A stretch of DNA of 64,000 bases. It comes from Arachnia propionica. GTDB taxonomy: Bacteria > Actinomycetota > Actinomycetes > Propionibacteriales > Propionibacteriaceae. The DNA lies in NCBI RefSeq assembly GCF_003859805.1, contig NZ_RQZG01000008.1, positions 62,001-126,000 of the forward strand. Direction: 5' to 3'. The notes below the pieces were generated by a model. It saw only the letters and a program-made list of their open reading frames with translations. It made no database searches and was not told the DNA's origin. The position numbers and the translations under genes were made by a program. This document shows positions 1 through 64,000 of this stretch, piece by piece (the stretch's first letter is position 1; each line of letters opens with the position of its first letter).

Positions 1-1976
1 GTCGTCCCCTCACCGAGTACCAGGGTGCCCGGGGGGCGCGGTTCGCGATCTCCCCGGGATCCGCACTCGCCAGGACCACCCCACCCCTGGTGGTGGCCTA
101 CGAACTGGTGGAGACCTCCCGGCTCTGGGCCCGTACACTCGCCCCGGTCTCCGCCTCGCAGATCGAGCGGGCTGCCGGTGATCTGGTGACCCGGACCCTC
201 AGCGAGCCGACGTTCTCGCCCCGCAGCGCGACGGTGGTCGCCTCCGAGACCGTCTCCCTGTTCGGGGTCCCGATCATCGCGGGGCGTCGGACGAACTACG
301 CCACGAGCCACCCGGAGCAGGCCCGGGAGATCTTCATCCGTTCCGGACTGGTCGAGGGGCAGTGGGAGACCCGCAACCCGGTGGTGGTCGCCAACCGGTA
401 CGCACTCGAGGAGGCGGAGCGACTGACCGACCGGATGCGCCGCCCGGAACTGCTGATCTCGGATGCCGCACTGTACGACTTCTACGACCGGGTGCTGCCG
501 GAGACCGTGGTCTCCGGGGCCACCTTCGACAAGTACGTGCGGCAGCTGGACTCGGATGCCGGGCTCCGGCTCACCCCCGCGGACTGCGTGACCGATCCCG
601 GGCAGGTCCGGGTCCAGGACTTCCCGGACCGGTGGCGGGTGGGGGACCTGGAACTGCCGGTGAGCTACGTCTACGACCCCGGGGCAGGGGCCGACGGTGT
701 GACCGTGGAGGTACGACTGGAACAGCTGGGGGTGCTGGATCCCGCCCCGTTCACCTGGCAGGTGCCGGGGCTCAGGGAGTCCCTGGCGGTGGCGCTGATC
801 AAGTCACTCCCCAAACGGATCCGCACCTCCTTCGTCCCGGCCCCGGACCATGCGCGTCGGGCCCTGGCCTGGCTGGAGGAGCAGGGGGTCGGCGAGGAGG
901 TCTCGTTCGCCCGGGCGATGGGACAGGCCCTGCTGGCCCTCACCGGGGTCGCGGTCGCGCCCGAGGACTGGAACGCCGCTGCCCTTGACACCCACCTGCG
1001 TCCCACCTTCGTGGTGGTCGACAACCGGACGGAGGTCGCCCGTGGTGAGGACCTCCAGGAGCTCAAGGTGAGACTGTCCGCGAAGGTGGCGGGCACGCTG
1101 ACCCGACGGGCGGGGCGACTGGCGGCCACGAGGGCCACGACCTGGAGCTTCGGCACCCTGCCCCGCACCACGGAGCTGGGCGGCGGCGTGGCCGGTCATC
1201 CCTGCCTGGTCGATGAGGGGAGCACGGTCGGGGTGCAGGTGGCCGACACCGTCGCCAAGGCACGTCGCAGTCATGCCGCGGGGTTGCGACGGCTGCTGAC
1301 CCTGGTCACCCCCTCGCCCCTGAAATGGGTGGTCTCCCACATGGGCAACGCGGAGAAACTGGCCCTCGGCGGCAGCCGCTACGACAGCGTCCCCGAGCTG
1401 CTCGCCGACGCCTGGCTCAAGGCGGTGGACCGGCTGGTGCGGGAGGCGGTCGACCCGATGGAGATCCGTGACGAGAGGGCGTTCAGTGACCTGGTGGAGC
1501 AGGTGCGTCCCGAGGTGCCGCAGACCACGGCTGCCGTCGTGGCCACCGCGGCGAGGGCCCTGGCCGCCGAGTCCCGGGTGTCGCGGCTGCTGGCCACCCT
1601 CCCGGAAACGGACGAGACCGCCCGTGACATCACGGAACAGCTGGCCAACCTCACCTTCGCACGCTTCATCTCCGCCACCCCGGATCCCTGGTACGACCGG
1701 ATCCCGGTGTGGGTGGAGGCCTGCGAGACCCGGCTGACCTCACGGGGCAAGAACCCGAACCTGGCGGCGCGGAACCGGGAGGAGATCGCCCGCCTGGAGG
1801 CCCGGTACGCGGAACTGTGCGATGCCCAACCCCCCGGTCCGCTGCCGCAGGAGGTGGAGGAGATCGCCTTCCTGCTCGAGGAGTTCCGCGTCAGCCTGTT
1901 CGCCCAGGGGGTGCGCACGGCTGTCCCGGTGTCGGCCAAGAGGATCACACAGGCGATGGGCCTGGTGGGTCGATAA
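1..1976 (+). CDS. hrpA: ATP-dependent RNA helicase HrpA, C-terminal part (5' end outside window)
   Basis: The frame is already open at base 3 and runs to a TAA at 1974, giving about 657 residues of the C-terminal half of a DEAH-box RNA helicase. The visible part begins in the conserved segment around RGARFAISPGSAL and continues through SRLWAR, RRTNYATSHP and REIFIRSGLVEG. These are hallmarks of the HrpA-specific region that leads into DUF3418, the long C-terminal domain unique to bacterial HrpA. The DEAH ATPase core lies upstream of the window. HrpA-type helicases act on mRNA and stalled ribosomes in the cytoplasm. The stop codon overlaps a likely -10 element for the next gene. Family assignment is confident; only the start is unknown. 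Confidence 0.93.
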   Translation, partial: RPLTEYQGARGARFAISPGSALARTTPPLVVAYELVETSRLWARTLAPVSASQIERAAGDLVTRTLSEPTFSPRSATVVASETVSLFGVPIIAGRRTNYATSHPEQAREIFIRSGLVEGQWETRNPVVVANRYALEEAERLTDRMRRPELLISDAALYDFYDRVLPETVVSGATFDKYVRQLDSDAGLRLTPADCVTDPGQVRVQDFPDRWRVGDLELPVSYVYDPGAGADGVTVEVRLEQLGVLDPAPFTWQVPGLRESLAVALIKSLPKRIRTSFVPAPDHARRALAWLEEQGVGEEVSFARAMGQALLALTGVAVAPEDWNAAALDTHLRPTFVVVDNRTEVARGEDLQELKVRLSAKVAGTLTRRAGRLAATRATTWSFGTLPRTTELGGGVAGHPCLVDEGSTVGVQVADTVAKARRSHAAGLRRLLTLVTPSPLKWVVSHMGNAEKLALGGSRYDSVPELLADAWLKAVDRLVREAVDPMEIRDERAFSDLVEQVRPEVPQTTAAVVATAARALAAESRVSRLLATLPETDETARDITEQLANLTFARFISATPDPWYDRIPVWVEACETRLTSRGKNPNLAARNREEIARLEARYAELCDAQPPGPLPQEVEEIAFLLEEFRVSLFAQGVRTAVPVSAKRITQAMGLVGR

Positions 1977-1977
1977 T
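1972..1977 (+). promoter_or_regulatory. Candidate -10 element of a leaderless tesB transcript
   Basis: GATAAT lies 6 nt before the tesB GTG, and no Shine-Dalgarno sequence precedes that GTG. This spacing would place the transcription start at the GTG itself. The hexamer overlaps the hrpA stop codon. No clear -35 is seen. Confidence 0.35.
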
Positions 1978-1983
1978 TGGCGG

Positions 1984-2823
1984 GTGCCTGCAACCGTTGA
2001 AGACCTGATCAAGCTGTTCGACCTGGTGGAGGTCGGAACCGACAAGTTCCGTGGCCCGCAACCGGACACGACCTGGCAGCGCCTGTTCGGGGGTCAGGTG
2101 ATGGCCCAGACCCTCGTCGCCGCGATGCGCACCGTGCCGGGGACCAGGCAGTTGCACTCGCTCCACGGCTACTTCCTGCGCCCGGGATCCCGGGAGGAGA
2201 GCCTCCGCTTCGAGGTGGAGCACGTGCGTGACGGCCGGACCTTCTCCGCGCGTCGGGTGATCACCCGGCAGCACGACGATGTCATCTTCGACCTCAACGC
2301 TTCCTTCCAGGAGCCGGAGGACGGTCTGTCCCACGCGGCACTCCAGCCCGAGGGGGTGCCCTCCCCCGAGAAGTGCCCCTCACTCGGGGCGGTGCTGGAG
2401 GAGAGGTTCGGGGCGCCGATCCGGATGCTCTCGGAGTGGGATGCGTTGGATGTGCGGCTGGCCGGGGCACCGACCCCGACCCCGAACGGGGGAGTGATGC
2501 GGGCCTGGGTGCGGACCCAGGGAGGGCTGCCGGATGATCCGTGGCTCCACACCGCGATCCTGGCCTACCTCACCGATGTGCTGCTGCTCAGCGTCTCGAC
2601 GGTGCAGCACGAGGTGGAGTTCCTGTCGCCGTCGATGCAGACCGCATCCATCGACCACGCGATGTGGTTCCACCGGCCGGTGCGCTGCGACCAGTGGCTG
2701 CTCTACGACATGGTCTCCCCGTCCACCTCCGGGGCCAGGGGCTACTGCCAGGGCCGTCTGTTCCAGGACGGTCGGCTGGTTGCCTCCTGCGCCCAGGAGG
2801 GGCTCATCCGCATCATCGGCTGA
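1984..2823 (+). CDS. tesB: Acyl-CoA thioesterase II (TesB)
   Basis: The 279-residue product matches TesB in length and layout, with two fused hotdog domains that hydrolyse medium- and long-chain acyl-CoA to free fatty acid and CoA. The N-terminal hotdog carries RLFGGQVMAQ and LHSLHGYFLRPG. The C-terminal hotdog carries YLTDVLLLS (catalytic Asp), the signature DHAMWFHRPVR, and the end AQEGLIR, whose Gln belongs to the Asp-Thr/Ser-Gln active site. The GTG at 1984 gives the family's usual N-terminus (VEDLIKLFDL). No ribosome binding site precedes it, and GATAAT 6 nt upstream suggests leaderless translation. It lies 7 nt after hrpA and converges on sigB with only 6 nt between. Confidence 0.93.
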   Translation: MPATVEDLIKLFDLVEVGTDKFRGPQPDTTWQRLFGGQVMAQTLVAAMRTVPGTRQLHSLHGYFLRPGSREESLRFEVEHVRDGRTFSARRVITRQHDDVIFDLNASFQEPEDGLSHAALQPEGVPSPEKCPSLGAVLEERFGAPIRMLSEWDALDVRLAGAPTPTPNGGVMRAWVRTQGGLPDDPWLHTAILAYLTDVLLLSVSTVQHEVEFLSPSMQTASIDHAMWFHRPVRCDQWLLYDMVSPSTSGARGYCQGRLFQDGRLVASCAQEGLIRIIG

Positions 2824-2829
2824 GGGTGG

Positions 2830-3762
2830 TCAGGCGGCAGCCGCCTGGAACTCGCGCATCTTGGCCAGGGCGAGCCGTTCGATCTGACGGACCCGCTCAG
2901 CGGTGATGCCCCAGTGCTGCCCGATGTCGGCGAGCTTGGCCTGGCGGCCGTCGAGCAGACCGTAGCGGCGGCGCACCACATCTGCGGAACGGTCGTCGAG
3001 GGAGGCCAGCATGCCGTCCAACCGGGCCCGGTCCACGGCGTCGAGGACCACCTCGTCCGGGCCGGGGGCGGTCTCGCGGGCGATGAGGTCACCGAGCGCG
3101 GTGTCGCCGTCGGCCTCGACCGGGGCGTCGAGGGAGACGTGGTCACGGGCGTAGCGGATCAGGTCGACGACCTTCTCCTCCGGCAGGTCGAGCTCCATCG
3201 CGATCTCGGCGACCTCGGGCTCGCGTCCCAGCTGGCGTTCGAGGTTGCGACGCACCGCCGTGACCTGGTTCACCTGTTCCGCGACGTGGACGGGGAGCCG
3301 GACGATGCGGCCCTGCTGGGCGATGCCACGGGAGATCGCCTGGCGCACCCACCAGGTCGCATAGGTGGAGAACTTGAAGCCCTTCGTGTGGTCGAACTTC
3401 TCGACGGCCCGGATCAGGCCGGTGTTGCCCTCCTGCACCAGGTCGAGCAGGGGCATCTGCGCCCTGCCGTACTTGCGGGCGACGGAGACCACCAGACGCA
3501 GGTTCGCCTGGATGAAGCGCTGCATGGCCTGTTGGCCGAGCTCGACGATCTGTTCGAGTTCCTCACGGGTGGCGTCGAGCGTGGTGGTCTCGTTGCCGTC
3601 CAGGACCTCGGCGGCGAACAGTCCCGCCTCGATCCGGCGTGACAGTTCCACCTCCTCCTCGGCCGTGAGGAGAGGGGTCTTGGCTATCGAGTCGAGGTAC
3701 AGACCAACCGCATCCTTGCCGTCGATGCCGTCGGTGCTCCTCGTCCGTGCAGTCGTGATCAT
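2830..3762 (-). CDS. sigB: RNA polymerase sigma-70 factor, SigB/HrdA type
   Basis: This 310-residue principal-like sigma factor lacks the long N-terminal extension of SigA. Region 1.2 (VGLYLDSIAKTPLLT) is followed by the core-binding region 2 (NLRLVVSVARKYGR, the [21 protein letters not shown] motif split across 2.2-2.4) and by region 4.2 with the helix-turn-helix around GITAERVRQIERLAL. The start at 3762 follows a good ribosome binding site (AAAGGCGG). Divergent pairing with sigA and the length fit the group 2 stress or stationary-phase sigma factor of actinobacteria. A GGAAC-N18-GTT motif upstream suggests control by a redox- or envelope-stress ECF sigma factor, as known for mycobacterial sigB. 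The name SigB rests on that analogy. Confidence 0.9.
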   Translation of the reverse strand: MITTARTRSTDGIDGKDAVGLYLDSIAKTPLLTAEEEVELSRRIEAGLFAAEVLDGNETTTLDATREELEQIVELGQQAMQRFIQANLRLVVSVARKYGRAQMPLLDLVQEGNTGLIRAVEKFDHTKGFKFSTYATWWVRQAISRGIAQQGRIVRLPVHVAEQVNQVTAVRRNLERQLGREPEVAEIAMELDLPEEKVVDLIRYARDHVSLDAPVEADGDTALGDLIARETAPGPDEVVLDAVDRARLDGMLASLDDRSADVVRRRYGLLDGRQAKLADIGQHWGITAERVRQIERLALAKMREFQAAAA

Positions 3763-3794
3763 TCGTCCGCCTTTCTGACGTCTACACCCATCCA

Positions 3795-3820
3795 AACGCT
3801 TCAGGGGGTCAGATGGTTCC
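3795..3820 (-). promoter_or_regulatory. Candidate ECF-type (SigH/SigR-like) promoter of sigB
   Basis: On the minus strand GGAAC (3820-3816) and GTT (3797-3795, within CGTT) are separated by 18 nt. This is the spacing known for the SigR/SigH class (GGAAY-N18-GTT). The predicted start would lie about 25 nt before the sigB ATG, leaving room for its ribosome binding site. No experimental support is available here. Confidence 0.45.
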
Positions 3821-3855
3821 ACAAATCGTGATCCAATCGTTATCTCAGGGGAAGA

Positions 3856-3871
3856 TCAGACCACGGTCTGA
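3856..3871. promoter_or_regulatory. Palindrome between sigB and sigA (possible operator)
   Basis: TCAGACC and GGTCTGA form a perfect 7-bp inverted repeat with a 2-nt spacer, in the 243-bp divergent intergenic region. It could bind a dimeric regulator of either gene. No T-tract follows, so a terminator is unlikely. Confidence 0.3.
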
Positions 3872-3912
3872 CGTCACGGGTCGGCAGCCCTGAGCCTGGG
3901 TCAGGGCTTCGT

Positions 3913-3941
3913 TTGAGTGCAAGGGACTGTCGTGGAATGAT
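3913..3941 (+). promoter_or_regulatory. Candidate housekeeping promoter of sigA
   Basis: TTGAGT (3913-3918) and AATGAT (3936-3941) are separated by 17 nt, about 65 nt before the sigA GTG. The -35 is a fair match and the -10 a moderate one. Confidence 0.3.
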
Positions 3942-4005
3942 GAACGTGGTCGCCCCTCTTGACTCAAGCGGGGCCTGTCGTGTCCAAAACGCGAGGAGAG
4001 ATTCC

Positions 4006-5427
4006 GTGACTTCTGCTTCGAGCCCGGAGAAGGCAACCAAGGGCACCCGTGGCCGTGCCGCCGCGGGCAAGGCGACGGAGGAGGCCGCCCAGGCTCCGAA
4101 GAAGACCCCCCGTACCCGCAAGGCCAAGGCGGAGACCGAGCCGAAGAGGACGGAACCGAAGAGAACCACGCGTACCCGCAAGCCGAAGGCCGCACCGAGG
4201 GCCACCGCGAAGGTGGCCGAGGTGGAGGAGCTCGAGGTCGATCTCGAGCCGCAGGGCGACGACCTGGAGGACTTCGGGGAACCCACGATCGCACAGGTCA
4301 CCTCCGGTGAGATCGAGGTGGAGGTGCAACGCGACGGCGACGACGTCGTGCTCAAGGTCGGTGGCAAGAAACGCTCCCTCGACGAGGTGGACGACTCCGA
4401 GTTCGTCGAGGAGAAGGAGGCCACCCTCGAGAAGGAGCTGACCGAGGAGGAGGGCTTCTCCCTCTCCGACAAGGACGATGCCGACGAGCCGGAGCAGCAG
4501 GTGGTCTCCGCCGGGGCCACCGCCGACCCGGTGAAGGACTACCTCAAGCAGATCGGCAAGGTGGCCCTCCTCAACGCCGTCGAGGAGGTGGAGCTCGCCA
4601 AGCGGATCGAGGCCGGTCTGTTCGCCGAGGAACGGTTGGGCGACACCGAGCGTCCCATCGACCCCGAGGACCTCGACGACTTCGAGTGGATCGCCGGTGA
4701 CGGCAGACTGGCGAAGAACCACCTGCTGGAGGCCAACCTCAGGCTGGTGGTCTCGCTGGCCAAGCGCTACACCGGCCGCGGCATGCTGTTCCTCGACCTG
4801 ATCCAGGAGGGCAACCTCGGCCTGATCCGGGCCGTCGAGAAGTTCGACTACACCAAGGGCTACAAGTTCTCCACCTACGCCACGTGGTGGATCAAGCAGG
4901 CCATCACCCGCGCCATGGCCGATCAGGCCCGCACCATCCGCATCCCCGTCCACATGGTGGAGGTCATCAACAAGCTGGCCCGGGTGCAGCGGCAGATGTT
5001 GCAGGACCTCGGCCGGGAACCAACCCCGGAGGAGCTGGCGAAGGAACTCGACATGACCCCGGAGAAGGTCGTCGAGGTGCAGAAGTACGGCAGGGAGCCG
5101 ATCTCACTGCACACCCCGCTGGGTGAGGACGGCGACTCCGAGTTCGGTGACCTGATCGAGGACTCCGAGGCCGTGGTGCCGGCTGACGCCGTCAACTTCA
5201 CCCTGCTCCAGGAGCAGCTCAACGACGTCCTCGACACCCTCTCCGAGCGGGAGGCCGGGGTGGTCTCGATGCGTTTCGGTCTCACCGACGGCCAGCCGAA
5301 GACCCTCGACGAGATCGGCAAGGTCTACGGGGTCACCCGGGAGCGGATCCGGCAGATCGAGTCGAAGACCATGAGCAAGCTCCGCCATCCGTCGCGCTCC
5401 CAGGTGCTGCGCGACTACCTGGACTGA
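4006..5427 (+). CDS. sigA: Principal RNA polymerase sigma factor SigA/RpoD/HrdB
   Basis: This is the essential housekeeping sigma factor, 473 residues. Roughly residues 1-170 form the Lys/Ala/Pro-rich then acidic extension typical of actinobacterial SigA. Region 1.2 begins near residue 174 ([16 protein letters not shown]). Region 2 begins near 243 ([12 protein letters not shown], then the core-binding and -10 recognition segment with [13 protein letters not shown]). Region 3 includes [14 protein letters not shown]. Region 4.2 near 442 carries [15 protein letters not shown] and the family-specific end [15 protein letters not shown]. The GTG at 4006 is chosen because GAGGAGAG lies 6 nt upstream; the frame stays open another 93 nt upstream, but without family similarity. 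It is divergent from sigB. Confidence 0.96.
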
Positions 5428-5475
5428 TTGCGTGACCTGACACACTGGAGGTGGAGTCGAGACACGGGAGGGCGC

Positions 5476-6414
5476 ATGTCAGGGACCGGGCACGTCACGG
5501 GTGAGGACACCCTGCGGCGTCCGCGACCACCGGCGGGACCCGTGGTGAACCAGGACGACATCCCCACCGAGGAGATCCCGGGGCTGCCGATCCTGCCCGA
5601 GGCCACCGCCCCCGGTGCCCCCCAGCACCCACTGACACCTGTGCTGGGTGAGCCGGGGCCACGGCCCACGGTGCAGTTCAAGGCGCCGCAGCCCATGTCC
5701 CCGGAACCGGTGGCGGTGCGGCGTCGTCGGGAGATGCAGGCCTACCGGGCGGGCCTCTGGCGGGTCTGGTTCGTCCGGATGGTGCGTTTCCTCAACCGGC
5801 TCCAGTTGCCCGCGGCGCTGCTCGCCCCCGTCGTGGTGGTGCTGCACCAGTGGGTGCTGACCGGTCACGACCTGCAGGGCTGGGCCTTCCGCGTCAATGC
5901 GATCCTGTGGCTGGTCGTGGTGTGTCTCCTCGTGGCGGGGGAGGTGACCACCACCGGGCCGCGGTGGGTCTCCTTGGTCGGGGCCGCGCTGCGTTCCACG
6001 ACCATCGCCCTGGCCGGGCTGGCCTTCTCGCACGTCAATGCCACCAGCTGGCTGCCAGGCCGCATCGGCACGGAGCTGTCCCTGCCCTGGGGGGTCGACG
6101 TGCCGGTGGAGCCCGTGGTCGGTCGCACCGTGGTGATGGCGCTGGGACTGGTGCTGCTGCTGCCCTTCCTGCTCACGATCGCACAGGGGATGAGACTGCA
6201 CCTGGACAGCACCACGCGCTTCGGTCTGCCCCACCAACCGAGCTTCAAGCTGCTCCAGGTGGGGCAGGACCCGTGGTCGCTCGGCATCCCCACCACACCT
6301 CTGGTGATCTCGCAGTACCGACGCCGCGTGGCCCGGTTCTACTTCGGGCGAGTGGTCATGACACTGTGGTGGCTCTTCGCCCTGGCCGTGATGGTCACCG
6401 TGGCCACGGCCTGA
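5476..6414 (+). CDS. Uncharacterised membrane protein with proline-rich cytoplasmic N-terminus
   Basis: The 312-residue product is not recognised as a named family. Residues 1 to about 100 are Pro/Gly/Glu-rich and probably disordered and cytoplasmic. About four or five hydrophobic segments follow: LPAALLAPVVVVLHQWVL, AILWLVVVCLLVAG, a segment near SLVGAALRSTTIALAGLAF, VVMALGLVLLLPFLLT, and a C-terminal VVMTLWWLFALAVMVT. A conserved-looking loop (LQVGQDPWSLGIPTTPL) precedes the last segment. The ATG follows GGGAGG at 5466-5471. It lies 48 nt after sigA on the same strand and ends 2 nt from the convergent aminotransferase gene. Co-transcription with sigA is possible; function is unknown. Confidence 0.7.
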   Translation: MSGTGHVTGEDTLRRPRPPAGPVVNQDDIPTEEIPGLPILPEATAPGAPQHPLTPVLGEPGPRPTVQFKAPQPMSPEPVAVRRRREMQAYRAGLWRVWFVRMVRFLNRLQLPAALLAPVVVVLHQWVLTGHDLQGWAFRVNAILWLVVVCLLVAGEVTTTGPRWVSLVGAALRSTTIALAGLAFSHVNATSWLPGRIGTELSLPWGVDVPVEPVVGRTVVMALGLVLLLPFLLTIAQGMRLHLDSTTRFGLPHQPSFKLLQVGQDPWSLGIPTTPLVISQYRRRVARFYFGRVVMTLWWLFALAVMVTVATA

Positions 6415-6416
6415 GG

Positions 6417-7613
6417 TCAGGACCTCACGGCTGCGATGGCGGCGGCAACCCGGGGCAGGTTCTGGTCGCCCAGGGCAGCCATGCACATGCGGCCCGCATC
6501 GGTGCCGTAGATGGCGTGCTCCTCACGCAGCCTGACCATCTGCTCCCGGGTCAGGCCTGAGTAGGAGAACATCCCCACCTGGTGCGCGATGAAGTCCATG
6601 TCCGCGATGCCTGCTTCGTGCAGCCGTTCCACCAGTTGGCCGCGCAACTGCTTGATGCGGGTCCGCATGTGGCCGAGCTCCCGCTCCCACAGGGCGCGCC
6701 CATCCGCCGAGCCCAGCACCTCGGCGACGACGGCGGCGCCGAGGGTGGGCGGGTTGGAGTAGGTGGTGCGGATGCAGATCTTGATCTGGGAGAGCACCCG
6801 CTTCGCCTCGTCGGCGTCGGCGGTGACCACGTGCAGGGCCCCGATGCGCTCACCGTAGAGGCTGAAGGACTTCGAGAAGGAGGTGGAGACGAACATCGGG
6901 CGGCCGGTGGCGACGAATCGGCCGATGACGGCCCCGTCCTCGGCCACACCGTCGCCGAAGCCCTGGTAGGCCATGTCGAGGAACGGGATGAGGTCACCCG
7001 CCGTGATGGTCTCGATGACCCTCGTCCACTGGTCGTGGCTGAGGTCGTAGCCGGTCGGGTTGTGGCAGCAGGCGTGCAGCACCACGACGGTGCCGGGGGC
7101 GGCCGCCTCGAGGTCGGCGATCAGCCCGTCGACGTCGATGCCGTGGGCATCGGCGTCGTAGTAGCGGTAGGTGCCGACGGTGAATCCGGCGCGGGCGAAG
7201 ATCGCCCGGTGGTTCTCCCAGGAGGGGTCGGAGATGAGCACCCTCGCCTGGGGGGTGAGGGTCTTGATGAAGTCGGCCCCGGTCTTGAGCGCACCGGTGC
7301 CGCCGAGGCTCTGGGTGGTGACGACCCTGCCCTCGGTGACGGCGGGGGAGTCAGCACCGAAGACGAGCTCCCGCACGGCGGAGACATAGCCGGGCAGACC
7401 GTCGATGGGCAGGTAGGCGTGCGGCCTGCGGGCGGCGACGAGTTTCTCCTCGGCCCGGGCCACGCACTCCAGCAGCGGGAGTCCGCCCGCCTCGTCGAGG
7501 TAGACCCCGATCCCGAGGTTCACCTTCTCGGGGCGCGCATCGCGGTTGTAGGCCTCGCCCAGGCCGAGGATGGGATCGGCCGGGGCCAGCTCGACACGGC
7601 TGAAGAGGGACAT
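6417..7613 (-). CDS. Class I PLP-dependent aspartate/aromatic aminotransferase
   Basis: The 398-residue enzyme matches the AspC/TyrB subgroup, which transfers amino groups between aspartate or aromatic amino acids and 2-oxoglutarate in the cytoplasm. The N-terminus VNLGIGVYLDEAG and PHAYLPIDGLPGY are subgroup signatures. ACCHNPTGYDLS carries the substrate and cofactor Asn, FLDMAYQGF the Asp/Tyr that contact PLP, and SFSKSFSLYGER the Schiff-base Lys at 248 plus the phosphate-binding Arg. Near the C-terminus GMFSYSGLTREQ and a Gly/Arg-rich end bind the substrate carboxylate. The sequence does not settle aspartate versus aromatic preference, so no symbol is given. The ribosome binding site GAAAGGAACC precedes the ATG. 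Confidence 0.92.
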   Translation of the reverse strand: MSLFSRVELAPADPILGLGEAYNRDARPEKVNLGIGVYLDEAGGLPLLECVARAEEKLVAARRPHAYLPIDGLPGYVSAVRELVFGADSPAVTEGRVVTTQSLGGTGALKTGADFIKTLTPQARVLISDPSWENHRAIFARAGFTVGTYRYYDADAHGIDVDGLIADLEAAAPGTVVVLHACCHNPTGYDLSHDQWTRVIETITAGDLIPFLDMAYQGFGDGVAEDGAVIGRFVATGRPMFVSTSFSKSFSLYGERIGALHVVTADADEAKRVLSQIKICIRTTYSNPPTLGAAVVAEVLGSADGRALWERELGHMRTRIKQLRGQLVERLHEAGIADMDFIAHQVGMFSYSGLTREQMVRLREEHAIYGTDAGRMCMAALGDQNLPRVAAAIAAVRS

Positions 7614-7912
7614 CGGTGCCGGTTCCTTTCGTGATCGGTGCCCCCAGCCTATCCCGAAGCCACTGACACCACGTCACCGCAGCCGTGAGTCGTGCCCGAA
7701 CGGGCGGGACATCCTCGTCGACGCCGTGAACCGGATGCCTCGGATCGGGGCTGATGACCCACGGGGTGCTGCTTGGTGCGACAGCCCTGCCGGTGCCCCG
7801 GAGGGCCGACCTCAACCGCGACGTCAGGACGCGTCCGTGAGACGAGACCCCGGGCAGCGGGGGCTGTGCCCTACGGTGGGGGCGGACCTGTCGTCACGCC
7901 CGAAGGATGGTC
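7614..7912. other. Non-coding gap between divergent genes, 299 bases
   Basis: This region separates the aminotransferase gene from the ligase gene and should hold both promoters. No reading frame with coding character, RNA gene or strong repeat was found. A TAGGCT hexamer on the minus strand near 7650 is a possible -10 for the aminotransferase gene, without a clear -35. Confidence 0.4.
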
Positions 7913-9049
7913 ATGAAGATCGACTTCGCCTCCTCCGCGTTCGCCACGCTCGGCCTGGAATGGGAACTCGCCCTCGTCGACCCCGCCACCGGGGAGCAGG
8001 TGCCGGTGGCGCCACGGTTGCTGGAACGGGTCGAGGACCCGAAGACCGGGCCGATCCGCGGTGAGTTTCTGGACTCGATGGTGGAACTGGTCACCGGGGT
8101 GCACGCCGAGGTGGGCGGGGCCGTCGCGGAACTGGAACGACTGCGCGACCGGGTGCTGACCTGGTGTGAGGCCGACGGTGTGGCGGCCGTCGGGATGGGG
8201 GCGCATCCCTGGCAGGACCCGCGCAGCCAGCGCTGCGACCAGTCCAACCCCCAGTACCGGGACGTGCTCAGGGCAGGGGGCTGGTGGGCCGAGCAGCTGG
8301 CCATCAACGGCCTGCACATCCACATCGGTCTCGACGACAAGGGCCTGGCCCTGCCGCTCACCCAAGCCCTGGCCCGCTTCTGCCCGCTGCTCATCGCGCT
8401 GTCCGCCTCGTCACCGTTCTGGTTGGGTGCGGACACCGGCTTCGCCTCACAGCGCACGATGCTGTTCCAACAGCTCCCCACCAACGGGCTGCCCTGGCCG
8501 ATCTCGACGTGGGAGGAGTACCTGGCCCACGCCGAGGACCTGCGCCTGGCCGGAATGATCGACAACCCCACCCAGATCCGCTGGGACGTGCGCCCGACCG
8601 CCCTCGGCACCGTCGAGATCCGCGTGATGGACTCCGTCCCCACCCTCACCGAGGTCGGTGCGCTCGCCGCCCTCGCGCAGAGTTTCACCATCTGGTTCAC
8701 CCGCAACCCGGGCCGTCAGCCCCAGGGGCGACAGTGGTTCCTCAAGGAGAACAAGTGGCGCTCCGCCCGGTACGGGATCGACGCGGAGCTGATCGAGGCG
8801 GTCCCGGGCGAGTTCACCACGACGCTGCGCGAGGCGGCGCAGTGGTGGCTCGACGAACTGCGACCGATCGCCCCGGAACTCGGCTGTGACGCCGAACTGG
8901 AGGACATCACCACGGTTCTGGACGCCGGGCCCAGCTGCACCAGACAGCGCACGGTGCACGCGGGGTGCGGCAATCTCACCGATGTGCTTCGATCGGTCAT
9001 CGACGAGACCCGAGCCGGGGTCCTGCCCTCACCGAGGAGAACCGAATGA
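7913..9049 (+). CDS. ybdK: YbdK-type carboxylate-amine ligase (glutamate-cysteine ligase family 2)
   Basis: The 378-residue product belongs to the GCS2 family, ATP-dependent enzymes that join a carboxylate (usually glutamate) to an amine through an acyl phosphate. Visible signatures are TLGLEWELALVD (ATP/Mg Glu residues at the N-terminus), GMGAHPW, the His-rich INGLHIHIGLDD, SASSPFWLGADTGFASQR, and the C-terminal TVEIRVMDSVPTL. The ATG at 7913 is preferred to that at 7907 because GAAGG lies 6 nt before it. The stop overlaps the next ATG by 4 nt, so it is translationally coupled to an amidotransferase-like gene. True substrate is unknown; many YbdK proteins have only weak glutamate-cysteine ligase activity. 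Confidence 0.88.
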   Translation: MKIDFASSAFATLGLEWELALVDPATGEQVPVAPRLLERVEDPKTGPIRGEFLDSMVELVTGVHAEVGGAVAELERLRDRVLTWCEADGVAAVGMGAHPWQDPRSQRCDQSNPQYRDVLRAGGWWAEQLAINGLHIHIGLDDKGLALPLTQALARFCPLLIALSASSPFWLGADTGFASQRTMLFQQLPTNGLPWPISTWEEYLAHAEDLRLAGMIDNPTQIRWDVRPTALGTVEIRVMDSVPTLTEVGALAALAQSFTIWFTRNPGRQPQGRQWFLKENKWRSARYGIDAELIEAVPGEFTTTLREAAQWWLDELRPIAPELGCDAELEDITTVLDAGPSCTRQRTVHAGCGNLTDVLRSVIDETRAGVLPSPRRTE

Positions 9050-9771
9050 AGCCTTTCCTGCTGCTCGCCACCCGTCCGGAGGATGCGGCCGCCGACGGCG
9101 AGGCCGCCGCACTGCGTCGTCTGGGTGGCCTCGAGGCGGTGGACCTGCACCGGGTCCGCCTCGAGCAGGCACCCCTGCCGGAACTGGATCTCACTGATCA
9201 TGCGGGAGTGATCCTGGGAGGCGGTCCCTTCAACTCCTCCGACGCGGACAAGAGCGAGCTCCAGCAGAGGATCGAGGCGGATCTGGCGCGGGTGCTGGAT
9301 CAGGTCTTCGCCGACCGGGTGCCCTTCCTCGGGCTGTGCTACGGGATCGGCACCGTCACCAGCCATCTGGGCGGCCTGGTGGACCGCGGGTTCGGGGAGC
9401 CGGTCGGGGCGGTGACGGTGTCGGTGACCGCTGAGGGGAGAGAGGACCCCCTGCTGGCCGAGGTGGGGGAGGAGTTCCGCGCCTTCGTCGGCCACAAGGA
9501 GGCGGTGGCCCGGCTTCCCGAGGGAGCGGTGCTGCTCGCGACGGGACAGTCCTGCCCCGTGCAGATGTACCGGATCGGGACGCACTGCTGGGTCACCCAG
9601 TTCCACCCCGAGCTGGACGCGGCGGGCATCAAGGAGCGCATCCACGTCTACCGTGACGCGGGCTACTTCGAGCCCGAGCAGGTGGATCAGCTGTGCGCGG
9701 AGGCGGATCGAGCGGGGGTGACGCCGGTGGTCCACAGCATCGTGCGGCGCTTCGTCGATCTCCACCGGTGA
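9046..9771 (+). CDS. Class I glutamine amidotransferase domain protein (GuaA-like)
   Basis: The 241-residue stand-alone GATase1 domain retains the whole catalytic triad: the nucleophilic Cys in FLGLCYGIGTV, and the His and Glu in TQFHPELD. An oxyanion-type loop ILGGGPFN and a KEAV segment (GHKEAVARLP) resemble free-standing GMP-synthase-like amidotransferases. Such enzymes hydrolyse the amide of glutamine or gamma-glutamyl compounds. The start codon overlaps the stop of the YbdK-type ligase gene, and no synthase partner domain is present. An inference is that the pair makes and breaks, or makes and amidates, a gamma-glutamyl-type compound. The specific substrate cannot be read from the sequence. 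Confidence 0.83.
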   Translation: MKPFLLLATRPEDAAADGEAAALRRLGGLEAVDLHRVRLEQAPLPELDLTDHAGVILGGGPFNSSDADKSELQQRIEADLARVLDQVFADRVPFLGLCYGIGTVTSHLGGLVDRGFGEPVGAVTVSVTAEGREDPLLAEVGEEFRAFVGHKEAVARLPEGAVLLATGQSCPVQMYRIGTHCWVTQFHPELDAAGIKERIHVYRDAGYFEPEQVDQLCAEADRAGVTPVVHSIVRRFVDLHR

Positions 9772-9774
9772 GGG

Positions 9775-10982
9775 TCAGTGGTGGCCCGGCTGGTACCCAC
9801 TGAGTCGCAGTGTGGCGATACCGGCCAGCACCGCCACGGCCACCGGGGCCAGGGCCCCGGCCGGGACCATGAGCAGCACGATCAACATCACGGCCAGCGG
9901 TTTGCCGAGGGTCACGGTCGTGGCCGCAGCCATCCCCGCCACCATCGCGGTCCCCGCGTCGAGTCCCGGAACGAAGGCCATGCAGGCCGTCCCGACGGCG
10001 GCACCCGTGAAGGCCAATGGGAAGAACTCGCCACCCCGCCAACCTGAGGCCAGGCTGAGCGCGGTGGCCAGCACCTTGCCCGCCGCGATGGCGACCAGGA
10101 ACCACCAGGCCCCGTGCTCGGTCTGCTCGATGATGACGTGCAGGTCCGAGTGGCCGGAGAACCGCAGCAACGGGAAGGCAGCCAGTAGGGCGGCCAGCAG
10201 GAGGGAACCGACCAGAGTCTGCCGCCACCCGGGGCCGAGCTTGCCGAGCAGAGTCTGCAAGACGGGCTTGAAGTGGGCGTGGGCCAGGGCGACGAGGCTG
10301 GCCAGCACCGCCGGGACGGCAGCGACGAGCAGGGTCTTCAGCTCCGTGGGGGGCAGCTCGGGCAGGTGCATACCGTGGGCCTCGACCCCGGCGAGCTTCA
10401 CCACGGCGAGGAGGCCAGGAAACCGCTGATACCCGCCGCGATCCCGGTCCACTTCGACGGCGACAGGGTGTCGTCGCCGTAGGCGGCCCCGCCGGGCGGG
10501 GAACCGTAGAGCCCGGCCAGCGCGGCGGCGGGACCTGCGGTTCCGATCACCTGCCGCTCGGCCTGGGAGCGGCCGATCCGGCGGCTGACCATGATCGACA
10601 GCTCCGCGACCACGGCCACCAGACCGGCCTCCGGGCCGATGGAGCCGCCGAAACCGACGGCGATGATGGCGGAGGCGGCAAGGAAGGCGGTCCTGCGACG
10701 GTGCAGCGAGGTCGGGTCCTCGGCGGCGGCCAGCTGCTCGTCGAGGTCGGAGTCAGTGCTCCGCGTGCGCAGCCAGGCCAGCACCACGCCGCCGAGCAGG
10801 ACGATGAGGAAGACGTACCACCTGGCGTCGGTGTGGCTCCACAGCAGGTGCTCCAGGCCCTTCATCAGTAGGAAGGTCGCCGCAGCCACCGCCCCGGCCA
10901 CGGCGCCGTAGCCCACGGAGAGGGTCAGCAGTCGGCCGGTCAGCGGGGCCGTTGCGGGGGAGTGCTTGGTCCTTGACCTCAC
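9775..10982 (-). pseudogene. ClC-family chloride channel/transporter, frameshifted
   Basis: Two minus-strand frames together encode about 402 residues of a ClC protein. The N-terminal part (from GTG 10982) has VAGAVAAATFLL and the ClC filter segment FGGSIGPEAGLVA. It ends at a TGA at 10398 after SGFLASSPW. The C-terminal part continues in the -1 frame from about 10412 (LLAVVKLAGVE) with GWRGGEFFPLAFTGAAVG and AGMAAATTVTLGKPLAV. Joining the frames restores one continuous ClC sequence. A lost base in the C-rich stretch around 10410-10418 explains the break; a sequencing error is equally possible. The GTG overlaps the stop of the K+ channel gene. If real, the protein is truncated before its second half and probably inactive. 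Confidence 0.75.
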
Positions 10983-11497
10983 GGGCTCACCTTGGTTTCG
11001 GGTTCGGGCTGCGCAGGGGTGACTGCCTGCTCCTTGGCGGCACCGATGCTGGCGGCGATGGTCCGGGCCACCAGCCCCAGGAAGAGCAGGCTGAAGGCGA
11101 TCATCGCGGTGACCAGCAGCCGGGCGCGTTGCCCCACGGGGTGAACATCGCCGAAGCCCACCGTCGTCATGGTCACCATCGTGAAGTAGAGGGCATCGGT
11201 GCGGGTGGCAAGCCCCGCGAACTCTCCGGGCACCTGGGTGGCGAGGGCGTAGCAGGCCAGGGCACACAGCGAGATGTCGGCGACCAGGGTGGTGATGAGC
11301 CGCCCCACCCGGTCCGGGTGGGTCTTGACCTGGTGGGTGATGAGCAGGGCCAGGACGATGAGCATCGCGAAGCTCAGCGCGCCCCGTCCCCACAGCTCCT
11401 CCCCGGTGCGAACCGGGACGACGTGGTAGATCGTCACGACCAGGGCCGTGACGATCACACCACGAAGCCAGGACCACTCGACGGGTGGTTGTGACAT
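10979..11497 (-). CDS. Potassium channel with TVGFGD filter
   Basis: The 172-residue membrane protein has an ion-channel pore domain: a pore helix (YFTMVTMT), the K+ selectivity filter TVGFGD, and a final inner helix (ARLLVTAMIAFSLLFLGLV). Two or three hydrophobic segments precede it (near residues 12-28, 38-56 and 70-88), so the pore module carries an extra N-terminal membrane part. No voltage-sensor arginine ladder and no RCK/TrkA-N domain is present. The ATG overlaps the stop of the upstream 70-aa gene as TGATG, and its own stop overlaps the ClC start. The three genes therefore form one translationally coupled unit. Confidence 0.86.
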   Translation of the reverse strand: MSQPPVEWSWLRGVIVTALVVTIYHVVPVRTGEELWGRGALSFAMLIVLALLITHQVKTHPDRVGRLITTLVADISLCALACYALATQVPGEFAGLATRTDALYFTMVTMTTVGFGDVHPVGQRARLLVTAMIAFSLLFLGLVARTIAASIGAAKEQAVTPAQPEPETKVSP

Positions 11498-11709
11498 CAA
11501 ACGGCAGGCTCTGCTGTCGGGGTCTTTGCGCCGTCGTCATCGCCCTTGCGCGCCATGAGGCCCGCCACGATGAGCGTGATGCCCCAGATGATGGCGAAGG
11601 TCACGGCCGTCATTCCAGGCCAGACCATGGCCACGATGCCGAAGATCAGGACTGCTCCGCCGAGGAGGAACAGCACGTCGGGTGAGCGCTTCGGGAGGTT
11701 CTCGGCCAT
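11497..11709 (-). CDS. Small two-helix membrane protein (70 aa)
   Basis: Two hydrophobic helices (about residues 13-29 and 35-53) are joined by a short Pro-Gly turn and flanked by charged ends, including an Asp/Lys-rich tail (RKGDDDG). The helices resemble half of an HdeD/DUF308 repeat, but the family is not certain. It is the first gene of a coupled operon with a K+ channel and a ClC protein, which suggests a role with ion transport or membrane stress. A GGAGTCGAG stretch precedes the ATG. No known function. Confidence 0.65.
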   Translation of the reverse strand: MAENLPKRSPDVLFLLGGAVLIFGIVAMVWPGMTAVTFAIIWGITLIVAGLMARKGDDDGAKTPTAEPAV

Positions 11710-11809
11710 GTCTCGACTCCGATCGGGTGAGAGGAACGGCCGCCAGAGAAGTTCTGGGCAGCTCCAGGTGAGGGGTCAATCCACCAGCCGCGCCGGGAGC
11801 TGGTGAGGT

Positions 11810-13057
11810 TCACGGGCCGAGCAGGGCCAACGGGAGGACCAGGATTCCGTCAGGACGGCGGTATGCGTGCTGCCCGGTGGTGATGACGACGAGATTGGCG
11901 ATGCGCTCTCCCAGCTGGGAACGCAGCCACAGCAGGTGGCGCACATCCGAGTCGCTGACGCTGGCAGCGAGTTTCACCTCGATGCCGAGAACCCTGCCGT
12001 CGCTTCCTTGAACAATGAGATCGATTTCATGATCGCCACCGTTGGTTCGCAGGTGGAAGAGCTTCGCTTCGGCAGCCTGGGCGGCGACGCGGACCCCGAG
12101 GGTGACGAGGGACTCGAACAAGGGTCCCGCCATGTGAGCGCCGCCTGCGCTCAGCAAGGAGCGCTGGTCCAGGCCGAGGAGTCGGGCTGCAAGGGCTGGG
12201 TCGGCCAGCTGATGCTTGGGAGCCTGCTGAAGCCGTCGAATTGGGTTGTGTGCTGGAATCCAGCCGGGAACCGGGTCGAGCAGCCATAGTTGGGTGAGGT
12301 GCTCCCGATACTCGATGGTGGTGCTCTTGGCTGGTTGTTGGCCATCTCCGCCAGTTGTGGCATCGAGGATGCGCGAATAGGAGGTCGTGGTTGATGATGC
12401 GGCCGCATAGGCGGCAAGCCAGCGACGTAGTACTTCAGGGCGCCGGAGGTGAAACCTCAGTTCGGGGAGGTCCCGATCGATGATGCGTTGCAGATAGGCG
12501 TCCAGTAAGCCTCGTCGGAGTCGTCCCGGGGTGGACATGATTCCGGGAAAGCCGCTTCGGGTGATCTCGGTGGCGTAGTCAGTCAGGGTGAGGCGGCTCG
12601 TGCCGCTCACCTCCGAGGTGCCATCGAGGAGGTCGCGGAGCGAGACTGTGGGGGTGCTTGTTCCTCGCTCATGCAGTGCCATGGGACGCATCCGTAGTGA
12701 CAGAATTCGGCCCGCACCGCTGTGGGTTCCTGAGTCGCTGGCCGGTGTTGCCGAACCCGTCAGGAGAAATCGCCCCGGTGGTGCACCGGAGTCAACCCGG
12801 CGTCGCACCGCATCCCACACCGAGGGGAGTTTCTGCCACTCGTCGAGCAGTAGGGTGCCGGGCGGTACGGTGGCAAGAGAGAAGTCGGAGGCAGCGAGTT
12901 CACGTTGTGCAGGATCGTCGAGCAACCATGTGATGGTGGCTCGACGGGTGGCTGTGTCGGTCTTGCCCACGCCCTTCGGGCCGTCCAGGGCGAGCGCCGG
13001 GGCGATCGGAAAAAGCTCGTCAAGCTCCAGATCAATGGTTCTCGGCAGGTATGGCAC
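11810..13057 (-). CDS. AAA-family ATPase with C-terminal DUF4143
   Basis: The 415-residue protein has an N-terminal ATPase domain with Walker A DGPKGVGKTDT (about residues 25-35), Walker B LLLDEWQKLPSVWDAVRR and sensor-like RFLLTGSATP. It is followed by the DUF4143 region with DRDLPELRF and a PD-(D/E)XK-like C-terminus (NGGDHEIDLIV, then GIEVKLAASVSDSD). This architecture is widespread and patchily distributed; its biochemical role is not established. Local base composition is less GC-rich than in the neighbours, which fits horizontal acquisition. The start is a GTG at 13057. Its 5' flank contains three tandem 23-bp repeats, which may be its own control site. No toxin or transposase gene accompanies it. 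Confidence 0.85.
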   Translation of the reverse strand: MPYLPRTIDLELDELFPIAPALALDGPKGVGKTDTATRRATITWLLDDPAQRELAASDFSLATVPPGTLLLDEWQKLPSVWDAVRRRVDSGAPPGRFLLTGSATPASDSGTHSGAGRILSLRMRPMALHERGTSTPTVSLRDLLDGTSEVSGTSRLTLTDYATEITRSGFPGIMSTPGRLRRGLLDAYLQRIIDRDLPELRFHLRRPEVLRRWLAAYAAASSTTTSYSRILDATTGGDGQQPAKSTTIEYREHLTQLWLLDPVPGWIPAHNPIRRLQQAPKHQLADPALAARLLGLDQRSLLSAGGAHMAGPLFESLVTLGVRVAAQAAEAKLFHLRTNGGDHEIDLIVQGSDGRVLGIEVKLAASVSDSDVRHLLWLRSQLGERIANLVVITTGQHAYRRPDGILVLPLALLGP

Positions 13058-13058
13058 A

Positions 13059-13127
13059 TCGTTACGCTACCATTTCCCGGGTCGTTACGCTACCATTTCC
13101 CGAGTCGTTGCCCTACCGTTTCCCGAG
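13059..13127 (-). repeat. Three tandem 23-bp repeats at the recD 3' end / DUF4143 gene 5' end
   Basis: Units at 13059-13081, 13082-13104 and 13105-13127 follow one another without spacers. The first two differ at a single base (position 22 of the unit); the third differs from the second at three positions. Read on the minus strand the third unit contains the recD stop codon (Gly-Lys-Arg-stop), and units 1 and 2 lie directly upstream of the DUF4143 gene start. They look like duplications of the recD end, or like an operator array for the ATPase gene. Confidence 0.85.
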
Positions 13128-14843
13128 GCCGCTGGCGCGCCGGGTCGGGGTCGTCACGGCCGAGGCCAGGGCTTCTGGTGAGCCGAACAACCGGACCTCT
13201 CGCCGGGCCCGGGTGACCGCGGTGTAGAGCAGCTCCCGGGTCAACAACGGGGAGCCCACCGGCGGCAGGATGACACTCACCACGTCGAACTCGCTGCCCT
13301 GCGACTTGTGGATGGTCATGGCGTGGAGCTCCTGGGCGGCATCCAGCTGCAGCGGGTTGACGAGGTCGACCCGATCCCCCCGGTCCAGGGCCGCCATGAG
13401 CCGCCCCTCACGAGCGACGATCACCGCCACCTCGCCGTTGCTCACCACATCCGAGTTCCGGGTCACGATGAGGGGCTGCCCGACGTGGATTCCGCCCTCT
13501 GGGGCGTACCCGGGGAGCTGGGCGGCCAGGTGACGTCGCACCAGCTGCTGCCAGTGGCCGGTCCCGAAGGGGCCCGCCCGGTGTGCGCACAACAACCGGT
13601 GGCGCTCCAGGGCGGCGACGGCGGCCTCGGCCTGCCCGGCCCGAGCCGCGGTCAGGATCGCCTCTGCGGTGGCGGTCACCTGCTGCTCGAGACCGGGCAT
13701 CGCGTCCAGACCCTCGCGCCCGGAGTAGGGCTCCAGCGTGCAGTCCGTGGAATCGGTGAGGAGCTCGAGGGCGACCCGCGGATCACCACCTCGGATCGCC
13801 TCGGCCAGCCGCGCCACGTCGCCGACGTTGCGGTGCGACCCGGTCAGCCGCACCACCGACGGGACACCAGGACCCTGGACCAGCTCCGGGGATCGTGAGA
13901 TGTCGGCCAGCACGGAACCGGCCTCGACGGAGGCCAACTGATCGGGATCACCGATCAGCACCAGTCGGGTGCTCCCCGCCACGGCCTCCACCAGCCAGGC
14001 CATCATCGTCGAGGAGATCATCGACGACTCGTCGACCACCACCACCTCGAAGGGCAACCGATTGTGGGACCCGTGGGTGCGGGCCTGTCGACCGGGAACC
14101 ACACCGAGCAGCCCGTGCAGGGTACCTGCGTGAAGCCGCACCCGATCCGGGTGTTGCAGCTTGGCCGCCACCGAGGTCTCCAGACGTGAGGCGGCCTTCC
14201 CCGTGGGCGCGGCCAGGGCCACCGTGACCGGGGCCTGTGCGGCCAGGGTGTCGAGAATCCGGGCGACCACCGTCGTCTTGCCCGATCCCGGACCACCCGT
14301 GATGACGCTGGTCCACGACGTCGTCGCCGCACGCACCGCCTCGTCCTGGGAGGGGTCCGGTGCCATCCCCTCGGGTGTGGACAGTGCAGCGGGGGCAGGG
14401 GGCGGGGGTAGGGCGCTGCGCTGCCGCAACGTCTCCACCAGCTGCTGCTCCTCGCGGTGGAACCGGGCCAGGTAGACCAGGCCGTGCTGCAGCCTGAACG
14501 GCCGGTCCTGGTCCTCGGTGGTCGCCACGGCCGGGGATGCCGCCACCGCGTCGAGCCAGGCCTGCGGCTCAGGCCAGGGCAGCTCGGCGGCCTCGGCCAC
14601 CGACCCGTCGTCAACGGCACCGGGAACCACCAGCGAGGCTGCCCGGGCCAGCTCCAGGCACACCGAGCCGAGGCGCAGTTCACGCACCGTCAGGGCCAGT
14701 GCCAACAGCACGACCTCGTCGTCCTCACCGCAGTGGGCGGCCATCCGGCGGGCCAGGTGGAAGTCGGCCAGGCCGATCATGCCCGCGGCCGCGAAGTCCC
14801 GCAGGATCCCGGTGGCGGCGACGGGGATCTCGAACTCAGCCAC
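13113..14843 (-). CDS. recD: Exodeoxyribonuclease V alpha subunit RecD
   Basis: The 576-residue SF1B 5'-3' helicase subunit of RecBCD helps unwind double-strand DNA ends before recombination repair. The N-terminal domain interacts with RecBC. The motor shows Walker A TGGPGSGKTTV, Walker B VVVDESSMIS, and the late motif MTIHKSQGSEFD followed by YTAVTRARREV. Length fits actinobacterial RecD. The ATG at 14843 overlaps the recB stop by 8 nt, so it is coupled to recB. The C-terminal codons lie inside the third copy of a 23-bp tandem repeat, which may have remodelled the end of the protein. Confidence 0.94.
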   Translation of the reverse strand: MAEFEIPVAATGILRDFAAAGMIGLADFHLARRMAAHCGEDDEVVLLALALTVRELRLGSVCLELARAASLVVPGAVDDGSVAEAAELPWPEPQAWLDAVAASPAVATTEDQDRPFRLQHGLVYLARFHREEQQLVETLRQRSALPPPPAPAALSTPEGMAPDPSQDEAVRAATTSWTSVITGGPGSGKTTVVARILDTLAAQAPVTVALAAPTGKAASRLETSVAAKLQHPDRVRLHAGTLHGLLGVVPGRQARTHGSHNRLPFEVVVVDESSMISSTMMAWLVEAVAGSTRLVLIGDPDQLASVEAGSVLADISRSPELVQGPGVPSVVRLTGSHRNVGDVARLAEAIRGGDPRVALELLTDSTDCTLEPYSGREGLDAMPGLEQQVTATAEAILTAARAGQAEAAVAALERHRLLCAHRAGPFGTGHWQQLVRRHLAAQLPGYAPEGGIHVGQPLIVTRNSDVVSNGEVAVIVAREGRLMAALDRGDRVDLVNPLQLDAAQELHAMTIHKSQGSEFDVVSVILPPVGSPLLTRELLYTAVTRARREVRLFGSPEALASAVTTPTRRASGLGKR

Positions 14844-17800
14844 GGTCGCCTCCCAGCACCTCCGAGACCGCGACGGTCAGCTCCGCAGGAGGACGCCACT
14901 CGAAGACCCCACACCGTCGCCCCTCGACGACGGGGGTCGCGGGGCCCGCCATGCCACGCACGAACAGGTAACCGACCCCCGCGAGATGCCGCTGCGGTGA
15001 GTACCCGGGAAGCCGCCAGGCCAGGTGACGGTGCAGCGCCGCGCAGTACAGCACCGCCTGGAGGGGGTAGTGGGCCTGCATCATCGCCTCCGCCATCGCG
15101 TCCGGGGTGTAGTGACCCACCGCGAGCTCCTGATCGGGCAGGGTGGGGACCCGGTTGGTCTTGTAGTCCACCACGAGGAAGCCACCGGAGGGCAGCTGGA
15201 GCACCGCGTCGATGGAGCCGGTCAACAGGCCACTCAACCGCGCGCTGGCCTGCTCGGTGGCGAGCAGGCGCCCGGGGTAGGCGGCCAACGGGTCATCGGC
15301 CGGGAGCAGCTCCGCCATCGCCCGGGCCAGGTCCGCGACGGTGCCGGTGGCGCCCCCGGTCCCGAGAGGGAGGTCGAAGTCCAGCTCCGGCAGGCGGGAG
15401 GAGACCGGGAGGTCTGCCAGACAACCGTCGAACAACCCCCCGAGCGGGGTGGTGACCATCCGGGACAGGGCCGAGGCCAACTGGGCGCACTGGGCCGGAT
15501 CCAGGCCCAGCCGTGGGGCCCGCTCCGTGACCAGTGAGGGCAGTCGGGTCTCGTGCCGGGACCAGTCCACCTGCTCCAGCACCTCGTGGACCAGCGTGCC
15601 GAACCGGGCCCCGGCGGGCAACCCGTTCATGGGGGAGGGCTCGGCCAGGGGACCCGAGAGCTCGGTGGGCAGCAGGTCGAGATCCGGCTCATCCGGGGCG
15701 TGCTCGTGGAGGTCCGCCGTCAGCCCCGAGTACGAGGTGCGTCGCCAGTCGGGATCGACGCGACGCCCCATTCGGGAGACCCGCAGGGTGGGACGTGACG
15801 CCGAGGCAGGCGGGGGGGTTCCCTCCCGCCACGGGGACGACCTGACCGACGAGGTGTCGACCAGGCGGGGATCGAAGGGGAACCGCTGCGGCAACCGGGG
15901 GTACTCCCGGGCCAGGTCGTCCCGCCCACGATCCCGACTGAGCAGCGCGGTCAGGGGCCCTGAGGCGGAGCGTCGATCCTGCAGGTGCCAGGCGATCGCC
16001 AGGTGCCCGGCCCGGGTCAGGGCGACATAGAGCAGCCTCAGCTCCTCCTCCCGGCACTGGGACTTCACCAGAGCCGCGAGCGGATCCCGGTGGGAGGGTC
16101 GGGTGCCGACGTGCAGCACACGGCTCCCGGAGGCGTCGACATGGGGGATGGCTCCCCGCAGGTTGACCTCCGTGACACTGACCTGGGGCAGCAGCACGAC
16201 CGGGTACTCCAGACCCTTCGCACCGTGCATGGTGCCGACCCGCACCGCGGGCACGTCGCTGGCCAGCTGTTCGGGCAGTTCCTCGTGCTGGATCAGGCGT
16301 TCCAGGTGGGAGTGGAGCTCGGCGACGGTGCGCGCCGGTCGCGACAGCAGCAGCTGCCCCACCTGCTGCAGGTCACCGAGACGGCGTTCCCCGTCGCCGT
16401 GGACCACCAGGGAGGCAGCCAGGTCGTCGAGCACCGCACCCACGAGACCGCTCACCCCGGAGGCCGCGAAGCAGGCCCCGAACTCGTGGATCCTCCTCGA
16501 GGCAGGCGTCTCGTCCTGCTCGCTGAGGAGATCCCCGAAGGAGACCCCCAACAGATCACCGAGGGCGGCCGTCATGACCTTGCCCCGGGTCGGTTGGGCC
16601 ACCGCGGCGAGCAGGGCCAGCCAGTCCCGGGCGGCGGGGGAGTGCAGCACCGAGTCACCACCGGTGAAGGTCGCCGGGACTCCCCCTTCCTGCAGCGCTC
16701 CGACCAGGGCCAGGGCGCGACCCCGGGTCCTGGTCAGCACGGCGATGTCGGTGGGGGCGAGGCGACGCTGCTCGGCCCCGACCCGGATGCTGCCATGGGT
16801 CAGCAACGCGGTGGTGTGGGCCACCAGGTCCTCGGTGATCTGCTGCTCGGAGTGGGCCCCACCCCGGATCCACACCCGGGCCGAGGGGGCGTCGGGCAGC
16901 ACCAGGGTGCCCTGGTCGTCGCGTCGCATCACTCTCACCGGCTCCACCCGGATGCCGGCCCCCAGCTCGAGATCGCCGAACAGTTCCCGCACCCCGTCGA
17001 CGACCCCTGCCTCACTGCGGTGATTGACCGCCAGGGTCTGTTTCGGCATGATCCGTGCGGCCTCCAGGTAGCACCCCAGATCCGCGCTGCGGAAACCGTA
17101 GATCGACTGCTTCGGGTCCCCGATGAGGATGATCGAGGTGTCATCGCGTTCCACGAAGCATCTCCGGAGGATCGCCCACTGGTCCGGGTCGGTGTCCTGG
17201 AACTCGTCCACCAGCACGAACGGGAACCGCCGGGCCAGCTCAGCACACACCAGATCGGCGACCTCGGAGTCGGTGACCAGGTGCCGCAGCCGTCCGGGCA
17301 GGTCGTCGAAGGAGACCAGGCCCAGTTCACGGCGCCGCCGGGTGAAGGCCTCACGCACGGCCCGGTGGTACGACAGCGCCTCACGGTCGTCCGAGACCAG
17401 CTCCAGGTGGGATCCCGCAGCCACCTCGGCGATGCCGAGGGCACGGCGGGGATCGAACGGGGGCTCGGGTTCCTCCAGGTAGCGCCTCAGGTACTCATCG
17501 GTGGCGCACTGCCGGATCAGGGGGCGCAACTCCGCCCTCACCTCGTCGTCAGCCCAGTCACCGAGCACACCGAGGGAGCGGAGCTGGTCCTGGCAGAAGG
17601 AGTGGATCGTCGCGACGGTGGCCGAACCGAAGTCCGCAACCGCGTGGCGCAACCTGCTCACGGCCACCTGAGGGTCGGGCTGCGAGGCCAGGTGCCGGGC
17701 GACGGGATCAGTCACGTCGCGCCCGGCGAGCACGAGCTCGATGTCGTCGGCCACCGAGACGAGGCGCCGACGCAGGCGGCCACGCAACTCGGTGGTGGCC

Positions 17801-17961
17801 GCCCTGCTGAACGTGAGGACCAGCAGGTGTCGAAGTGGTACGTCGAACTCAGCGACCAGCCTGGCTGCGAGGCCGACCAGGGTCCAGGTCTTGCCGGTAC
17901 CCGCGCTGGCCTCCAGCAGCAGTGGGCCGTCGGGCAGATCGGCGGTGATGTCGAAGATCAT
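14836..17961 (-). CDS. recB: Exodeoxyribonuclease V beta subunit RecB
   Basis: The 1041-residue protein combines a UvrD-like 3'-5' helicase and a C-terminal PD-(D/E)XK nuclease. Walker A is EASAGTGKTWTLVG near residue 20; Walker B is LVDEFQDTDPDQWAIL; further helicase motifs are FRSADLGCY, VGTMHGAKGLEYPVV and YVALTRAGH. The nuclease signature GSIDAVLQL plus VVDYKTNR near residue 930 keeps the Asp, Asp and Lys needed for metal-dependent cleavage. With RecC and RecD it processes double-strand breaks and loads recombinase. The ATG overlaps the recC stop by 4 nt and its stop overlaps recD. Confidence 0.95.
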   Translation of the reverse strand: MIFDITADLPDGPLLLEASAGTGKTWTLVGLAARLVAEFDVPLRHLLVLTFSRAATTELRGRLRRRLVSVADDIELVLAGRDVTDPVARHLASQPDPQVAVSRLRHAVADFGSATVATIHSFCQDQLRSLGVLGDWADDEVRAELRPLIRQCATDEYLRRYLEEPEPPFDPRRALGIAEVAAGSHLELVSDDREALSYHRAVREAFTRRRRELGLVSFDDLPGRLRHLVTDSEVADLVCAELARRFPFVLVDEFQDTDPDQWAILRRCFVERDDTSIILIGDPKQSIYGFRSADLGCYLEAARIMPKQTLAVNHRSEAGVVDGVRELFGDLELGAGIRVEPVRVMRRDDQGTLVLPDAPSARVWIRGGAHSEQQITEDLVAHTTALLTHGSIRVGAEQRRLAPTDIAVLTRTRGRALALVGALQEGGVPATFTGGDSVLHSPAARDWLALLAAVAQPTRGKVMTAALGDLLGVSFGDLLSEQDETPASRRIHEFGACFAASGVSGLVGAVLDDLAASLVVHGDGERRLGDLQQVGQLLLSRPARTVAELHSHLERLIQHEELPEQLASDVPAVRVGTMHGAKGLEYPVVLLPQVSVTEVNLRGAIPHVDASGSRVLHVGTRPSHRDPLAALVKSQCREEELRLLYVALTRAGHLAIAWHLQDRRSASGPLTALLSRDRGRDDLAREYPRLPQRFPFDPRLVDTSSVRSSPWREGTPPPASASRPTLRVSRMGRRVDPDWRRTSYSGLTADLHEHAPDEPDLDLLPTELSGPLAEPSPMNGLPAGARFGTLVHEVLEQVDWSRHETRLPSLVTERAPRLGLDPAQCAQLASALSRMVTTPLGGLFDGCLADLPVSSRLPELDFDLPLGTGGATGTVADLARAMAELLPADDPLAAYPGRLLATEQASARLSGLLTGSIDAVLQLPSGGFLVVDYKTNRVPTLPDQELAVGHYTPDAMAEAMMQAHYPLQAVLYCAALHRHLAWRLPGYSPQRHLAGVGYLFVRGMAGPATPVVEGRRCGVFEWRPPAELTVAVSEVLGGDRG

Positions 17962-20888
17962 CGGGTGGCCTCCAGCAAGGGAGCATGAAGGGCGAGGGCC
18001 CAGCGACCGAAGGCACCGTACCGGTCATCCCCCGGGGGGTCCTCGGGTTGGGGGTGGTCCTTGAAGAGTTGGTTCGCCGGACCGTCGTAGAAGTGCTCCC
18101 AGTGCGCGGCGCGCCACGCCCAGGGGGAGTCCCAGTGATCCACGGGGCGGGCCCAGGCCTCGGGGGCGAACCGTCCCTGCCGGATCGTCAGCACCAGTTC
18201 GCGGGCGGGGGCCGCCGGGACCGGGACCAGGCGGGAGCGGGCGAGCACGGCACCGCGGACCAGCCACTCCAGCACACCGAGCGGATCCTCGGGAGGGGTC
18301 AGGGTGAGTGAGGCCGGCCGATGACGTCCGAACTCCTGGTGCAGGTGGTGCACGCGGGCGGTGGTCGTGGTCCCCGAGCAGGCCAGGGCCAGCAGCTGGA
18401 CCCATGGCTCGAACAGCGGTCCAGGAGTGCGGCTGGGAGTGAGGTGGACGATCCGGTCACCGCGCAGTCGTACCTGACCGACCAGGCGGACGGGCCCGAC
18501 CTGCACGTCCACACCGCGGTCGAGATCCGGGGATTCCCAGTCGCTGCGCGCCTGGACCCACAGCTTCCCGATCAGGTCGAGCTCGGCCTCCAGGGCACGC
18601 CTGCCCAGGGCACCGCCGGGAAGCAGCTCCCGGCGCTGTTCGGCCAGCGCGGCATCCCAGGGCGGGACCCCACTGCGTGCGGCGGTCAGCAGCCGGGAAC
18701 GGATCCCCCACGACTCGAGGCCGTCGGTGCGCAGTGACAGCTCATCCTTCGGCACATCGCCACTGGGGGGACGGATGGCGGCCCGCTCCCGCAGGAAGGC
18801 TGCTGCCGGGTCCTTCAGGAACCGGGCGACCTCGTCGATGGTGATCTCGGGCGAGGTGGGCAGCTCGGGCAGCCGCAGGGCTGCGCGGCGACGAGTGGTG
18901 CAACTGCTCCCGGGCCTGTCACCCCGCGCCCGCAGGGCCTGCGCCGCTGCCAGAGCGGCCGTGTCGAAGCTCGGCCGTGACCCGGTGAAGTTCTCCTCGG
19001 CGTGAGCGGTGACGCGACAGGGTACCGGTTCGACCGCGACACCGAGTCGCTGGCCCAGCCAGTGCAGCACCGTCGGTTCCTCGACCCGGTCCCCGGTGAT
19101 CGGATGGTGCCCCTGGTGGACCACCACGAGCTGGTCCGCGGCGCGGGCCAGGCGCTCCAGGTGCTGCAGCCGGACGACACGTTCATCGGGCAGCTCGTCG
19201 GGCTCGGGTGCATCGGCCGGTGTGGCCGGTGCCGGGTCGTCGAGCCCGAGCAGGGCCACCACCTTGAACCCGACCCCCGCCAGGTCCGCGGGTTCGGCGA
19301 CGGTGAGGTTTCCGCTCCCGACCAGTGGTCTGCTCGGCGGCTGCACCGCGAGTTCGTCGACGACGTGGGCGAACTCCGCGGCCGTGAGGCGGACCGGGCT
19401 GGGGGCGGTCTCACCTCCCAGCCGCGAGAGCCGGGAGACGGCCTCCTCGATCATCCACTCCTCGTCCCGGGGCAGGGCCGTGACATCGGTGATCAGCCGG
19501 AGTGCCCGCCCCACCCACTGGGCCATGGTGGCGGGCGTGGTGTCCTGACAGTGACGACGCAGTCGCGAGTAGAGCTCGGTGAGATTCCCGATCAGGTCCA
19601 GCTGCGGTGACGCGATGGCCTCGGCGCCCGAGATGGGCAGGGCGAGGCTGTCAGGTGGCAGCGCCAGCCCCGCCAGGAGCCGATCCAGACCACGGGCCAT
19701 GGTGTTGCGGGTCATCCCGGGCAGGCCCTGGGCGGCACGGTGCTGGGCATCGAGGCCCCATCGGACACCTGCGGTGGCGAACAGCTCGGCCAGTTCGGCT
19801 CGCTCCGGCAGGTCCCAGCGGTGGCTGAGCGGGGGCAGGGTGAACAGGTCGAGCAGAGCGGAGGCCTCGGCCCTCGAGGAGAGCAGCCGGGTGGCCCCGG
19901 CCACGACCAGCAGGACCGGGTTGGGGTCGCGGGCAGCCGCTGGACGTTGCAGCCGGAGGGTGCGCCCCGGATGTCCGGGGTGCTCGCTCGAGGTCGAACC
20001 CAGCGGCGAGAGGGCCGCAGCCAGGGCAGGCCACCACGACGGTGCATCCGGCACGACCACGAGGATGTCCCGGGGCTCCAACCGGTCGTCGGCGGACAGG
20101 AGGTGACACAGCTCGTCACGCAGCACCTCCGCCTGGCGGGCGGGACCGTGGGACGCCAGCCAGGTGACCTCCGCGGGGACAGCGGTGTCGTCCAGGTCGA
20201 GGGCGATGATCTCCTGCGCGGCGCTGGTCAGCAGCAGTTCCGTGGTGGGGGACAGGTCGGTCACCAGCAGCAGCGCCGTCGGGAGGTCACGGTGCTGTCC
20301 CAGCTCGCTGCGGAGCCGCTCGAACTCCTCCACCGGATCCCACTCCAGGATCTCCGCGACCCGGACGAAGAGTTCGGGCAGCCAGGTCAGGTGCTCGGGC
20401 AGACCCACGGGGTCGGGGTCGGCCAGCCAGCCGGCGACGAGATCCAGTCGGTGCGCGAGGTGGAGGCCCATGAGGTGAGCGAGACGGCGTGAGGTCACCC
20501 GCAGCCTGCCCTCGGACAGGTGCGCCCGCAGGGCACGGTGCCCTGCCACGAACTCCGCGTCGCCCAACACCTCCCACACCGCGAGCTGCAACCTGCGTCC
20601 TCGCCAAGGAGAACGTTCCCCCTCGCCGAGACGCAACTGGATCTCGTCCAGCCACTCCTCCGGGGTGACGAAGTCCACCCCGGAGAGGACACCGAGTCGT
20701 TCGGCCAGGGCCTGGCCGGCCAGCCTGCCGACTGCGGGGGTGGGAACGATGACCCGCGCCCGGTCGAACACCCCGAGGCCCAGGGAGCGCAGCCAGTCCG
20801 CCAGGTCGTCCAGGAGGTTCTCCCAGCGGGCTGCGGTGCGTCGCTGCAGCGTGATGGTCGTCCCCTCCCTCAGACCGTACGGACCCAC
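17958..20888 (-). CDS. recC: Exodeoxyribonuclease V gamma subunit RecC
   Basis: The roughly 970-residue RecC is the inactive-helicase scaffold of RecBCD that recognises Chi-like sites. It has the diagnostic N-terminus (ARVIVPTPAVGRLAGQALAE), the helicase-like region (DILVVVPDAPSWWPAL) and the late domain VVALLGLDD with ITIDEVARFLKDPAAAFL. The start is uncertain. Homology should begin near ITLQRRTAARWENLL, but no ATG/GTG/TTG lies there. The GTG at 20888 is the nearest conventional start; it overlaps the GNAT gene and lacks a good ribosome binding site. GGGAGGGG ends 6 nt before an in-frame ATC at 20855, a possible non-canonical start. It is first in the recC-recB-recD order. Confidence 0.88.
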   Translation of the reverse strand: MGPYGLREGTTITLQRRTAARWENLLDDLADWLRSLGLGVFDRARVIVPTPAVGRLAGQALAERLGVLSGVDFVTPEEWLDEIQLRLGEGERSPWRGRRLQLAVWEVLGDAEFVAGHRALRAHLSEGRLRVTSRRLAHLMGLHLAHRLDLVAGWLADPDPVGLPEHLTWLPELFVRVAEILEWDPVEEFERLRSELGQHRDLPTALLLVTDLSPTTELLLTSAAQEIIALDLDDTAVPAEVTWLASHGPARQAEVLRDELCHLLSADDRLEPRDILVVVPDAPSWWPALAAALSPLGSTSSEHPGHPGRTLRLQRPAAARDPNPVLLVVAGATRLLSSRAEASALLDLFTLPPLSHRWDLPERAELAELFATAGVRWGLDAQHRAAQGLPGMTRNTMARGLDRLLAGLALPPDSLALPISGAEAIASPQLDLIGNLTELYSRLRRHCQDTTPATMAQWVGRALRLITDVTALPRDEEWMIEEAVSRLSRLGGETAPSPVRLTAAEFAHVVDELAVQPPSRPLVGSGNLTVAEPADLAGVGFKVVALLGLDDPAPATPADAPEPDELPDERVVRLQHLERLARAADQLVVVHQGHHPITGDRVEEPTVLHWLGQRLGVAVEPVPCRVTAHAEENFTGSRPSFDTAALAAAQALRARGDRPGSSCTTRRRAALRLPELPTSPEITIDEVARFLKDPAAAFLRERAAIRPPSGDVPKDELSLRTDGLESWGIRSRLLTAARSGVPPWDAALAEQRRELLPGGALGRRALEAELDLIGKLWVQARSDWESPDLDRGVDVQVGPVRLVGQVRLRGDRIVHLTPSRTPGPLFEPWVQLLALACSGTTTTARVHHLHQEFGRHRPASLTLTPPEDPLGVLEWLVRGAVLARSRLVPVPAAPARELVLTIRQGRFAPEAWARPVDHWDSPWAWRAAHWEHFYDGPANQLFKDHPQPEDPPGDDRYGAFGRWALALHAPLLEATR

Positions 20889-21760
20889 CGGTTCCACAGG
20901 GGACGGAACCCCCTGCGGTGCCAGAACGTCGACGACAGTGGTGACAGCGCGGCGTGGTCGAGGAGCACGGCCCGGGCATCGGCGCGGTGGGCCCGGTGCA
21001 TGGCGTGCTCCACCAGCAGACCACCGACCCCTGAGGTGCGAGCCGTGCTGCGCACGGCGGCGAACCCCAGGTAGCAGATCGGGGACACACCGACCAGGGG
21101 GGCGGCCCACTGTGAGTCCCGAGAGGGGTTGAGGGTGAGCAGACCGACGGGTCGGTCCTGCTGGAGCGCGACGAAGGTCCACTCCGGGCGGTGCAACGCC
21201 TCGTCGAGATAGACCGCCAGCAGTTCCCTCGCGTGGGGGCGATCCATCGTCGCACCATAGGGGAGCTCCCCGACGTGCAGCTCCAGCAGCAGTTCCAACA
21301 GCTCCTCACGTTCCGAGGACACCGGGGGGCGGACCGTCGTCGTGGCCCGGTGTCTCGGGGCTGGCTCGTCACCCACCAGCCGCACCGCTGCACTGGTCGC
21401 GGGGTGGAAACCGTGGGTCAACAGGCCGGGGATCAGCTGCGTGGCCAGTGCCGGAACCGTGACCGTGAGCCTGGCCGGGACGGCCTCGCGGGAATCCAAC
21501 CAGATCCCCAGCAACTCCTCGAAGGCCGTGGCGGAGGGGGAGGACGCGGCTCGGAAGAAGAAGTTCTCCGTGACATCGGCCGACCACAGGGCGTAGGCCA
21601 TGTCCGGATCGGTGTGGGTCACCTGCCAGGTGGCGGCCAGGTCGTCGCCGACCCTGACCCAGTTCTCCCCGGTCGGGACCTCCGCTGCGCCGAGCAGTGG
21701 GTCGAGTTCGGCCAACCAGTGATTGTGTGCTGTGGTCAGCTGCGTGATCCGGTCATCCAT
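20870..21760 (-). CDS. GNAT-family N-acetyltransferase
   Basis: The 296-residue protein has a C-terminal GNAT fold. The strand and loop YLGFAAVRSTARTSGVGGLL are the acetyl-CoA pyrophosphate-binding motif A, and DHAALSPLSSTFWHRRGFRP is motif B with the usual Tyr/Phe-Arg-Gly-Phe end. The N-terminal 150 residues form a second, more divergent half. The substrate is unknown. It precedes recC with the recC coding start overlapping its end, so the two are probably co-transcribed. A role tied to DNA repair is only suggested by position. Confidence 0.8.
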   Translation of the reverse strand: MDDRITQLTTAHNHWLAELDPLLGAAEVPTGENWVRVGDDLAATWQVTHTDPDMAYALWSADVTENFFFRAASSPSATAFEELLGIWLDSREAVPARLTVTVPALATQLIPGLLTHGFHPATSAAVRLVGDEPAPRHRATTTVRPPVSSEREELLELLLELHVGELPYGATMDRPHARELLAVYLDEALHRPEWTFVALQQDRPVGLLTLNPSRDSQWAAPLVGVSPICYLGFAAVRSTARTSGVGGLLVEHAMHRAHRADARAVLLDHAALSPLSSTFWHRRGFRPLWNRWVRTV

Positions 21761-21855
21761 CGGTGGTCCTCATGTTCCTCGCGCTCGGCTGGTCACAACC
21801 TACCTCACCGTGAGGAGGCCGTATGGTGGGGACCCAACGGACGGGAGGAGCAGCA

Positions 21856-22323
21856 ATGGAGGCGGTCGACGGGGCAGGGCTGCGCAGGCTGCCCGCAGCG
21901 GTTCGGGGCTACTGGGTGGTGACCCATCTGGTGTGGATCGCCGTCGTGGCCGTCGTGGGACTCGGGGTGGTGCTGGGCCTGGACTGGTCCCGGTGGTGGT
22001 TGCTGGTTCCCGCCGGGATCGTCGTGGTGCTGTGTCTCGACCTGCTGCTGATCCCGCTGCGACACGCCCACCACGGGTATCGGGTCAACGCTCGTGAGGT
22101 GTTCATCACCAGGGGACGACTCATTCGGCACAGCGTCACCGTCGCCACGCCCAAGATCCTGAACGCGGAGGTCTCCGAGGGCCCGATCCAACGGCGGTTC
22201 GGCCTGGCCACGGTGACGGTCAACCAGGTCGTGGGGGACCACGGGATCGGACCGATCCGGCCAGAGGAGGCCGAGCACCTGCGGTTGGAGATCTTGGCCG
22301 CCGCGGAGCGGGAGGAGCCGTGA
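21856..22323 (+). CDS. Bacterial PH-domain membrane protein (YdbS/DUF304 type)
   Basis: The 155-residue protein has two adjacent transmembrane helices (about residues 20-40 and 46-66) followed by a bPH2/DUF304 domain with HGYRVNAREVFITRGRLIRHSVTVAT and ending at EEAEHLRLEIL. The ATG at 21856 follows GGAGGAG by 5 nt. Its stop overlaps the GTG of the next, larger PH-domain gene. Small and large partners of this kind (YdbS/YdbT in Bacillus) act in the membrane; YdbST is linked to resistance to certain bacteriocins. The specific role here is unknown. Confidence 0.83.
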   Translation: MEAVDGAGLRRLPAAVRGYWVVTHLVWIAVVAVVGLGVVLGLDWSRWWLLVPAGIVVVLCLDLLLIPLRHAHHGYRVNAREVFITRGRLIRHSVTVATPKILNAEVSEGPIQRRFGLATVTVNQVVGDHGIGPIRPEEAEHLRLEILAAAEREEP

Positions 22324-23786
22324 CGCCCTTTCGCTGTGCGCCACGCAGCATCCTCGCGGGTCTGCTGGGTGACCTGCCCAAGGTCCTCGGGCTCGTGGTG
22401 ATCCTGTTCCTCGGGTCCACGGACTCCGGAGGTCTGACCGGTGTGATGTTCTGGGTGGCCCAGGTGGCACTGGTGCTGCAGGTGCTGGCCCGTCCCGTCG
22501 AGTGGTTCGACAACCGTTACCGGTTCATCGACGCCGGGATCGAGCACCGGTCAGGCATCCTGAGACGCTCGGTGAGGTCCCTGCCGTGGGATGCCGTGAC
22601 GGCGGTGGACGTCAGCCAGAACTGGGCACAACGGATGCTCGGGGTCCACCAGGTCCACCTGACCCAGGAGGCCAGCCCCTTGAGCGGCATCACCCTTCGT
22701 GGGATCGGGGCCGACCTGGTCGCCGAGATCCGGGCCCTGGTCCGTGAGGCCGGTCAGGACACCGCCCAGGACCCCGTGCTGACCGAGGGACCCGGAGTCG
22801 TCGAGGCATCGGAACCGGGGCGGGAGACGGTCACCATCCACCGTGCCACCTGGAAGGAGCTGCTGCTCATCGCGTCGGTCCGGGGTCAGGCCTTCCTGCT
22901 CGGTGCCGGCGCGGTGTACTCCCTGTGGGAGTTCCTCGACAACCTTCCCGCCGTCACGGAACATCTCGACGACATCAGTGGGGTTCCGACCTGGGGGAAG
23001 CTGCTGCTCGTCACGGTGCTGGCCGTGACCTTCGGTGTGTTGTCCACCATCGTGAAGTACAACGACTTCCACGTGCGGATCGAGGACGGCCAACTGGTCA
23101 CCACCTACGGGCTCATCGGGCGCCGGGACCGACGGTTCGACCCCGGGTCCGTCATGGGTCTCGTCGTGCAGCGCAACCTCCTGGAGCGGCTCCTCGGCCG
23201 GGCCAGGTTGGGGGTGCTCACCCGTGACCGGGCGGTGGACCTGGAGACCAACACCGTGTTGCCGACACTGCCGCTGCACACCGTCGAGGCGGTGGCCCGG
23301 GAACACTTCCCGGACGTGGTGCCATCGAGCCCACTGGCCGCATCCCCCGCGCAGATCGGGGCTGCCGTCGTCAGACTCCTGGTGCTCATCGCTGTCCTCG
23401 CGAGCGCCGGGTGGCTGCTCTGGCTCACCCGACCCGGGCCCTGGACGGTGGGCGCGGTGATCCTCGTCGCCTGGCTGGGCCCGCTGTGGCTGTTCACCCG
23501 TGCCTTCACCGGGTTCCGGCTCGATGCGAGCGCTCGGGTCGTGGTGGTCCGGCGTTCGGTGGTGGGGGAGAAGGTCACCACGATCCGTACCCGTTGCGTC
23601 CACGCCGTCGGGACGACCATGGTGGCAGGGCGCCTGTTCGGGGCCTGGTTCTCCACGTACGCGGGAAGTCCGGAACGTTTCTGGGCGTTCCGGGTGACCC
23701 CGCCCGAGGTGGCGCGGCTGCGCTCCCGGCTGCTCGAGGGAGCAGAACCTGTTGGTGACCCCTGTTTGAATGGTCCTCGTGACTGA
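22320..23786 (+). CDS. Large PH-domain membrane protein (YdbT type)
   Basis: The 488-residue protein alternates membrane helices and three bPH2 domains. Helices lie near residues 12-55, in the SLWEFL to TVLAVTFGVL stretch near 200-240, and in VRLLVLIAVLASAGWLLWL to GPLWLFTRAF near 350-395. PH domains are marked by DNRYRFIDAGIEHRSGILRR, RIEDGQLVTTYGLIGRRDRR and LDASARVVVVRRSVVGEK. The GTG at 22320 overlaps the stop of the smaller partner, so the two are translationally coupled. The 3' end overlaps the uvrD2 start. The repeated PH module is typical of YdbT; function is inferred only as membrane-associated. Confidence 0.83.
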   Translation: MTPFRCAPRSILAGLLGDLPKVLGLVVILFLGSTDSGGLTGVMFWVAQVALVLQVLARPVEWFDNRYRFIDAGIEHRSGILRRSVRSLPWDAVTAVDVSQNWAQRMLGVHQVHLTQEASPLSGITLRGIGADLVAEIRALVREAGQDTAQDPVLTEGPGVVEASEPGRETVTIHRATWKELLLIASVRGQAFLLGAGAVYSLWEFLDNLPAVTEHLDDISGVPTWGKLLLVTVLAVTFGVLSTIVKYNDFHVRIEDGQLVTTYGLIGRRDRRFDPGSVMGLVVQRNLLERLLGRARLGVLTRDRAVDLETNTVLPTLPLHTVEAVAREHFPDVVPSSPLAASPAQIGAAVVRLLVLIAVLASAGWLLWLTRPGPWTVGAVILVAWLGPLWLFTRAFTGFRLDASARVVVVRRSVVGEKVTTIRTRCVHAVGTTMVAGRLFGAWFSTYAGSPERFWAFRVTPPEVARLRSRLLEGAEPVGDPCLNGPRD

Positions 23787-25815
23787 CCCCATCCTCGATG
23801 CCCTGGACCCTGAACAGCGTCAGGTGGCCCTCCTGCTCGATGCGCCCTTGGTGGTCCTGGCCGGGGCCGGGACGGGCAAGACCCGGGCCATCACGCACCG
23901 CGTCGCCCACGCGGTGCGCGAGGGTCGCTACGCGCCGAACGCCACCCTCGCCGTGACCTTCACCACACGTGCCGCAGGAGAGCTGAAGACCCGTCTGGCC
24001 GGGCTCGGGGTTCGGCGGGTCACGGCCCGCACCATCCACGCCGCGGCATTGAGCCAGTGCCGCTACTTCTGGCCCGGGGCCTACGGCTCGGAGTTCCCGG
24101 CCGTCGCGGACAACGCCTTCTCCCTGGTCGCCCGCGCCGCCAACCAGGTCCTGGGCAGCGCCGAGACCACCCTGGTGCGTGACCTCGCCGCGGAGCTCAG
24201 CTGGGCCAAGTCCAGCAACGTCCCACCCAGCCGCTACGTGGATCGCGCCCGGGGCCGTGACCTGGCAGGGGTGGAACCGGAGCAGGTGGCCCAGGTGATG
24301 GTCGCCTACGAGAAGGCCAAGTCCCTGGCCGGGGTGGTGGACTTCGACGACATCCTGCTGTGCGCGGCCTCGATGATCGCGGAACGGCCCGAGGTCGCAG
24401 AACAGATCCGTGCCACCTACCGCCACTTCGTGGTGGACGAGTACCAGGACGTCTCGGCCATCCAGCACCGGCTGATCTCCCTGTGGACCGATGACCGTCC
24501 CGACATCTGTGTGGTGGGTGACCCCCAGCAGGCCATCCACGGTTTCGCCGGGGCACGTGCCGACTTCCTGCTGGGCTTCGCGGCGGAGCACGACGGGGCC
24601 AGGACCGTCCGGCTGGTGCGCAACTACCGATCCAGCGGGGCCATCGTCGACCTGGCGAACCGGGTGGTGCGCCGCCACCGCGGGGCTGCTGACCTGCGGG
24701 CGAGTGGGCAGCAGGGATCGGCTCCCGAGTTCGTCGCCGCGGGTACCGAGGAGGACGAGGCCAAGGGCGTGGTCGCATGGCTGCAGGAGCGGCGCGAGGA
24801 GGGGATGCCGTGGAGTGAGTGCGCCGTGCTCTACCGGATCAACGCCCAGTCCCCGGTGATGGAGGCGGTGCTGGACGCCGCCCGGATCCCGTACCGGGTC
24901 AAGGGCACGGATCGGTTCTGGGAGCGGACCGAGGTCAGGGACGTGGTGAACCGGCTGCAGCGAACGGCCATCGACCATCCCACCGCCACACCACGGCAGC
25001 TGCTGGACCTGGTACTGGCAGCCATCCGCTGGAACGAGCAGGCACCGTCGGGGATGGGGGCGCAGCGGGAGCGGTGGGAGTCCATCGCGGCGCTGGTGCA
25101 ACTGATCCGGGATCAGGACGCGCTGGACCCGGAGTGGAGCATCCCGGAGTTCGGGGCCTGGCTGAACGACCACGCCACGCTGGAGACCCCACCTGTCAGC
25201 AGCGCGGTGACGCTGGCCACCATGCATGCGGCCAAGGGGCTGGAGTGGGATGCGGTGGCCGTGATCGGGGTGCGGGAGGGGATGGTCCCCTTCGCGCTCA
25301 GTCAGGAGGAACCCGCCCTGTCGGAGGAACGACGCCTGCTGCACGTGGCCGTCACCCGGGCCAGGCAGCGGTTGCGCATCTCATGGCCGTCGGATCCGGC
25401 GAGAGGACGCGGTACCCGCTCGCGGTTCCTGACCGGACTGGTGCCGAGGACGGCTGACCGGATCGAGCAGGCGTCGGCCGGGCGGAAGGGCAGCCTGAGA
25501 TCGAGGACCTGCCGGGTGTGTCAGGACCAGCTCCACGACGCGACCGAGCGCAAGCTGGGGCGGCACCTCACCTGTGAGGCACCCTACGACGAGGCGCTGC
25601 TGGCCGTGCTCAAGCAGTGGCGGTTGGAGACCGCGAAGGCCGCATCCCAACCGGCCTTCGTGGTGTTCACCGACGCCACCCTGCAGGCCATCGCCGAGGC
25701 CGAGCCGACGGATCGGGCCTCCCTGCTCCGCCTGCCCGGCATCGGTGCGGCGAAGGTGGATCGCCACGGTGAGGCCGTGCTGGAGGTCATCGCGAACCAT
25801 CTGGGGAGGAGATGA
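23770..25815 (+). CDS. uvrD2: UvrD2-type SF1A DNA helicase with zinc and HRDC domains
   Basis: The 681-residue 3'-5' helicase has Walker A LAGAGTGKTRAI (residues about 31-38), FTTRAAGELKTRL, Walker B FVVDEYQDVSAIQ, VGDPQQAIHGFAGA, RNYRSSGAIVDLAN, MHAAKGLEWDAVAVIG and LHVAVTRARQRL. It continues with a Cys cluster and a C-terminal HRDC domain (FTDATLQAIAEAEP, LLRLPGIGAAKVDRHG), the layout of mycobacterial UvrD2. The zinc cluster reads CRVC then HLTC, so one of the usual four Cys is His. ATG 23770 overlaps the upstream PH gene; a GTG at 23779 (VTDPILDALD) is an equally good start. Role: unwinding in DNA repair. Confidence 0.92.
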   Translation: MVLVTDPILDALDPEQRQVALLLDAPLVVLAGAGTGKTRAITHRVAHAVREGRYAPNATLAVTFTTRAAGELKTRLAGLGVRRVTARTIHAAALSQCRYFWPGAYGSEFPAVADNAFSLVARAANQVLGSAETTLVRDLAAELSWAKSSNVPPSRYVDRARGRDLAGVEPEQVAQVMVAYEKAKSLAGVVDFDDILLCAASMIAERPEVAEQIRATYRHFVVDEYQDVSAIQHRLISLWTDDRPDICVVGDPQQAIHGFAGARADFLLGFAAEHDGARTVRLVRNYRSSGAIVDLANRVVRRHRGAADLRASGQQGSAPEFVAAGTEEDEAKGVVAWLQERREEGMPWSECAVLYRINAQSPVMEAVLDAARIPYRVKGTDRFWERTEVRDVVNRLQRTAIDHPTATPRQLLDLVLAAIRWNEQAPSGMGAQRERWESIAALVQLIRDQDALDPEWSIPEFGAWLNDHATLETPPVSSAVTLATMHAAKGLEWDAVAVIGVREGMVPFALSQEEPALSEERRLLHVAVTRARQRLRISWPSDPARGRGTRSRFLTGLVPRTADRIEQASAGRKGSLRSRTCRVCQDQLHDATERKLGRHLTCEAPYDEALLAVLKQWRLETAKAASQPAFVVFTDATLQAIAEAEPTDRASLLRLPGIGAAKVDRHGEAVLEVIANHLGRR

Positions 25816-25819
25816 GAAA

Positions 25820-25869
25820 GTCCCCGACCGGTGGCTCGCCTTCCCCTGCGTGCCGTCCCGGACGGGGAC
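25820..25869. terminator. Hairpin between convergent uvrD2 and DUF2342 genes
   Basis: Arms at 25820-25831 and 25858-25869 pair over 12 positions with one mismatch around a 26-nt loop. There is no T-tract on either side. It sits where two convergent genes end, so a bidirectional terminator is plausible. Confidence 0.35.
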
Positions 25870-25919
25870 ACATCAATGGTGAACCCTGAGGTGGCTGTTC
25901 GTCAAGTGGACGCCGGAAC

Positions 25920-27224
25920 TCACTCCCCGAGGAGCTTGCGCAGTTCGGCGTCCAGATCCCCCTCATCGCCCGAACGGTGGTCCGGATGGACGTACGACAG
26001 TGGGTCCGCGAGGTGCTGTGCGCCGGGCAGCAGGTCGGGGTGACGCCAGATCGCATCCCTGGCCTCGGCCCCATGGGCGTGCTCCTGTGAGGCCCAGAGG
26101 TTCTCCGCGTCCCTCACCAGCCGGGGCCGGAGCTCGAGGCCGAGAAGATCGGTGAACACGTCACGGGTGGGCCCCCCGGAGGCCCGACGGCGACGCACCA
26201 CCTCGGCCAGCTGAGGTGCCGTCGGCATGTGCTGGGCGGCGGCTGCGGTCACGTGATCGACCCACCCCTCGATCAGTGCCAGCAGCACCTCCAGGCGACC
26301 GAGGATCTCCAACTGGACGGGGGTGGATGCGGGTTTGAAGAAGGAACGTTGCACCTGTTCACTGACGGCGACGATCTCCTCGAGGTTCATCCCCTCCATC
26401 GTCGGCTGGATCTGTTCACCGAGCGCCTCGAAGTCGATGTGGATCTCCCGGGCGAAGTGGGCCAGCAACGCCTCGAGCTGGGGGGTGAGCCACCCCACCG
26501 AGTCGAACAGTCGCTGCCTGGCGGACTCGCGGATCAGCAGATGGATCATCACGTCACGCTCCGGGAGATCGAGGTCCCGGGTGAACTCCGCGACGTTGGC
26601 GGGCAGCACCGTCGCCCGGGACCCCGCAGCCAGCCGGATGCCGACCTCGGAACCGGTCAGGGTGGTCCCGGCCACGGCCGCCAGCACCTTCGCCAGACGC
26701 TCCCGGTACATCAGTGACGCCGCCGTGCGCATCATCGGGGCGAGCATCTGGGACAGTCCCTGCAGCTGCTGGTCCTCGGGATCGGTGTCACCCGCCCCCC
26801 GTTGCAGCGCATCGGCCAGACCGTCGATGATCGGTTCCACCAGCTTGCGCCACCCCTGGGAGGTGGCCATCAGCCATTGTCCCCGACGCTGGACCTCAGG
26901 AGGCAGACCGGCGCCACGGAAGGAGGTCACCGGATCCAGCCAGGCCTGGGCCAGCCGTTCCGCGTCCGCGATGGCCAGCTTCTCCTGGGGCGTCAGCTCC
27001 GGATCCGGCCCCTGTTCCTTGGCGGTGTTCATGGCCCGGGTGATGGTGGTGCGCCATGCCGCGTCGGGATCCTGGTCGGCAGGAGTGAACCCCAGACCGC
27101 CGGATGCCTGGAGATGCTGCAGTGATCGCATCATGTCGGACAGGTTGAGGTCATCGGCCGACAGGCCGAACTGCTCCAGCAGCCGACGGAGCTGCTCGAA
27201 GTCGAAGCCTCCGGGTGTGGTCAT
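25920..27224 (-). CDS. DUF2342 zincin-like protein lacking the HExxH motif
   Basis: The 434-residue protein matches the actinobacterial DUF2342 family, often annotated as zinc-dependent metalloprotease. It has SDMMRSLQHLQASGG at the start, RGQWLMATSQGWRKLVEP near 115-130, and the central GTTLTGSEVGIRLAAG with LPANVAEFTRDLDLPERDVMIH. At the position of a zincin HExxH the sequence is RESAR (HLLIRESARQRLF), so both zinc-binding His residues and the first His of the motif are absent; only the Glu remains. That argues for a non-catalytic member. A family paralogue without the motif may be normal. ATG 27224 follows AAAGGGA. It is divergent from the PDZ-Lon gene. Confidence 0.8.
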   Translation of the reverse strand: MTTPGGFDFEQLRRLLEQFGLSADDLNLSDMMRSLQHLQASGGLGFTPADQDPDAAWRTTITRAMNTAKEQGPDPELTPQEKLAIADAERLAQAWLDPVTSFRGAGLPPEVQRRGQWLMATSQGWRKLVEPIIDGLADALQRGAGDTDPEDQQLQGLSQMLAPMMRTAASLMYRERLAKVLAAVAGTTLTGSEVGIRLAAGSRATVLPANVAEFTRDLDLPERDVMIHLLIRESARQRLFDSVGWLTPQLEALLAHFAREIHIDFEALGEQIQPTMEGMNLEEIVAVSEQVQRSFFKPASTPVQLEILGRLEVLLALIEGWVDHVTAAAAQHMPTAPQLAEVVRRRRASGGPTRDVFTDLLGLELRPRLVRDAENLWASQEHAHGAEARDAIWRHPDLLPGAQHLADPLSYVHPDHRSGDEGDLDAELRKLLGE

Positions 27225-27341
27225 GACGTCCCTTTCACGATGTGCTGGACTCCATTGAACCTCATCGCGTCAAGAACGACGATGAGGCTGGGCTTGATAC
27301 GCTTGCCCGCATCTGATCGTGAGTTGACGAAGGGGGCCTGG

Positions 27342-28382
27342 GTGTCGCGCAACCTGGTGGCGGTGGTGTCCTCGGTGCTGTTCGTCGTGTTCGCCGTCGC
27401 GATCGTGCTCATCCCGGTCCCCTTCGTCACGTGGCGCCCGGGCCAGACCGTCGACGTGCTGGGAGGCACCGAGGAGGGGCCGCTCATCGAGATCTCCGGA
27501 CTGCCGGTCAGCTCCAGCGGGGGCACACTGCTCATGACCACGGTCTCGACCACCCGCGTCGACTCCAACGTGAGTCTCCCCGAGGCCCTCATCGCCCATG
27601 TCGCCGAGGACTCGGACGCCCTGCCCCGGGAGATCCTCTACCCGGCGGGGAAGTCGTACGAGGAGGTCCAGAGCGAGGCCGTGGCCCTGATGGACACCTC
27701 GCGTGGCAACGCCACCGTGGCCGCGCTCCGGGCCGCCGGACAGACGGTGACCGAGATGCCCATGATCGCTGCGGTGACACTGTCCGGTCCGGCGAACGGG
27801 GTGCTGCAGCCCGGTGACCTCGTCGAGGCCATCGACGACACACCGGTCAGCAGACGTGAGGACATCCAGGATGCCATCCGCAGGAGAGGCGTCGGGGAGC
27901 CGGTCGTGTTCCGCGTCATCCGGGGTGGCGACATCCTCTCGCTCACGGTCACCACGGTGCAGGGCACGGATGGACATCCCAGCATCGGCATCAGGATCAC
28001 CACGGGGTACCGCTACGCACCGACGGTCACCTACCGGATCGACCCGGTGATCGTCGGGCCCTCCGCCGGCCTGGTCTTCGCGCTCGCCGTCTACGACCGC
28101 ATCACCGACGGTGTCCTGCCCGAGGGGGCGGTGGTGGCGGGGACCGGGGCCATCGACGCGGCGGGCAAGGTCTCGGCCATCGGTGGTGTCAGGGAGAAGA
28201 TCAAGGGCGCCGAGAAGGCCGGCGCCACCATCTTCCTCATGCCCCGGGCCAACTGCCAGGACCTGGGAGTGCTGAACACCTCCATCCGCCTCGTCCCGGT
28301 GACGACGCTGAAGGATGCCATCGCCGCCCTCCAGCTCCTGGAGGAAGGAAAGACCGATGAGGAGGTGCCCACCTGTGGGTGA
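27342..28382 (+). CDS. Membrane-anchored PDZ / Lon-type serine protease (YlbL family)
   Basis: The 346-residue protein has an N-terminal membrane anchor (residues about 5-27, VAVVSSVLFVVFAVAIVLIP), then an extracytoplasmic segment, a PDZ domain near residues 125-205 (GPANGVLQPGDLVEAIDD, VVFRVIRGGD) and a C-terminal Lon (S16) domain. The catalytic pair is visible: Ser241 in IVGPSAGLVFAL and Lys286 in IGGVREKIKGA. It probably degrades envelope proteins as a Ser-Lys dyad enzyme. The GTG at 27342 follows GAAGGGGG; the open frame extends 102 nt upstream without family similarity. The next gene starts within its last 8 nt. Confidence 0.9.
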   Translation: MSRNLVAVVSSVLFVVFAVAIVLIPVPFVTWRPGQTVDVLGGTEEGPLIEISGLPVSSSGGTLLMTTVSTTRVDSNVSLPEALIAHVAEDSDALPREILYPAGKSYEEVQSEAVALMDTSRGNATVAALRAAGQTVTEMPMIAAVTLSGPANGVLQPGDLVEAIDDTPVSRREDIQDAIRRRGVGEPVVFRVIRGGDILSLTVTTVQGTDGHPSIGIRITTGYRYAPTVTYRIDPVIVGPSAGLVFALAVYDRITDGVLPEGAVVAGTGAIDAAGKVSAIGGVREKIKGAEKAGATIFLMPRANCQDLGVLNTSIRLVPVTTLKDAIAALQLLEEGKTDEEVPTCG

Positions 28383-28896
28383 GCCGGACAACAGTCGACT
28401 GATCGCTGCTCTCGCCGAGATCGAGCGTCACGTCTCCCAGCTCGGCTGGGACCAGCCGGCCCGGCTGTTCGCACTCGTGCCGACCGGAACGCTCCTCGAC
28501 CTGGAGCCACAGCTTCGTGATCGCGTCACCGAGACCGCGGTCGATTCCCTGACCGCCGTCGAACAGGACGAGTTCGTCGTCGGGGACGACCTGTTCGAGA
28601 GGCTGCAGCGCATCGGGTGGCCGGACACGGTGACCGGCTGTGCCCTCGCGATGGAACGGGCCCTGCTCCCACCCGAGCACGAGGACGAGATCCCCGCGGA
28701 TCCCGACGAGGCCGTCGCCTTCGTCAACGCGCACCCCGCGCGCACCGATGTGCGTTTCGTGGTCGGCGTGTTGCGCGACGGCAGCAGGCACGGCCTGGCC
28801 CGTGTCGTGTCCAACCCTGAGGACCTGCTCGGTGCCGAGGACCTGGTGCCCGGACTCGCCGACGCGCTCCTCGCCACTTTGTCCAAGGAGGCATGA
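28375..28896 (+). CDS. PPA1309-family protein
   Basis: The 173-residue cytoplasmic protein resembles the conserved actinobacterial family named after Cutibacterium acnes PPA1309. Recognisable parts are WDQPARLFALVPTGTLL, VEQDEFVVGDDLFERLQRIGWP, GCALAMERALLPP and DVRFVVGVLRDGSRHGLARV. No catalytic motif is evident and no function is known. The GTG at 28375 overlaps the end of the PDZ-Lon gene and has GGAGG 10 nt upstream. Its stop overlaps the start of the UPF0182 gene. The PDZ-Lon / PPA1309 / UPF0182 order is often conserved in actinobacteria, which implies a shared envelope-related role. Confidence 0.83.
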   Translation: MGEPDNSRLIAALAEIERHVSQLGWDQPARLFALVPTGTLLDLEPQLRDRVTETAVDSLTAVEQDEFVVGDDLFERLQRIGWPDTVTGCALAMERALLPPEHEDEIPADPDEAVAFVNAHPARTDVRFVVGVLRDGSRHGLARVVSNPEDLLGAEDLVPGLADALLATLSKEA

Positions 28897-31763
28897 TGGC
28901 CGCTGAGCAACTCGAGACCCCCCGCCGGAGCCCGCTGCTGATCACGGGAGTCATCCTGCTCGCCGCCGCGGCGCTCCTGGCCCTGCTCGCCCGGTTCTGG
29001 ACCGACTTCCTGTGGTTCAGGAGCGTCTCGGCCACGACCGTGTTCCTCACCCAGCTCTCGGCCCGCGTCGGCCTGTTCGTGGTGTTCGGACTGCTGTTCG
29101 GGGCCGCCCTGTACGCCTCGTTGTCCGTGGCCTACCGCCTCAGGCCACCGGTCAGGCGCAGCAACCTGGACTCGGAGCTGCTGATCCAGCTGAGGGACAA
29201 CCTCGATCAACGGTCCCGACTGATGCTGCTCGTCCCCTCGCTGCTGGCCGTGGTCGTCGGTGGGGCCTTCGCAGCCGGTCACGAGAACGTCTTCCTGGCC
29301 TGGATCCGGGCCACCGAGTTCGGGACCCGGGACGCCGTCTTCGGGCTGGACGCGTCCTTCTACGTCTTCCACCTGCCGTGGTGGCGGTTCGTGCTGTCCT
29401 TCCTCACCTTCACCGCCATCCTGTGCCTCGTCGGTGCGGTCATGATCCACTTCCTCACCGGTGCGGTCAACGCGGCCGCGTTCCGGGGGAGCGGCAACAC
29501 CCGGGCCGGGAAACCGGCACAACGCCAGCTGTCGGTCCTGCTCGGGATCATCCTCCTGCTCTACGGCATCTCCGCGTTCCTGGACCGGTACGGCTTCCTC
29601 ACCACCCAGAACAACCTCTTCACGGGCGTCAACTACACCGATGCCACCGCCCGCATCCCCGCCGCCCTGATCGTTTCCTGCATCGCGCTGATCTGTGCCC
29701 TGCTGTGCTTCTACAACGCCTTCAAGGTGCGTTGGAGCATCCCGGCGGTCGCGGTCGGTCTGCTGGTGGTGTCCTCGATGATCGTCTCCTCGGTCTACCC
29801 GTGGGCGATCCGCAGCTTCGTGGTGCGACCGAACGAACCGGACCTGGAACGTCCCTGGATCGAGCACAACATCGAGGCGACCCGCGGTGCCTTCGGCATC
29901 GACGACGTGGAGATCACCGACTACGAGGCGGTGACGACGGTCAGCGCCGGACAGCTTCGGGCCGATGCCGAGTCGCTGCCGGCCATCCGACTCATGGATC
30001 CGGCGGTCATCGCCCCGACCTTCGAGCAGCTCCAGCAGGTCCGGGGTTACTACCGGTTCCCGGACACCCTCGATGTGGATCGTTACGCGATCGACGGGAG
30101 GGAGACCGACGCCGTCGTCGCAGCCCGTGAGCTCGACCTCGAGACCGTTGAGGCCGGGAACACCTGGAACAACATGCACACGGTCTACACCCACGGCTAC
30201 GGCATGGTCGCCGCGTACGGCAACCGACGCGAGTCGAACGGGGAGCCCACCTACTTCTCGGGCGGCATCCCCACCGAGGGGCTGCTCGCCATCGAACAGC
30301 CCCGGATCTACTTCGGGGAACAGTCCACCCACTGGGTGATCGCCGGTGCCCCGGAGGGGGCGGAGCCGGTGGAGCTCGACACCCCCGGCGGTGGTGAGGG
30401 CCACACCGAGACGAAGTTCACCTACACCGGTGCCGGTGGGGTCCCCATCGGGAACTTCATCAACAAGGCCGCCTTCGCCATCCGGTTCGGGGACGTCAAC
30501 CTGCTGCTGTCCGAGCGGGTCAATGCCGAGTCCCGGCTGATCCATGACCGGGTCCCGGTGGAGCGGGTGCGACAGATGGCCCCGTTCCTCACCGTCGACT
30601 CCGATCCGTACCCGAGCGTGGTGAATGGTCGGATCGTGTGGATCATCGACGCCTACACCACGACGGCCGACTTCCCGAACTCCACCCGGGTGGACTGGAC
30701 CAACGTCATCCAGGACACCCGGACCTCGGCGGACCAGATGTTGCGTGGCACGCAGGTCAACTACGTGCGCAACTCCGTCAAGGCGACGGTGGACGCCTAT
30801 GACGGCACGGTCACCCTCTACGGCTGGGATGAGACCGATCCGATCCTCGCCACCTGGTCGAAGGTCTACCCGGGGCTGATCACCCCGAAGTCGGAGATCT
30901 CGCCGGAACTGATGGCGCACCTGCGTTACCCGCAGGACCTGTTCAAGGTGCAGCGTCAGGTGATGGGGCTCTACCACACCACCAGTGCCTACACCTTCTT
31001 CCAGCAGTCGGACATCTGGGAGGTGCCTGCGGACCCGGTCAAGGGCGGGCAGCAGGGCACGAAGGAACCTCCGTACTTCCTGACCATCAAGTGGCCGGGT
31101 GATGAACAGGCGCACTACTCCAACACCACCGTCTTCGTGCCACGGGGACGTGAGAACCTCTCGGTCTACCTCGCGGTCAACGCCGATGCCACCAGCCCGA
31201 ACTACGGCAAGCTCAGGGCGTTGAAGCTCTCGGATGCCAAGCAGATCCCGGGCCCCGGGCAGACCTACAACGCCATCTCGACCAATGAGGCGGTCGCGGA
31301 TCGGTTGCTGCCGTTCAACCGGCAGGGCAATGCACGGGCGATCTACGGCAACCTGCTGACGCTGCCCGTGGGCGGTGGTCTGATGTACGTGCAACCGATC
31401 TACACCCAGACCAGTGAGACCAGTGGCGGGTACCCGGCTCTGCGGTTCGTCGTGGTGCGTTTCGGTGAACACGTCGGGATCGGTGACACCCTGCAGGCCG
31501 CGCTGGACCAGGTGTTCCAGGGGGATGCCGGAGCGGCGACGGGGGAGGAACCGACGGGTGAGGAACCGACCCCGAACCAGCCGACCCCACCCGATGACCG
31601 GACCCCGGCCGAGAAGGCGAAGGTGCTGGTGGCCGAATCCGTGACGAAGCACGCCGAGGCCGACGAGGCCCTGCGTGCCGGTGACCTGGGGGGCTACCAG
31701 CGACTCAACACCGAGGCACGTCAGAAGCTGGAGGAGGCCCTCGCCCTGCTGGAGGAGGGGTGA
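28893..31763 (+). CDS. UPF0182-family large membrane protein
   Basis: The 956-residue protein has about seven transmembrane helices in its first 310 residues (first TGVILLAAAALLALLARF, last PAVAVGLLVVSSMIVSSVYPW). A large extracytoplasmic domain follows with family motifs RPNEPDLERPWIEHNI, RLMDPAVIAPTFEQLQQ, NTWNNMHTVYTHGYG, GIPTEGLLAIEQPRIYFGE and HLRYPQDLFKVQR. The last 90 residues are a Glu/Pro/Thr-rich linker and a helical tail. Function of UPF0182 is unknown. ATG 28893 overlaps the previous stop; a second ATG follows at 28896. Length is normal for the family. Confidence 0.92.
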   Translation: MMAAEQLETPRRSPLLITGVILLAAAALLALLARFWTDFLWFRSVSATTVFLTQLSARVGLFVVFGLLFGAALYASLSVAYRLRPPVRRSNLDSELLIQLRDNLDQRSRLMLLVPSLLAVVVGGAFAAGHENVFLAWIRATEFGTRDAVFGLDASFYVFHLPWWRFVLSFLTFTAILCLVGAVMIHFLTGAVNAAAFRGSGNTRAGKPAQRQLSVLLGIILLLYGISAFLDRYGFLTTQNNLFTGVNYTDATARIPAALIVSCIALICALLCFYNAFKVRWSIPAVAVGLLVVSSMIVSSVYPWAIRSFVVRPNEPDLERPWIEHNIEATRGAFGIDDVEITDYEAVTTVSAGQLRADAESLPAIRLMDPAVIAPTFEQLQQVRGYYRFPDTLDVDRYAIDGRETDAVVAARELDLETVEAGNTWNNMHTVYTHGYGMVAAYGNRRESNGEPTYFSGGIPTEGLLAIEQPRIYFGEQSTHWVIAGAPEGAEPVELDTPGGGEGHTETKFTYTGAGGVPIGNFINKAAFAIRFGDVNLLLSERVNAESRLIHDRVPVERVRQMAPFLTVDSDPYPSVVNGRIVWIIDAYTTTADFPNSTRVDWTNVIQDTRTSADQMLRGTQVNYVRNSVKATVDAYDGTVTLYGWDETDPILATWSKVYPGLITPKSEISPELMAHLRYPQDLFKVQRQVMGLYHTTSAYTFFQQSDIWEVPADPVKGGQQGTKEPPYFLTIKWPGDEQAHYSNTTVFVPRGRENLSVYLAVNADATSPNYGKLRALKLSDAKQIPGPGQTYNAISTNEAVADRLLPFNRQGNARAIYGNLLTLPVGGGLMYVQPIYTQTSETSGGYPALRFVVVRFGEHVGIGDTLQAALDQVFQGDAGAATGEEPTGEEPTPNQPTPPDDRTPAEKAKVLVAESVTKHAEADEALRAGDLGGYQRLNTEARQKLEEALALLEEG

Positions 31764-33086
31764 TCAGGCGCTGGCGGGACGGATCTCGTGCGTGATGCCG
31801 TGGCGGGTCAGGTCCGCACTGACCCGCTCAGCCGGCCCGACGATCACAGTGGTGAGGTCAGCCGGGCGCACCCGGTGCCGCCACACCCCGGTGACCTTCT
31901 CGGCGCTGGTTCGCTCCAGTGAGGCACTGATCTCGTTGACGAAGCGGGGATGCTCCCCGGCAGCAGCCAGCAATGCGCTCTGGTGGGCGATGTCGGCCGC
32001 GGTCTCGTTGCTGAGCGGGGAGACCTGCACCAGGAACCGAGCGCAGTCCCGGATCTCCTGGGGGGTGAATGCCTTGGCCAGGGCCACCTGGTCATGGATG
32101 TGGGCCACCGCCTCGGCGGTCGCCTCGGTGGCCACGGAGGCCCCGACGGTGAACCAGCCGTCCTGGTGCCGGGCGACGACCCCACCCGAGACCCCGTAGG
32201 TGAAGCCACGGCGTTCCCTGAGCTCCAGGTTCAACCGTGACGAGAAGGCGCCGGCCATCGCGTGGCCACCGAGCTTCAGTGCGGCCCAGTCCGGGTCGCG
32301 TCGTCCCGGGGTGAGCACGGCACACCGGATGACGCTCTGGGCTGCATCCGGGTGATCCACCACCACGCATCCGCCGACACGTGCTCTCGGGGCTGTCGGT
32401 GTGTCGGGCCGAGGGATCGCCTCCCAGTCGGTGAACCTCGCCACCAGGGCCTCATCGGGGATCCGGTCCAGATCCCCCGCGATCACCAGCGTCGCCCCGG
32501 TGGGCCGCCAGAACCTGGCGTGCCAGTCCCGGACCTCGGTTGAGGTGATGTCGGCCAGGCTCTCGGGGGTGCCGGTCAGATCACGTCCCTCCCGGGTGTT
32601 CGTGCCGAACAGGATGGCTCGCAGCTGCTGCCAGACCCGTCCCTGAGGAGTTGCCTGACGTCGTCGCCACGCCGCGTCCAGTGCCTCCACGTGATGTGCG
32701 ACGCTGTGCTCCTCGAAAGCGGGCTGCCGGACCACATCGGCGAACAGGGGGAGTGCCGCCTCCAGGCGCCAGGTCGGGACACTGAGTGTCAGGCTGCTGT
32801 GGTGCCAGGCGACGGAACCGCCGAGGGCCGCTCCCTGGAGCTCCAACTCCTCCACGATCTCCGGGTGGTCGACCGTGGCCTCGTCAGAGGTGTGGAGGGC
32901 GACGCTCGCCACGCCTTCCACGTGAGACGGTTCATGATGGACCGGGGCGGGAAGCACCAGCTCGACGGAGACCAGTCGTTGTCCCGGCAGGTGCGTGCGC
33001 CACAGTCTGAGGCCGTTGTCGAGGATCCTCTCCTCCGGGAGGGGGAACTGCCAGGGCGCTGGGTCGCGGACGACGGGACGGCTCAC
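31764..33086 (-). CDS. M16-family peptidase homologue, probably non-catalytic partner
   Basis: The 440-residue protein has the two-lobed M16B fold (ILDNGLRLWRTHLPGQRLVSVELVL, WHARFWRPTGATLVIAGDLD, LNLELRERRGFTYGVSGG). The zinc motif HxxEH is missing; the corresponding region reads GVASVALHTSDEA with no His-x-x-Glu-His. The C-terminal RRGFTYG substrate-binding motif is kept. This matches the alpha subunit of heterodimeric M16B proteases, with the upstream gene supplying the active subunit. Its ATG overlaps the stop of that gene by 4 nt, giving roughly equal synthesis. It converges on the UPF0182 gene without a gap. Confidence 0.88.
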   Translation of the reverse strand: MSRPVVRDPAPWQFPLPEERILDNGLRLWRTHLPGQRLVSVELVLPAPVHHEPSHVEGVASVALHTSDEATVDHPEIVEELELQGAALGGSVAWHHSSLTLSVPTWRLEAALPLFADVVRQPAFEEHSVAHHVEALDAAWRRRQATPQGRVWQQLRAILFGTNTREGRDLTGTPESLADITSTEVRDWHARFWRPTGATLVIAGDLDRIPDEALVARFTDWEAIPRPDTPTAPRARVGGCVVVDHPDAAQSVIRCAVLTPGRRDPDWAALKLGGHAMAGAFSSRLNLELRERRGFTYGVSGGVVARHQDGWFTVGASVATEATAEAVAHIHDQVALAKAFTPQEIRDCARFLVQVSPLSNETAADIAHQSALLAAAGEHPRFVNEISASLERTSAEKVTGVWRHRVRPADLTTVIVGPAERVSADLTRHGITHEIRPASA

Positions 33087-34330
33087 GGCTTCTCCTCGGG
33101 CAGGTAGTGGAGTGCTGCAGCGTCGGTGCGCCCGGCGAGGGCACGGGCGATGTCCTCGCTGTGGATCGCGGCCAGGCGATCCAGGTGCGCATTCATGTCC
33201 TCCGGGTCCCCATGCGTCAGCCAGGCGTCGGCGGCGACGGCCGCCCTGCCCTCGACGGAGGCCAGTTCCTCGAGCCAGTCCCGTTCCGCCTTGGCCCGGG
33301 CTCGGGCGAGCTCCCGTCGGTCAGGGCCCGTGAAGCCGCACAGTTCAACCCGGAGGGCCTCGGTCAGCTCCTCGGGGGAGACCCCCTCGGTCGGCCGGGC
33401 CTGCACGACGGCCAGTGAGGGGCCCCGCAGGTGACCGATGAGGAAGGTGTGGACCTCCTGGGCCACGGCGTTCTCCTTGACCAGACGGCGGTGCAGACGT
33501 GACGCATGTCCCTCGCCCAGCACTGCGAGCCCCAGCTCCAACGCCAGGAAGTCACGGTGTCCGGCAGGTGGTGCCAGCCAGGAGAGGTGGATGAGCGGGT
33601 GGGGCACCCGTCCTCGATGCACCAGGGACTGGGCCGAGGTCATGGGGTCACCCGGGGTGGTGCGCTCGGGGACCGGGGCGTCGGTGATTCCTGAGAAGTG
33701 ACGTTCGACCAGATCGACGGCCTCGGCCGGGTCGACCGCCCCGGCGAGCACGAGGCGTGCGTTCGAGGGCCGGTACCAGCGTCGGTGGAAGGCGGTGACG
33801 TCGTGGAGGTCCGCCTCCGCCAGGTGGGCCATCGACCCGATCGGCAGGTGACCGTAGGGATGGTCCGCGGGGAAGTGCTGTGTGACCAGGGTCTCCAGGA
33901 GGTCGCCGTAGGGGCGGTTGTCGTAGCGTTGCGCCTTCTCCTGCGCCACCACGTCACGCTGGGCGTCAAGGTTGGTCTGCGAGATGTCCAGGCTGCGCAT
34001 CCGGTCGGCCTCGAGCCACAGCACCAGTTCCAGCGCCCCGGGGGGCACGGTCTCGTGGTAGACGGTCCGGTCGGAGGAGGTGTAGGCGTTGACGCTGCCG
34101 CCGAGGGCCTCGATGGTGGCCATGTGCTCCCCCGGAGCCACCTCGGCCGAGCCCTGGAACATGAGGTGCTCGAAGAGGTGTGCGAAACCCGTCGCCCGGG
34201 GGTCCTCGTCCACCGAGCCGACCTGGAAGGTCAGGTTGACCGCGACGGCCGGGGAGGAGGGGTCCGGCAGCACGGTCAGTTCGAGGCCGGCTGCGAGCCG
34301 GTGCCGTTCGATCACGTGGTGGTGACTCAT
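33083..34330 (-). CDS. M16-family zinc peptidase, catalytic subunit
   Basis: The 415-residue protein carries the inverted zinc motif HLFEH at residues 51-55 (His51, Glu54, His55) after GSVDEDPRATGFA. The third ligand is expected in the RDVVAQEKAQRYDN segment. Further M16B signatures are AYTSSDRTVYHETVP, YRPSNARLVLAGAVDP and LAVLGEGHASRLHRRL. It should form a dimer with the neighbouring zinc-less homologue and cut peptides in its chamber. The ATG at 34330 is chosen because the family N-terminus starts there; the frame stays open for 159 nt more. It follows the DUF3040 gene by 16 nt. Confidence 0.92.
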   Translation of the reverse strand: MSHHHVIERHRLAAGLELTVLPDPSSPAVAVNLTFQVGSVDEDPRATGFAHLFEHLMFQGSAEVAPGEHMATIEALGGSVNAYTSSDRTVYHETVPPGALELVLWLEADRMRSLDISQTNLDAQRDVVAQEKAQRYDNRPYGDLLETLVTQHFPADHPYGHLPIGSMAHLAEADLHDVTAFHRRWYRPSNARLVLAGAVDPAEAVDLVERHFSGITDAPVPERTTPGDPMTSAQSLVHRGRVPHPLIHLSWLAPPAGHRDFLALELGLAVLGEGHASRLHRRLVKENAVAQEVHTFLIGHLRGPSLAVVQARPTEGVSPEELTEALRVELCGFTGPDRRELARARAKAERDWLEELASVEGRAAVAADAWLTHGDPEDMNAHLDRLAAIHSEDIARALAGRTDAAALHYLPEEKP

Positions 34331-34346
34331 CGGGCGGGTGCCGCTC

Positions 34347-34736
34347 TCAGTGGTCCCCACCCTCCTGACGACGGCGCCAGCGTTCCTCGAGTTTCTCCAT
34401 GAAATCGCCGCTGGAGTGCTGTCTGGCGGGGCGTGGGTGACGCCCTCCGTCGTTCGGGACGCCGTCCTCGGCGATCCGGGTCCAGGCACTCAGCCCGATG
34501 ATCGCAGAGATCAGCATGATGACGAAGCCGGCCACGGAGATGGCCGGTTGGATCTGGATGCCGATCACCAGTGCGGTCAGCCCTGCGATGAAACCGAGGA
34601 CCGCCAACGTGGCACGGCGTTTCTGGACCCGGAACTGCGGCACGCCCCGCAGGGTGTCGGCGAGTGTGGGGTCCTCGGCCATGAGGGAAGCCTCGAGCTG
34701 CTCCAACCGTCGCTGCTCATGCTCGGACAGAGCCAT
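34347..34736 (-). CDS. DUF3040 membrane protein
   Basis: The 129-residue protein starts with the DUF3040 signature MALSEHEQRRLEQLEASL and LRGVPQFRVQKRRA. It has two transmembrane helices (about residues 43-60 and 64-84) and a charged C-terminal tail. DUF3040 genes are common in actinobacteria near the division and cell-wall cluster, as here; their function is not known. A TACAAT -10 element lies about 46 nt upstream, and AGGAG precedes the start. The next gene (M16) starts 16 nt downstream. Confidence 0.9.
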   Translation of the reverse strand: MALSEHEQRRLEQLEASLMAEDPTLADTLRGVPQFRVQKRRATLAVLGFIAGLTALVIGIQIQPAISVAGFVIMLISAIIGLSAWTRIAEDGVPNDGGRHPRPARQHSSGDFMEKLEERWRRRQEGGDH

Positions 34737-34781
34737 CCGCAGTCTCCTTCGTACGAGTGTCCAGAACTACCTGGGGATCCC

Positions 34782-34787
34782 ATTGTA
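34782..34787 (-). promoter_or_regulatory. Candidate -10 element for the DUF3040-M16 operon
   Basis: TACAAT on the minus strand is a near-consensus -10, embedded in an inverted repeat CCCAT-ACA-ATGGG. The -35 is poor. The 77-nt gap behind the transglutaminase gene makes an independent promoter reasonable. Confidence 0.4.
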
Positions 34788-34813
34788 TGGGGTGTGGAAA
34801 CCGCTCACGGTCA

Positions 34814-36958
34814 TCAGCCCCGTCGCCGCACGAGTGAACGTGGTGCGAGGATCGCGGCGAGTCGACCAAGCCCTGGGGCATCGGCCAGCAGAAGTCGTCG
34901 AACCTGTCTCGTGAGGGCGGGCAGTTGCCCCAGATCCGGTGCCCGGCGGGCGTACAGACTCTGTTCCACGAGTTCGGCCACGGCCCGCAACCGTTCCGTG
35001 GCACCACGTGACAGGTCGGTGCCCATCGCCTCGACCGCCGCGACGGGGGAGCCCGGCTGCCAGGTGAGTCCCAGGTCGGTGAAGGTGTCACGGATCTCCC
35101 GCCAGGCCGACGATGCCAGCACCGGCACCTCCTGCGAGCTTCGCAACCGCATCCACCCACGGGCGGCTCGCACCAGGGCCGGGATCGACAGGAGCACGAC
35201 GAGGGCCAGCACTCCCAGCAGGATCAGGGGCAACGCGCCGCCCCCCTGTCCGCCGGACGGGCCACCCTCCGGGGTGACGACCTGGCCACTGGGTGAGGGG
35301 GTGGGTTCGGCGCTCTGCGGCTGTGAGGGCTCCAGGGTCGGGGAGGGGGAGGCCGCCTCGGGGGTGGGCGTGGCCGACGGCGGTGCCGGGGCCTCCTGGT
35401 TCTGGTTGGAGCCCGCCGAGTCGTAGGACTTGGTGGGTTCGAAGGGCACCCATCCCAGACCCTCGAAGTACAGCTCCGGCCAGGCGTGCATGTTGTCGGT
35501 GGTCACCACGAAGCCCTCGCCCTCGGGCGTGCCTCCGGTGAACCCGACCGCGACCCTGGCGGGGATCTTCAGCATCCGCGCCAGCAGCGCCATGCTGATG
35601 GAGAAGTGGATGCAGTAACCGGCTCGATCCTTCAGCAGGAAACTGGCCAGCGCGTTCGTGTCGGACCCGCTGGGTGCGTTCAGGGTGTAGGTGAACTGAT
35701 CCGACTGGAAGAACTCCACCAGGGCCAGTGCCTTCTCCCCGTCGGTCTCGGCGCCCTCGGTGATCTCGGCCAGGAGGTCGGAGACCTGTGCGGGGACGTC
35801 GGAGGGCACCTCCAGGCTGCGGTCCCCGTCAGGGCTCTGCCCGGCCCTGGCGCGAGCGATGGTGGCCGCGTCCGGCTTCGGCACCACCGAGACGGTTCGG
35901 TAGTCCAGGCGGGTGCTCTGGGTCTCGCCCGCATCACCCGTCGCCACGACGCTGAGGGTCTCCGGGTCCCAGGCCCAGTTCCCATCGGCCTCGAAGCCCT
36001 CCGGGGAGAACGGGATGGGCAGGTACTGGGAGGGGAACCGCATCGCGACGTTGAGTTCGACCCTGTCCCCGGGGAAGTCGTACGCCCCCGAGAGGTCGCC
36101 GGTGCGCAGCTTCATCGAGTCGAGCTGCGCCCCGTTGGAGGTGAGCTTCGACATGGCCGTGGTCCTGAGGTAGTGCGGTGCCCGATCGCTCGAGGAGTAG
36201 GTGAGCACGACGACCGGATCCGGCAGGTGGAGGTTCTGCTCCAGGTCCAGCGTCGGGTCACTGAGCTGGATGGGCTTGTCCTTCTGGTCCGAGGTCCAGG
36301 ACTGCTTGTCGCCCATCGGCAGGAATGTCGAGACCCCCAGGGTGAGCGCGACGGCGAGTGCGGCGGCCACCCCACCCAGCAGCCATCGGGCCCCTTCGAA
36401 GCGTGAGGTTCCCGGACGGGGGGCGGCGAGCAACACCGCGGCGTACCCCAGCGCGACCGGCAGGAACAGGTGGAAGGGGATCTCGACGGGTTGGACGAGC
36501 GCGGCGATCCCGAACGGCAGGGCCAGGGTGGCGATGGCCCAGGCCGGCTGGTCGAGGGCATCGGCGAACATGGTGGTGAGGCTCCAACTGGTCGCGGCGA
36601 GCAGCAGCAACAGCCAGGCCGCCTCCGGTGAGGCCTGTACCGGGAGGTCGGAGGTGGACAGCGAACGCACCCCGGCGGCGGTCAGGGTGCCCCAGCCCTC
36701 GAGCCAGTCGGTGGTGGGGGAGAGTGTCACCCCGCGCCATCCGAGCAGGCCGAAACAGGTGAGCCCCGTCAGCAGCATCGTGACGGTGCGTCCCACGCCG
36801 AGTGCGGCCAGAAGGGCTCCGAGCACCCCCGGGGCCACCACGACCAGCACCAGGTCCCAGCCGAACAGCGGTCCCTCGACCAGTGGATCGGCGGGCATCA
36901 GGGAGGCCAGCACCGCGACGGAGATGACCGGGGGCAGCAGGAAGGAACGTCTCGACAT
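34814..36958 (-). CDS. Transglutaminase-like membrane protein (TgpA type)
   Basis: The 714-residue protein has about six N-terminal transmembrane helices (to about residue 220), an extracytoplasmic domain and a transglutaminase core. The core shows Cys449 in AGYCIHFSISMALLARML, His491 in TTDNMHAWPELYFEGLGW, and the third acidic residue in VPFEPT. A Pro/Ser/Thr-rich linker (near 510-560) leads to a last transmembrane helix (GGGALPLILLGVLALVVLL) and a cytoplasmic tail with a DUF4129-like region. The ATG at 36958 overlaps the stop of the DUF58 gene (TGATG). With MoxR and DUF58 it forms a common trio whose job may be envelope protein modification. Confidence 0.9.
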   Translation of the reverse strand: MSRRSFLLPPVISVAVLASLMPADPLVEGPLFGWDLVLVVVAPGVLGALLAALGVGRTVTMLLTGLTCFGLLGWRGVTLSPTTDWLEGWGTLTAAGVRSLSTSDLPVQASPEAAWLLLLLAATSWSLTTMFADALDQPAWAIATLALPFGIAALVQPVEIPFHLFLPVALGYAAVLLAAPRPGTSRFEGARWLLGGVAAALAVALTLGVSTFLPMGDKQSWTSDQKDKPIQLSDPTLDLEQNLHLPDPVVVLTYSSSDRAPHYLRTTAMSKLTSNGAQLDSMKLRTGDLSGAYDFPGDRVELNVAMRFPSQYLPIPFSPEGFEADGNWAWDPETLSVVATGDAGETQSTRLDYRTVSVVPKPDAATIARARAGQSPDGDRSLEVPSDVPAQVSDLLAEITEGAETDGEKALALVEFFQSDQFTYTLNAPSGSDTNALASFLLKDRAGYCIHFSISMALLARMLKIPARVAVGFTGGTPEGEGFVVTTDNMHAWPELYFEGLGWVPFEPTKSYDSAGSNQNQEAPAPPSATPTPEAASPSPTLEPSQPQSAEPTPSPSGQVVTPEGGPSGGQGGGALPLILLGVLALVVLLSIPALVRAARGWMRLRSSQEVPVLASSAWREIRDTFTDLGLTWQPGSPVAAVEAMGTDLSRGATERLRAVAELVEQSLYARRAPDLGQLPALTRQVRRLLLADAPGLGRLAAILAPRSLVRRRG

Positions 36959-38205
36959 CACAGGGCCTCCCGTCGGGCCATGAGGAGCTGCCAGCCCTCC
37001 GGGACCGAGGTTCCCGGGGCGTAGGAGGCGAGGTTCCAGCCGGTGCTCGACAGCAGGCGACACGCCTCCTCGTGGGCCCGGGCACGTTCCGGTGGCAGGT
37101 CGAAGGCGACGGCGTCCGGGACGAGGGCATCGGTCTGGGCCAGTCCGGCGGTCGCTGCGACGAGGGAGGCGGCGTCTCGTGCGGTGAGGACCCCGAGGCA
37201 CGCGACCAGCGATCTGGCCGCGCTCAGTGCGTCGGGATCCGCGAGGCAGTCCTCCAGGGATTCCCGTCCGGAGGCCTGGATCTCGGTCATGGCGGCGATG
37301 AGACGTTCGGAGGACGACGAGCCCTCACCGCGCAGTGGCTGGAAGACCACGCCGTTGGCACCGACCACCGCGATACGCAGTCTCTCCTGCAGCAGGGCGG
37401 TCGCCAAGGAGGTGCCGAACGAGATGCCCCACTCCAGGGTGGAGTTGCGTCCCGTGCCCAGGTGGGCCTGGGCACGGGTGTCGACCAGGACGGTCATCGC
37501 CGGGTCCCAGGGCTGCTCCTCCAACCTCACCATCATCTCCCCGCGTTTGGCGGTCATCCTCCAGTGGACACGACGCAGCCCGTCACCGTGCCGGTACTCA
37601 CGCACCAGGACGTCGTCGGTCCCGGCCTGCCCGACGCGCTGTGGCGTCGCCTCGCCGGTCGTGCCCACCGATCTGCCGGAGCGGGGCAGCGGCAGGTGCC
37701 AGATCTCGGGGGTCACCCGGAGCCAGGCCGGTTCCCCCGGCACCCGCCAGCGCTTCCAGGCGGTGGCGAACGGATCGAAGTTCTTGGCGCTGAGTGGGCC
37801 GAGTGGGAAGTGGCCGCGCATCGAGGTGGGGACCTCGTAGCCCGCGGCCTGCCGCCACACGGTGAGGCCGCGCGCCAGGTCGAAGGAGGCGTGGGGTCCG
37901 AGTGAGTCCGGGGTGTGATCCTCGAAGGACAGCGAGGAGAAGCCGAGGTGTCGGGAGTTGCTGACCAGCAGCCGGGCGCGGGCGTGTTCCCCGATGCTGA
38001 CCGATGGTGGAACGACGCTGCGTTCCACGGCCAGTCGGGGGGAGAGGAACAGCACCACCAGCAGACCCAGGCAGGGGATGGCGGCCAGGAACAACCCGAC
38101 CCAGGCCAGATCGGGTTCCCCGATCCAGCTGGTGGCGATCGTGATCGCCCCTCCTGCGATCAGGAGGGTCCATCCCCTGGCCGTCAGACCGGAGCGGAAC
38201 CGCAT
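36958..38205 (-). CDS. DUF58 protein
   Basis: The 415-residue protein has two N-terminal membrane helices (GWTLLIAGGAITIATSW and GLFLAAIPCLGLLVVLFL), a beta-rich segment and the DUF58 signature VREYRHGDGLRRVHWRMTAKRGEMMVR. A von Willebrand A-like fold follows (MTVLVDTRAQ). It belongs to the MoxR-DUF58-transglutaminase trio, in which the MoxR ATPase is thought to act as a chaperone for vWA-type partners. The MIDAS-like DxSxS is not complete, as usual for DUF58. It lies 1 nt after moxR and overlaps the transglutaminase start. Confidence 0.9.
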   Translation of the reverse strand: MRFRSGLTARGWTLLIAGGAITIATSWIGEPDLAWVGLFLAAIPCLGLLVVLFLSPRLAVERSVVPPSVSIGEHARARLLVSNSRHLGFSSLSFEDHTPDSLGPHASFDLARGLTVWRQAAGYEVPTSMRGHFPLGPLSAKNFDPFATAWKRWRVPGEPAWLRVTPEIWHLPLPRSGRSVGTTGEATPQRVGQAGTDDVLVREYRHGDGLRRVHWRMTAKRGEMMVRLEEQPWDPAMTVLVDTRAQAHLGTGRNSTLEWGISFGTSLATALLQERLRIAVVGANGVVFQPLRGEGSSSSERLIAAMTEIQASGRESLEDCLADPDALSAARSLVACLGVLTARDAASLVAATAGLAQTDALVPDAVAFDLPPERARAHEEACRLLSSTGWNLASYAPGTSVPEGWQLLMARREAL

Positions 38206-38206
38206 C

Positions 38207-39178
38207 TCAGCTCCGGTGGGGTCGGGGGACGGAGTCGGCGATCTGGGCCAGGACGGATTCGTTCTCCCGGCGTGCCACCTGGGCGTCGACGGTCAACAGC
38301 ACGCGGTGTGAGAGCACCGGCACGACCAGCGCCTGCACGTCCTCCGGGACCACGTAGTCCCGGCCCGCCAGGGCTGCCTCGACGCGCGCCGCACGCATGA
38401 GGTGGACCGAGGAGCGGGGACTGGCGCCGAGTCGCAGCTCGGGGTGGGAACGGGTCGACTCGACGACGCGCACGATGTAGTCGCTGACCACCGGGGCCAG
38501 GTAGACGGCCTCCATCGCCTTGATGCCCTCGCGCACCTGTGTGACGGTCGCGACGGGGGAGACCGCCCCCAGGCTGTCGCCGGTGGCAGCGGCCTGCAGC
38601 ATCGCCACCTCGGAGTCATGGGGCGGGTAGCCCATCTCGATCCGTGCCATGAAGCGGTCCCGTTGGGCCTCGGGCAGGGGGTAGGTGCCCTCCATCTCGA
38701 TGGGGTTCTGGGTGGCGACCACCATGAAGGGTTCGGCGAGTCGATAGGTACGACCATCGGCGGAGACCTGCCCCTCCGCCATGGCCTCCAGCAGGGCGGA
38801 CTGGGTCTTGGGGGAGGCCCGGTTGATCTCATCACCCAGCACGACGTTGGCGAAGATGCCGCCGGCCTTGAACTCGAACTCGCGCGTCGCCTGGTTGAAC
38901 ACCGACACCCCCGTCACGTCGCTCGGCAGCAGGTCGGGGGTGAACTGGATCCGGCTGACGTGCCCTTCGATGGCTCGGCCCAAGGACTTCGCGAGGACCG
39001 TTTTGCCGACACCGGGGACGTCCTCGATGAGGAGATGTCCCTTGGCGAACAGCGCGACGACCGCCATCCGGATCTGCTCGGGCTTGCCGACGATCACCTG
39101 GCTCATCGCCTTCTGGATGCGCCTGGCAAGGTCCGCAGCCTCGCTCGGCGTCATGGTCGTAGCTGATGGGTGGGTCAT
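38207..39178 (-). CDS. MoxR-family AAA+ ATPase
   Basis: The 323-residue MoxR ATPase has Walker A EDVPGVGKTVLAKSL (near residue 53), Walker B VVLGDEINRASPKTQSALLEAM, sensor 1 VVATQNPIEMEGTYPLPEAQRDRF and the C-terminal lid with GASPRSSVHLMRAARVEAAL and ALVVPVLSHRV. It is the first gene of the operon with DUF58 and the transglutaminase. The ATG at 39178 follows GAGGAGA. The operon is divergent from mraZ with 155 bp between, so the MraZ-type repeats in that gap may affect both sides. Confidence 0.94.
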   Translation of the reverse strand: MTHPSATTMTPSEAADLARRIQKAMSQVIVGKPEQIRMAVVALFAKGHLLIEDVPGVGKTVLAKSLGRAIEGHVSRIQFTPDLLPSDVTGVSVFNQATREFEFKAGGIFANVVLGDEINRASPKTQSALLEAMAEGQVSADGRTYRLAEPFMVVATQNPIEMEGTYPLPEAQRDRFMARIEMGYPPHDSEVAMLQAAATGDSLGAVSPVATVTQVREGIKAMEAVYLAPVVSDYIVRVVESTRSHPELRLGASPRSSVHLMRAARVEAALAGRDYVVPEDVQALVVPVLSHRVLLTVDAQVARRENESVLAQIADSVPRPHRS

Positions 39179-39248
39179 GTGTCTCCTCGGTCTTCCCCGG
39201 ACGGTGTGACGACCAAGAAGCCTAAAGCATCCACGAAACACCTGCCGT

Positions 39249-39303
39249 GTGGAGCGCGAGTGGAGCGAAGTGGGGTATTGTGGTGGCCAGTGGAGCAAAG
39301 TGG
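39249..39303 (+). promoter_or_regulatory. Six-copy GTGG direct-repeat array, probable MraZ operator
   Basis: GTGG starts at 39249, 39260, 39270, 39280, 39290 and 39300, an 11-bp step followed by four exact 10-bp steps. Most copies extend to GTGGAG or GTGGNG. MraZ rings are known to bind three or more TGGGN- or GTGG-like direct repeats with 10-bp phasing upstream of mraZ. The array ends 31 nt before the mraZ ATG. Confidence 0.7.
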
Positions 39304-39333
39304 AGGGGATTTGCTGGGAAGGGGGTGCCCCGG

Positions 39334-39768
39334 ATGTTCCTTGGGACTCACACACCCAAGCTGGACGAGAAAGGGCGACTCATCCTGCCGGCGAAGTTCC
39401 GCGAGGCCCTCGAGGAGGGGCTCGTGGTCACACGGACGCAGGAGCGTGCGTTGGCCATCTACCCGAAGGAGACGTTCGAGGCCCTCATGGCCCCGGTCAG
39501 TTCCGCTCCCACCACGGTGAAGCAGGTCCGTGACTATCAGCGCATGCTGACGGCAGGGGCCAGCTTCGAGGTCCCGGACAAGCAGGGGCGCATCACGATC
39601 CCACCGATCCTGCGCGCCTATGCCGGTCTGGACCGTGACGTCGTGGTGATCGGCGCGATGAACCGTGCCGAGATCTGGGACGCCACCCTCTGGGCCGAGT
39701 ACCAGGCGGAGCAGGAAGCCGGCTTCGCGGAACTCGACGCAGAACTGCTGTCCCACCTGGGGCAGTGA
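39334..39768 (+). CDS. mraZ: Transcriptional regulator MraZ
   Basis: The 144-residue protein contains two tandem AbrB-like MraZ domains: [21 protein letters not shown] at the start and [19 protein letters not shown] in the middle. MraZ forms a ring that binds direct repeats in front of the dcw operon and usually represses it. The ATG at 39334 gives the canonical N-terminus [11 protein letters not shown] and has a G/A-rich ribosome binding site (GGGAAGGGGG). It is the first gene of the dcw cluster, with its probable operator array just upstream. Confidence 0.96.
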
Positions 39769-39911
39769 CACGGAGCCCGTGACGGCGGTCCGTCACCGGG
39801 TCGACCCTGACCTTTCTTCCCCGAGGCCAGGTGCGAATCCGGTGGAGGAACCCCCGCCACGGGACCCAGCTTGGGGAATTTGGGGAATCAGTTGGAAGGG
39901 AGGGCCAAGCG

Positions 39912-40868
39912 ATGTTCACCGATGTGCACGATCCAGTGATGGTGGCGCGGATCGTCGAGCTGCTCGGCCCTTCCCTCCAACGCCCCGATGCGGTTCTCGT
40001 GGACTGCACCCTGGGGCTCGCCGGACATGCCCTGGCCATTCTCCGGGCCGCCCCGGGAGCGCGACTGATCGGGATCGATCGGGACCGTGACGCGCTCGAG
40101 GTGGCGGGTCAGCGGCTCGCCGGATTCTCGGACCGGGTCACGCTGGTGCAGGCCGTCCATGACGAGATCGGTGACGTCCTGGCCGAGCTCGGACTCTCCC
40201 GGGTCGATGCGATCCTCGCGGACCTGGGGCTGAGTTCGTTGCAGATCGATCGTGAGGACCGAGGCTTCGCGTACCGCGTGGACGCCCCCCTCGACATGCG
40301 GATGGACCAGTCGCACGGTGTCACCGCGGCAGAGGTGCTCAACACCTTCAGCGCGGCAGAGCTCACGTCGGTGCTGCGTCGCTACGGGGAGGAGCGCTTC
40401 GCGCGGCAGATCGCGACGGCGATCGTCACCGAGCGGGAGCACCGGCCGTTGACGACATCGGCCCAGTTGGTCGGTGTCGTCGACCGGGCGATCCCGGCCG
40501 CCGTGCGGCACCGGCAGGGAGGGCATCCGGCCAAGCGGACCTTCCAGGCCCTCCGGATCGAGGTCAACGACGAGCTGCAGGGGCTGGGCCGGTTCCTCCC
40601 GGCCGCACTGCGCGCGCTCGGTGTCGGTGGCCGGATCGCGGTGCTGGCCTACCACTCCCTGGAGGACCGGCAGGTCAAGCAGGCCTTCGCGGCACACGCC
40701 ACCGACCGGGCCCCACGCGACATGCCCGTCGTGCCGGATGCGCTTCGGGCGGAGTTCCAGCTCCTGACCCGCGGAGCCGAGAAACCTGATGCACAAGAGA
40801 TCGAGACCAATCCCCGTGCGGCGTCAGCCCGACTCCGCGCAGCCCAACGGATCAAGGAGGCAGCGTGA
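39912..40868 (+). CDS. rsmH: 16S rRNA (cytosine-1402-N4)-methyltransferase RsmH
   Basis: The 318-residue enzyme uses S-adenosylmethionine to methylate C1402 in the ribosomal P site. Motifs are the short N-terminus MFTDVHDPVMV, the SAM loop VDCTLGLAGHALAIL, IGIDRDRDAL, AILADLGLSSLQIDREDRGF, PLDMRMDQ and the C-terminal LAYHSLEDRQVKQAF. In the glycine loop TLGLAGH the usual TLGAGGH is slightly altered. The ATG at 39912 follows GGAAGGGAGGG. The stop overlaps the ftsL GTG by 4 nt. It is the second gene of the dcw cluster, 143 nt after mraZ. Confidence 0.95.
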   Translation: MFTDVHDPVMVARIVELLGPSLQRPDAVLVDCTLGLAGHALAILRAAPGARLIGIDRDRDALEVAGQRLAGFSDRVTLVQAVHDEIGDVLAELGLSRVDAILADLGLSSLQIDREDRGFAYRVDAPLDMRMDQSHGVTAAEVLNTFSAAELTSVLRRYGEERFARQIATAIVTEREHRPLTTSAQLVGVVDRAIPAAVRHRQGGHPAKRTFQALRIEVNDELQGLGRFLPAALRALGVGGRIAVLAYHSLEDRQVKQAFAAHATDRAPRDMPVVPDALRAEFQLLTRGAEKPDAQEIETNPRAASARLRAAQRIKEAA

Positions 40869-41359
40869 CCACCACCACCCTGGACCGGGGGGTCGCCGCT
40901 GAGGCGACACCCACACCTCGGGGCCGACTGCGCATCGCCGCTGCCCCGACGAACGTCTCCACCCTGGGGTTCCTGCTCATCGTGGCGGGGCTCGTCGTGG
41001 TGGGGATGGTCGCGGTCATGATCATCACCACCCAGGTCGGGGCGCAGTCCCGTGAACTCTCGGCCCTCAGGAAGGAGGCGACGACCCTGTCGTACCAGGA
41101 GGCGGCCCTCACCTCGGAGCTGCAGGAGGTCGCGAGTCCCGGGTCCCTGGCGCTGCGTGCGGCCGAGCTCGGCATGGTGCCGAACCCGTTCCCCGCCTTC
41201 GTCGACCTGTCGACCGGGCAGCTGCTCGGGGAACCCCGGCCGGTGCAGGGTGACGAGGCCCCCTACATCACACGGGGTTCCGGGCATGACCCGCTGCCCA
41301 CCCTGCCCAGCCCGGGAACCCAGCAGGCCGAGGGTCCGACCGGGACGGAGGAGGCATGA
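40865..41359 (+). CDS. ftsL: FtsL-like septum protein
   Basis: The 164-residue bitopic protein has a cytoplasmic N-terminus of about 30 residues, one transmembrane helix (TLGFLLIVAGLVVVGMVAVMIIT, near residues 33-56) and a short extracytoplasmic coiled coil (QSRELSALRKEATTLSYQEAALTSELQEV), followed by a Pro-rich tail. Sequence conservation is low, as usual; the call relies on topology and position between rsmH and ftsI. FtsL links the FtsQ/DivIB-DivIC complex to FtsW-FtsI. GTG 40865 and ATG 41356 are both 4-nt overlaps. Confidence 0.85.
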   Translation: MTTTTLDRGVAAEATPTPRGRLRIAAAPTNVSTLGFLLIVAGLVVVGMVAVMIITTQVGAQSRELSALRKEATTLSYQEAALTSELQEVASPGSLALRAAELGMVPNPFPAFVDLSTGQLLGEPRPVQGDEAPYITRGSGHDPLPTLPSPGTQQAEGPTGTEEA

Positions 41360-43305
41360 GCACCCCTCAGGGGCGCTCGGCCCCACGCCGTCGTCCCGCG
41401 ACGAGCCGGGCGAGGCCGACCACGTCCCGGACCCGTCCGGTCAAGCGGCCGACGCAGCGCCCCGGGAGCAACCGGGGACGCCGCTACCGCAAGGGGGTCC
41501 ACCTGCCGGTGGGGCGTTCCCGATTCAGGATCCGGGCCTTCATGCTGGCCCTGGCTGTGCTGCTGTTCGGCTGTGTGCTGCGGGCGGTGCAGCTGCAGAC
41601 CTTCGACTCACAGGCGTTCGCGGCCGAGGCCGCTGCCAAGATGCAGAACACCCGTGAGCTGCTCCCGGAGCGCGGTCATCTCGTCGATCGCAACGGGGTG
41701 GTGCTCGCGGGCACGGAGTCGGCGATGCTCATCACCGTCGACCCCGAGCAGGTCCAGTGGAACGGGGCCGACACCCGTCACCCGATGAGTGAGAAGAAGC
41801 AGCAGGAGGCCGAGGCGGCACCCCAGGCCGTGGCGAAGATCCTGGCCACCCATCTCGGGGGTTCCGAGGAGGAGTACCTGGAGACCCTCCTGAAGAAGGG
41901 CTCCCGATACGAGGTGATCGCCCGCAAGGTTCCGGCCGCCACCTGGCTCCTGATCGATGCCGACATGAAGAAGGGCATCGACGGTGACGGCAAACGTCGT
42001 TGGTACGGTCTCTACGCCGAACCGGACCCGATCCGGACCTACCCCAGCCGAACCCTGGCCAGCAACGTCATCGGTTTCGTCAACGGCGAGGGTGAGGGCG
42101 TGACGGGTCTGGAGGGCTCACTGAACACGGAGCTGGCGGGCACCGTCGGCTCCGAGGTCTACGACCGCTCCACCTACGGGCGGATCCCGCTCGGTACCAA
42201 TGTGCTCACCCCGCCGGTGGGCGGCACCTCCTACTCCCTGACCCTGGACGCGGACCTGCAGTGGTTCACCGAGCAGCGCCTGGCCGAGAGCATCCGGCAA
42301 TCGGGGGCAGAGACCGGGGTCGCGCTGGTGATGAACGTCAACAACGGCGAGATCCTCGCCCTGGCGAACGCCCCCTCCTTCGACTCGGCGAACCCGGGGG
42401 CCGCCGACGTCAGTGACCTCGGCAACCGTTCGGTGAGTGCGGCCTACGAGCCGGGTTCCACCCAGAAGGTGCTCACCATGGCGGCCCTGGCGGACTCGGG
42501 TCTGGTGACGCCCGACACCCAGCTCACGGTTCCCAGCCGGATCGCCTCGGGTGCCGGACACGTCTCCGACTCCTTCGAGCACGGCACCATCAAGCTGACC
42601 GCCCGCGGGGTCGTCGCACAGTCCTCGAACATCGGCACCATCCAGCTGGCGCGCCAGCTGGACAAGGAGAGGATGCACTCCTACCTGACCGAATTCGGTC
42701 TGGGGGCCAAGCCCGGGACCGGCCTTCCCGCCGAGACCCCGGGGCGGCTGCCCGGACCCGACATGGCGGACTACACCAGGGACCAGATCTCCTTCGGGCA
42801 GGGGCTGTCGGTCTCCGCGGTGCAGATGGCGGCTGCGCTCTCCGCGGCGGTCAACGGGGGGGTCTACCACCAGCCCCACGTGCTGAGGTCGGCGACCCGG
42901 GCCGACGGCACCCCCGTCACCCTGGCCGAACCGACCTCGCGTCGGGTGATCTCACAGGAGGCCTCGGCGATGGTGGTCGAGATGATGGAGTCCGTGATCA
43001 CGGGGGTGGGCGACGGTGAACGGGCCATCCCCGGCTACCGCACGGCGGGCAAGTCGGGCACGGCGCAACGCTTCGACGCGAACTGCAAGTGCTACAACGG
43101 CTACACGGCTTCCTTCGTGGGGGTGGCGCCGGCGGAGAACCCGCAGATCCTGGTCTACGTGGTGCTGGATCGCCCCACCAACGGCAACCTCGGCAGCCAG
43201 CTGGCCCTGCCCGTGGTCAACAGCATCCTCCAGATGTCGTTGCCGCGCTACAACGTCCTGCCCTCGGCCACACCGGCCCGGAACGAACCGCTGACCTGGG
43301 AATGA
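41356..43305 (+). CDS. ftsI: Septal peptidoglycan transpeptidase FtsI (PBP2b/PBP3 class B)
   Basis: The 649-residue class B penicillin-binding protein cross-links septal peptidoglycan. An Arg/Pro-rich cytoplasmic tail (1-55) precedes the transmembrane helix AFMLALAVLLFGCVL. The dimerisation/pedestal domain starts with LLPERGHLVDRNG. Active-site motifs are Ser368-T-Q-Lys371, Ser423-S-Asn425 and Lys566-S-G-T. FSDPB-like details such as NVIGFVNGEGEGVTGLE are typical of the class. It overlaps ftsL and murE by 4 nt each, and works with FtsW, encoded 5 kb downstream. Confidence 0.96.
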   Translation: MSTPQGRSAPRRRPATSRARPTTSRTRPVKRPTQRPGSNRGRRYRKGVHLPVGRSRFRIRAFMLALAVLLFGCVLRAVQLQTFDSQAFAAEAAAKMQNTRELLPERGHLVDRNGVVLAGTESAMLITVDPEQVQWNGADTRHPMSEKKQQEAEAAPQAVAKILATHLGGSEEEYLETLLKKGSRYEVIARKVPAATWLLIDADMKKGIDGDGKRRWYGLYAEPDPIRTYPSRTLASNVIGFVNGEGEGVTGLEGSLNTELAGTVGSEVYDRSTYGRIPLGTNVLTPPVGGTSYSLTLDADLQWFTEQRLAESIRQSGAETGVALVMNVNNGEILALANAPSFDSANPGAADVSDLGNRSVSAAYEPGSTQKVLTMAALADSGLVTPDTQLTVPSRIASGAGHVSDSFEHGTIKLTARGVVAQSSNIGTIQLARQLDKERMHSYLTEFGLGAKPGTGLPAETPGRLPGPDMADYTRDQISFGQGLSVSAVQMAAALSAAVNGGVYHQPHVLRSATRADGTPVTLAEPTSRRVISQEASAMVVEMMESVITGVGDGERAIPGYRTAGKSGTAQRFDANCKCYNGYTASFVGVAPAENPQILVYVVLDRPTNGNLGSQLALPVVNSILQMSLPRYNVLPSATPARNEPLTWE

Positions 43306-44819
43306 GTACGGTGCGACCGGAGCAGGTGCCCGGTGTGACCCTGCGGCGGCTGGCCTCGGACCTCGGGCTGGGGACCGACCTTCCGGAGACCCCGGTCACC
43401 GGGATCCGCCTCGACTCGCGACAGGTGCAGCCCGGCGAGGTCTACGTCGCCCTGCCGGGAGCACGTACCCATGGGGCCCGTTTCGCCTCGCAGGTGGCGC
43501 AGGCCGGGGCACTGGCCATCCTCACCGATGCCGAGGGGGCTGACCTGGCCGCAGGGGTGGGGATCCCACTGCTGGTGAGTGCTCGGCTGCGACCAGACGC
43601 CGCCGAGCTCAGCGCCCGGATCTTCGGGCGACCGGGGGAGGGACTCCAGCTGTTCGGGGTCACCGGGACCAATGGGAAGACCACGACGGTGGCGCTGCTC
43701 GAGGCGATCCTGAGTGCCGGGGGGTGCCGGGTCGGCACCGTCGGCACCCTCGGTTTCCGGCTCGACGGGCAGCTGTTGGAGACTGATCGCAGCACCGTCA
43801 CCACCCCGGACTCCCCGGACCTGCAGGGTCTGCTGGCCCGGTTCCGGGAGGCCGGGGTCGACGCGGTCGCGCTGGAGGTCTCGAGCCACGCCATGGCACT
43901 GTCGCGGGTGGACGCGCTGCGTTTCGCCGTCGGGGCCTTCCTGAACCTGGGGCGTGATCATCTGGACTTCCACCGCGACGTGGCGGACTACTTCGAGGCG
44001 AAGGCAGCCCTGTTCACCACAGAACGCCTGGATCGCGCCGTGGTGTGGGTCGATGACGAGCACGGACGCGAGATCGCCCGGCGTTGCGTGGCCCAGGGGC
44101 TGGAGGTCCACACCGTCGGCACCACCGAGGCGGCCCGGTACCGGTTGCGGGACCACACCGCGGTGGCCCCGCTGGGAGGATGTGCCCGGCTGGAGACCCC
44201 GGAGGGAGTGACGGAACTGCGGTTGGCGATGCCCGGCTGGCACAACATGGTCGATGCCGCGGTGGCCTTCGTCATGGCCCGCTGCGTGGGGATCCCGGTG
44301 TCGGACATCCTCGAGGGACTGGCCACGGCCCAGGTGCCGGGGCGGATGCAGGTGCTGCCACTGCCGGAGACGGCTCCCACCGTCGTCGTGGACTTCGCCC
44401 ACACGCCCCAGGCGGTCACGGCGACGCTCGAGGCACTCCAGGGCTTCCCCGAGGTGATCACGGTGCTCGGCTGCGGTGGTGATCGGGACGCAGTCAAGCG
44501 GCCGCTCATGGGACAGGCCGCGGCACGGCTGAGTGACCTCCTGGTCGTCACCGACGACAATCCCCGCACCGAGGACCCGGCGGCGATCCGCTCACAGATG
44601 TTGAGCGGTTCCCAGGACGGACGTGCCCGTGTCGTCGAGATGCCCGGCCGACGGCACGCCATCGAGTTCGCCCTGAGGGTGGCCGGTGGCGGTAGTGTGG
44701 TGGCCATCCTCGGTAAGGGGCACGAGCGTGGCCAGCAGATCGGCGACCAGGTGCTTCCCTTCGACGATGCGGTGGTTGCTCAGGACGCCTGGCACCAGAT
44801 GGAAGGACGTGATCGATGA
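43302..44819 (+). CDS. murE: UDP-MurNAc-tripeptide synthetase MurE (diaminopimelate type)
   Basis: The 505-residue ligase adds the third stem amino acid to UDP-MurNAc-L-Ala-D-Glu. Domain 1 has TGIRLDSRQVQPGEVYVALPG; the ATP loop TGTNGKTTT is at residues 121-129; substrate-binding TTPDSPDLQ and EVSSHAMALSRVD follow; domain 3 has CGGDRDAVKRPLMG. DNPR at 419-422 is the signature for diaminopimelate rather than lysine; it does not tell meso- from LL-DAP, though Propionibacteriaceae usually contain LL-DAP. The ATG overlaps ftsI and the stop overlaps murF. Confidence 0.96.
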   Translation: MSTVRPEQVPGVTLRRLASDLGLGTDLPETPVTGIRLDSRQVQPGEVYVALPGARTHGARFASQVAQAGALAILTDAEGADLAAGVGIPLLVSARLRPDAAELSARIFGRPGEGLQLFGVTGTNGKTTTVALLEAILSAGGCRVGTVGTLGFRLDGQLLETDRSTVTTPDSPDLQGLLARFREAGVDAVALEVSSHAMALSRVDALRFAVGAFLNLGRDHLDFHRDVADYFEAKAALFTTERLDRAVVWVDDEHGREIARRCVAQGLEVHTVGTTEAARYRLRDHTAVAPLGGCARLETPEGVTELRLAMPGWHNMVDAAVAFVMARCVGIPVSDILEGLATAQVPGRMQVLPLPETAPTVVVDFAHTPQAVTATLEALQGFPEVITVLGCGGDRDAVKRPLMGQAAARLSDLLVVTDDNPRTEDPAAIRSQMLSGSQDGRARVVEMPGRRHAIEFALRVAGGGSVVAILGKGHERGQQIGDQVLPFDDAVVAQDAWHQMEGRDR

Positions 44820-46249
44820 GGGCCAGGCGGCTCAGTGAACTGGTCGAACTCATGCAACCAGCACCCGTCGAGGTCCTCGGCGACGACGCCGTGGTGGGAC
44901 CGGACGTGGTGCTCGACAATCGGCATGTCACCCCGGGGGCCCTGTTCGTCGCGATCCCCGGTGAGCGGGTGGACGGCCATGACTTCGCCCCTGACGCCGC
45001 CCAGGCAGGTGCTGCTGCGGTGCTCGGCACCCGGCTCACCGAGGCAAGCCTGCCTCACCTGCTGGTGGAGGAGAGCGTCTCCGGTCTTTCCTGGCTGGCA
45101 CGGGGCATCGTGCGTGAGGCCCGTGCCGGGGGCATGAGGAGTCTCGGCGTCACCGGGTCCTCCGGGAAGACCTCCACCAAGGACCTGCTGGCCCAGGTGC
45201 TGGAGGCCGAGGGGCCGACGGTGGCGCCCGTCGGGAGTCAGAACAACGAGATCGGGGTTCCCCTGACCGCCTGTCGGGTCGATGACGACACCCGATTCCT
45301 GGTCTCCGAGATGGGGGCGCGGGGCGTGGGTCACATCGAGTGGCTGACCTCCCTGGTCGGTCTCGACGTCGGAGTGGTCCTCAACGTCGGTGCCGCCCAT
45401 GTCGGGGAGTTCGGTGGGGTGGCTCAGACCGCCAGGGCGAAGGCGGAGATCATCTCAGGCCTGACCGCCGATGGTTGGGCGGTGCTCAACGCCGACAGCC
45501 CGGCCTGTCGTGACATGGCCTCGCTCACCTCGGCCCGGTTGGCCTGGTTCGGTGAGGGTGGACTGCCCCGGGGGGAGATGCAGGTCTTCGCCCGTGACGT
45601 GGCGTGCAACGAGTCCTCCCAGCCACGGTTCACCCTGATGGCCCGCCGGGGTGAGATGGAGGAGCAGGCCCCGGTCGAGCTCCAGGTGATCGGCCGCCAC
45701 CAGGTGAGCAATGCACTGGCAGCCGCAGCCGCGGCCCTCGCCGTCGGCATGGACATCGCCACGGTGGCCGAGCGCCTCTCCGCGGCGCAGCCCCGCTCCA
45801 GCTGGCGCATGGAGCTGATGCGGCTGAGAGAGGACCGGCTCGTGCTCAACGACGCCTACAACGCCAACCCCGAATCGATGGCGGCAGCCCTGCGCACGGC
45901 GAGTGAGCTGGCCATGGTGCAGCGGCAACGCCACCCCGGTGCCCGCCTCATCGCGGTGCTGGGGGACATGCTGGAGCTGGGGTCGATGACCACGGCGCAT
46001 CACACGGCGATGGGGCGGCTGGCAGCCGATCTCGAGGTGGATGAGCTGCTGGCCGTCGGGGAACACGCCCCCGTCCTCGCCGCCGCCGCGGTGGAGGCGG
46101 GGACCCGTGCCCGGGTCGCCACCCGTGAGGAGGCCGCCGAGCTGCGCCTCGAGGCCGGGGACGTGCTGTTGGTCAAGGGGTCGCGTGGCATCGGTCTGGA
46201 GCAGGTCGCGGCCGCCGTCGCGGAGAACGTGGGGGAGGAGCAGTCGTGA
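44816..46249 (+). CDS. murF: UDP-MurNAc-tripeptide--D-Ala-D-Ala ligase MurF
   Basis: The 477-residue ligase adds D-Ala-D-Ala to complete the cytoplasmic pentapeptide precursor. Domain 1 has GALFVAIPGERVDGHDF; the ATP loop is GSSGKTST (residues 114-121); SQNNEIGVPLT and VLNVGAAHVGEFG bind substrate; domain 3 has NDAYNANPESMAAALRT and VLGDMLELG. Length and motif order are standard. It is embedded by 4-nt overlaps between murE and mraY. Confidence 0.96.
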   Translation: MRARRLSELVELMQPAPVEVLGDDAVVGPDVVLDNRHVTPGALFVAIPGERVDGHDFAPDAAQAGAAAVLGTRLTEASLPHLLVEESVSGLSWLARGIVREARAGGMRSLGVTGSSGKTSTKDLLAQVLEAEGPTVAPVGSQNNEIGVPLTACRVDDDTRFLVSEMGARGVGHIEWLTSLVGLDVGVVLNVGAAHVGEFGGVAQTARAKAEIISGLTADGWAVLNADSPACRDMASLTSARLAWFGEGGLPRGEMQVFARDVACNESSQPRFTLMARRGEMEEQAPVELQVIGRHQVSNALAAAAAALAVGMDIATVAERLSAAQPRSSWRMELMRLREDRLVLNDAYNANPESMAAALRTASELAMVQRQRHPGARLIAVLGDMLELGSMTTAHHTAMGRLAADLEVDELLAVGEHAPVLAAAAVEAGTRARVATREEAAELRLEAGDVLLVKGSRGIGLEQVAAAVAENVGEEQS

Positions 46250-47316
46250 AGACCATCCTGCTGGCGGGCGCGCTGGCCCTGCTGATCACCCTGTTCGCCA
46301 CACCACGCTTCATCACGTTCCTGACCAGGCGTCAGTACGGGCAGTTCATCCGCGACGACGGGCCGCAGGAACACCTCACGAAACGGGGTACCCCCACGAT
46401 GGGTGGGGTGGTCATCGTCGCCTCCGTCGTGCTGGCCTACACGTTGGCCCACCTGATCCTCTGGCAACCCCCGACCGTCTCCGGGTTGTTGCTGATCGGT
46501 GTCACGGCAGCGATGGGCTTCCTCGGTTTCCTCGACGACTGGGCCAAGATCTCCAAGGAGCGCTCCTTGGGGCTGACCGCCCGTGGCAAACTCATCGGCC
46601 AGTTCCTCATCGGCGGCACGTTCGCGGTGCTGGCCCTCAACTTCCCCGATGAGCGGGGGCTGAGACCCGCCTCACAGTTCATCTCCTTCCTGCGGGACAT
46701 CCCGTGGCTGCACCTGCCGTTCATCCTGGCGGTGGTCTGGATCGTGTTCCTCCTCATGGCCTGGCCGAACGCCACCAATCTCACCGACGGTCTCGACGGT
46801 CTGCTGGCGGGCAGCGCCACACTGGTCTTCGCGGCACTGACCCTGGTCAACATCTGGCAGTTCAACCAGTGGTGCGGCCGCAGTTCCAGCGTCGGCCCGC
46901 TCTGCTACGAGGTGCGGGACCCCTACGACCTCGCGGTGGTGGCCTTCGCGATGGCGGGGTCCTGTTTCGGTTTCCTGTGGTGGAACGCGAAGCCCGCGAG
47001 GATCTTCATGGGGGACACCGGCTCGATGGCCATCGGAGCGGCACTGGCCGGTCTGTCGATCCTGACCCGGACCGAGTTGCTGATGGTGGTGCTGGGCTTC
47101 CTGTTCGTCATGGAGGCGGGGTCGGTGGCGCTCCAGGTGGGCTACTTCAAGCTGACCAAGGGCAAGCGCATCTTCAAGATGTCACCGATCCATCACCACT
47201 TCGAGCTGCTCGGGTGGGCCGAGGTGACGGTGGTGATCCGGTTCTGGATCATCTGTGGGCTCTGTGTGGCCACTGCCATCGGGCTGTTCTACACCGAGTG
47301 GGTGACGGGACAGTGA
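46246..47316 (+). CDS. mraY: Phospho-MurNAc-pentapeptide transferase MraY
   Basis: The 356-residue integral membrane enzyme of about ten helices transfers phospho-MurNAc-pentapeptide to undecaprenyl phosphate, forming lipid I. Signatures are GTPTMGGVVI, GFLDDWAKISKERSLGLTARGK, the catalytic Asp loop WPNATNLTDGLDGL, AKPARIFMGDTGSMAIG and the His-rich MSPIHHHFELLGW. The GTG start overlaps the murF stop and its own stop overlaps the murD-like gene. Confidence 0.97.
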   Translation: MKTILLAGALALLITLFATPRFITFLTRRQYGQFIRDDGPQEHLTKRGTPTMGGVVIVASVVLAYTLAHLILWQPPTVSGLLLIGVTAAMGFLGFLDDWAKISKERSLGLTARGKLIGQFLIGGTFAVLALNFPDERGLRPASQFISFLRDIPWLHLPFILAVVWIVFLLMAWPNATNLTDGLDGLLAGSATLVFAALTLVNIWQFNQWCGRSSSVGPLCYEVRDPYDLAVVAFAMAGSCFGFLWWNAKPARIFMGDTGSMAIGAALAGLSILTRTELLMVVLGFLFVMEAGSVALQVGYFKLTKGKRIFKMSPIHHHFELLGWAEVTVVIRFWIICGLCVATAIGLFYTEWVTGQ

Positions 47317-48242
47317 GCGGTCGGCTCGACGGCAGGCACGCCGTGGTGGCTGGACTCGGTCTCTCCGGCATGGCCGCCGCCGATGCCCTGATCGCACTGG
47401 GGGCCGAGGTCACGGTGCTCGACGACGACCCCGGGCTCACGGATCGGGCCGGGCTTCTGGAGTCCCTGGACGCGACGGTTCGGCTCGGGGTGGGGGCCAC
47501 GGCCCGGCTGCCCGAGGAGTGCGATCTGCTGGTGCTCTCGACGGGCTGGAGCGGCACCGAGCCGCTGGCGGTCGAGGCCGCCGGGCGCGGTGTGGCGGTG
47601 TGGAGTGAGGTGGAGCTGGCCTGGCGGCTCCACTCGTTGGGTGCGACGGTGCCCTGGGTGGGGGTCGCAGGAGAGCGGGACCGGGTCGAGGTGGCCCGGC
47701 TGGTGACGGCGATGCTGAGTGCCGGGGGACTGCGGGTGGCCGAGGCCGGATCGTGCGGCCGCCCAGTGGTCGAGGCCGTCCTCGACGACGCCCCGCGTGA
47801 CGTGATCGTCGTCGAGCTGTCCGCCGCGCAGCTGCGGGGTGTGGAGAGCATGGCCCTGCACTCGGCGGTGGTGCTGGCCTCAGGGAGCGACGACGCCGAC
47901 CTGGCCCGCTGCTACGAGCGGGTCACCCATGCCTGCGTGTACAACGTCGAGGACCCCGCCACCGAGGACATGGTGGCCGAGGCGGAGGTGACCGAGGGGG
48001 CGCGCGCCATCGGGTTCACCACGGCGATCCCGGCCATCTCGATGGTCGGCGTGGTCGATGACCTCATCGTGGATCGCGCCTTCGTGGCGCAGCGCCACAG
48101 CTCCGCGCTGGAGCTGGCCAAGGTCGATCAGGCCGGTGGCCGGGTCGCCCAGGCCGCAGCCGCGGCGGCCCTGGCCAGGAGCCTCAAGGTCCCCGCCCAG
48201 GCGGTGGCGGCTGGGCTGCGGGCCGTGAACGACCGGGACTGA
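47313..48242 (+). CDS. murD: Degenerate, truncated MurD homologue (309 aa)
   Basis: Position and sequence identify a MurD relative: domain 1 (HAVVAGLGLSGMAAADALIALG, ELAWRLHS) is intact and many domain 2 segments are recognisable (VVELSAAQL, ACVYNVEDPATEDMV, RAIGFTTAIP, LIVDRAFV). The ATP loop expected as TGTNGKTTT reads AGERDRVEV (residues 119-127), with no GK[ST]. The central NxxxDHLD element is replaced by SGSDDADL. The protein stops after GLRAVNDRD, where domain 3 (about 130-150 residues) should begin. Full-length MurD is about 450-480 residues. It is therefore unlikely to ligate D-glutamate. The frame has no internal stop, so it may survive as a non-catalytic protein. GTG 47313 overlaps the mraY stop. 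Confidence 0.85.
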   Translation: MSGRLDGRHAVVAGLGLSGMAAADALIALGAEVTVLDDDPGLTDRAGLLESLDATVRLGVGATARLPEECDLLVLSTGWSGTEPLAVEAAGRGVAVWSEVELAWRLHSLGATVPWVGVAGERDRVEVARLVTAMLSAGGLRVAEAGSCGRPVVEAVLDDAPRDVIVVELSAAQLRGVESMALHSAVVLASGSDDADLARCYERVTHACVYNVEDPATEDMVAEAEVTEGARAIGFTTAIPAISMVGVVDDLIVDRAFVAQRHSSALELAKVDQAGGRVAQAAAAAALARSLKVPAQAVAAGLRAVNDRD

Positions 48243-48646
48243 CCGGTGGAGGGCGCGCGAGCAGGGCTCGCAGCGTCGTTTCGGGACCACCCGGGCCATG
48301 TCCGCGCCCCCACCCGGTCCCACTGGTCGTGAATCGTCGCTTTTGCGTCACTTCGGGACCACTCTGCCCCAGTGGTCGCGAACGGATTCCGCTGGAGCAG
48401 TGGTCCAGGTCCTCTTAGGTGGGCACGAATCGCCGTTCTGCTTGTCCCAGACCCCTGGTGAAACGTTCCAAGCACAGGCAACCCGCCAGTTCGGGCGCGC
48501 TCCTGTTCGCGCAGCCTCTTGGCAGTGATTGACCGACACGCGGGCCGCCTCCACCCCATTGCCCGCTTCAGCCACGAACATGGTGGGTGGACGGGCCGCG
48601 GGGCGCCGTTTCGTCCGTCTTCCCCGTCAGCGCCTCGAGGAGTGAG
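48243..48646. other. Non-coding gap with palindromic repeats inside the dcw operon
   Basis: This 404-bp stretch separates the shortened murD from ftsW, in a cluster where genes otherwise overlap by 4 nt. It has no convincing reading frame. It contains two related units, at 48280-48333 and 48352-48382, each beginning TTCGGGACCAC and ending CASTGGTCGYGAA. The second folds into a 7-bp hairpin. The ftsW promoter or ribosome-access region may be in its last 60 bp (CGAGGAGTGAG before the ATG). Confidence 0.75.
48280..48382. repeat. Two diverged copies of a REP-like palindromic unit
   Basis: Unit A spans 48280-48333 and unit B 48352-48382. Both have TTCGGGACCAC at one end and CACTGGTCGTGAA or CAGTGGTCGCGAA at the other. 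In unit B GACCACT (48357-48363) pairs perfectly with AGTGGTC (48371-48377) around a 7-nt loop. The design resembles intergenic palindromic repeats. Confidence 0.55.
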
Positions 48647-49876
48647 ATGTCCAGCACCTCAGTGACGGCACCACCGCCCGGTTCCCTGGTGCGCAGCTTC
48701 ACCCGTTCCCCGATGGCGGATCACCACCTCATCATCTTCGCCACGGGCATCCTCACCGCCATCGGCACCATGATGGTGCTGTCCTCGAGCGCGGTGATCG
48801 CGCTGTCACAGGGGGAGTCACCGTACTACTTCGTGATCCGCCAGCTGCTGTTCCTCGCGGTCTCCCTGGTCGTGCTCATCCCGATCAGCAGGATGAGGCC
48901 GGATCTGCTGCGTCGGCTCGGCACCGTCGGCTGGATCCTCGCCTTCGTGGGGCTGGCCCTGGTCCAGACCCCCCTGGGGTTCGAGATCTACGGGAACCGG
49001 AACTGGATCAGGGTGGGCACACTGTTGACCATCCAGCCCTCCGAGTTCGCCAAGCTCGGCCTGGTGATCTGGGGGGCATCGGTGTTCCACGTCAAGCGCC
49101 GCAAGCTGCACCGACCCATGGATCTGTTCATCCCCTTCGCCCCGGGCGCGTTGGTCCTGCTCGTCCTCATCCTCATCGGCAAGGACCTCGGCACCGGTCT
49201 GGTCTTCGGGGCCATCATCTTCTGCCTGCTGTTCTTCGTCGGTACCCCGTTGCGCATCCTCGCCCCGGTGGGGCTCACCGTCATCGGTGTGGTGACCCTC
49301 CTGATCATGGGATCCCCGAGCCGCAGGGCGCGTTTCATGATCTTCTTCGACCCCCAGTCGAACGCCGACCTGGCCTCCCAGCCGATGGCCGCACTCTACG
49401 CCCTGGCCTCCGGCGGTTGGTGGGGGCTGGGGCTCGGGGCCAGCAAGCAGAAGTGGGGCGGCCTCAAGGAAGGGGCCCACACCGACTTCGTGTTCGCCGT
49501 GCTCGGGGAGGAGCTCGGCCTCTTCGGCGTGCTGCTGGTGCTCGGCCTGTTCGCACTTCTGGCGCGCAGTGGTTTCCAGGTGGCGCTCCAGTCCGACAAG
49601 ATGTTCAATCGACTCGTCGCGGCGGGGATCACCAGCTGGTTCCTGCTCCAGGCCCTGGTCAACATCATGGTGGTCATGAACCTGCTCCCCGTCCTCGGCG
49701 TGCCGTTGCCCTTCATCTCCTCGGGAGGATCAGCCCTCATGTCCAACCTCATGGCGGTCGGTGTCCTGCTGGCCTGTGCCCGTGACACACCGCGGGCCCG
49801 CGCCCACCTCGCAAGCCGCAAGAAGGCCCCGGGGCCCCGGATGACCAGTGTGCTGGCGGCAGGGGCGGACTCGTGA
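48647..49876 (+). CDS. ftsW: Septal SEDS glycosyltransferase FtsW
   Basis: The 409-residue ten-helix SEDS protein polymerises lipid II at the septum with FtsI. Family motifs include SSSAVIALSQGESPYYFVIRQ, EIYGNRNWIRVGTLLTIQPSEFAKLG, GKDLGTGLVFG, GGWWGLGLGASKQKWGGLKEGAHTDFVFAVLGEELG and the C-terminal LPVLGVPLPFISSGGSALMSN. The catalytic Asp is in the AHTDFVFA/EELG region. The ATG at 48647 follows GAGGAGTGAG. It starts a second block of overlapping genes after the 404-bp gap, and its stop overlaps murG. Confidence 0.96.
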   Translation: MSSTSVTAPPPGSLVRSFTRSPMADHHLIIFATGILTAIGTMMVLSSSAVIALSQGESPYYFVIRQLLFLAVSLVVLIPISRMRPDLLRRLGTVGWILAFVGLALVQTPLGFEIYGNRNWIRVGTLLTIQPSEFAKLGLVIWGASVFHVKRRKLHRPMDLFIPFAPGALVLLVLILIGKDLGTGLVFGAIIFCLLFFVGTPLRILAPVGLTVIGVVTLLIMGSPSRRARFMIFFDPQSNADLASQPMAALYALASGGWWGLGLGASKQKWGGLKEGAHTDFVFAVLGEELGLFGVLLVLGLFALLARSGFQVALQSDKMFNRLVAAGITSWFLLQALVNIMVVMNLLPVLGVPLPFISSGGSALMSNLMAVGVLLACARDTPRARAHLASRKKAPGPRMTSVLAAGADS

Positions 49877-50970
49877 CCCGGGTGGTGCTGGCCGGTGGCG
49901 GGACGGCCGGACACACCTCACCGCTGATCGCGACGGCGCAGGCGCTGCAGGACCTGGATCCTCAGGTGGAGATCACCTGCATCGGCACCGCGAAGGGGCT
50001 GGAGACCAAGGTGATCCCCCGGGCCGGGCTGTCGTTGGAGCTGATCCGTCCCGTCCCCTTGCCACGCACCCTGAACCTGGACCTGGTGAAACTTCCCTGG
50101 AACCTCGTGCAGTCGGTGCGTGAGGCGCGGGCGATCCTCCGCAGGGCCAGAGCCGAGGTGCTGGTGGGTTTCGGTGGTTACGTCTCGATCCCCGCCTACC
50201 TGGCTGCACGGACCATGCGGGTCCCGGTGTGCGTGCACGAGGCCAACCGGGTGGTGGGAGTCGCGAACAAGGTGGCGGCACGGTTCGCCCGGTTCACCGG
50301 TTACACCTTCCCTGAGACGAGGATCCGGGGTGGGGTCAGGATCGGGATGCCGATCAACCGCTCGATCACCTCCCCGGCGATCAGTCGGCAGGAGGCCAGG
50401 CAGCGCTTCGGTCTCGACGTCGAGCGTCCGACACTGCTTGTCAGCGGTGGTTCCCAGGGAGCACGCGCCATCAACGAGGCGGTGATGGCGGCGGTCCCGG
50501 ACCTGCTCGGGAAGGGGATCCAGGTCCTCCACGTCCTGGGCGGCAAGAACTTCACTGAGCGCGATGTCGTCATCACGGACCCCTCCGGTGCGCGCTACGT
50601 GCCGGTCGCCTACGTCGACGACATGGTCGAGGCCTACATGGCGGCTGATCTGATGGTTGGTCGGGCGGGGGCCGGAACCGTCATGGAGACCGCCGTGCTG
50701 GGCCTGCCCGTCGTGTTCGTCCCTCTGCCGTGGGGCAACGGGGAACAGGCCAGGAACGCCGCCGGTCTGGTGGCCGACGGGGCCGGCATCATGCTGCCGG
50801 AGGCCGAACTCGGCGCGGCTAGACTCGTGGAGGTGGTCGTGCCGGTGATCACCGACCCGAAGGAGCTCACCCGAATGGGTGAACTCGCCCGACCACACTC
50901 CCCGGCCGATGCCGCCGATGTCCTGGCCCGGAAGGCACTCCTGGCCGCGTCAAGAGAAGAGGAAAAGTGA
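49873..50970 (+). CDS. murG: Lipid II synthase MurG (UDP-GlcNAc transferase)
   Basis: The 365-residue GT-B glycosyltransferase adds GlcNAc to lipid I on the inner membrane face. Motifs are the first glycine loop VVLAGGGTAGHTSPLIATAQ, VGFGGYVSIPAYLAAR, CVHEANRVVGVANK, LLVSGGSQGARAINEAV, and the donor-binding segment VGRAGAGTVMETAVLGLPVVFVPLPW followed by NGEQARNAAGL. Length is standard. GTG start and stop are 4-nt overlaps with ftsW and murC. Confidence 0.96.
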   Translation: MTRVVLAGGGTAGHTSPLIATAQALQDLDPQVEITCIGTAKGLETKVIPRAGLSLELIRPVPLPRTLNLDLVKLPWNLVQSVREARAILRRARAEVLVGFGGYVSIPAYLAARTMRVPVCVHEANRVVGVANKVAARFARFTGYTFPETRIRGGVRIGMPINRSITSPAISRQEARQRFGLDVERPTLLVSGGSQGARAINEAVMAAVPDLLGKGIQVLHVLGGKNFTERDVVITDPSGARYVPVAYVDDMVEAYMAADLMVGRAGAGTVMETAVLGLPVVFVPLPWGNGEQARNAAGLVADGAGIMLPEAELGAARLVEVVVPVITDPKELTRMGELARPHSPADAADVLARKALLAASREEEK

Positions 50971-52418
50971 CCCTGCTGAACCCGATCGAGGTCGTTCCCG
51001 CCACCGAGGTTGGCCCTGTCCACTTCATCGCGGTCGGGGGCTCAGGCATGAGTGGGGTCGCCCACCTCTACGCCGAGCTCGGCATCCCGACCAGTGGGTC
51101 GGACCGATCCGACTCCTCCACCCTCCAGGCACTGCGGCGCGTCGGCGTCACCTGCCACGTCGGCCACGACGCCGCTCAGCTGGGTGACGCCCGGACCGTC
51201 GTCATCTCGTCGGCGATCAGGGAGGACAACGTCGAGCTGGCCGAGGCACGTCGTCGTGGGCTCCGGGTGTGGCACCGCTCGGCAGCGCTGGCCGCACTCA
51301 TGATGGGCAAGCAGGGGGTGGCGGTCGCAGGCACCCACGGCAAGACCACCACCACGGCCATGACGGCGGTCATGCTGAGTGAGGCGGGTGCTGACCCGAG
51401 TTACGTGATCGGTGGGCCGTTGTCCACCACGGGGGTCAGTGCGGCCGTCGGAGAGGGTGAGGCCTTCGTGGTCGAGGCCGACGAGTCGGACGGCTCGTTC
51501 ATGCAGTACCCCACGAGGATCGCGGTCATCACCAACATCGAGGCGGATCACCTGGTCAACTGGGGCACGCCGGAGGCCTATGCCGCCGGCTTCCACACCT
51601 TCGCGACCCAGCCCGAGGTGGCCTGGGTGGTCATCAACGTCGACGACGAGGGCTCCAGGACCCTGGCCGATCAGCTCGCCGCCGAGGGCCGCCGGGTCGT
51701 GCGTTACGGCGAGGCGGAGGATGCCGACGTGCGGATCAGCGACGTCAGGCCCTCGGGCAACGGGGTGACGGCCATCCTGACCGCCCGTGACGCCGCTGGG
51801 CCGATCACGTTGCAGGTGCCCGGCAACCACAACCTGGCCAATGCCTCCGCGGCCTACGCGGTGGGGCGGATCCTCGGTCTCGACCATGACGCGGCGGTCG
51901 AGGCCCTCGGCCGGTTCGAGGGAACCCTGCGCCGATTCCAGCTCATCACGGACACGGCCGGGATCCGGGTCTACGACGACTACGCGCACCACCCGACGGA
52001 GATCCGGGCGGCGCTGAGTGCTGCCCGTCGCGCCACGGAGGCCGGCAACGAGGCCACGGGACTGCCCGGGCGGCTCATCGCCTGCTTCCAGCCCCACCTG
52101 TACTCACGGACCGTGGACTTCGCCGACGAGTTCGGTGAGGTGATGACGTTGGCGGACATCGCCGTCATCAACGACGTGTGTGGTGCCCGGGAGGACCCGA
52201 TCCCCGGTGTCACCGGAGAACTCGTGGTGGACGCGGCCAGGAGGCACGGGGCGAAGGACGTGGTCTACGTGGTCGACAAGTACGACCTGCCCGCCGCCCT
52301 CAACGAGATCGCCCGTCCCGGCGACCTCATCATCACCCTCGGGTGCGGCGATGTCACCATCGTCGGGCCGTTGCTGGCCCCGTTGCTGGCGGAACGCCCG
52401 GAGGCGCAGCCCAGGTGA
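50967..52418 (+). CDS. murC: UDP-MurNAc--L-alanine ligase MurC
   Basis: The 483-residue ligase attaches the first stem residue, L-alanine, to UDP-MurNAc. Domain 1 has HFIAVGGSGMSGVAHLYAELG; the ATP loop AGTHGKTTTT is at residues 121-130; EADESDGSFMQYPTRIAVITNIEADHL and PGNHNLANASAAYAVG follow; domain 3 shows YDDYAHHPTEIRAALSAAR and FQPHLYSRT. All three domains are complete, in contrast to the MurD homologue in the same cluster. It overlaps murG and ftsQ by 4 nt. Confidence 0.96.
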   Translation: MTLLNPIEVVPATEVGPVHFIAVGGSGMSGVAHLYAELGIPTSGSDRSDSSTLQALRRVGVTCHVGHDAAQLGDARTVVISSAIREDNVELAEARRRGLRVWHRSAALAALMMGKQGVAVAGTHGKTTTTAMTAVMLSEAGADPSYVIGGPLSTTGVSAAVGEGEAFVVEADESDGSFMQYPTRIAVITNIEADHLVNWGTPEAYAAGFHTFATQPEVAWVVINVDDEGSRTLADQLAAEGRRVVRYGEAEDADVRISDVRPSGNGVTAILTARDAAGPITLQVPGNHNLANASAAYAVGRILGLDHDAAVEALGRFEGTLRRFQLITDTAGIRVYDDYAHHPTEIRAALSAARRATEAGNEATGLPGRLIACFQPHLYSRTVDFADEFGEVMTLADIAVINDVCGAREDPIPGVTGELVVDAARRHGAKDVVYVVDKYDLPAALNEIARPGDLIITLGCGDVTIVGPLLAPLLAERPEAQPR

Positions 52419-53140
52419 GCAGCACACCAGGCAGGCTCGCCCCGGCCCGACGGAGCCGGTCGCGACGGCAACGGCTGACCCGGACGATTGTGCTCGCTCT
52501 GGCCGTGCTGCTGCTGGTCCTGAGCGGGGTGGCCACCTGGCTGTTCGGTTTCTCCTCGGTCTTCGCCACCACGCAGGTGGTGGTCTCGGGCACCTCCCTG
52601 CTCAGCGAGGACGAGGTCGTCGGGGCCGCCCGGGTGGAGTTGGGGCGTCCCCTGGCGGTGCAGGATCTCCAGGGGATCAGGTCCCGGGTGGCCGAGTCGT
52701 TGCCCGCGGTTCGTGAGGTGGAGGTGAAACGCCGGTTCCCCCACACCGTGGAGATCCTGGTGACCGAACGTGAACTGTCCTACCTGTGGACCGATGACGG
52801 GGTGTTGCGCTGGGTCGATGCCGAAGGGGTCGTCTACCACGAGGGCGGGGACGTGCCCGCGGGGACGGTGGCCGCGCAGGTGCAGGGTGAGGTCGACCAG
52901 CGGCTGCTGCGGGACGTGGCGACGGTGGTCGGGGCCGCCACCCCGGTGCTGGGGGAGCGTGTCACCCTGGTCAGTGCGCAGGCGGTGGACCAGATCGAGA
53001 TCAGGCTCGACGACGGCGATTCCGTGGTGTGGGGCAGCGCTGACCAGTCGGACATGAAGGCCCAGGTGCTGGCCGTGCTGCTCAGTGTCGACGCCACCGT
53101 CTACGACGTCTCGGCCCCGGGTGCCCCCACCACGCGATGA
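52415..53140 (+). CDS. ftsQ: Cell division protein FtsQ/DivIB
   Basis: The 241-residue bitopic protein has an Arg-rich cytoplasmic N-terminus (residues 1-26), one transmembrane helix (TIVLALAVLLLVLSGVATWLF), a POTRA domain (FATTQVVVSGTSLLSEDEVVGAA, VAESLPAVREVEVKRRFPHTVEILVTER) and the FtsQ beta domain with WTDDGVLRWVDAEGVVY. It anchors FtsL/FtsB at the septum. The GTG at 52415 overlaps the murC stop and gives a normal-length N-terminus. It ends 128 nt before ftsZ, a gap with hairpins. Confidence 0.93.
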   Translation: MSSTPGRLAPARRSRSRRQRLTRTIVLALAVLLLVLSGVATWLFGFSSVFATTQVVVSGTSLLSEDEVVGAARVELGRPLAVQDLQGIRSRVAESLPAVREVEVKRRFPHTVEILVTERELSYLWTDDGVLRWVDAEGVVYHEGGDVPAGTVAAQVQGEVDQRLLRDVATVVGAATPVLGERVTLVSAQAVDQIEIRLDDGDSVVWGSADQSDMKAQVLAVLLSVDATVYDVSAPGAPTTR

Positions 53141-53160
53141 GGATGCCCTCAGGGGCAAAC

Positions 53161-53179
53161 CCTCAACCTTGGGTTGAGG
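53161..53179 (+). terminator. Hairpin between ftsQ and ftsZ (attenuator or terminator)
   Basis: CCTCAACC (53161-53168) and GGTTGAGG (53172-53179) form a perfect 8-bp stem with a 3-nt loop, followed by TGTTTT. A second small hairpin with 5-bp arms (TGCCC/GGGCA) lies just upstream, at about 53144-53157. Together they could end much of the upstream dcw transcript. Confidence 0.5.
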
Positions 53180-53207
53180 TGTTTTCGGCCAGAACACGGC
53201 ATGGCTG

Positions 53208-53237
53208 TTGGAACAACCGCGGAAGGGCCCCTAGCCT
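53208..53237 (+). promoter_or_regulatory. Candidate ftsZ promoter
   Basis: TTGGAA (53208-53213) and TAGCCT (53232-53237) are spaced 18 nt apart, downstream of the hairpin and about 31 nt before the preferred ftsZ ATG. An own promoter for ftsZ is common in actinobacteria. Confidence 0.4.
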
Positions 53238-53268
53238 ACTTTCGACTACTAAGTGAGGAATGGCGGTC

Positions 53269-54420
53269 ATGGCAAGCGCATCTCAGAACTACCTGGCAGT
53301 TATCAAGGTCGTCGGTGTCGGCGGCGGCGGGGTCAACGCCGTCAACCGGATGATCGAGGCGGGGCTGCGAGGGGTCGAGTTCATCGCGGTCAACACCGAT
53401 GCGCAGGCACTGCTGATGTCGGATGCCGATGTCAAGCTGGACATCGGTCGCGAGTCGACCCGTGGACTGGGTGCCGGGGCCGACCCCGCGAAGGGACGTC
53501 AGGCCGCGGAGGAGCACGCCGAGGAGATCGAGGACGCCCTCAAGGGGGCCGACATGATCTTCGTCACCGCGGGTGAGGGGGGTGGCACCGGAACCGGGGC
53601 GGCGCCCATCGTGGCGAAGATCGCCCGTTCGCTTGGAGCCCTGACCATCGGTGTGGTGACCCGTCCCTTCTCCTTCGAGGGACGTCGACGTGCCACCCAG
53701 GCCGACTCCGGCATCGAGCAGCTGCGCGAGGAGGTCGACACCCTCATCGTCATCCCCAACGACAAGCTGCTCCAGATGACCGACCACCAGATCGCCATCG
53801 TCGACGCCTTCAAGCAGGCCGACCAGGTGTTGATGCAGGGTGTCTCGGGCATCACCGACCTCATCACCACGCCGGGTCTGATCAACCTCGACTTCGCCGA
53901 TGTCAAGTCGATCATGAGCCAGGCAGGCTCCGCCCTGATGGGCATCGGTTCCGCCCGTGGCGAGGACCGGGCGAGGGCCGCTGCGGAGATGGCCATCAGC
54001 TCCCCGTTGCTGGAGGCCAGCATCGATGGTGCCCACGGCGTGCTGCTGTCCATCGCCGGTGGGTCCGACCTCGGGCTGTTCGAGGTCTCGGCCGCCGCGC
54101 AGCTCATCGAGGAGGCCGCCCACGACGAGGCCAACATCATCTTCGGCACCGTCATCGACGATGCCCTGGGTGACGAGGTGCGGGTCACGGTCATCGCGGC
54201 CGGGTTCGACGGTGGCACCCCGCACCACACCCGCCTGCCCCGGGTGGAGCACACCCGCGGGCAGCAGCGCACCCCGGCGGCACCTCCCGTCGCCCCGGCA
54301 CCGGTGGCGCCCCGCGCACCCCAGGCCGCGCCGATGCCGTCCGCGCGTCCCGAGCCGCAGCCGCGCCCTGCACCCAGGATCGATGACGACGAGCTGGATG
54401 TTCCCGACTTCATGAAGTGA
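53269..54420 (+). CDS. ftsZ: Cell division GTPase FtsZ
   Basis: The 383-residue tubulin homologue forms the Z-ring. GTP-binding elements are [18 protein letters not shown], the tubulin signature GGGTGTG (residues 104-110), NTDAQAL and [10 protein letters not shown]; the T7 synergy loop is [13 protein letters not shown] Pro/Ala-rich linker leads to the C-terminal peptide [11 protein letters not shown], the SepF-binding tail. ATG 53269 is preferred: GAGGA lies 9 nt upstream, whereas for ATG 53260 the same sequence abuts the codon. In contrast to many actinobacteria, sepF follows directly, without pgeF and yggS. Confidence 0.97.
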
Positions 54421-54500
54421 CGGCGTGTCGGCTCCGTCAAAACGGTGCCGCCCCTTCGGCACCGGGTAGTCTTCTTCCGAGACGAAAGGGAGGGAGACAC

Positions 54501-55007
54501 GTGGGCGTTCGCAAGATTGCCGAGTGGATGGGCCTCGTCGAGGACGGTCGTTACAACGACGTCAGGGACGAGTTCTCCGAGGAGTACGTGGCCGAGGAGT
54601 ACGAGGAGTACGAGCCCTCCGAGGCCAAGCCGGTCTCGCGCTCCGTGCAACGCCGTCCCCAGGCACAGCCTCAGACCCAGTCACAACCCGTGGTCACCGA
54701 GACCCCCAGCACCCCCCAGGTGGCAGACATCAGCCGAATCGTCAGCGTCCGTCCGCGCAGCTACAACGAGGCCCGCGCCATCGGTGAGAACTTCCGCGAC
54801 GGCATTCCGGTCATCATGAACCTCTCCGACATGGAGCCGGGGGAGGACAAGCGTCTCGTCGACTTCGCCGCGGGTCTCATCTTCGGTCTGCGCGGCAACA
54901 TCGAGCGCGTCTCCAGCCAGGTCTTCCTGCTGTGCCCCCACAACTTGGTGGTGGGGCCGGAGGACAAGGAACGTCTCGCCACCGGCGGCTTCTTCAACCA
55001 GAGCTGA
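54501..55007 (+). CDS. sepF: Cell division protein SepF
   Basis: The 168-residue FtsZ membrane anchor has a short N-terminal amphipathic helix (VRKIAEWMGLVEDG), an acidic and Gln/Pro-rich linker, and the SepF core: VSVRPRSYNEARAIGENFRDGIPVIMNL, RLVDFAAGLIFGLRGNIERVSSQVFLL. The GTG at 54501 follows AAAGGGAGGGAG and restores the membrane-binding helix. The core is complete, and the gene lies 80 nt after ftsZ. Confidence 0.94.
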   Translation: MGVRKIAEWMGLVEDGRYNDVRDEFSEEYVAEEYEEYEPSEAKPVSRSVQRRPQAQPQTQSQPVVTETPSTPQVADISRIVSVRPRSYNEARAIGENFRDGIPVIMNLSDMEPGEDKRLVDFAAGLIFGLRGNIERVSSQVFLLCPHNLVVGPEDKERLATGGFFNQS

Positions 55008-55010
55008 CCG

Positions 55011-55295
55011 TTGATCACGCTCATCCTGGTCTGGATTCTCAGGATCTACCTGCTGGTGCTGCTCGGCCGGGTGATCCTGTCGTGGGTGCCCCTCCTGGCC
55101 CCACAGTGGACCCCGAGGGGGCCGGTGCTGGTCCTGGTCGAGGGCATCTACTTCCTCACCGACCCGCCGGTGAAACTGCTCCAGCGTCACATCAAGCCGG
55201 TGCGCATCGGGCACGTCGGCCTCGACCTGTCGGTGCTGCTGCTGTTCCTGCTGGTCCAGCTGCTGATCTGGGTCGTCATCCTGCTGCCCCTGTAG
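55011..55295 (+). CDS. YggT-family membrane protein
   Basis: The 94-residue YggT-type protein has two transmembrane helices (ITLILVWILRIYLLVLLGRVILSW at the start and LDLSVLLLFLLVQLLIWVVILL at the end) around a loop with DPPVKLLQRHIKPVRIG. The start is a TTG, 4 nt after the sepF stop. YggT genes usually sit between sepF and divIVA, as here. Function is not firmly known; links to osmotic tolerance and to division have been suggested. Confidence 0.9.
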   Translation: MITLILVWILRIYLLVLLGRVILSWVPLLAPQWTPRGPVLVLVEGIYFLTDPPVKLLQRHIKPVRIGHVGLDLSVLLLFLLVQLLIWVVILLPL

Positions 55296-55345
55296 AACTG
55301 GGTCACCATCCCTTGAGTTCACCTTGAGGTTCCGTTGGACGTTCG

Positions 55346-55370
55346 GGAACATTAGAGTAACCTGAACGTT
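55346..55370 (+). promoter_or_regulatory. Candidate ECF-type (SigE-like) promoter of divIVA
   Basis: GGAAC (55346-55350) and CGTT (55367-55370) are separated by 16 nt, the layout of actinobacterial envelope-stress ECF promoters. The predicted start would be about 48 nt before the divIVA ATG. An imperfect inverted repeat (55339-55347 with 55361-55369) overlaps it and may be regulatory. Confidence 0.4.
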
Positions 55371-55425
55371 GACCCCAATGTTTCTCAGCATTGGGCCCGA
55401 AGGTATCTACGACTGGGAGATGAGA

Positions 55426-56370
55426 ATGAGCCTGACCCTGGAAGAGGTTCGCCGAGTCCGGTTCCGGATGGCACGGCGTGGGGCCACCGGTTACGAAGTG
55501 GGGGATGTCGATACTTTCATCGACAAGGTGGAGGAGTCCTTCGCCCAGTTCGAGAACGAGCGTGATGTCCTGCGGCGCGAGGCCGAGGCCGCCCGCAACG
55601 CCAGTGTTGCCCCCGGTTTCGACGACCGTACGATCGCCGTCAAGGACCAGGAGATCGAATCGTTGCGCGCCGAGGTGGAGCGGCTGCGCGCCGAGGCCAG
55701 CAGTCACACGCAGACGCAGGTGATGGCGCCGCTCGCCCCCACCGATGACGGTCGGGTGCAGCAGCTGTCGCAGGACAACCAGCGACTGCGTTCGGAGAAC
55801 GACCGGCTGCGCCGTGAGCTCGACGAGGCGCGCACGGCCCAGGTGAGCCAGATCTCCGGCAAGGCCGAGACCCTCACCGTCGCGACCCGCGAGGAGGCCA
55901 CCCCGGCCGTGGTCCGGCTGGTCTCCCTGGCCACCGAGCAGGCCGAGAAGCTGGTCGAGGAGGCCAACACCGAGGCACAGCGCAAGCTGGACGAGGCCAA
56001 GCGCCAGGCCTCCGAGATCACCATCGACGCCCGGACCAAGGCGGAACGGGTGGAGTCCGAGGCCCGCGTCAACGCCGAGCAGATGACCCGTGACGCCCGC
56101 GACCGTGCGGAGCGGGTCAACGGGGAGGCCGATCGCCGTCGCGCCGAGCTGTTCGCCGACCTGGAGCGGGAGCAGGCGATCCTCACCCAGAAGGTCGCCG
56201 CGTTGCGTGGCTTCGAGGCCACCTACCGCGACAACCTGCGCACCTATGTTGGCCGCCATCTGGAAGGGCTCGACCGTGACCTGCCGGAGCCGCTGGACGT
56301 TCCGGAACTCGCCGAGCGTTCCCGGACCCCGCGTCTCGACGCACTCGCAAACCAGGATCTGCGCGCCTGA
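55426..56370 (+). CDS. divIVA: DivIVA/Wag31 polar growth protein
   Basis: The 314-residue DivIVA protein has an N-terminal lipid-binding region (SLTLEEVRRVRFRMARRG) and the conserved GYEVGDVDTFIDKVEESF, followed by two long coiled coils (about residues 35-140 and 160-270), rich in Glu, Ala and Arg. A 40-residue tail ends the protein. It marks the poles and recruits the cell wall synthesis machinery. ATG 55426 is chosen with GGGAG 7 nt upstream; another ATG lies 6 nt earlier. A strong hairpin follows the gene. Confidence 0.94.
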   Translation: MSLTLEEVRRVRFRMARRGATGYEVGDVDTFIDKVEESFAQFENERDVLRREAEAARNASVAPGFDDRTIAVKDQEIESLRAEVERLRAEASSHTQTQVMAPLAPTDDGRVQQLSQDNQRLRSENDRLRRELDEARTAQVSQISGKAETLTVATREEATPAVVRLVSLATEQAEKLVEEANTEAQRKLDEAKRQASEITIDARTKAERVESEARVNAEQMTRDARDRAERVNGEADRRRAELFADLEREQAILTQKVAALRGFEATYRDNLRTYVGRHLEGLDRDLPEPLDVPELAERSRTPRLDALANQDLRA

Positions 56371-56384
56371 ACCGCAGCTGGCTC

Positions 56385-56419
56385 ACTGTCCGGTGGAGGT
56401 GTAGTCTCCACCGGACAGT
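56385..56419 (+). terminator. Rho-independent-like terminator after divIVA
   Basis: Arms 56385-56398 and 56406-56419 are perfect 14-bp complements with a 7-nt loop, followed by CTTTCCTTCC. It probably ends the sepF-YggT-divIVA transcript. Confidence 0.75.
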
Positions 56420-56446
56420 CTTTCCTTCCGCACTTCAAGGATGAAC

Positions 56447-56875
56447 ATGGCAACCACGACAACCGAGGAGCCGAGGGCTCCGAAGTCGCTGCCCGTCAGG
56501 GATGGCGAGGACCCCTGGACCGATGAGGAGATCCAGGAACAGCGAGAGGCCCTGGCCGAGGAGCTGGAACGTCTCGAGAAGAAGGTGGCTGCCTCGGATC
56601 AGGAGTTGAGTGACCTGCTGCTGCAGGGCAACGACGGGGCGGGGCGGGACCCGGCGGATGTCGGCTCCTCCAACTTCGAACGTGACCAGGAACTGTCCCT
56701 CGCCCAGAACGCCCGGGAGATGGCGGATCAGGCACGCCTGGCGCTCCACCTGTTCGACGAGGGCAACTACGGTCTCTGTGAGGTCTGCGGGGAGCCCATC
56801 GGCAAGGGACGTCTCCAGGCGTTCCCCAGGGCCACCCTCTGCGTGGCCTGCAAGCAGCGCGAGGAACGACGCTGA
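56447..56875 (+). CDS. DksA/TraR-type zinc finger protein
   Basis: The 142-residue protein has a long N-terminal helix pair (DEEIQEQREALAEELERLEKKV and NAREMADQARLALHLFDEG) and a C-terminal C4 zinc finger with Cys111, Cys114, Cys132 and Cys135 (CEVCGEPI, LCVACK). The family acts at the RNA polymerase secondary channel; whether this actinobacterial form responds to ppGpp is unknown. ATG 56447 is favoured with AAGG 6 nt upstream; ATG 56441 would add two residues. Its stop overlaps a possible CTG start of lspA. Confidence 0.88.
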   Translation: MATTTTEEPRAPKSLPVRDGEDPWTDEEIQEQREALAEELERLEKKVAASDQELSDLLLQGNDGAGRDPADVGSSNFERDQELSLAQNAREMADQARLALHLFDEGNYGLCEVCGEPIGKGRLQAFPRATLCVACKQREERR

Positions 56876-56886
56876 GTCGTCGTGGG

Positions 56887-57378
56887 TTGATCCTGCTGGC
56901 CGCCGGTGTGGGGCTGCTCGGACTCGGGATCGACCAGGCCACCAAGGAGGTCGTGCTGGCCGCGTTGACCCCTGCCGTTCCCCACGAGGTCCTGGGGGTC
57001 CTGCTGCGGTTCACCCTCGTGTTCAATCCCGGGGCGGCATTCGGGCTCGGGACGTCGTTCACCGTCGCCCTGAGCATCTTCGCCGTCGTGGCCCTCGCGG
57101 CCTGCCTGTTCGTCGGGTTGCCGAGGATCCGCACCGGGTTCCAGGCCGTGGTGCTGGGACTGCTCATGGCGGGCATCTCGGGGAACCTCCACGACCGGCT
57201 GCTCCGACCACCGGGCGTGTTGCGCGGTCATGTCGTGGACTTCATCCAGCTGCCGAACTTCGCGATCTTCAACGTGGCGGACATCTGCATCACGTTCGCC
57301 GCAGGACTCATCATCCTCAGCTCACTCCGGAGCCCGCGGCCCCAGGACCAGGGTGAGCGGGTCGAGGAGTTGTCATGA
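56887..57378 (+). CDS. lspA: Lipoprotein signal peptidase LspA
   Basis: The 163-residue aspartyl protease has four transmembrane helices and removes signal peptides from prolipoproteins. Motifs are DQATKEVVLA, RFTLVFNPGAAFG, GISGNLHDRL, GHVVDFIQL and FNVADICI; Asp118 and Asp132 correspond to the catalytic pair. TTG 56887 is the nearest conventional start. A CTG at 56872, overlapping the previous stop as CTGA, has GAGGA 6 nt upstream and would give MSRRGLILL, closer to the family N-terminus; that start is likely. The stop overlaps the next ATG. Confidence 0.93.
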   Translation: MILLAAGVGLLGLGIDQATKEVVLAALTPAVPHEVLGVLLRFTLVFNPGAAFGLGTSFTVALSIFAVVALAACLFVGLPRIRTGFQAVVLGLLMAGISGNLHDRLLRPPGVLRGHVVDFIQLPNFAIFNVADICITFAAGLIILSSLRSPRPQDQGERVEELS

Positions 57379-58295
57379 GCGTCTTCCTGGTGCCCGAGGC
57401 ACTCGCGGGGGAACGCGTCGACGTCGTGGCGGCGAGGATCACCGGGCACAGCCGCTCCCGCATCGCCGAGCTGATCTCGGAGGGGGGAGTGCTGCTGGAC
57501 GGGGTGCCGGTGACCAGGGCCTCCCGGAGTGTGACCGCCCAGGCGATGCTGGAGCTGGTCACGGCTCCCCGGCCCGACCACGTGGTGGTGCAGCCCCGAC
57601 TCGCCGACGGGCTGGCCGTCGTGCACCAGGACAACGACATCGTGGTGGTGGACAAGCCGGCGGGGGTCGCCGCCCACCCGAGTCTCGGCTGGGACGGGCC
57701 CTCGGTGACGGAGCACCTCGCGGCCGCGGGGATCACCATCGCCACCTCCGGGGCCCCGGAGCGACAGGGGGTGGTCTCCAGGCTCGACGTCGGCACCTCG
57801 GGTCTGATGGTGCTGGCCCGTTCGGAGCAGGCCTACTCCGTGCTCAAGCAGGCGTTCCGGGACAAGACGGTGGACAAGACCTACCAGGCACTGGTGCAGG
57901 GGCACCCCGACCCGTTCGTGGGCACCATCGACGCCCCGATCGGAAGACATCCGGGGCACGAGTGGAAGATGGCCATCGTGCAGGGGGGACGCGAGAGCGT
58001 CACCCACTACGAGGCCCTCGAGGCACATCGTGCCGCAACCCTGCTCGAGGTCTCCCTCGAGACGGGACGGACCCACCAGATCCGGGTCCACATGGCAGCC
58101 ATCGGTCATCCCTGCTGTGGCGACCCACTGTACGGCGGAGATCCGGAACTGGCACGACGACTCGGGCTCGACCGGCAGTGGCTCCACGCCACGGAACTGG
58201 GGTTCCAGCACCCGGTCTCACGGGAGTGGGTGAGCTTCGGATCGCCCTTGCCGCCAGACCTTGCGGAAGCGTTGCGCGTCGTACGGGAGGGGTAG
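57375..58295 (+). CDS. RluA-family pseudouridine synthase (RluD-like)
   Basis: The 306-residue enzyme has an N-terminal S4 RNA-binding domain (ERVDVVAARITGHSRSRIAELI) and the RluA catalytic domain. It keeps DNDIVVVDKPAGVAAHPS, the catalytic Asp138 in SRLDVGTSGLMVLARS, KTYQALVQGHP, LLEVSLETGRTHQIRVHMAAIGHPCCGDPLYGG and a C-terminal LHATELGFQHP. It probably modifies 23S rRNA; the specific site cannot be read from sequence. It is coupled to lspA by a 4-nt overlap, as in most actinobacteria. Confidence 0.92.
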   Translation: MSVFLVPEALAGERVDVVAARITGHSRSRIAELISEGGVLLDGVPVTRASRSVTAQAMLELVTAPRPDHVVVQPRLADGLAVVHQDNDIVVVDKPAGVAAHPSLGWDGPSVTEHLAAAGITIATSGAPERQGVVSRLDVGTSGLMVLARSEQAYSVLKQAFRDKTVDKTYQALVQGHPDPFVGTIDAPIGRHPGHEWKMAIVQGGRESVTHYEALEAHRAATLLEVSLETGRTHQIRVHMAAIGHPCCGDPLYGGDPELARRLGLDRQWLHATELGFQHPVSREWVSFGSPLPPDLAEALRVVREG

Positions 58296-58305
58296 CTTTT
58301 CGCGA

Positions 58306-58311
58306 TAGGCT
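58306..58311 (+). promoter_or_regulatory. Candidate -10 element of a leaderless pyk transcript
   Basis: TAGGCT ends 6 nt before the pyk GTG, and no ribosome binding site precedes it. The spacing places transcription at or near the GTG. No -35 element is obvious. Confidence 0.4.
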
Positions 58312-58317
58312 GTCCTC

Positions 58318-59748
58318 GTGCGCAAAGCTAAGATCGTATGTACCCTGGGGCCGTCCGCGAACACGACGGACCGCCTCGTTGAGTTGATCAACGCGGGAAT
58401 GAACGTCGCCCGCCTCAACATGAGCCACGGCGACTACGACGAGCACGAGGGCCGCCTCAATGCCGTCCGCGAAGCTGCCATGCTCACCGGTCGTACCGTC
58501 GGTGTCCTCGCTGATCTGCAGGGGCCCAAGATCCGGCTCGGCAAGTTCGCCGGTGATCAGAAGTACTTCCTGGAGCGCGGTGACAGGTTCACCATCACCA
58601 TCGAGGACATCCTCGGTGACAAGGAGCGCTGCTCCACCACGTTCAAGGGACTCCCGGGGGACGTCAAGCCCGGGGACCACATCCTCATCGACGACGGCAA
58701 GGTCGGCCTCCGGGCCATCCAGGTCAGCGACACCGACGTGGTGTGTGAGGTCACCGTCGCGGGCACCGTCTCCAACAACAAGGGCATCAACCTGCCCGGT
58801 GTCGCGGTCTCCGTGCCCGCGATGAGCGAGAAGGACGAGCGGGACCTGCGCTGGGCCCTGACCAAGGACATCGACCTGATCGCCCTGTCCTTCGTCCGCT
58901 CCGGCGACGACATCAAGCGTGTCCACGAGATCATGGACGAGGTCGGCAAGCGGCTGCCCGTCATCGCGAAGCTGGAGAAGCCACAGGCCATCTCCAACCT
59001 GCAGGACATCATCGACGCCTTCGACGCCTTCATGGTGGCACGTGGTGATCTCGGCGTGGAACTTCCGCTGGAGGAGGTGCCGCTGGTCCAGAAGAAGATC
59101 ATCCGTGCTGCTCGCAAGTGGGCCAAACCGGTCATCGTCGCCACCCAGATGCTGGAGTCGATGATCTCCTCGCCGCGCCCCACCCGCGCGGAGGCCTCCG
59201 ACGTCGCCAACGCCGTCCTCGACGGTGCCGACGCCGTCATGCTGTCGGGTGAGACCTCCGTCGGTGACTACCCGGTCATCACGGTGCAGACCATGGCCCG
59301 GATCGTGGAGAACACCGAGCGCGAGGGACATGCGGAGATCAACACCATCGAGTGGGACCCGCACACCACCGGTGGCGTCCTTGCCAAGGCCGCCGTCGAG
59401 GTGGCCCAGCGGGTCGGTGCCCGCTACCTGGTGGCGTTCACCAAGTCCGGTGACACGGCTCGTCGACTGTCCCGACTGCGCCCCTCGATCCCGCTGCTGG
59501 TGTTCTCCCCGGAGAAGTCCACCCAGCAGAACATGACCCTCACCTGGGGTGTGGAGGCCCACATCACCCCGAACTTCACCGAGCAGGAGCAGATGGTCGA
59601 GACCGTCGACTCCTACCTGCGTGATCGGGGGATGATCGAGGTGGGGGAGCGCATCGTGATCCTCTCCGGTTCGCCGATGGGTGTGCCGGGCAAGACCAAC
59701 AACCTGCGTGTCCACAAGGTCAAGGTCAAGGGCGAGATCGATCTCTGA
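58318..59748 (+). CDS. pyk: Pyruvate kinase
   Basis: The 476-residue glycolytic enzyme converts phosphoenolpyruvate and ADP to pyruvate and ATP. Motifs are AKIVCTLGPSANTTDRLVELINAGMNVARLNMSHG at the start (in pieces), GPKIRLGKF, LPGVAVSVPAMSEKD, LSFVRSGDD, the catalytic-Lys segment IAKLEKPQAI, MVARGDLGVELPLEEVP and ATQMLESMISSPRPTRAEASDVANAVLDGADAVMLSGET (in pieces). The C-terminal domain is complete. The GTG at 58318 gives the family N-terminus without a ribosome binding site. A perfect hairpin follows. Confidence 0.97.
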   Translation: MRKAKIVCTLGPSANTTDRLVELINAGMNVARLNMSHGDYDEHEGRLNAVREAAMLTGRTVGVLADLQGPKIRLGKFAGDQKYFLERGDRFTITIEDILGDKERCSTTFKGLPGDVKPGDHILIDDGKVGLRAIQVSDTDVVCEVTVAGTVSNNKGINLPGVAVSVPAMSEKDERDLRWALTKDIDLIALSFVRSGDDIKRVHEIMDEVGKRLPVIAKLEKPQAISNLQDIIDAFDAFMVARGDLGVELPLEEVPLVQKKIIRAARKWAKPVIVATQMLESMISSPRPTRAEASDVANAVLDGADAVMLSGETSVGDYPVITVQTMARIVENTEREGHAEINTIEWDPHTTGGVLAKAAVEVAQRVGARYLVAFTKSGDTARRLSRLRPSIPLLVFSPEKSTQQNMTLTWGVEAHITPNFTEQEQMVETVDSYLRDRGMIEVGERIVILSGSPMGVPGKTNNLRVHKVKVKGEIDL

Positions 59749-59764
59749 TCCCGACCGTGGTGAC

Positions 59765-59790
59765 GGGGGAGGGCCTGCGGGCCCTCCCCC
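59765..59790 (+). terminator. GC-rich hairpin after pyk
   Basis: Arms 59765-59775 and 59780-59790 pair perfectly over 11 bp with a 4-nt loop. No T-tract follows. It ends 8 nt before the start codon of the next gene, so it may both end pyk and limit access to the downstream start. Confidence 0.6.
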
Positions 59791-59797
59791 GTCGGTC

Positions 59798-61045
59798 GTG
59801 CCACGGAGCCTGTGGCAGGACCGCAACTTCCTGACGTTCTGGAGCGGTCAGGCGCTGAACCAGTTCGCCTCCCAGGTCACGCCCGTGGCGATGTCAACCC
59901 TGGCGATCCTCACGCTGGGGGCCAACGAGGCCCAGGTGGGACAGCTCAGGGCGGCATCCGTGCTGGCATTCCTGCTCATCGGGCTTCCGGCGGGGGCGTG
60001 GATCGACGGGATGCGGAAACGTCGGGTCATGATCGTCGCCGACGGTGTGGGTGCGCTGCTGCTGGGGCTGGTCCCCGTGCTGTTCTTCCTGGGACGGCTC
60101 GAGTTGTTGCACCTCTACGTCATCTCGTTCCTGCTGGGTGTCGGCTCGGTGTTCTTCGACGTGTCGTACCAGAGCTACGTGCCCGGACTCGTCGGACCTG
60201 CACGGATCCCCGAGGCGAATGCGAAACTCGAGACGAGCCAGCAGCTGTCGCGCATCGCAGGGCCGGCCGTCGCGGGGTGGCTCGTCGCCCTCCTGGCTGC
60301 TCCCGTGGCGTTGCTCGCGACCATCGGAGGCATCCTCGGGTCGCTGGTCGCGTTGTCCCGGACCCGGGACGATGAGCGCCCCAGGCCACGACGCGAACGC
60401 CCCTCGGTCCGGGCAGCCATCCGGGAGGGTCTGGTCTGGGTCTTCGGGGATGAACGGCTGCGGCGGATCGTGGCGACCTCCTGCCTGTTCAACTTCGGTC
60501 AGACCATGGTGGGCACACTGGTGGCGGTGCTCATCCTCCGGAACCTCGGAGCCGGGCCACAGATGATGGGGCTGTTGTTCGGACTGGGCGGTCTCGGTGG
60601 GCTCGTCGGGGCGGTGACGAGCAGGCAGCTCTCGCTGCGTCTCGGTGAGGGACGCATGATCGTGGTGGGTGTGAGCGGTGCGGCACTCCTGCTCACGTTG
60701 CAGCCCTTGGCCGCGGTGACGGGTGGGCGGGGCGCCCTGGTACTGCTGGCGGTCCAGAGTTTTCTCGGCAGCGTCTTCATGCTGCAGTACAACATCGCCC
60801 AGGTGAGCTACCGCCAACGCATCACCCCCACCGATCTGTTGGGGCGCACCAATGCGAGTGTGCGTTTCGTCGTGTGGGGGATCGTCCCACTGGCCGCCCT
60901 CGTCGGTGGCGGGCTGGCGGGCTGGGTGGGGATCGCCCCGACCATGGCCATCGGCGTCTTGTGTTGCCTGGTCGGGGTGCTCCCCGTCGCGACGGGCCCG
61001 TTCTGGGGTTCGGGGAAACCGCTCAGCGGATCCGCGTCGCCCTGA
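59798..61045 (+). CDS. Major facilitator superfamily transporter
   Basis: The 415-residue membrane protein has about twelve transmembrane helices and resembles drug/metabolite exporters of the MFS_3 (EntS-like) group. Helix 1 is FLTFWSGQALNQFASQVT; the helix 2-3 loop has GAWIDGMRKRRVMIVAD, the family's D-x-x-x-R-R pattern; LETSQQLSRIAGPAVAGWLV is typical of helix 5. The substrate cannot be read. The GTG at 59798 is the first sensible start, only 8 nt after the pyk hairpin and without a clear ribosome binding site. The 3' end overlaps the convergent pdxY by 23 nt. Confidence 0.85.
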   Translation: MPRSLWQDRNFLTFWSGQALNQFASQVTPVAMSTLAILTLGANEAQVGQLRAASVLAFLLIGLPAGAWIDGMRKRRVMIVADGVGALLLGLVPVLFFLGRLELLHLYVISFLLGVGSVFFDVSYQSYVPGLVGPARIPEANAKLETSQQLSRIAGPAVAGWLVALLAAPVALLATIGGILGSLVALSRTRDDERPRPRRERPSVRAAIREGLVWVFGDERLRRIVATSCLFNFGQTMVGTLVAVLILRNLGAGPQMMGLLFGLGGLGGLVGAVTSRQLSLRLGEGRMIVVGVSGAALLLTLQPLAAVTGGRGALVLLAVQSFLGSVFMLQYNIAQVSYRQRITPTDLLGRTNASVRFVVWGIVPLAALVGGGLAGWVGIAPTMAIGVLCCLVGVLPVATGPFWGSGKPLSGSASP

Positions 61046-61880
61046 ACTCCATGGCGGGTTCGGCGAAGGCGTCCTGGGAGGCGATGAGCTGCAGTTCCCG
61101 GGTGTCGGCCCTCAGGGTCCGCTCGAGCATCGTGAAGACGCTCGAGGTCGTGCGTTCCAGTGCCTCCGCCAAGGAACCGGTGCGCAGCCAGTGTGCGGTG
61201 AACAGGGCCGCCGTGACGTCGCCGGAGCCGTTGCGCTTCATCGGCAACCGCGGCGTGGTGATGAGCCAGGCCTCGTCCCGGTCGGCAGCGATCATCGAGA
61301 GCTTCTCCTCGCCGAGGTCGGGAAGCTCGACGGAGGTCACCAGCACCGTGCTCGGACCGATCCCGAAGGCCGTGTCGACGGCGGCGAGTGTGGAGTCCAG
61401 GTCGAGGGGGGTGGTGCCGGTGACGAAACCCAGCTCGAACTGGTTCGGCGTGATGAGGTCGGCGCGGGGTACCACACGGTCACGGATCAGGTCCTGGACC
61501 TCCGGGGCGACATGGCACCCCGATCTCGCGTTGCCCAGCACCGGGTCACAGGCATAGACCGCGTCAGGGCTGTGCTGCTTGACCTTCTCGACGGCCTCGA
61601 GGATCGCATCGCCGATGTCGTTGCCGCCCTGGTAGCCCGACAGCACCGCGTCGACGTCGGTCAGAGCACCACGTTCCTCGATCCCGGTGACGATCTCACG
61701 GATGTCGTCCCCCTTGAGCATCGGGCCGCGCCACGCACCGTACCCGGTGTGGTTGGAGAAGCAGACCGTGTGGACGGGCATCACCTCGACACCGAGCCGT
61801 TGGAGAGGGAACACTGCTGCGGAGTTGCCGACGTGGCCGAAACTCACCGATGACTGGATGGAGAGAAATCTCATGGTCAC
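61023..61880 (-). CDS. pdxY: Pyridoxal kinase PdxY
   Basis: The 285-residue ribokinase-fold enzyme phosphorylates pyridoxal (B6 salvage). Motifs are FLSIQSSVSFGHVGNSAAVFPLQRLG (in pieces), NHTGYGAWRG, LSGYQGG, YACDPVLGNARSG, ADLITPNQFEL, VLVTSVELP and the ATP/catalytic loop NGSGDVTAALF with the catalytic Asp. The GTG at 61880 follows GGAGG by 9 nt; ATG 61874 is an alternative. It overlaps the convergent MFS gene by 23 nt, so antisense transcripts are likely. Confidence 0.94.
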   Translation of the reverse strand: MTMRFLSIQSSVSFGHVGNSAAVFPLQRLGVEVMPVHTVCFSNHTGYGAWRGPMLKGDDIREIVTGIEERGALTDVDAVLSGYQGGNDIGDAILEAVEKVKQHSPDAVYACDPVLGNARSGCHVAPEVQDLIRDRVVPRADLITPNQFELGFVTGTTPLDLDSTLAAVDTAFGIGPSTVLVTSVELPDLGEEKLSMIAADRDEAWLITTPRLPMKRNGSGDVTAALFTAHWLRTGSLAEALERTTSSVFTMLERTLRADTRELQLIASQDAFAEPAMEFRATRIR

Positions 61881-61916
61881 ATCGTGCCACCTCCGGTGAC
61901 CGCGTGTTCAACCCGG

Positions 61917-61999
61917 TACCCGGCAGGGGACTTGAACCCCTACGACCCTGCGGTCAGTTGAGTTTGAGTCAACCGCGTCTACCATTCCGCCAGCCGGGC
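61917..61999 (-). tRNA. tRNA-Leu (anticodon CAA)
   Basis: The 83-nt class II tRNA is encoded on the minus strand. The acceptor stem GCCCGGC pairs with GCCGGGT; the anticodon stem-loop has CTCAAAC with anticodon CAA; a long variable arm (GACC-GCAG-GGTC) and T-arm AGGGG-TTCAAGT-CCCCT follow. CCA is not encoded. The discriminator base is A, as expected for leucine. Confidence 0.95.
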
Positions 62000-62104
62000 A
62001 ACGCCGACCATTGTGCCACACGGATGTCCCTCAGGGCACCTTGTCCGATTGGCCGAAAGTAGACATTTCGGTGCTGCGGTGGTGTATGGCGTGGTCAGGC
62101 GCGC

Positions 62105-62110
62105 TAGGAT
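62105..62110 (+). promoter_or_regulatory. Candidate -10 element for the ANTAR regulator gene
   Basis: TAGGAT lies about 60 nt before the start codon. The -35 is weak. A 6-bp hairpin (CCGAAA 62053-62058, TTTCGG 62066-62071) lies upstream. Confidence 0.3.
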
Positions 62111-62172
62111 GCTCCACGAGATTCCCTATCAAGTGACCTGAGGGTCCACTCAAAGGAGATTGGAGCTTGGAC

Positions 62173-62760
62173 ATGGGCCAGACCCGGCCAACCAAGGTGC
62201 TCGTCGCGGAGGACGAGGCGCTGATTCGTCTCGACCTGGTCGAGCTCCTCACGGACGAGGGATTCGAAGTGATCGGACAGGCGGCTGATGGCGAGGAGGC
62301 CGTGAAGCTGGCCCGTGAGCTCGAACCCGATCTCATCATCATGGACGTCAAGATGCCGAAGCTCGATGGCATCACCGCTGCGGAGGCCATCGCGGAGGAA
62401 CGGATCGCCCCCATCGTCATGCTGACGGCGTTCAGCCAGCGTGATCTGGTGGAGCGGGCCCGCGACGCCGGCGCGATGGCCTACGTGGTCAAACCGTTCG
62501 ACGCCACTGATGTCGTGCCGGCCATCGAGATCGCGATGGGCCGGTTCGCCGAGATCAAGGCCATCGAGGAGGAGCTCGCCAACCTGGAGGATCGCTTCGA
62601 GTCGCGCAAGATCATCGATCAGGCCAAGGGCATGCTGCAGGAGGGGCTCGGGCTGTCGGAGCCGGAGGCATTCCGTTGGATCCAGAAGACCGCCATGGAT
62701 CTGCGCAAGTCGATGCGTGAGGTGGCCGAGGGTGTCATCTCACACAAGAAGAAGGGCTGA
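62173..62760 (+). CDS. ANTAR-domain response regulator (PdtaR-like)
   Basis: The 195-residue protein has an N-terminal receiver domain with Asp14, phosphoacceptor Asp58 (IIMDVKMPKLDG), Thr85 and Lys107 (VVKPFD). It also has a C-terminal ANTAR RNA-binding domain from about residue 140 (RFESRKIIDQAKGMLQEGLGLSEPEAFRWIQ in pieces; conserved Ala, Lys-Gly-x-L and Trp). It should bind paired hairpins in nascent RNA and block termination once phosphorylated. The partner kinase is not in the window. The start is ATG 62173 with GGAG 7 nt upstream; a TTG at 62167 has AGGAG 8 nt upstream. Confidence 0.92.
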   Translation: MGQTRPTKVLVAEDEALIRLDLVELLTDEGFEVIGQAADGEEAVKLARELEPDLIIMDVKMPKLDGITAAEAIAEERIAPIVMLTAFSQRDLVERARDAGAMAYVVKPFDATDVVPAIEIAMGRFAEIKAIEEELANLEDRFESRKIIDQAKGMLQEGLGLSEPEAFRWIQKTAMDLRKSMREVAEGVISHKKKG

Positions 62761-62763
62761 CCC

Positions 62764-63147
62764 TCACCGGGGGAGCAACTGGCAGGTCAGCCGTCCCACG
62801 GCCGTGGGACGGCCCTGCTCATCGGTGACCTCGACGGTGTAGACGGCGGTCCCGGACCCGATGCGGACCGCGGTGGCAACCCCGGTGACCACGCCGCCGC
62901 GGGCGGGACGCAGGTGGGTCACGTTGAGATCCACCCCCACGGGCAGGCGGTCCGGCTGCCCGGCGAGCCACGCCGCCACCGACCCCAGACCCTCGACCAG
63001 GGCGGCCGTCGCCCCGCCATGGAGGAGACCAGCGGGTTGTCGGTTGCCGACCACCGGCATCCGGCCGACGACACGCTCGGCGTCGGCCTCGAGGATCTCG
63101 ATCCCGAGACGACGATGGAACTCGGCATCGGGCGGCAGGTCTGTCAT
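62764..63147 (-). CDS. PaaI-type hotdog thioesterase
   Basis: The 127-residue single-hotdog protein has VVGNRQPAGLLHGGATAALVEGLGS, the PaaI/YdiI signature in which the HGG loop binds the substrate thioester and the Glu in LVEGLG is the expected acid/base. DLNVTHLRPARGG and YTVEVTDEQGRPTAVGRLT complete the fold. The likely reaction is hydrolysis of a small aromatic or acyl-CoA thioester. It converges on the ANTAR gene with a 3-nt gap and is divergent from polA. Confidence 0.9.
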   Translation of the reverse strand: MTDLPPDAEFHRRLGIEILEADAERVVGRMPVVGNRQPAGLLHGGATAALVEGLGSVAAWLAGQPDRLPVGVDLNVTHLRPARGGVVTGVATAVRIGSGTAVYTVEVTDEQGRPTAVGRLTCQLLPR

Positions 63148-63166
63148 GGATGTCAGTCTCGCACAG

Positions 63167-63172
63167 TAGATT
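63167..63172 (+). promoter_or_regulatory. Candidate -10 element close to the polA start
   Basis: TAGATT ends 7 nt before the polA GTG. The intervening GGGGGGC is too close to act as a normal ribosome binding site, so transcription could begin at or next to the GTG. Confidence 0.35.
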
Positions 63173-63179
63173 GGGGGGC

Positions 63180-64000
63180 GTGAACCGACTGCTGCTCATC
63201 GACGGACATTCCATGGCCTACCGGGCCTTCTTCGCCCTGCCGGCCGAGAACTTCACGACCTCGACGGGTCAGCACACCAATGCGGTGCACGGTTTCACCT
63301 CGATGCTCATCGGGCTGCTCACCACCGAGCAGCCCACCCACGTCGCCGTCGCCTTCGACGTCGGGCGGGAGTCCTTCCGCACCGAGTCGTACCCGGACTA
63401 CAAGGCCACCCGGAGTGCCTCCCCGGTGGAGTTCCGGGGCCAGGTGGAACTCATCAAGGAGGTGCTCGACGGGCTGCGGATCACCCACCTGGAGATGCCC
63501 GGCTACGAGGCGGACGACATCATCGCGACCCTGGCCACCGAGGCCGGTGCCAAGGGGTTCGAGGTGCTCATCTCCTCCGGTGACCGGGACGCCCTGCAGC
63601 TGGTCACCGACGCGGTGACGGTGCTGTACCCGCGCAAGGGGGTCAGCGACCTGGTGCGGATGACCCCGGAGGCGATCCAGGACAAGTACGGTGTGCCGCC
63701 CCACCGATACCCGGAGCTGGCGGCGCTGGTGGGGGAGACCAGCGACAACCTGCCGGGGGTGCCCGGGGTCGGACCGAAGACCGCGGCGAAGTGGATCGCG
63801 AACTTCGACGGGCTGGACAACATCCTGGCCCGGGCGGAGCAGGTGCCGGGGAAGGCCGGCGAGTCGCTGCGGGCACACCTCGACGACGTACGCCGGAACC
63901 GTCGGCTCAACCACCTGGTGCGGGACCTGGGGTTGCCGGTGCCGGTGGAGCGGATGGGACGCCGCGACTGGGACCGTGATGCCATCACGCAGTTGTTCGC
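63180..64000 (+). CDS. polA: DNA polymerase I, 5'-3' exonuclease domain (3' end outside window)
   Basis: The frame from GTG 63180 stays open to the end of the window (273 residues). It encodes the PolA 5'-3' exonuclease/flap endonuclease: LLLIDGHSMAYRAFFALP, NAVHGFTSMLIGLL, VAVAFDVGRESFRTESYPDYKATR (in pieces), EMPGYEADDIIATLA, ISSGDRDALQLV and the helix-hairpin-helix LPGVPGVGPKTAAKWI. The acidic metal ligands are present. Polymerase and proofreading-like domains would lie downstream. Function: Okazaki primer removal and repair synthesis. Confidence 0.95.
   Translation, partial: MNRLLLIDGHSMAYRAFFALPAENFTTSTGQHTNAVHGFTSMLIGLLTTEQPTHVAVAFDVGRESFRTESYPDYKATRSASPVEFRGQVELIKEVLDGLRITHLEMPGYEADDIIATLATEAGAKGFEVLISSGDRDALQLVTDAVTVLYPRKGVSDLVRMTPEAIQDKYGVPPHRYPELAALVGETSDNLPGVPGVGPKTAAKWIANFDGLDNILARAEQVPGKAGESLRAHLDDVRRNRRLNHLVRDLGLPVPVERMGRRDWDRDAITQLF

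Follow-up and report, generated by a model that had tools for sequence, protein, structure and literature searches.

The dcw cluster in the 64,000-nucleotide stretch of Arachnia propionica DNA analysed here (referred to as the window) carries, between mraY and ftsW, a murD gene too short to encode a full-length ligase. This raises two questions: how D-glutamate is incorporated in this bacterium, and why a murD frame stripped of its ligase parts is still found in the cluster.

The truncated murD of the dcw cluster

The gene lies on the forward strand at positions 47313..48242, starts with GTG and overlaps by 4 bases the frame of its upstream neighbour, which we take to be mraY (46246..47316, forward strand); the downstream neighbour (48587..49876, forward strand) is presumably ftsW. 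As proposed in the first-pass annotation, which was made from the sequence alone, the open frame codes for 309 residues that cover domain 1 of MurD and a portion of domain 2, and ends at the domain 2/3 linker, where domain 3 should begin. The product scored 98.7 bits against the murD profile TIGR01087, covering profile positions 2-192 and falling below the curated cut-off of 211.95, and neither Mur_ligase_M nor Mur_ligase_C was among its Pfam matches at E≤0.001. In the same cluster, murE, murF and murC form long open frames that match Mur profiles, in line with the earlier reading that the other mur genes are complete.

We aligned the truncated protein (hereafter the relic) with 41 full-length dcw MurDs, using the numbering of E. 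coli MurD and what we take to be its catalytic residues. The alignment confirmed the losses noticed at first pass. The former P-loop (47667..47693, forward strand) reads AGERDRVEV where intact MurD has TGTNGKTTT, leaving no GTNGK(S/T)T motif and converting K115 to R and T116 to V. H183 is deleted, N138 is replaced by S, H270 by G and N271 by R. The in-frame loss of the loop holding H183, together with the change of K198 to L, maps approximately to 47877..47906 (forward strand), and R302, D317 and K319 disappeared along with domain 3 and its DSK motif, leaving E157 as the sole kept residue among those checked. All 41 intact MurDs are identical at K115, N138, E157, H183, K198, H270, R302, D317 and K319, and 40 of them have T116. 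What the relic shares with intact dcw MurD is its place between mraY and ftsW, domain 1, most of domain 2 and the predicted fold, whereas the P-loop, H183, K198, R302, D317, K319 and domain 3 are lost. The solved MurD structure nearest to the predicted fold is 3lk7 (TM-score of 0.75 by query length); the underlying AlphaFold model, built with 7 aligned sequences, has a mean pLDDT of 75, with high confidence in domain 1 and unreliable values below 50 for residues 239-275.

The same truncated form occurs in two other assemblies, at 93% and 73% identity to the relic, one of them Arachnia propionica OH2822_COT-296; the other named relative with this form is the Propionibacteriaceae MAG S30M_Sa_58. 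Since three assemblies share this form, an assembly error is unlikely, and we rejected both this and a frameshift as the origin of the short gene, the frame being free of internal stops. A split murD with domain 3 encoded elsewhere was also rejected: a search of the same genome at E≤10 yielded nothing that matched the last third of TIGR01087 on its own, and the only matches extending beyond profile position 300 were murC, murF and murE of the window and a second MurD (see below).

The distance from the relic to ftsW is 345 bp in this genome (G000, a 3.40-Mb assembly in which the window spans C68:62001-126000) and 74 and 58 bp in its two nearest relatives. About 270 bp following the relic stop (approximately 48243-48518) are missing from these two relatives; this insert contains a 25-nt unit in two copies (48273-48297 and 48345-48369).

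MurD2, MurL and the missing murI

The genome codes for one other MurD (MurD2), on another contig (G000:C6:95636-96907; locus L014, 7628-8935). It is a full-length ligase with P-loop and K198, and its 267 bits against TIGR01087 exceed the cut-off; the second MurD-type ligase that had been postulated is thus present. The murD2 gene overlaps by 11 bases a gene coding for a 448-residue MurL epimerase (L014, 8925-10271). MurL matched NF041275 over most of the model length (positions 37-441 of 447; 338 bits, E = 7e-101), below the cut-off of 700; the model takes its name from Xanthomonadales and is thus probably not broad enough to cover actinobacterial MurL. No match to murI was obtained in the genome at E≤10; among 14 control genomes, this search matched 11, 8 of them over the cut-off.

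The MurD2-MurL route is already known. In the accessible parts of the published work, MurD2 of Xanthomonas oryzae attaches L-Glu, which is then epimerised by MurL, and reverting the two changes that set the L-Glu choice of Xanthomonas MurD2 (D182->E, K348->R) switched the enzyme to D-Glu (PMC8788868). The Xanthomonas pair is reported to rescue the D-Glu-requiring E. coli strain WM335 when both proteins are supplied, but not singly; orthologues from Micromonospora and Salinispora were confirmed in vitro (PMC8788868; PMC5808125). The same parts of PMC8788868 name Micromonospora, Actinoplanes, Verrucosispora and Salinispora as actinobacterial genera with this pathway, Arachnia not being among them. 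As in X. oryzae, murL and murD2 are adjacent in the genome studied here, murI is missing and MurD2 carries both L-Glu determinants, with E at E. coli position D182 and R at K348; it has L at K319. Among the 17 MurD2s read, all have R at K348 and L at K319, and 15 have E at D182, D being kept in G165 and G729. Given that genes for MurL and MurD2 are present and murI was undetected, incorporation of D-Glu has, on the sequence evidence, most likely been taken over by the MurD2-MurL route. The first-pass annotation had offered a second ligase and an unusual D-Glu route as alternatives; both appear to hold at once.

We inspected ten murI loci, in which DUF2017 was identified as a Pfam match and the names NaPRT, clpS, rph and rdgB are those that we presume to apply. 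All three congeners among them (G003, G031 and G019) have the order NaPRT-clpS-DUF2017-murI-rph-rdgB, which in the other seven loci, from other genera, is partial or absent at the threshold used. DUF2017 directly precedes rph in G000, G010 and G024, with murI missing between them, and murL-murD2 adjoin NaPRT; in G204 and G214, murL adjoins rph, as if it had taken over the position of murI.

Using the 448-residue MurL as a query, we found MurL in 7 of the 198 genomes searched in the family (E≤1e-10), in 24 of 391 genomes of the order (E≤1e-20) and in 20 of 393 genomes of the class (E≤1e-20), 16 of the latter 20 being outside the order. None of the 24 MurL-positive genomes of the order has a murI match over the cut-off. 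Within the family, murI was detected at E≤1e-5 in 0 of 7 MurL carriers compared to 181 of 191 non-carriers (176 over the cut-off; Fisher P = 9e-9), and nine of the ten non-carriers lacking murI are less than 90% complete. The tenth, the congener G026 (loci L027 and L123), is listed as 100% complete and has an intact MurD; neither murI nor MurL was found in it. In family f3, none of the 17 carriers and all 11 non-carriers have a murI match exceeding the cut-off, and weak matches below 32 bits, probably to other superfamily members, occurred in 4 carriers and 4 non-carriers. Genome G364 has murL and murD2 close to ftsW, murG and murC (L222, 8470-13994), apparently inside the dcw cluster. A quick MurL tree of 38 of the 40 carriers (G651 and G658, which had no locus available, were omitted) placed the MurLs of the order in several positions, the order label requiring 4 changes, at least 3 of them forced.

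Fate of the dcw murD within and outside the order

A murD search in 60 relatives matched 59 and gave loci for 30; among the rest, length was checked for those refetched. In total, 61 dcw murDs were read, from 23 MurL carriers and 38 non-carriers (27 congeners and 11 genomes of family f3). Relics of 304-365 residues, with domain 3 cut at the same domain boundary, were found in 20 of the 23 readable carriers of the order (G000, G010, G024, G165, G204, G214, G049, G350, G562, G651, G658, G679, G680, G697, G699, G704, G722, G729, G732 and G736). The other three carriers (G702, G713 and G714; loci L171, L173 and L169), in which murI was not found, have an intact dcw murD and represent an apparent intermediate stage. 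In contrast, the gene is intact in 38 of 38 non-carriers and a relic in none, so that relics were found only together with MurL (20/20; Fisher P = 3e-13, uncorrected for kinship). A 24th carrier, G006 (87% complete), stands outside this count: no dcw murD was seen in it, but its contig ends inside ftsW.

All 20 relics are open frames. They end near the domain 2/3 linker (after ..GL.), those of G214 and G204 running on for 20-40 residues without likeness to domain 3. Domain 3 is gone but the P-loop lysine is kept in G704 and G729, suggesting that domain 3 goes first. A quickly built MraY+FtsW tree covering the 61 genomes, which carried a long-branch warning, requires 10 changes of the relic label, at least 7 of them forced by well-supported branches; as a lost domain is unlikely to return, we read these changes as separate losses.

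The murD state could be told for nine of the 16 MurL carriers outside the order. Three (G268 and G488 of family f19, and G299 of family f17) keep an intact MurD that, by eye, looks different in the segment retained by the relics (see below). From the other 13, ten regions were examined (G240, G382 and G388 were left out), of which six spanned mraY to ftsW and four fell short of mraY. In these six (G298, G584, G523, G284, G273 and G413), only 192-608 bp separate mraY from ftsW and no MurD match was detected there (tblastn, 1e-8); such a gap is too short for a relic, indicating that murD is gone from that place. In this sample, retention of the relic is thus a habit of the order and not of the MurD2-MurL pathway. 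The six carriers also speak against the idea that the sole purpose of the frame is to let translation pass from mraY to ftsW, as do the 345 bp that lie between the relic and ftsW in G000 and the conservation of specific residues, none of which a spacer needs. Although the relic starts at most 40 bases from the end of mraY in all 20 genomes, as would suit such a spacer, we regard this explanation as very improbable.

Selection on the relics and a candidate second role

Across the 20 relics, the residues that are invariant in intact MurD have largely disappeared (K115 is present in 2, H183 in 2, K198 in 0, R302 in 0, H270 in 2, N138 in 4 and E157 in 6). The mean frequency of the commonest residue in 15-residue spans over the P-loop fell from 0.90 in intact MurDs to 0.58 in relics and from 0.87 to 0.48. 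In contrast, a retained segment comprising residues 200-268 (47910..48116, forward strand) has a core, residues 217-263, whose conservation in relics is close to that in full-length MurD, with frequencies in intact MurDs and relics of 0.83 and 0.83 for residues 217-231, 0.86 and 0.85 for 225-239, and 0.77 and 0.75 for 241-255.

Pairwise dN/dS over the whole length, which the first-pass annotation had suggested computing, ranged from 0.13 to 0.39 in eight relic pairs compared to 0.04-0.17 in five intact pairs, indicating purifying selection on the relics. Pooling four non-overlapping relic pairs (of the eight) and four intact pairs (of the five) gave pN/pS of 0.16 in the segment and 0.26 elsewhere for relics, and 0.08 and 0.12 for intact MurD; the relic values, about twice those of intact MurD, are far below 1 (Fisher tests of equal rates, P = 7e-20 and 2e-60). 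Within the segment, dN/dS was as low as 0.029 (G000/G010) and 0.017-0.028 (three pairs among G679, G680 and G697), and 0.13-0.27 in the other four relic pairs. We rejected the idea that close pairs show extra selection on the segment: the effect is strong in four of eight (0.017-0.029), but the ratio of nonsynonymous to synonymous changes in the pooled pairs did not differ significantly between the segment and the rest of the relic (P = 0.24). The special status of the segment consequently rests on deep conservation and not on recent pairs. An antisense or nucleotide signal was likewise rejected as the cause of the constraint since dS in the segment resembles that of the rest (0.23 and 0.24 for G000/G010), which argues that the constraint acts on the protein.

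The relics thus look like functional proteins under a constraint weaker than that on intact MurD, and the relic has the attributes of a pseudoenzyme, namely loss of catalytic residues, a fold that is kept according to the predicted model, and purifying selection. Loss of the ligase parts, repeated retention in 20 genomes and purifying selection together support the first-pass view of a non-catalytic relic whose short form has been kept for some time. We judge it unlikely that these genes are instead slowly decaying pseudogenes, drifting since the takeover and held in frame by operon packing. The doubled pN/pS, the graded series from G704 and G729, which keep the P-loop lysine without domain 3, to fully stripped forms, and the intact copies in three MurL-positive genomes would fit such decay. 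It is harder to reconcile with 20 of 20 open frames and a pooled pN/pS of 0.16-0.26, with dS values that place the constraint on the protein, and with the persistence of the same residues across lineages that underwent about ten separate truncations.

A function acquired after the takeover, as partner or regulator of MurD2 or MurL, would agree with the exclusive co-occurrence of relics and MurL and with one strong relic-specific change: all 41 intact MurDs have F at column 172, part of the SSFQL motif (window positions 47826-47828, relic residue 172), and 14 of 20 relics have A there. However, apart from one C-terminal gap column there is no other signature confined to relics, the remaining majority differences also occurring in 11 to 19 of the 41 intact MurDs; segment identity is similar among relics (0.66) and between relics and full-length MurDs (0.65), and the MurLs of relic carriers are scattered over several places of the MurL tree. 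We thus assign a low probability to this reading. What the relics retain matches intact MurD, F172 to A being the one strong change specific to relics, which suggests that the second function predates the takeover.

We propose that MurD2-MurL probably took over and that the stripped dcw MurD is a retained pseudoenzyme with a ligase-independent role. The MurD2-MurL pair would have made the chemistry of dcw MurD redundant, whereupon the old MurD could lose its ligase parts (domain 3, the P-loop, K198 and H183) while an open, selected frame stayed in its place in the operon. The remaining domain 1-2 body would still perform another task, independent of ligation, that dcw MurD of this order had before the takeover. 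Most likely it binds a partner in the wall-synthesis or division machinery, with FtsW, SepF, DivIVA, FtsZ or a kinase as candidates; the contact surface would first be sought in residues 200-268, and the body may be a scaffold specifically. A sensor that binds UDP-MurNAc through domain 1 would be a special case of such a role, compatible with our proposal. Domain 1 is modelled with high confidence and at least 19 of 20 relics have G14 and G19, but S18, P77, R80 and P81, each shared by 40 or more of the 41 intact MurDs, survive in no more than 10 of 20 relics. Losses of fixed domain 1 positions in half or more of the relics make UDP-MurNAc sensing less likely, and we hold it to be highly unlikely.

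A precedent for our proposal of a retained, ligase-independent role is found in M. tuberculosis, where, in the accessible parts of the report of a fragment-complementation screen, Mur ligases including MurD contact division proteins, with FtsZ, FtsW, FtsQ, Wag31, a SepF orthologue and PknA/B listed as contacts of Mur ligases and MurI as a further contact of MurD (PMC3605390). Those contacts involve full-length ligases, and the same parts describe no inactive form (PMC3605390), whereas the relic is predicted to be inactive. Several points count against the proposal: MurI, a contact of MurD in that screen, is gone from the genome studied here; G702, G713 and G714 carry MurL beside an intact MurD; pN/pS is higher in relics than in intact MurD; the pooled test does not set the segment apart, and in four of eight relic pairs its dN/dS is 0.13-0.27; model confidence is low for residues 239-275; and the MraY+FtsW tree is a quick one with a long-branch warning. 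Moreover, the six outside carriers without murD between mraY and ftsW indicate that the role is not general. The accessible parts of the work on the Xanthomonas-type MurD2-MurL pathway do not mention a retained inactive MurD such as the one present here (PMC8788868; PMC5808125), and a literature search that covered mostly titles and the beginnings of abstracts, with few subscription papers, returned no description of a retained inactive or truncated MurD beside MurL.

Mur ligases are regarded as enzymes and drug targets, and a structural role is hard to probe since their chemistry is essential. Here, the MurD2-MurL route is extended to Arachnia and its order, and evolution seems to have parted MurD catalysis from a structural role some seven to ten times. 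We lean slightly towards the view that in Propionibacteriales the ligase-independent function of dcw MurD is so important that the ligase was repeatedly cut away and the rest kept, which would make the relics natural separation-of-function forms. That selection keeps the stripped protein of a cell-wall enzyme suggests a second, so far unnamed job. The relics would mark the part of MurD that is needed without catalysis, and the question of its structural role thereby becomes testable.
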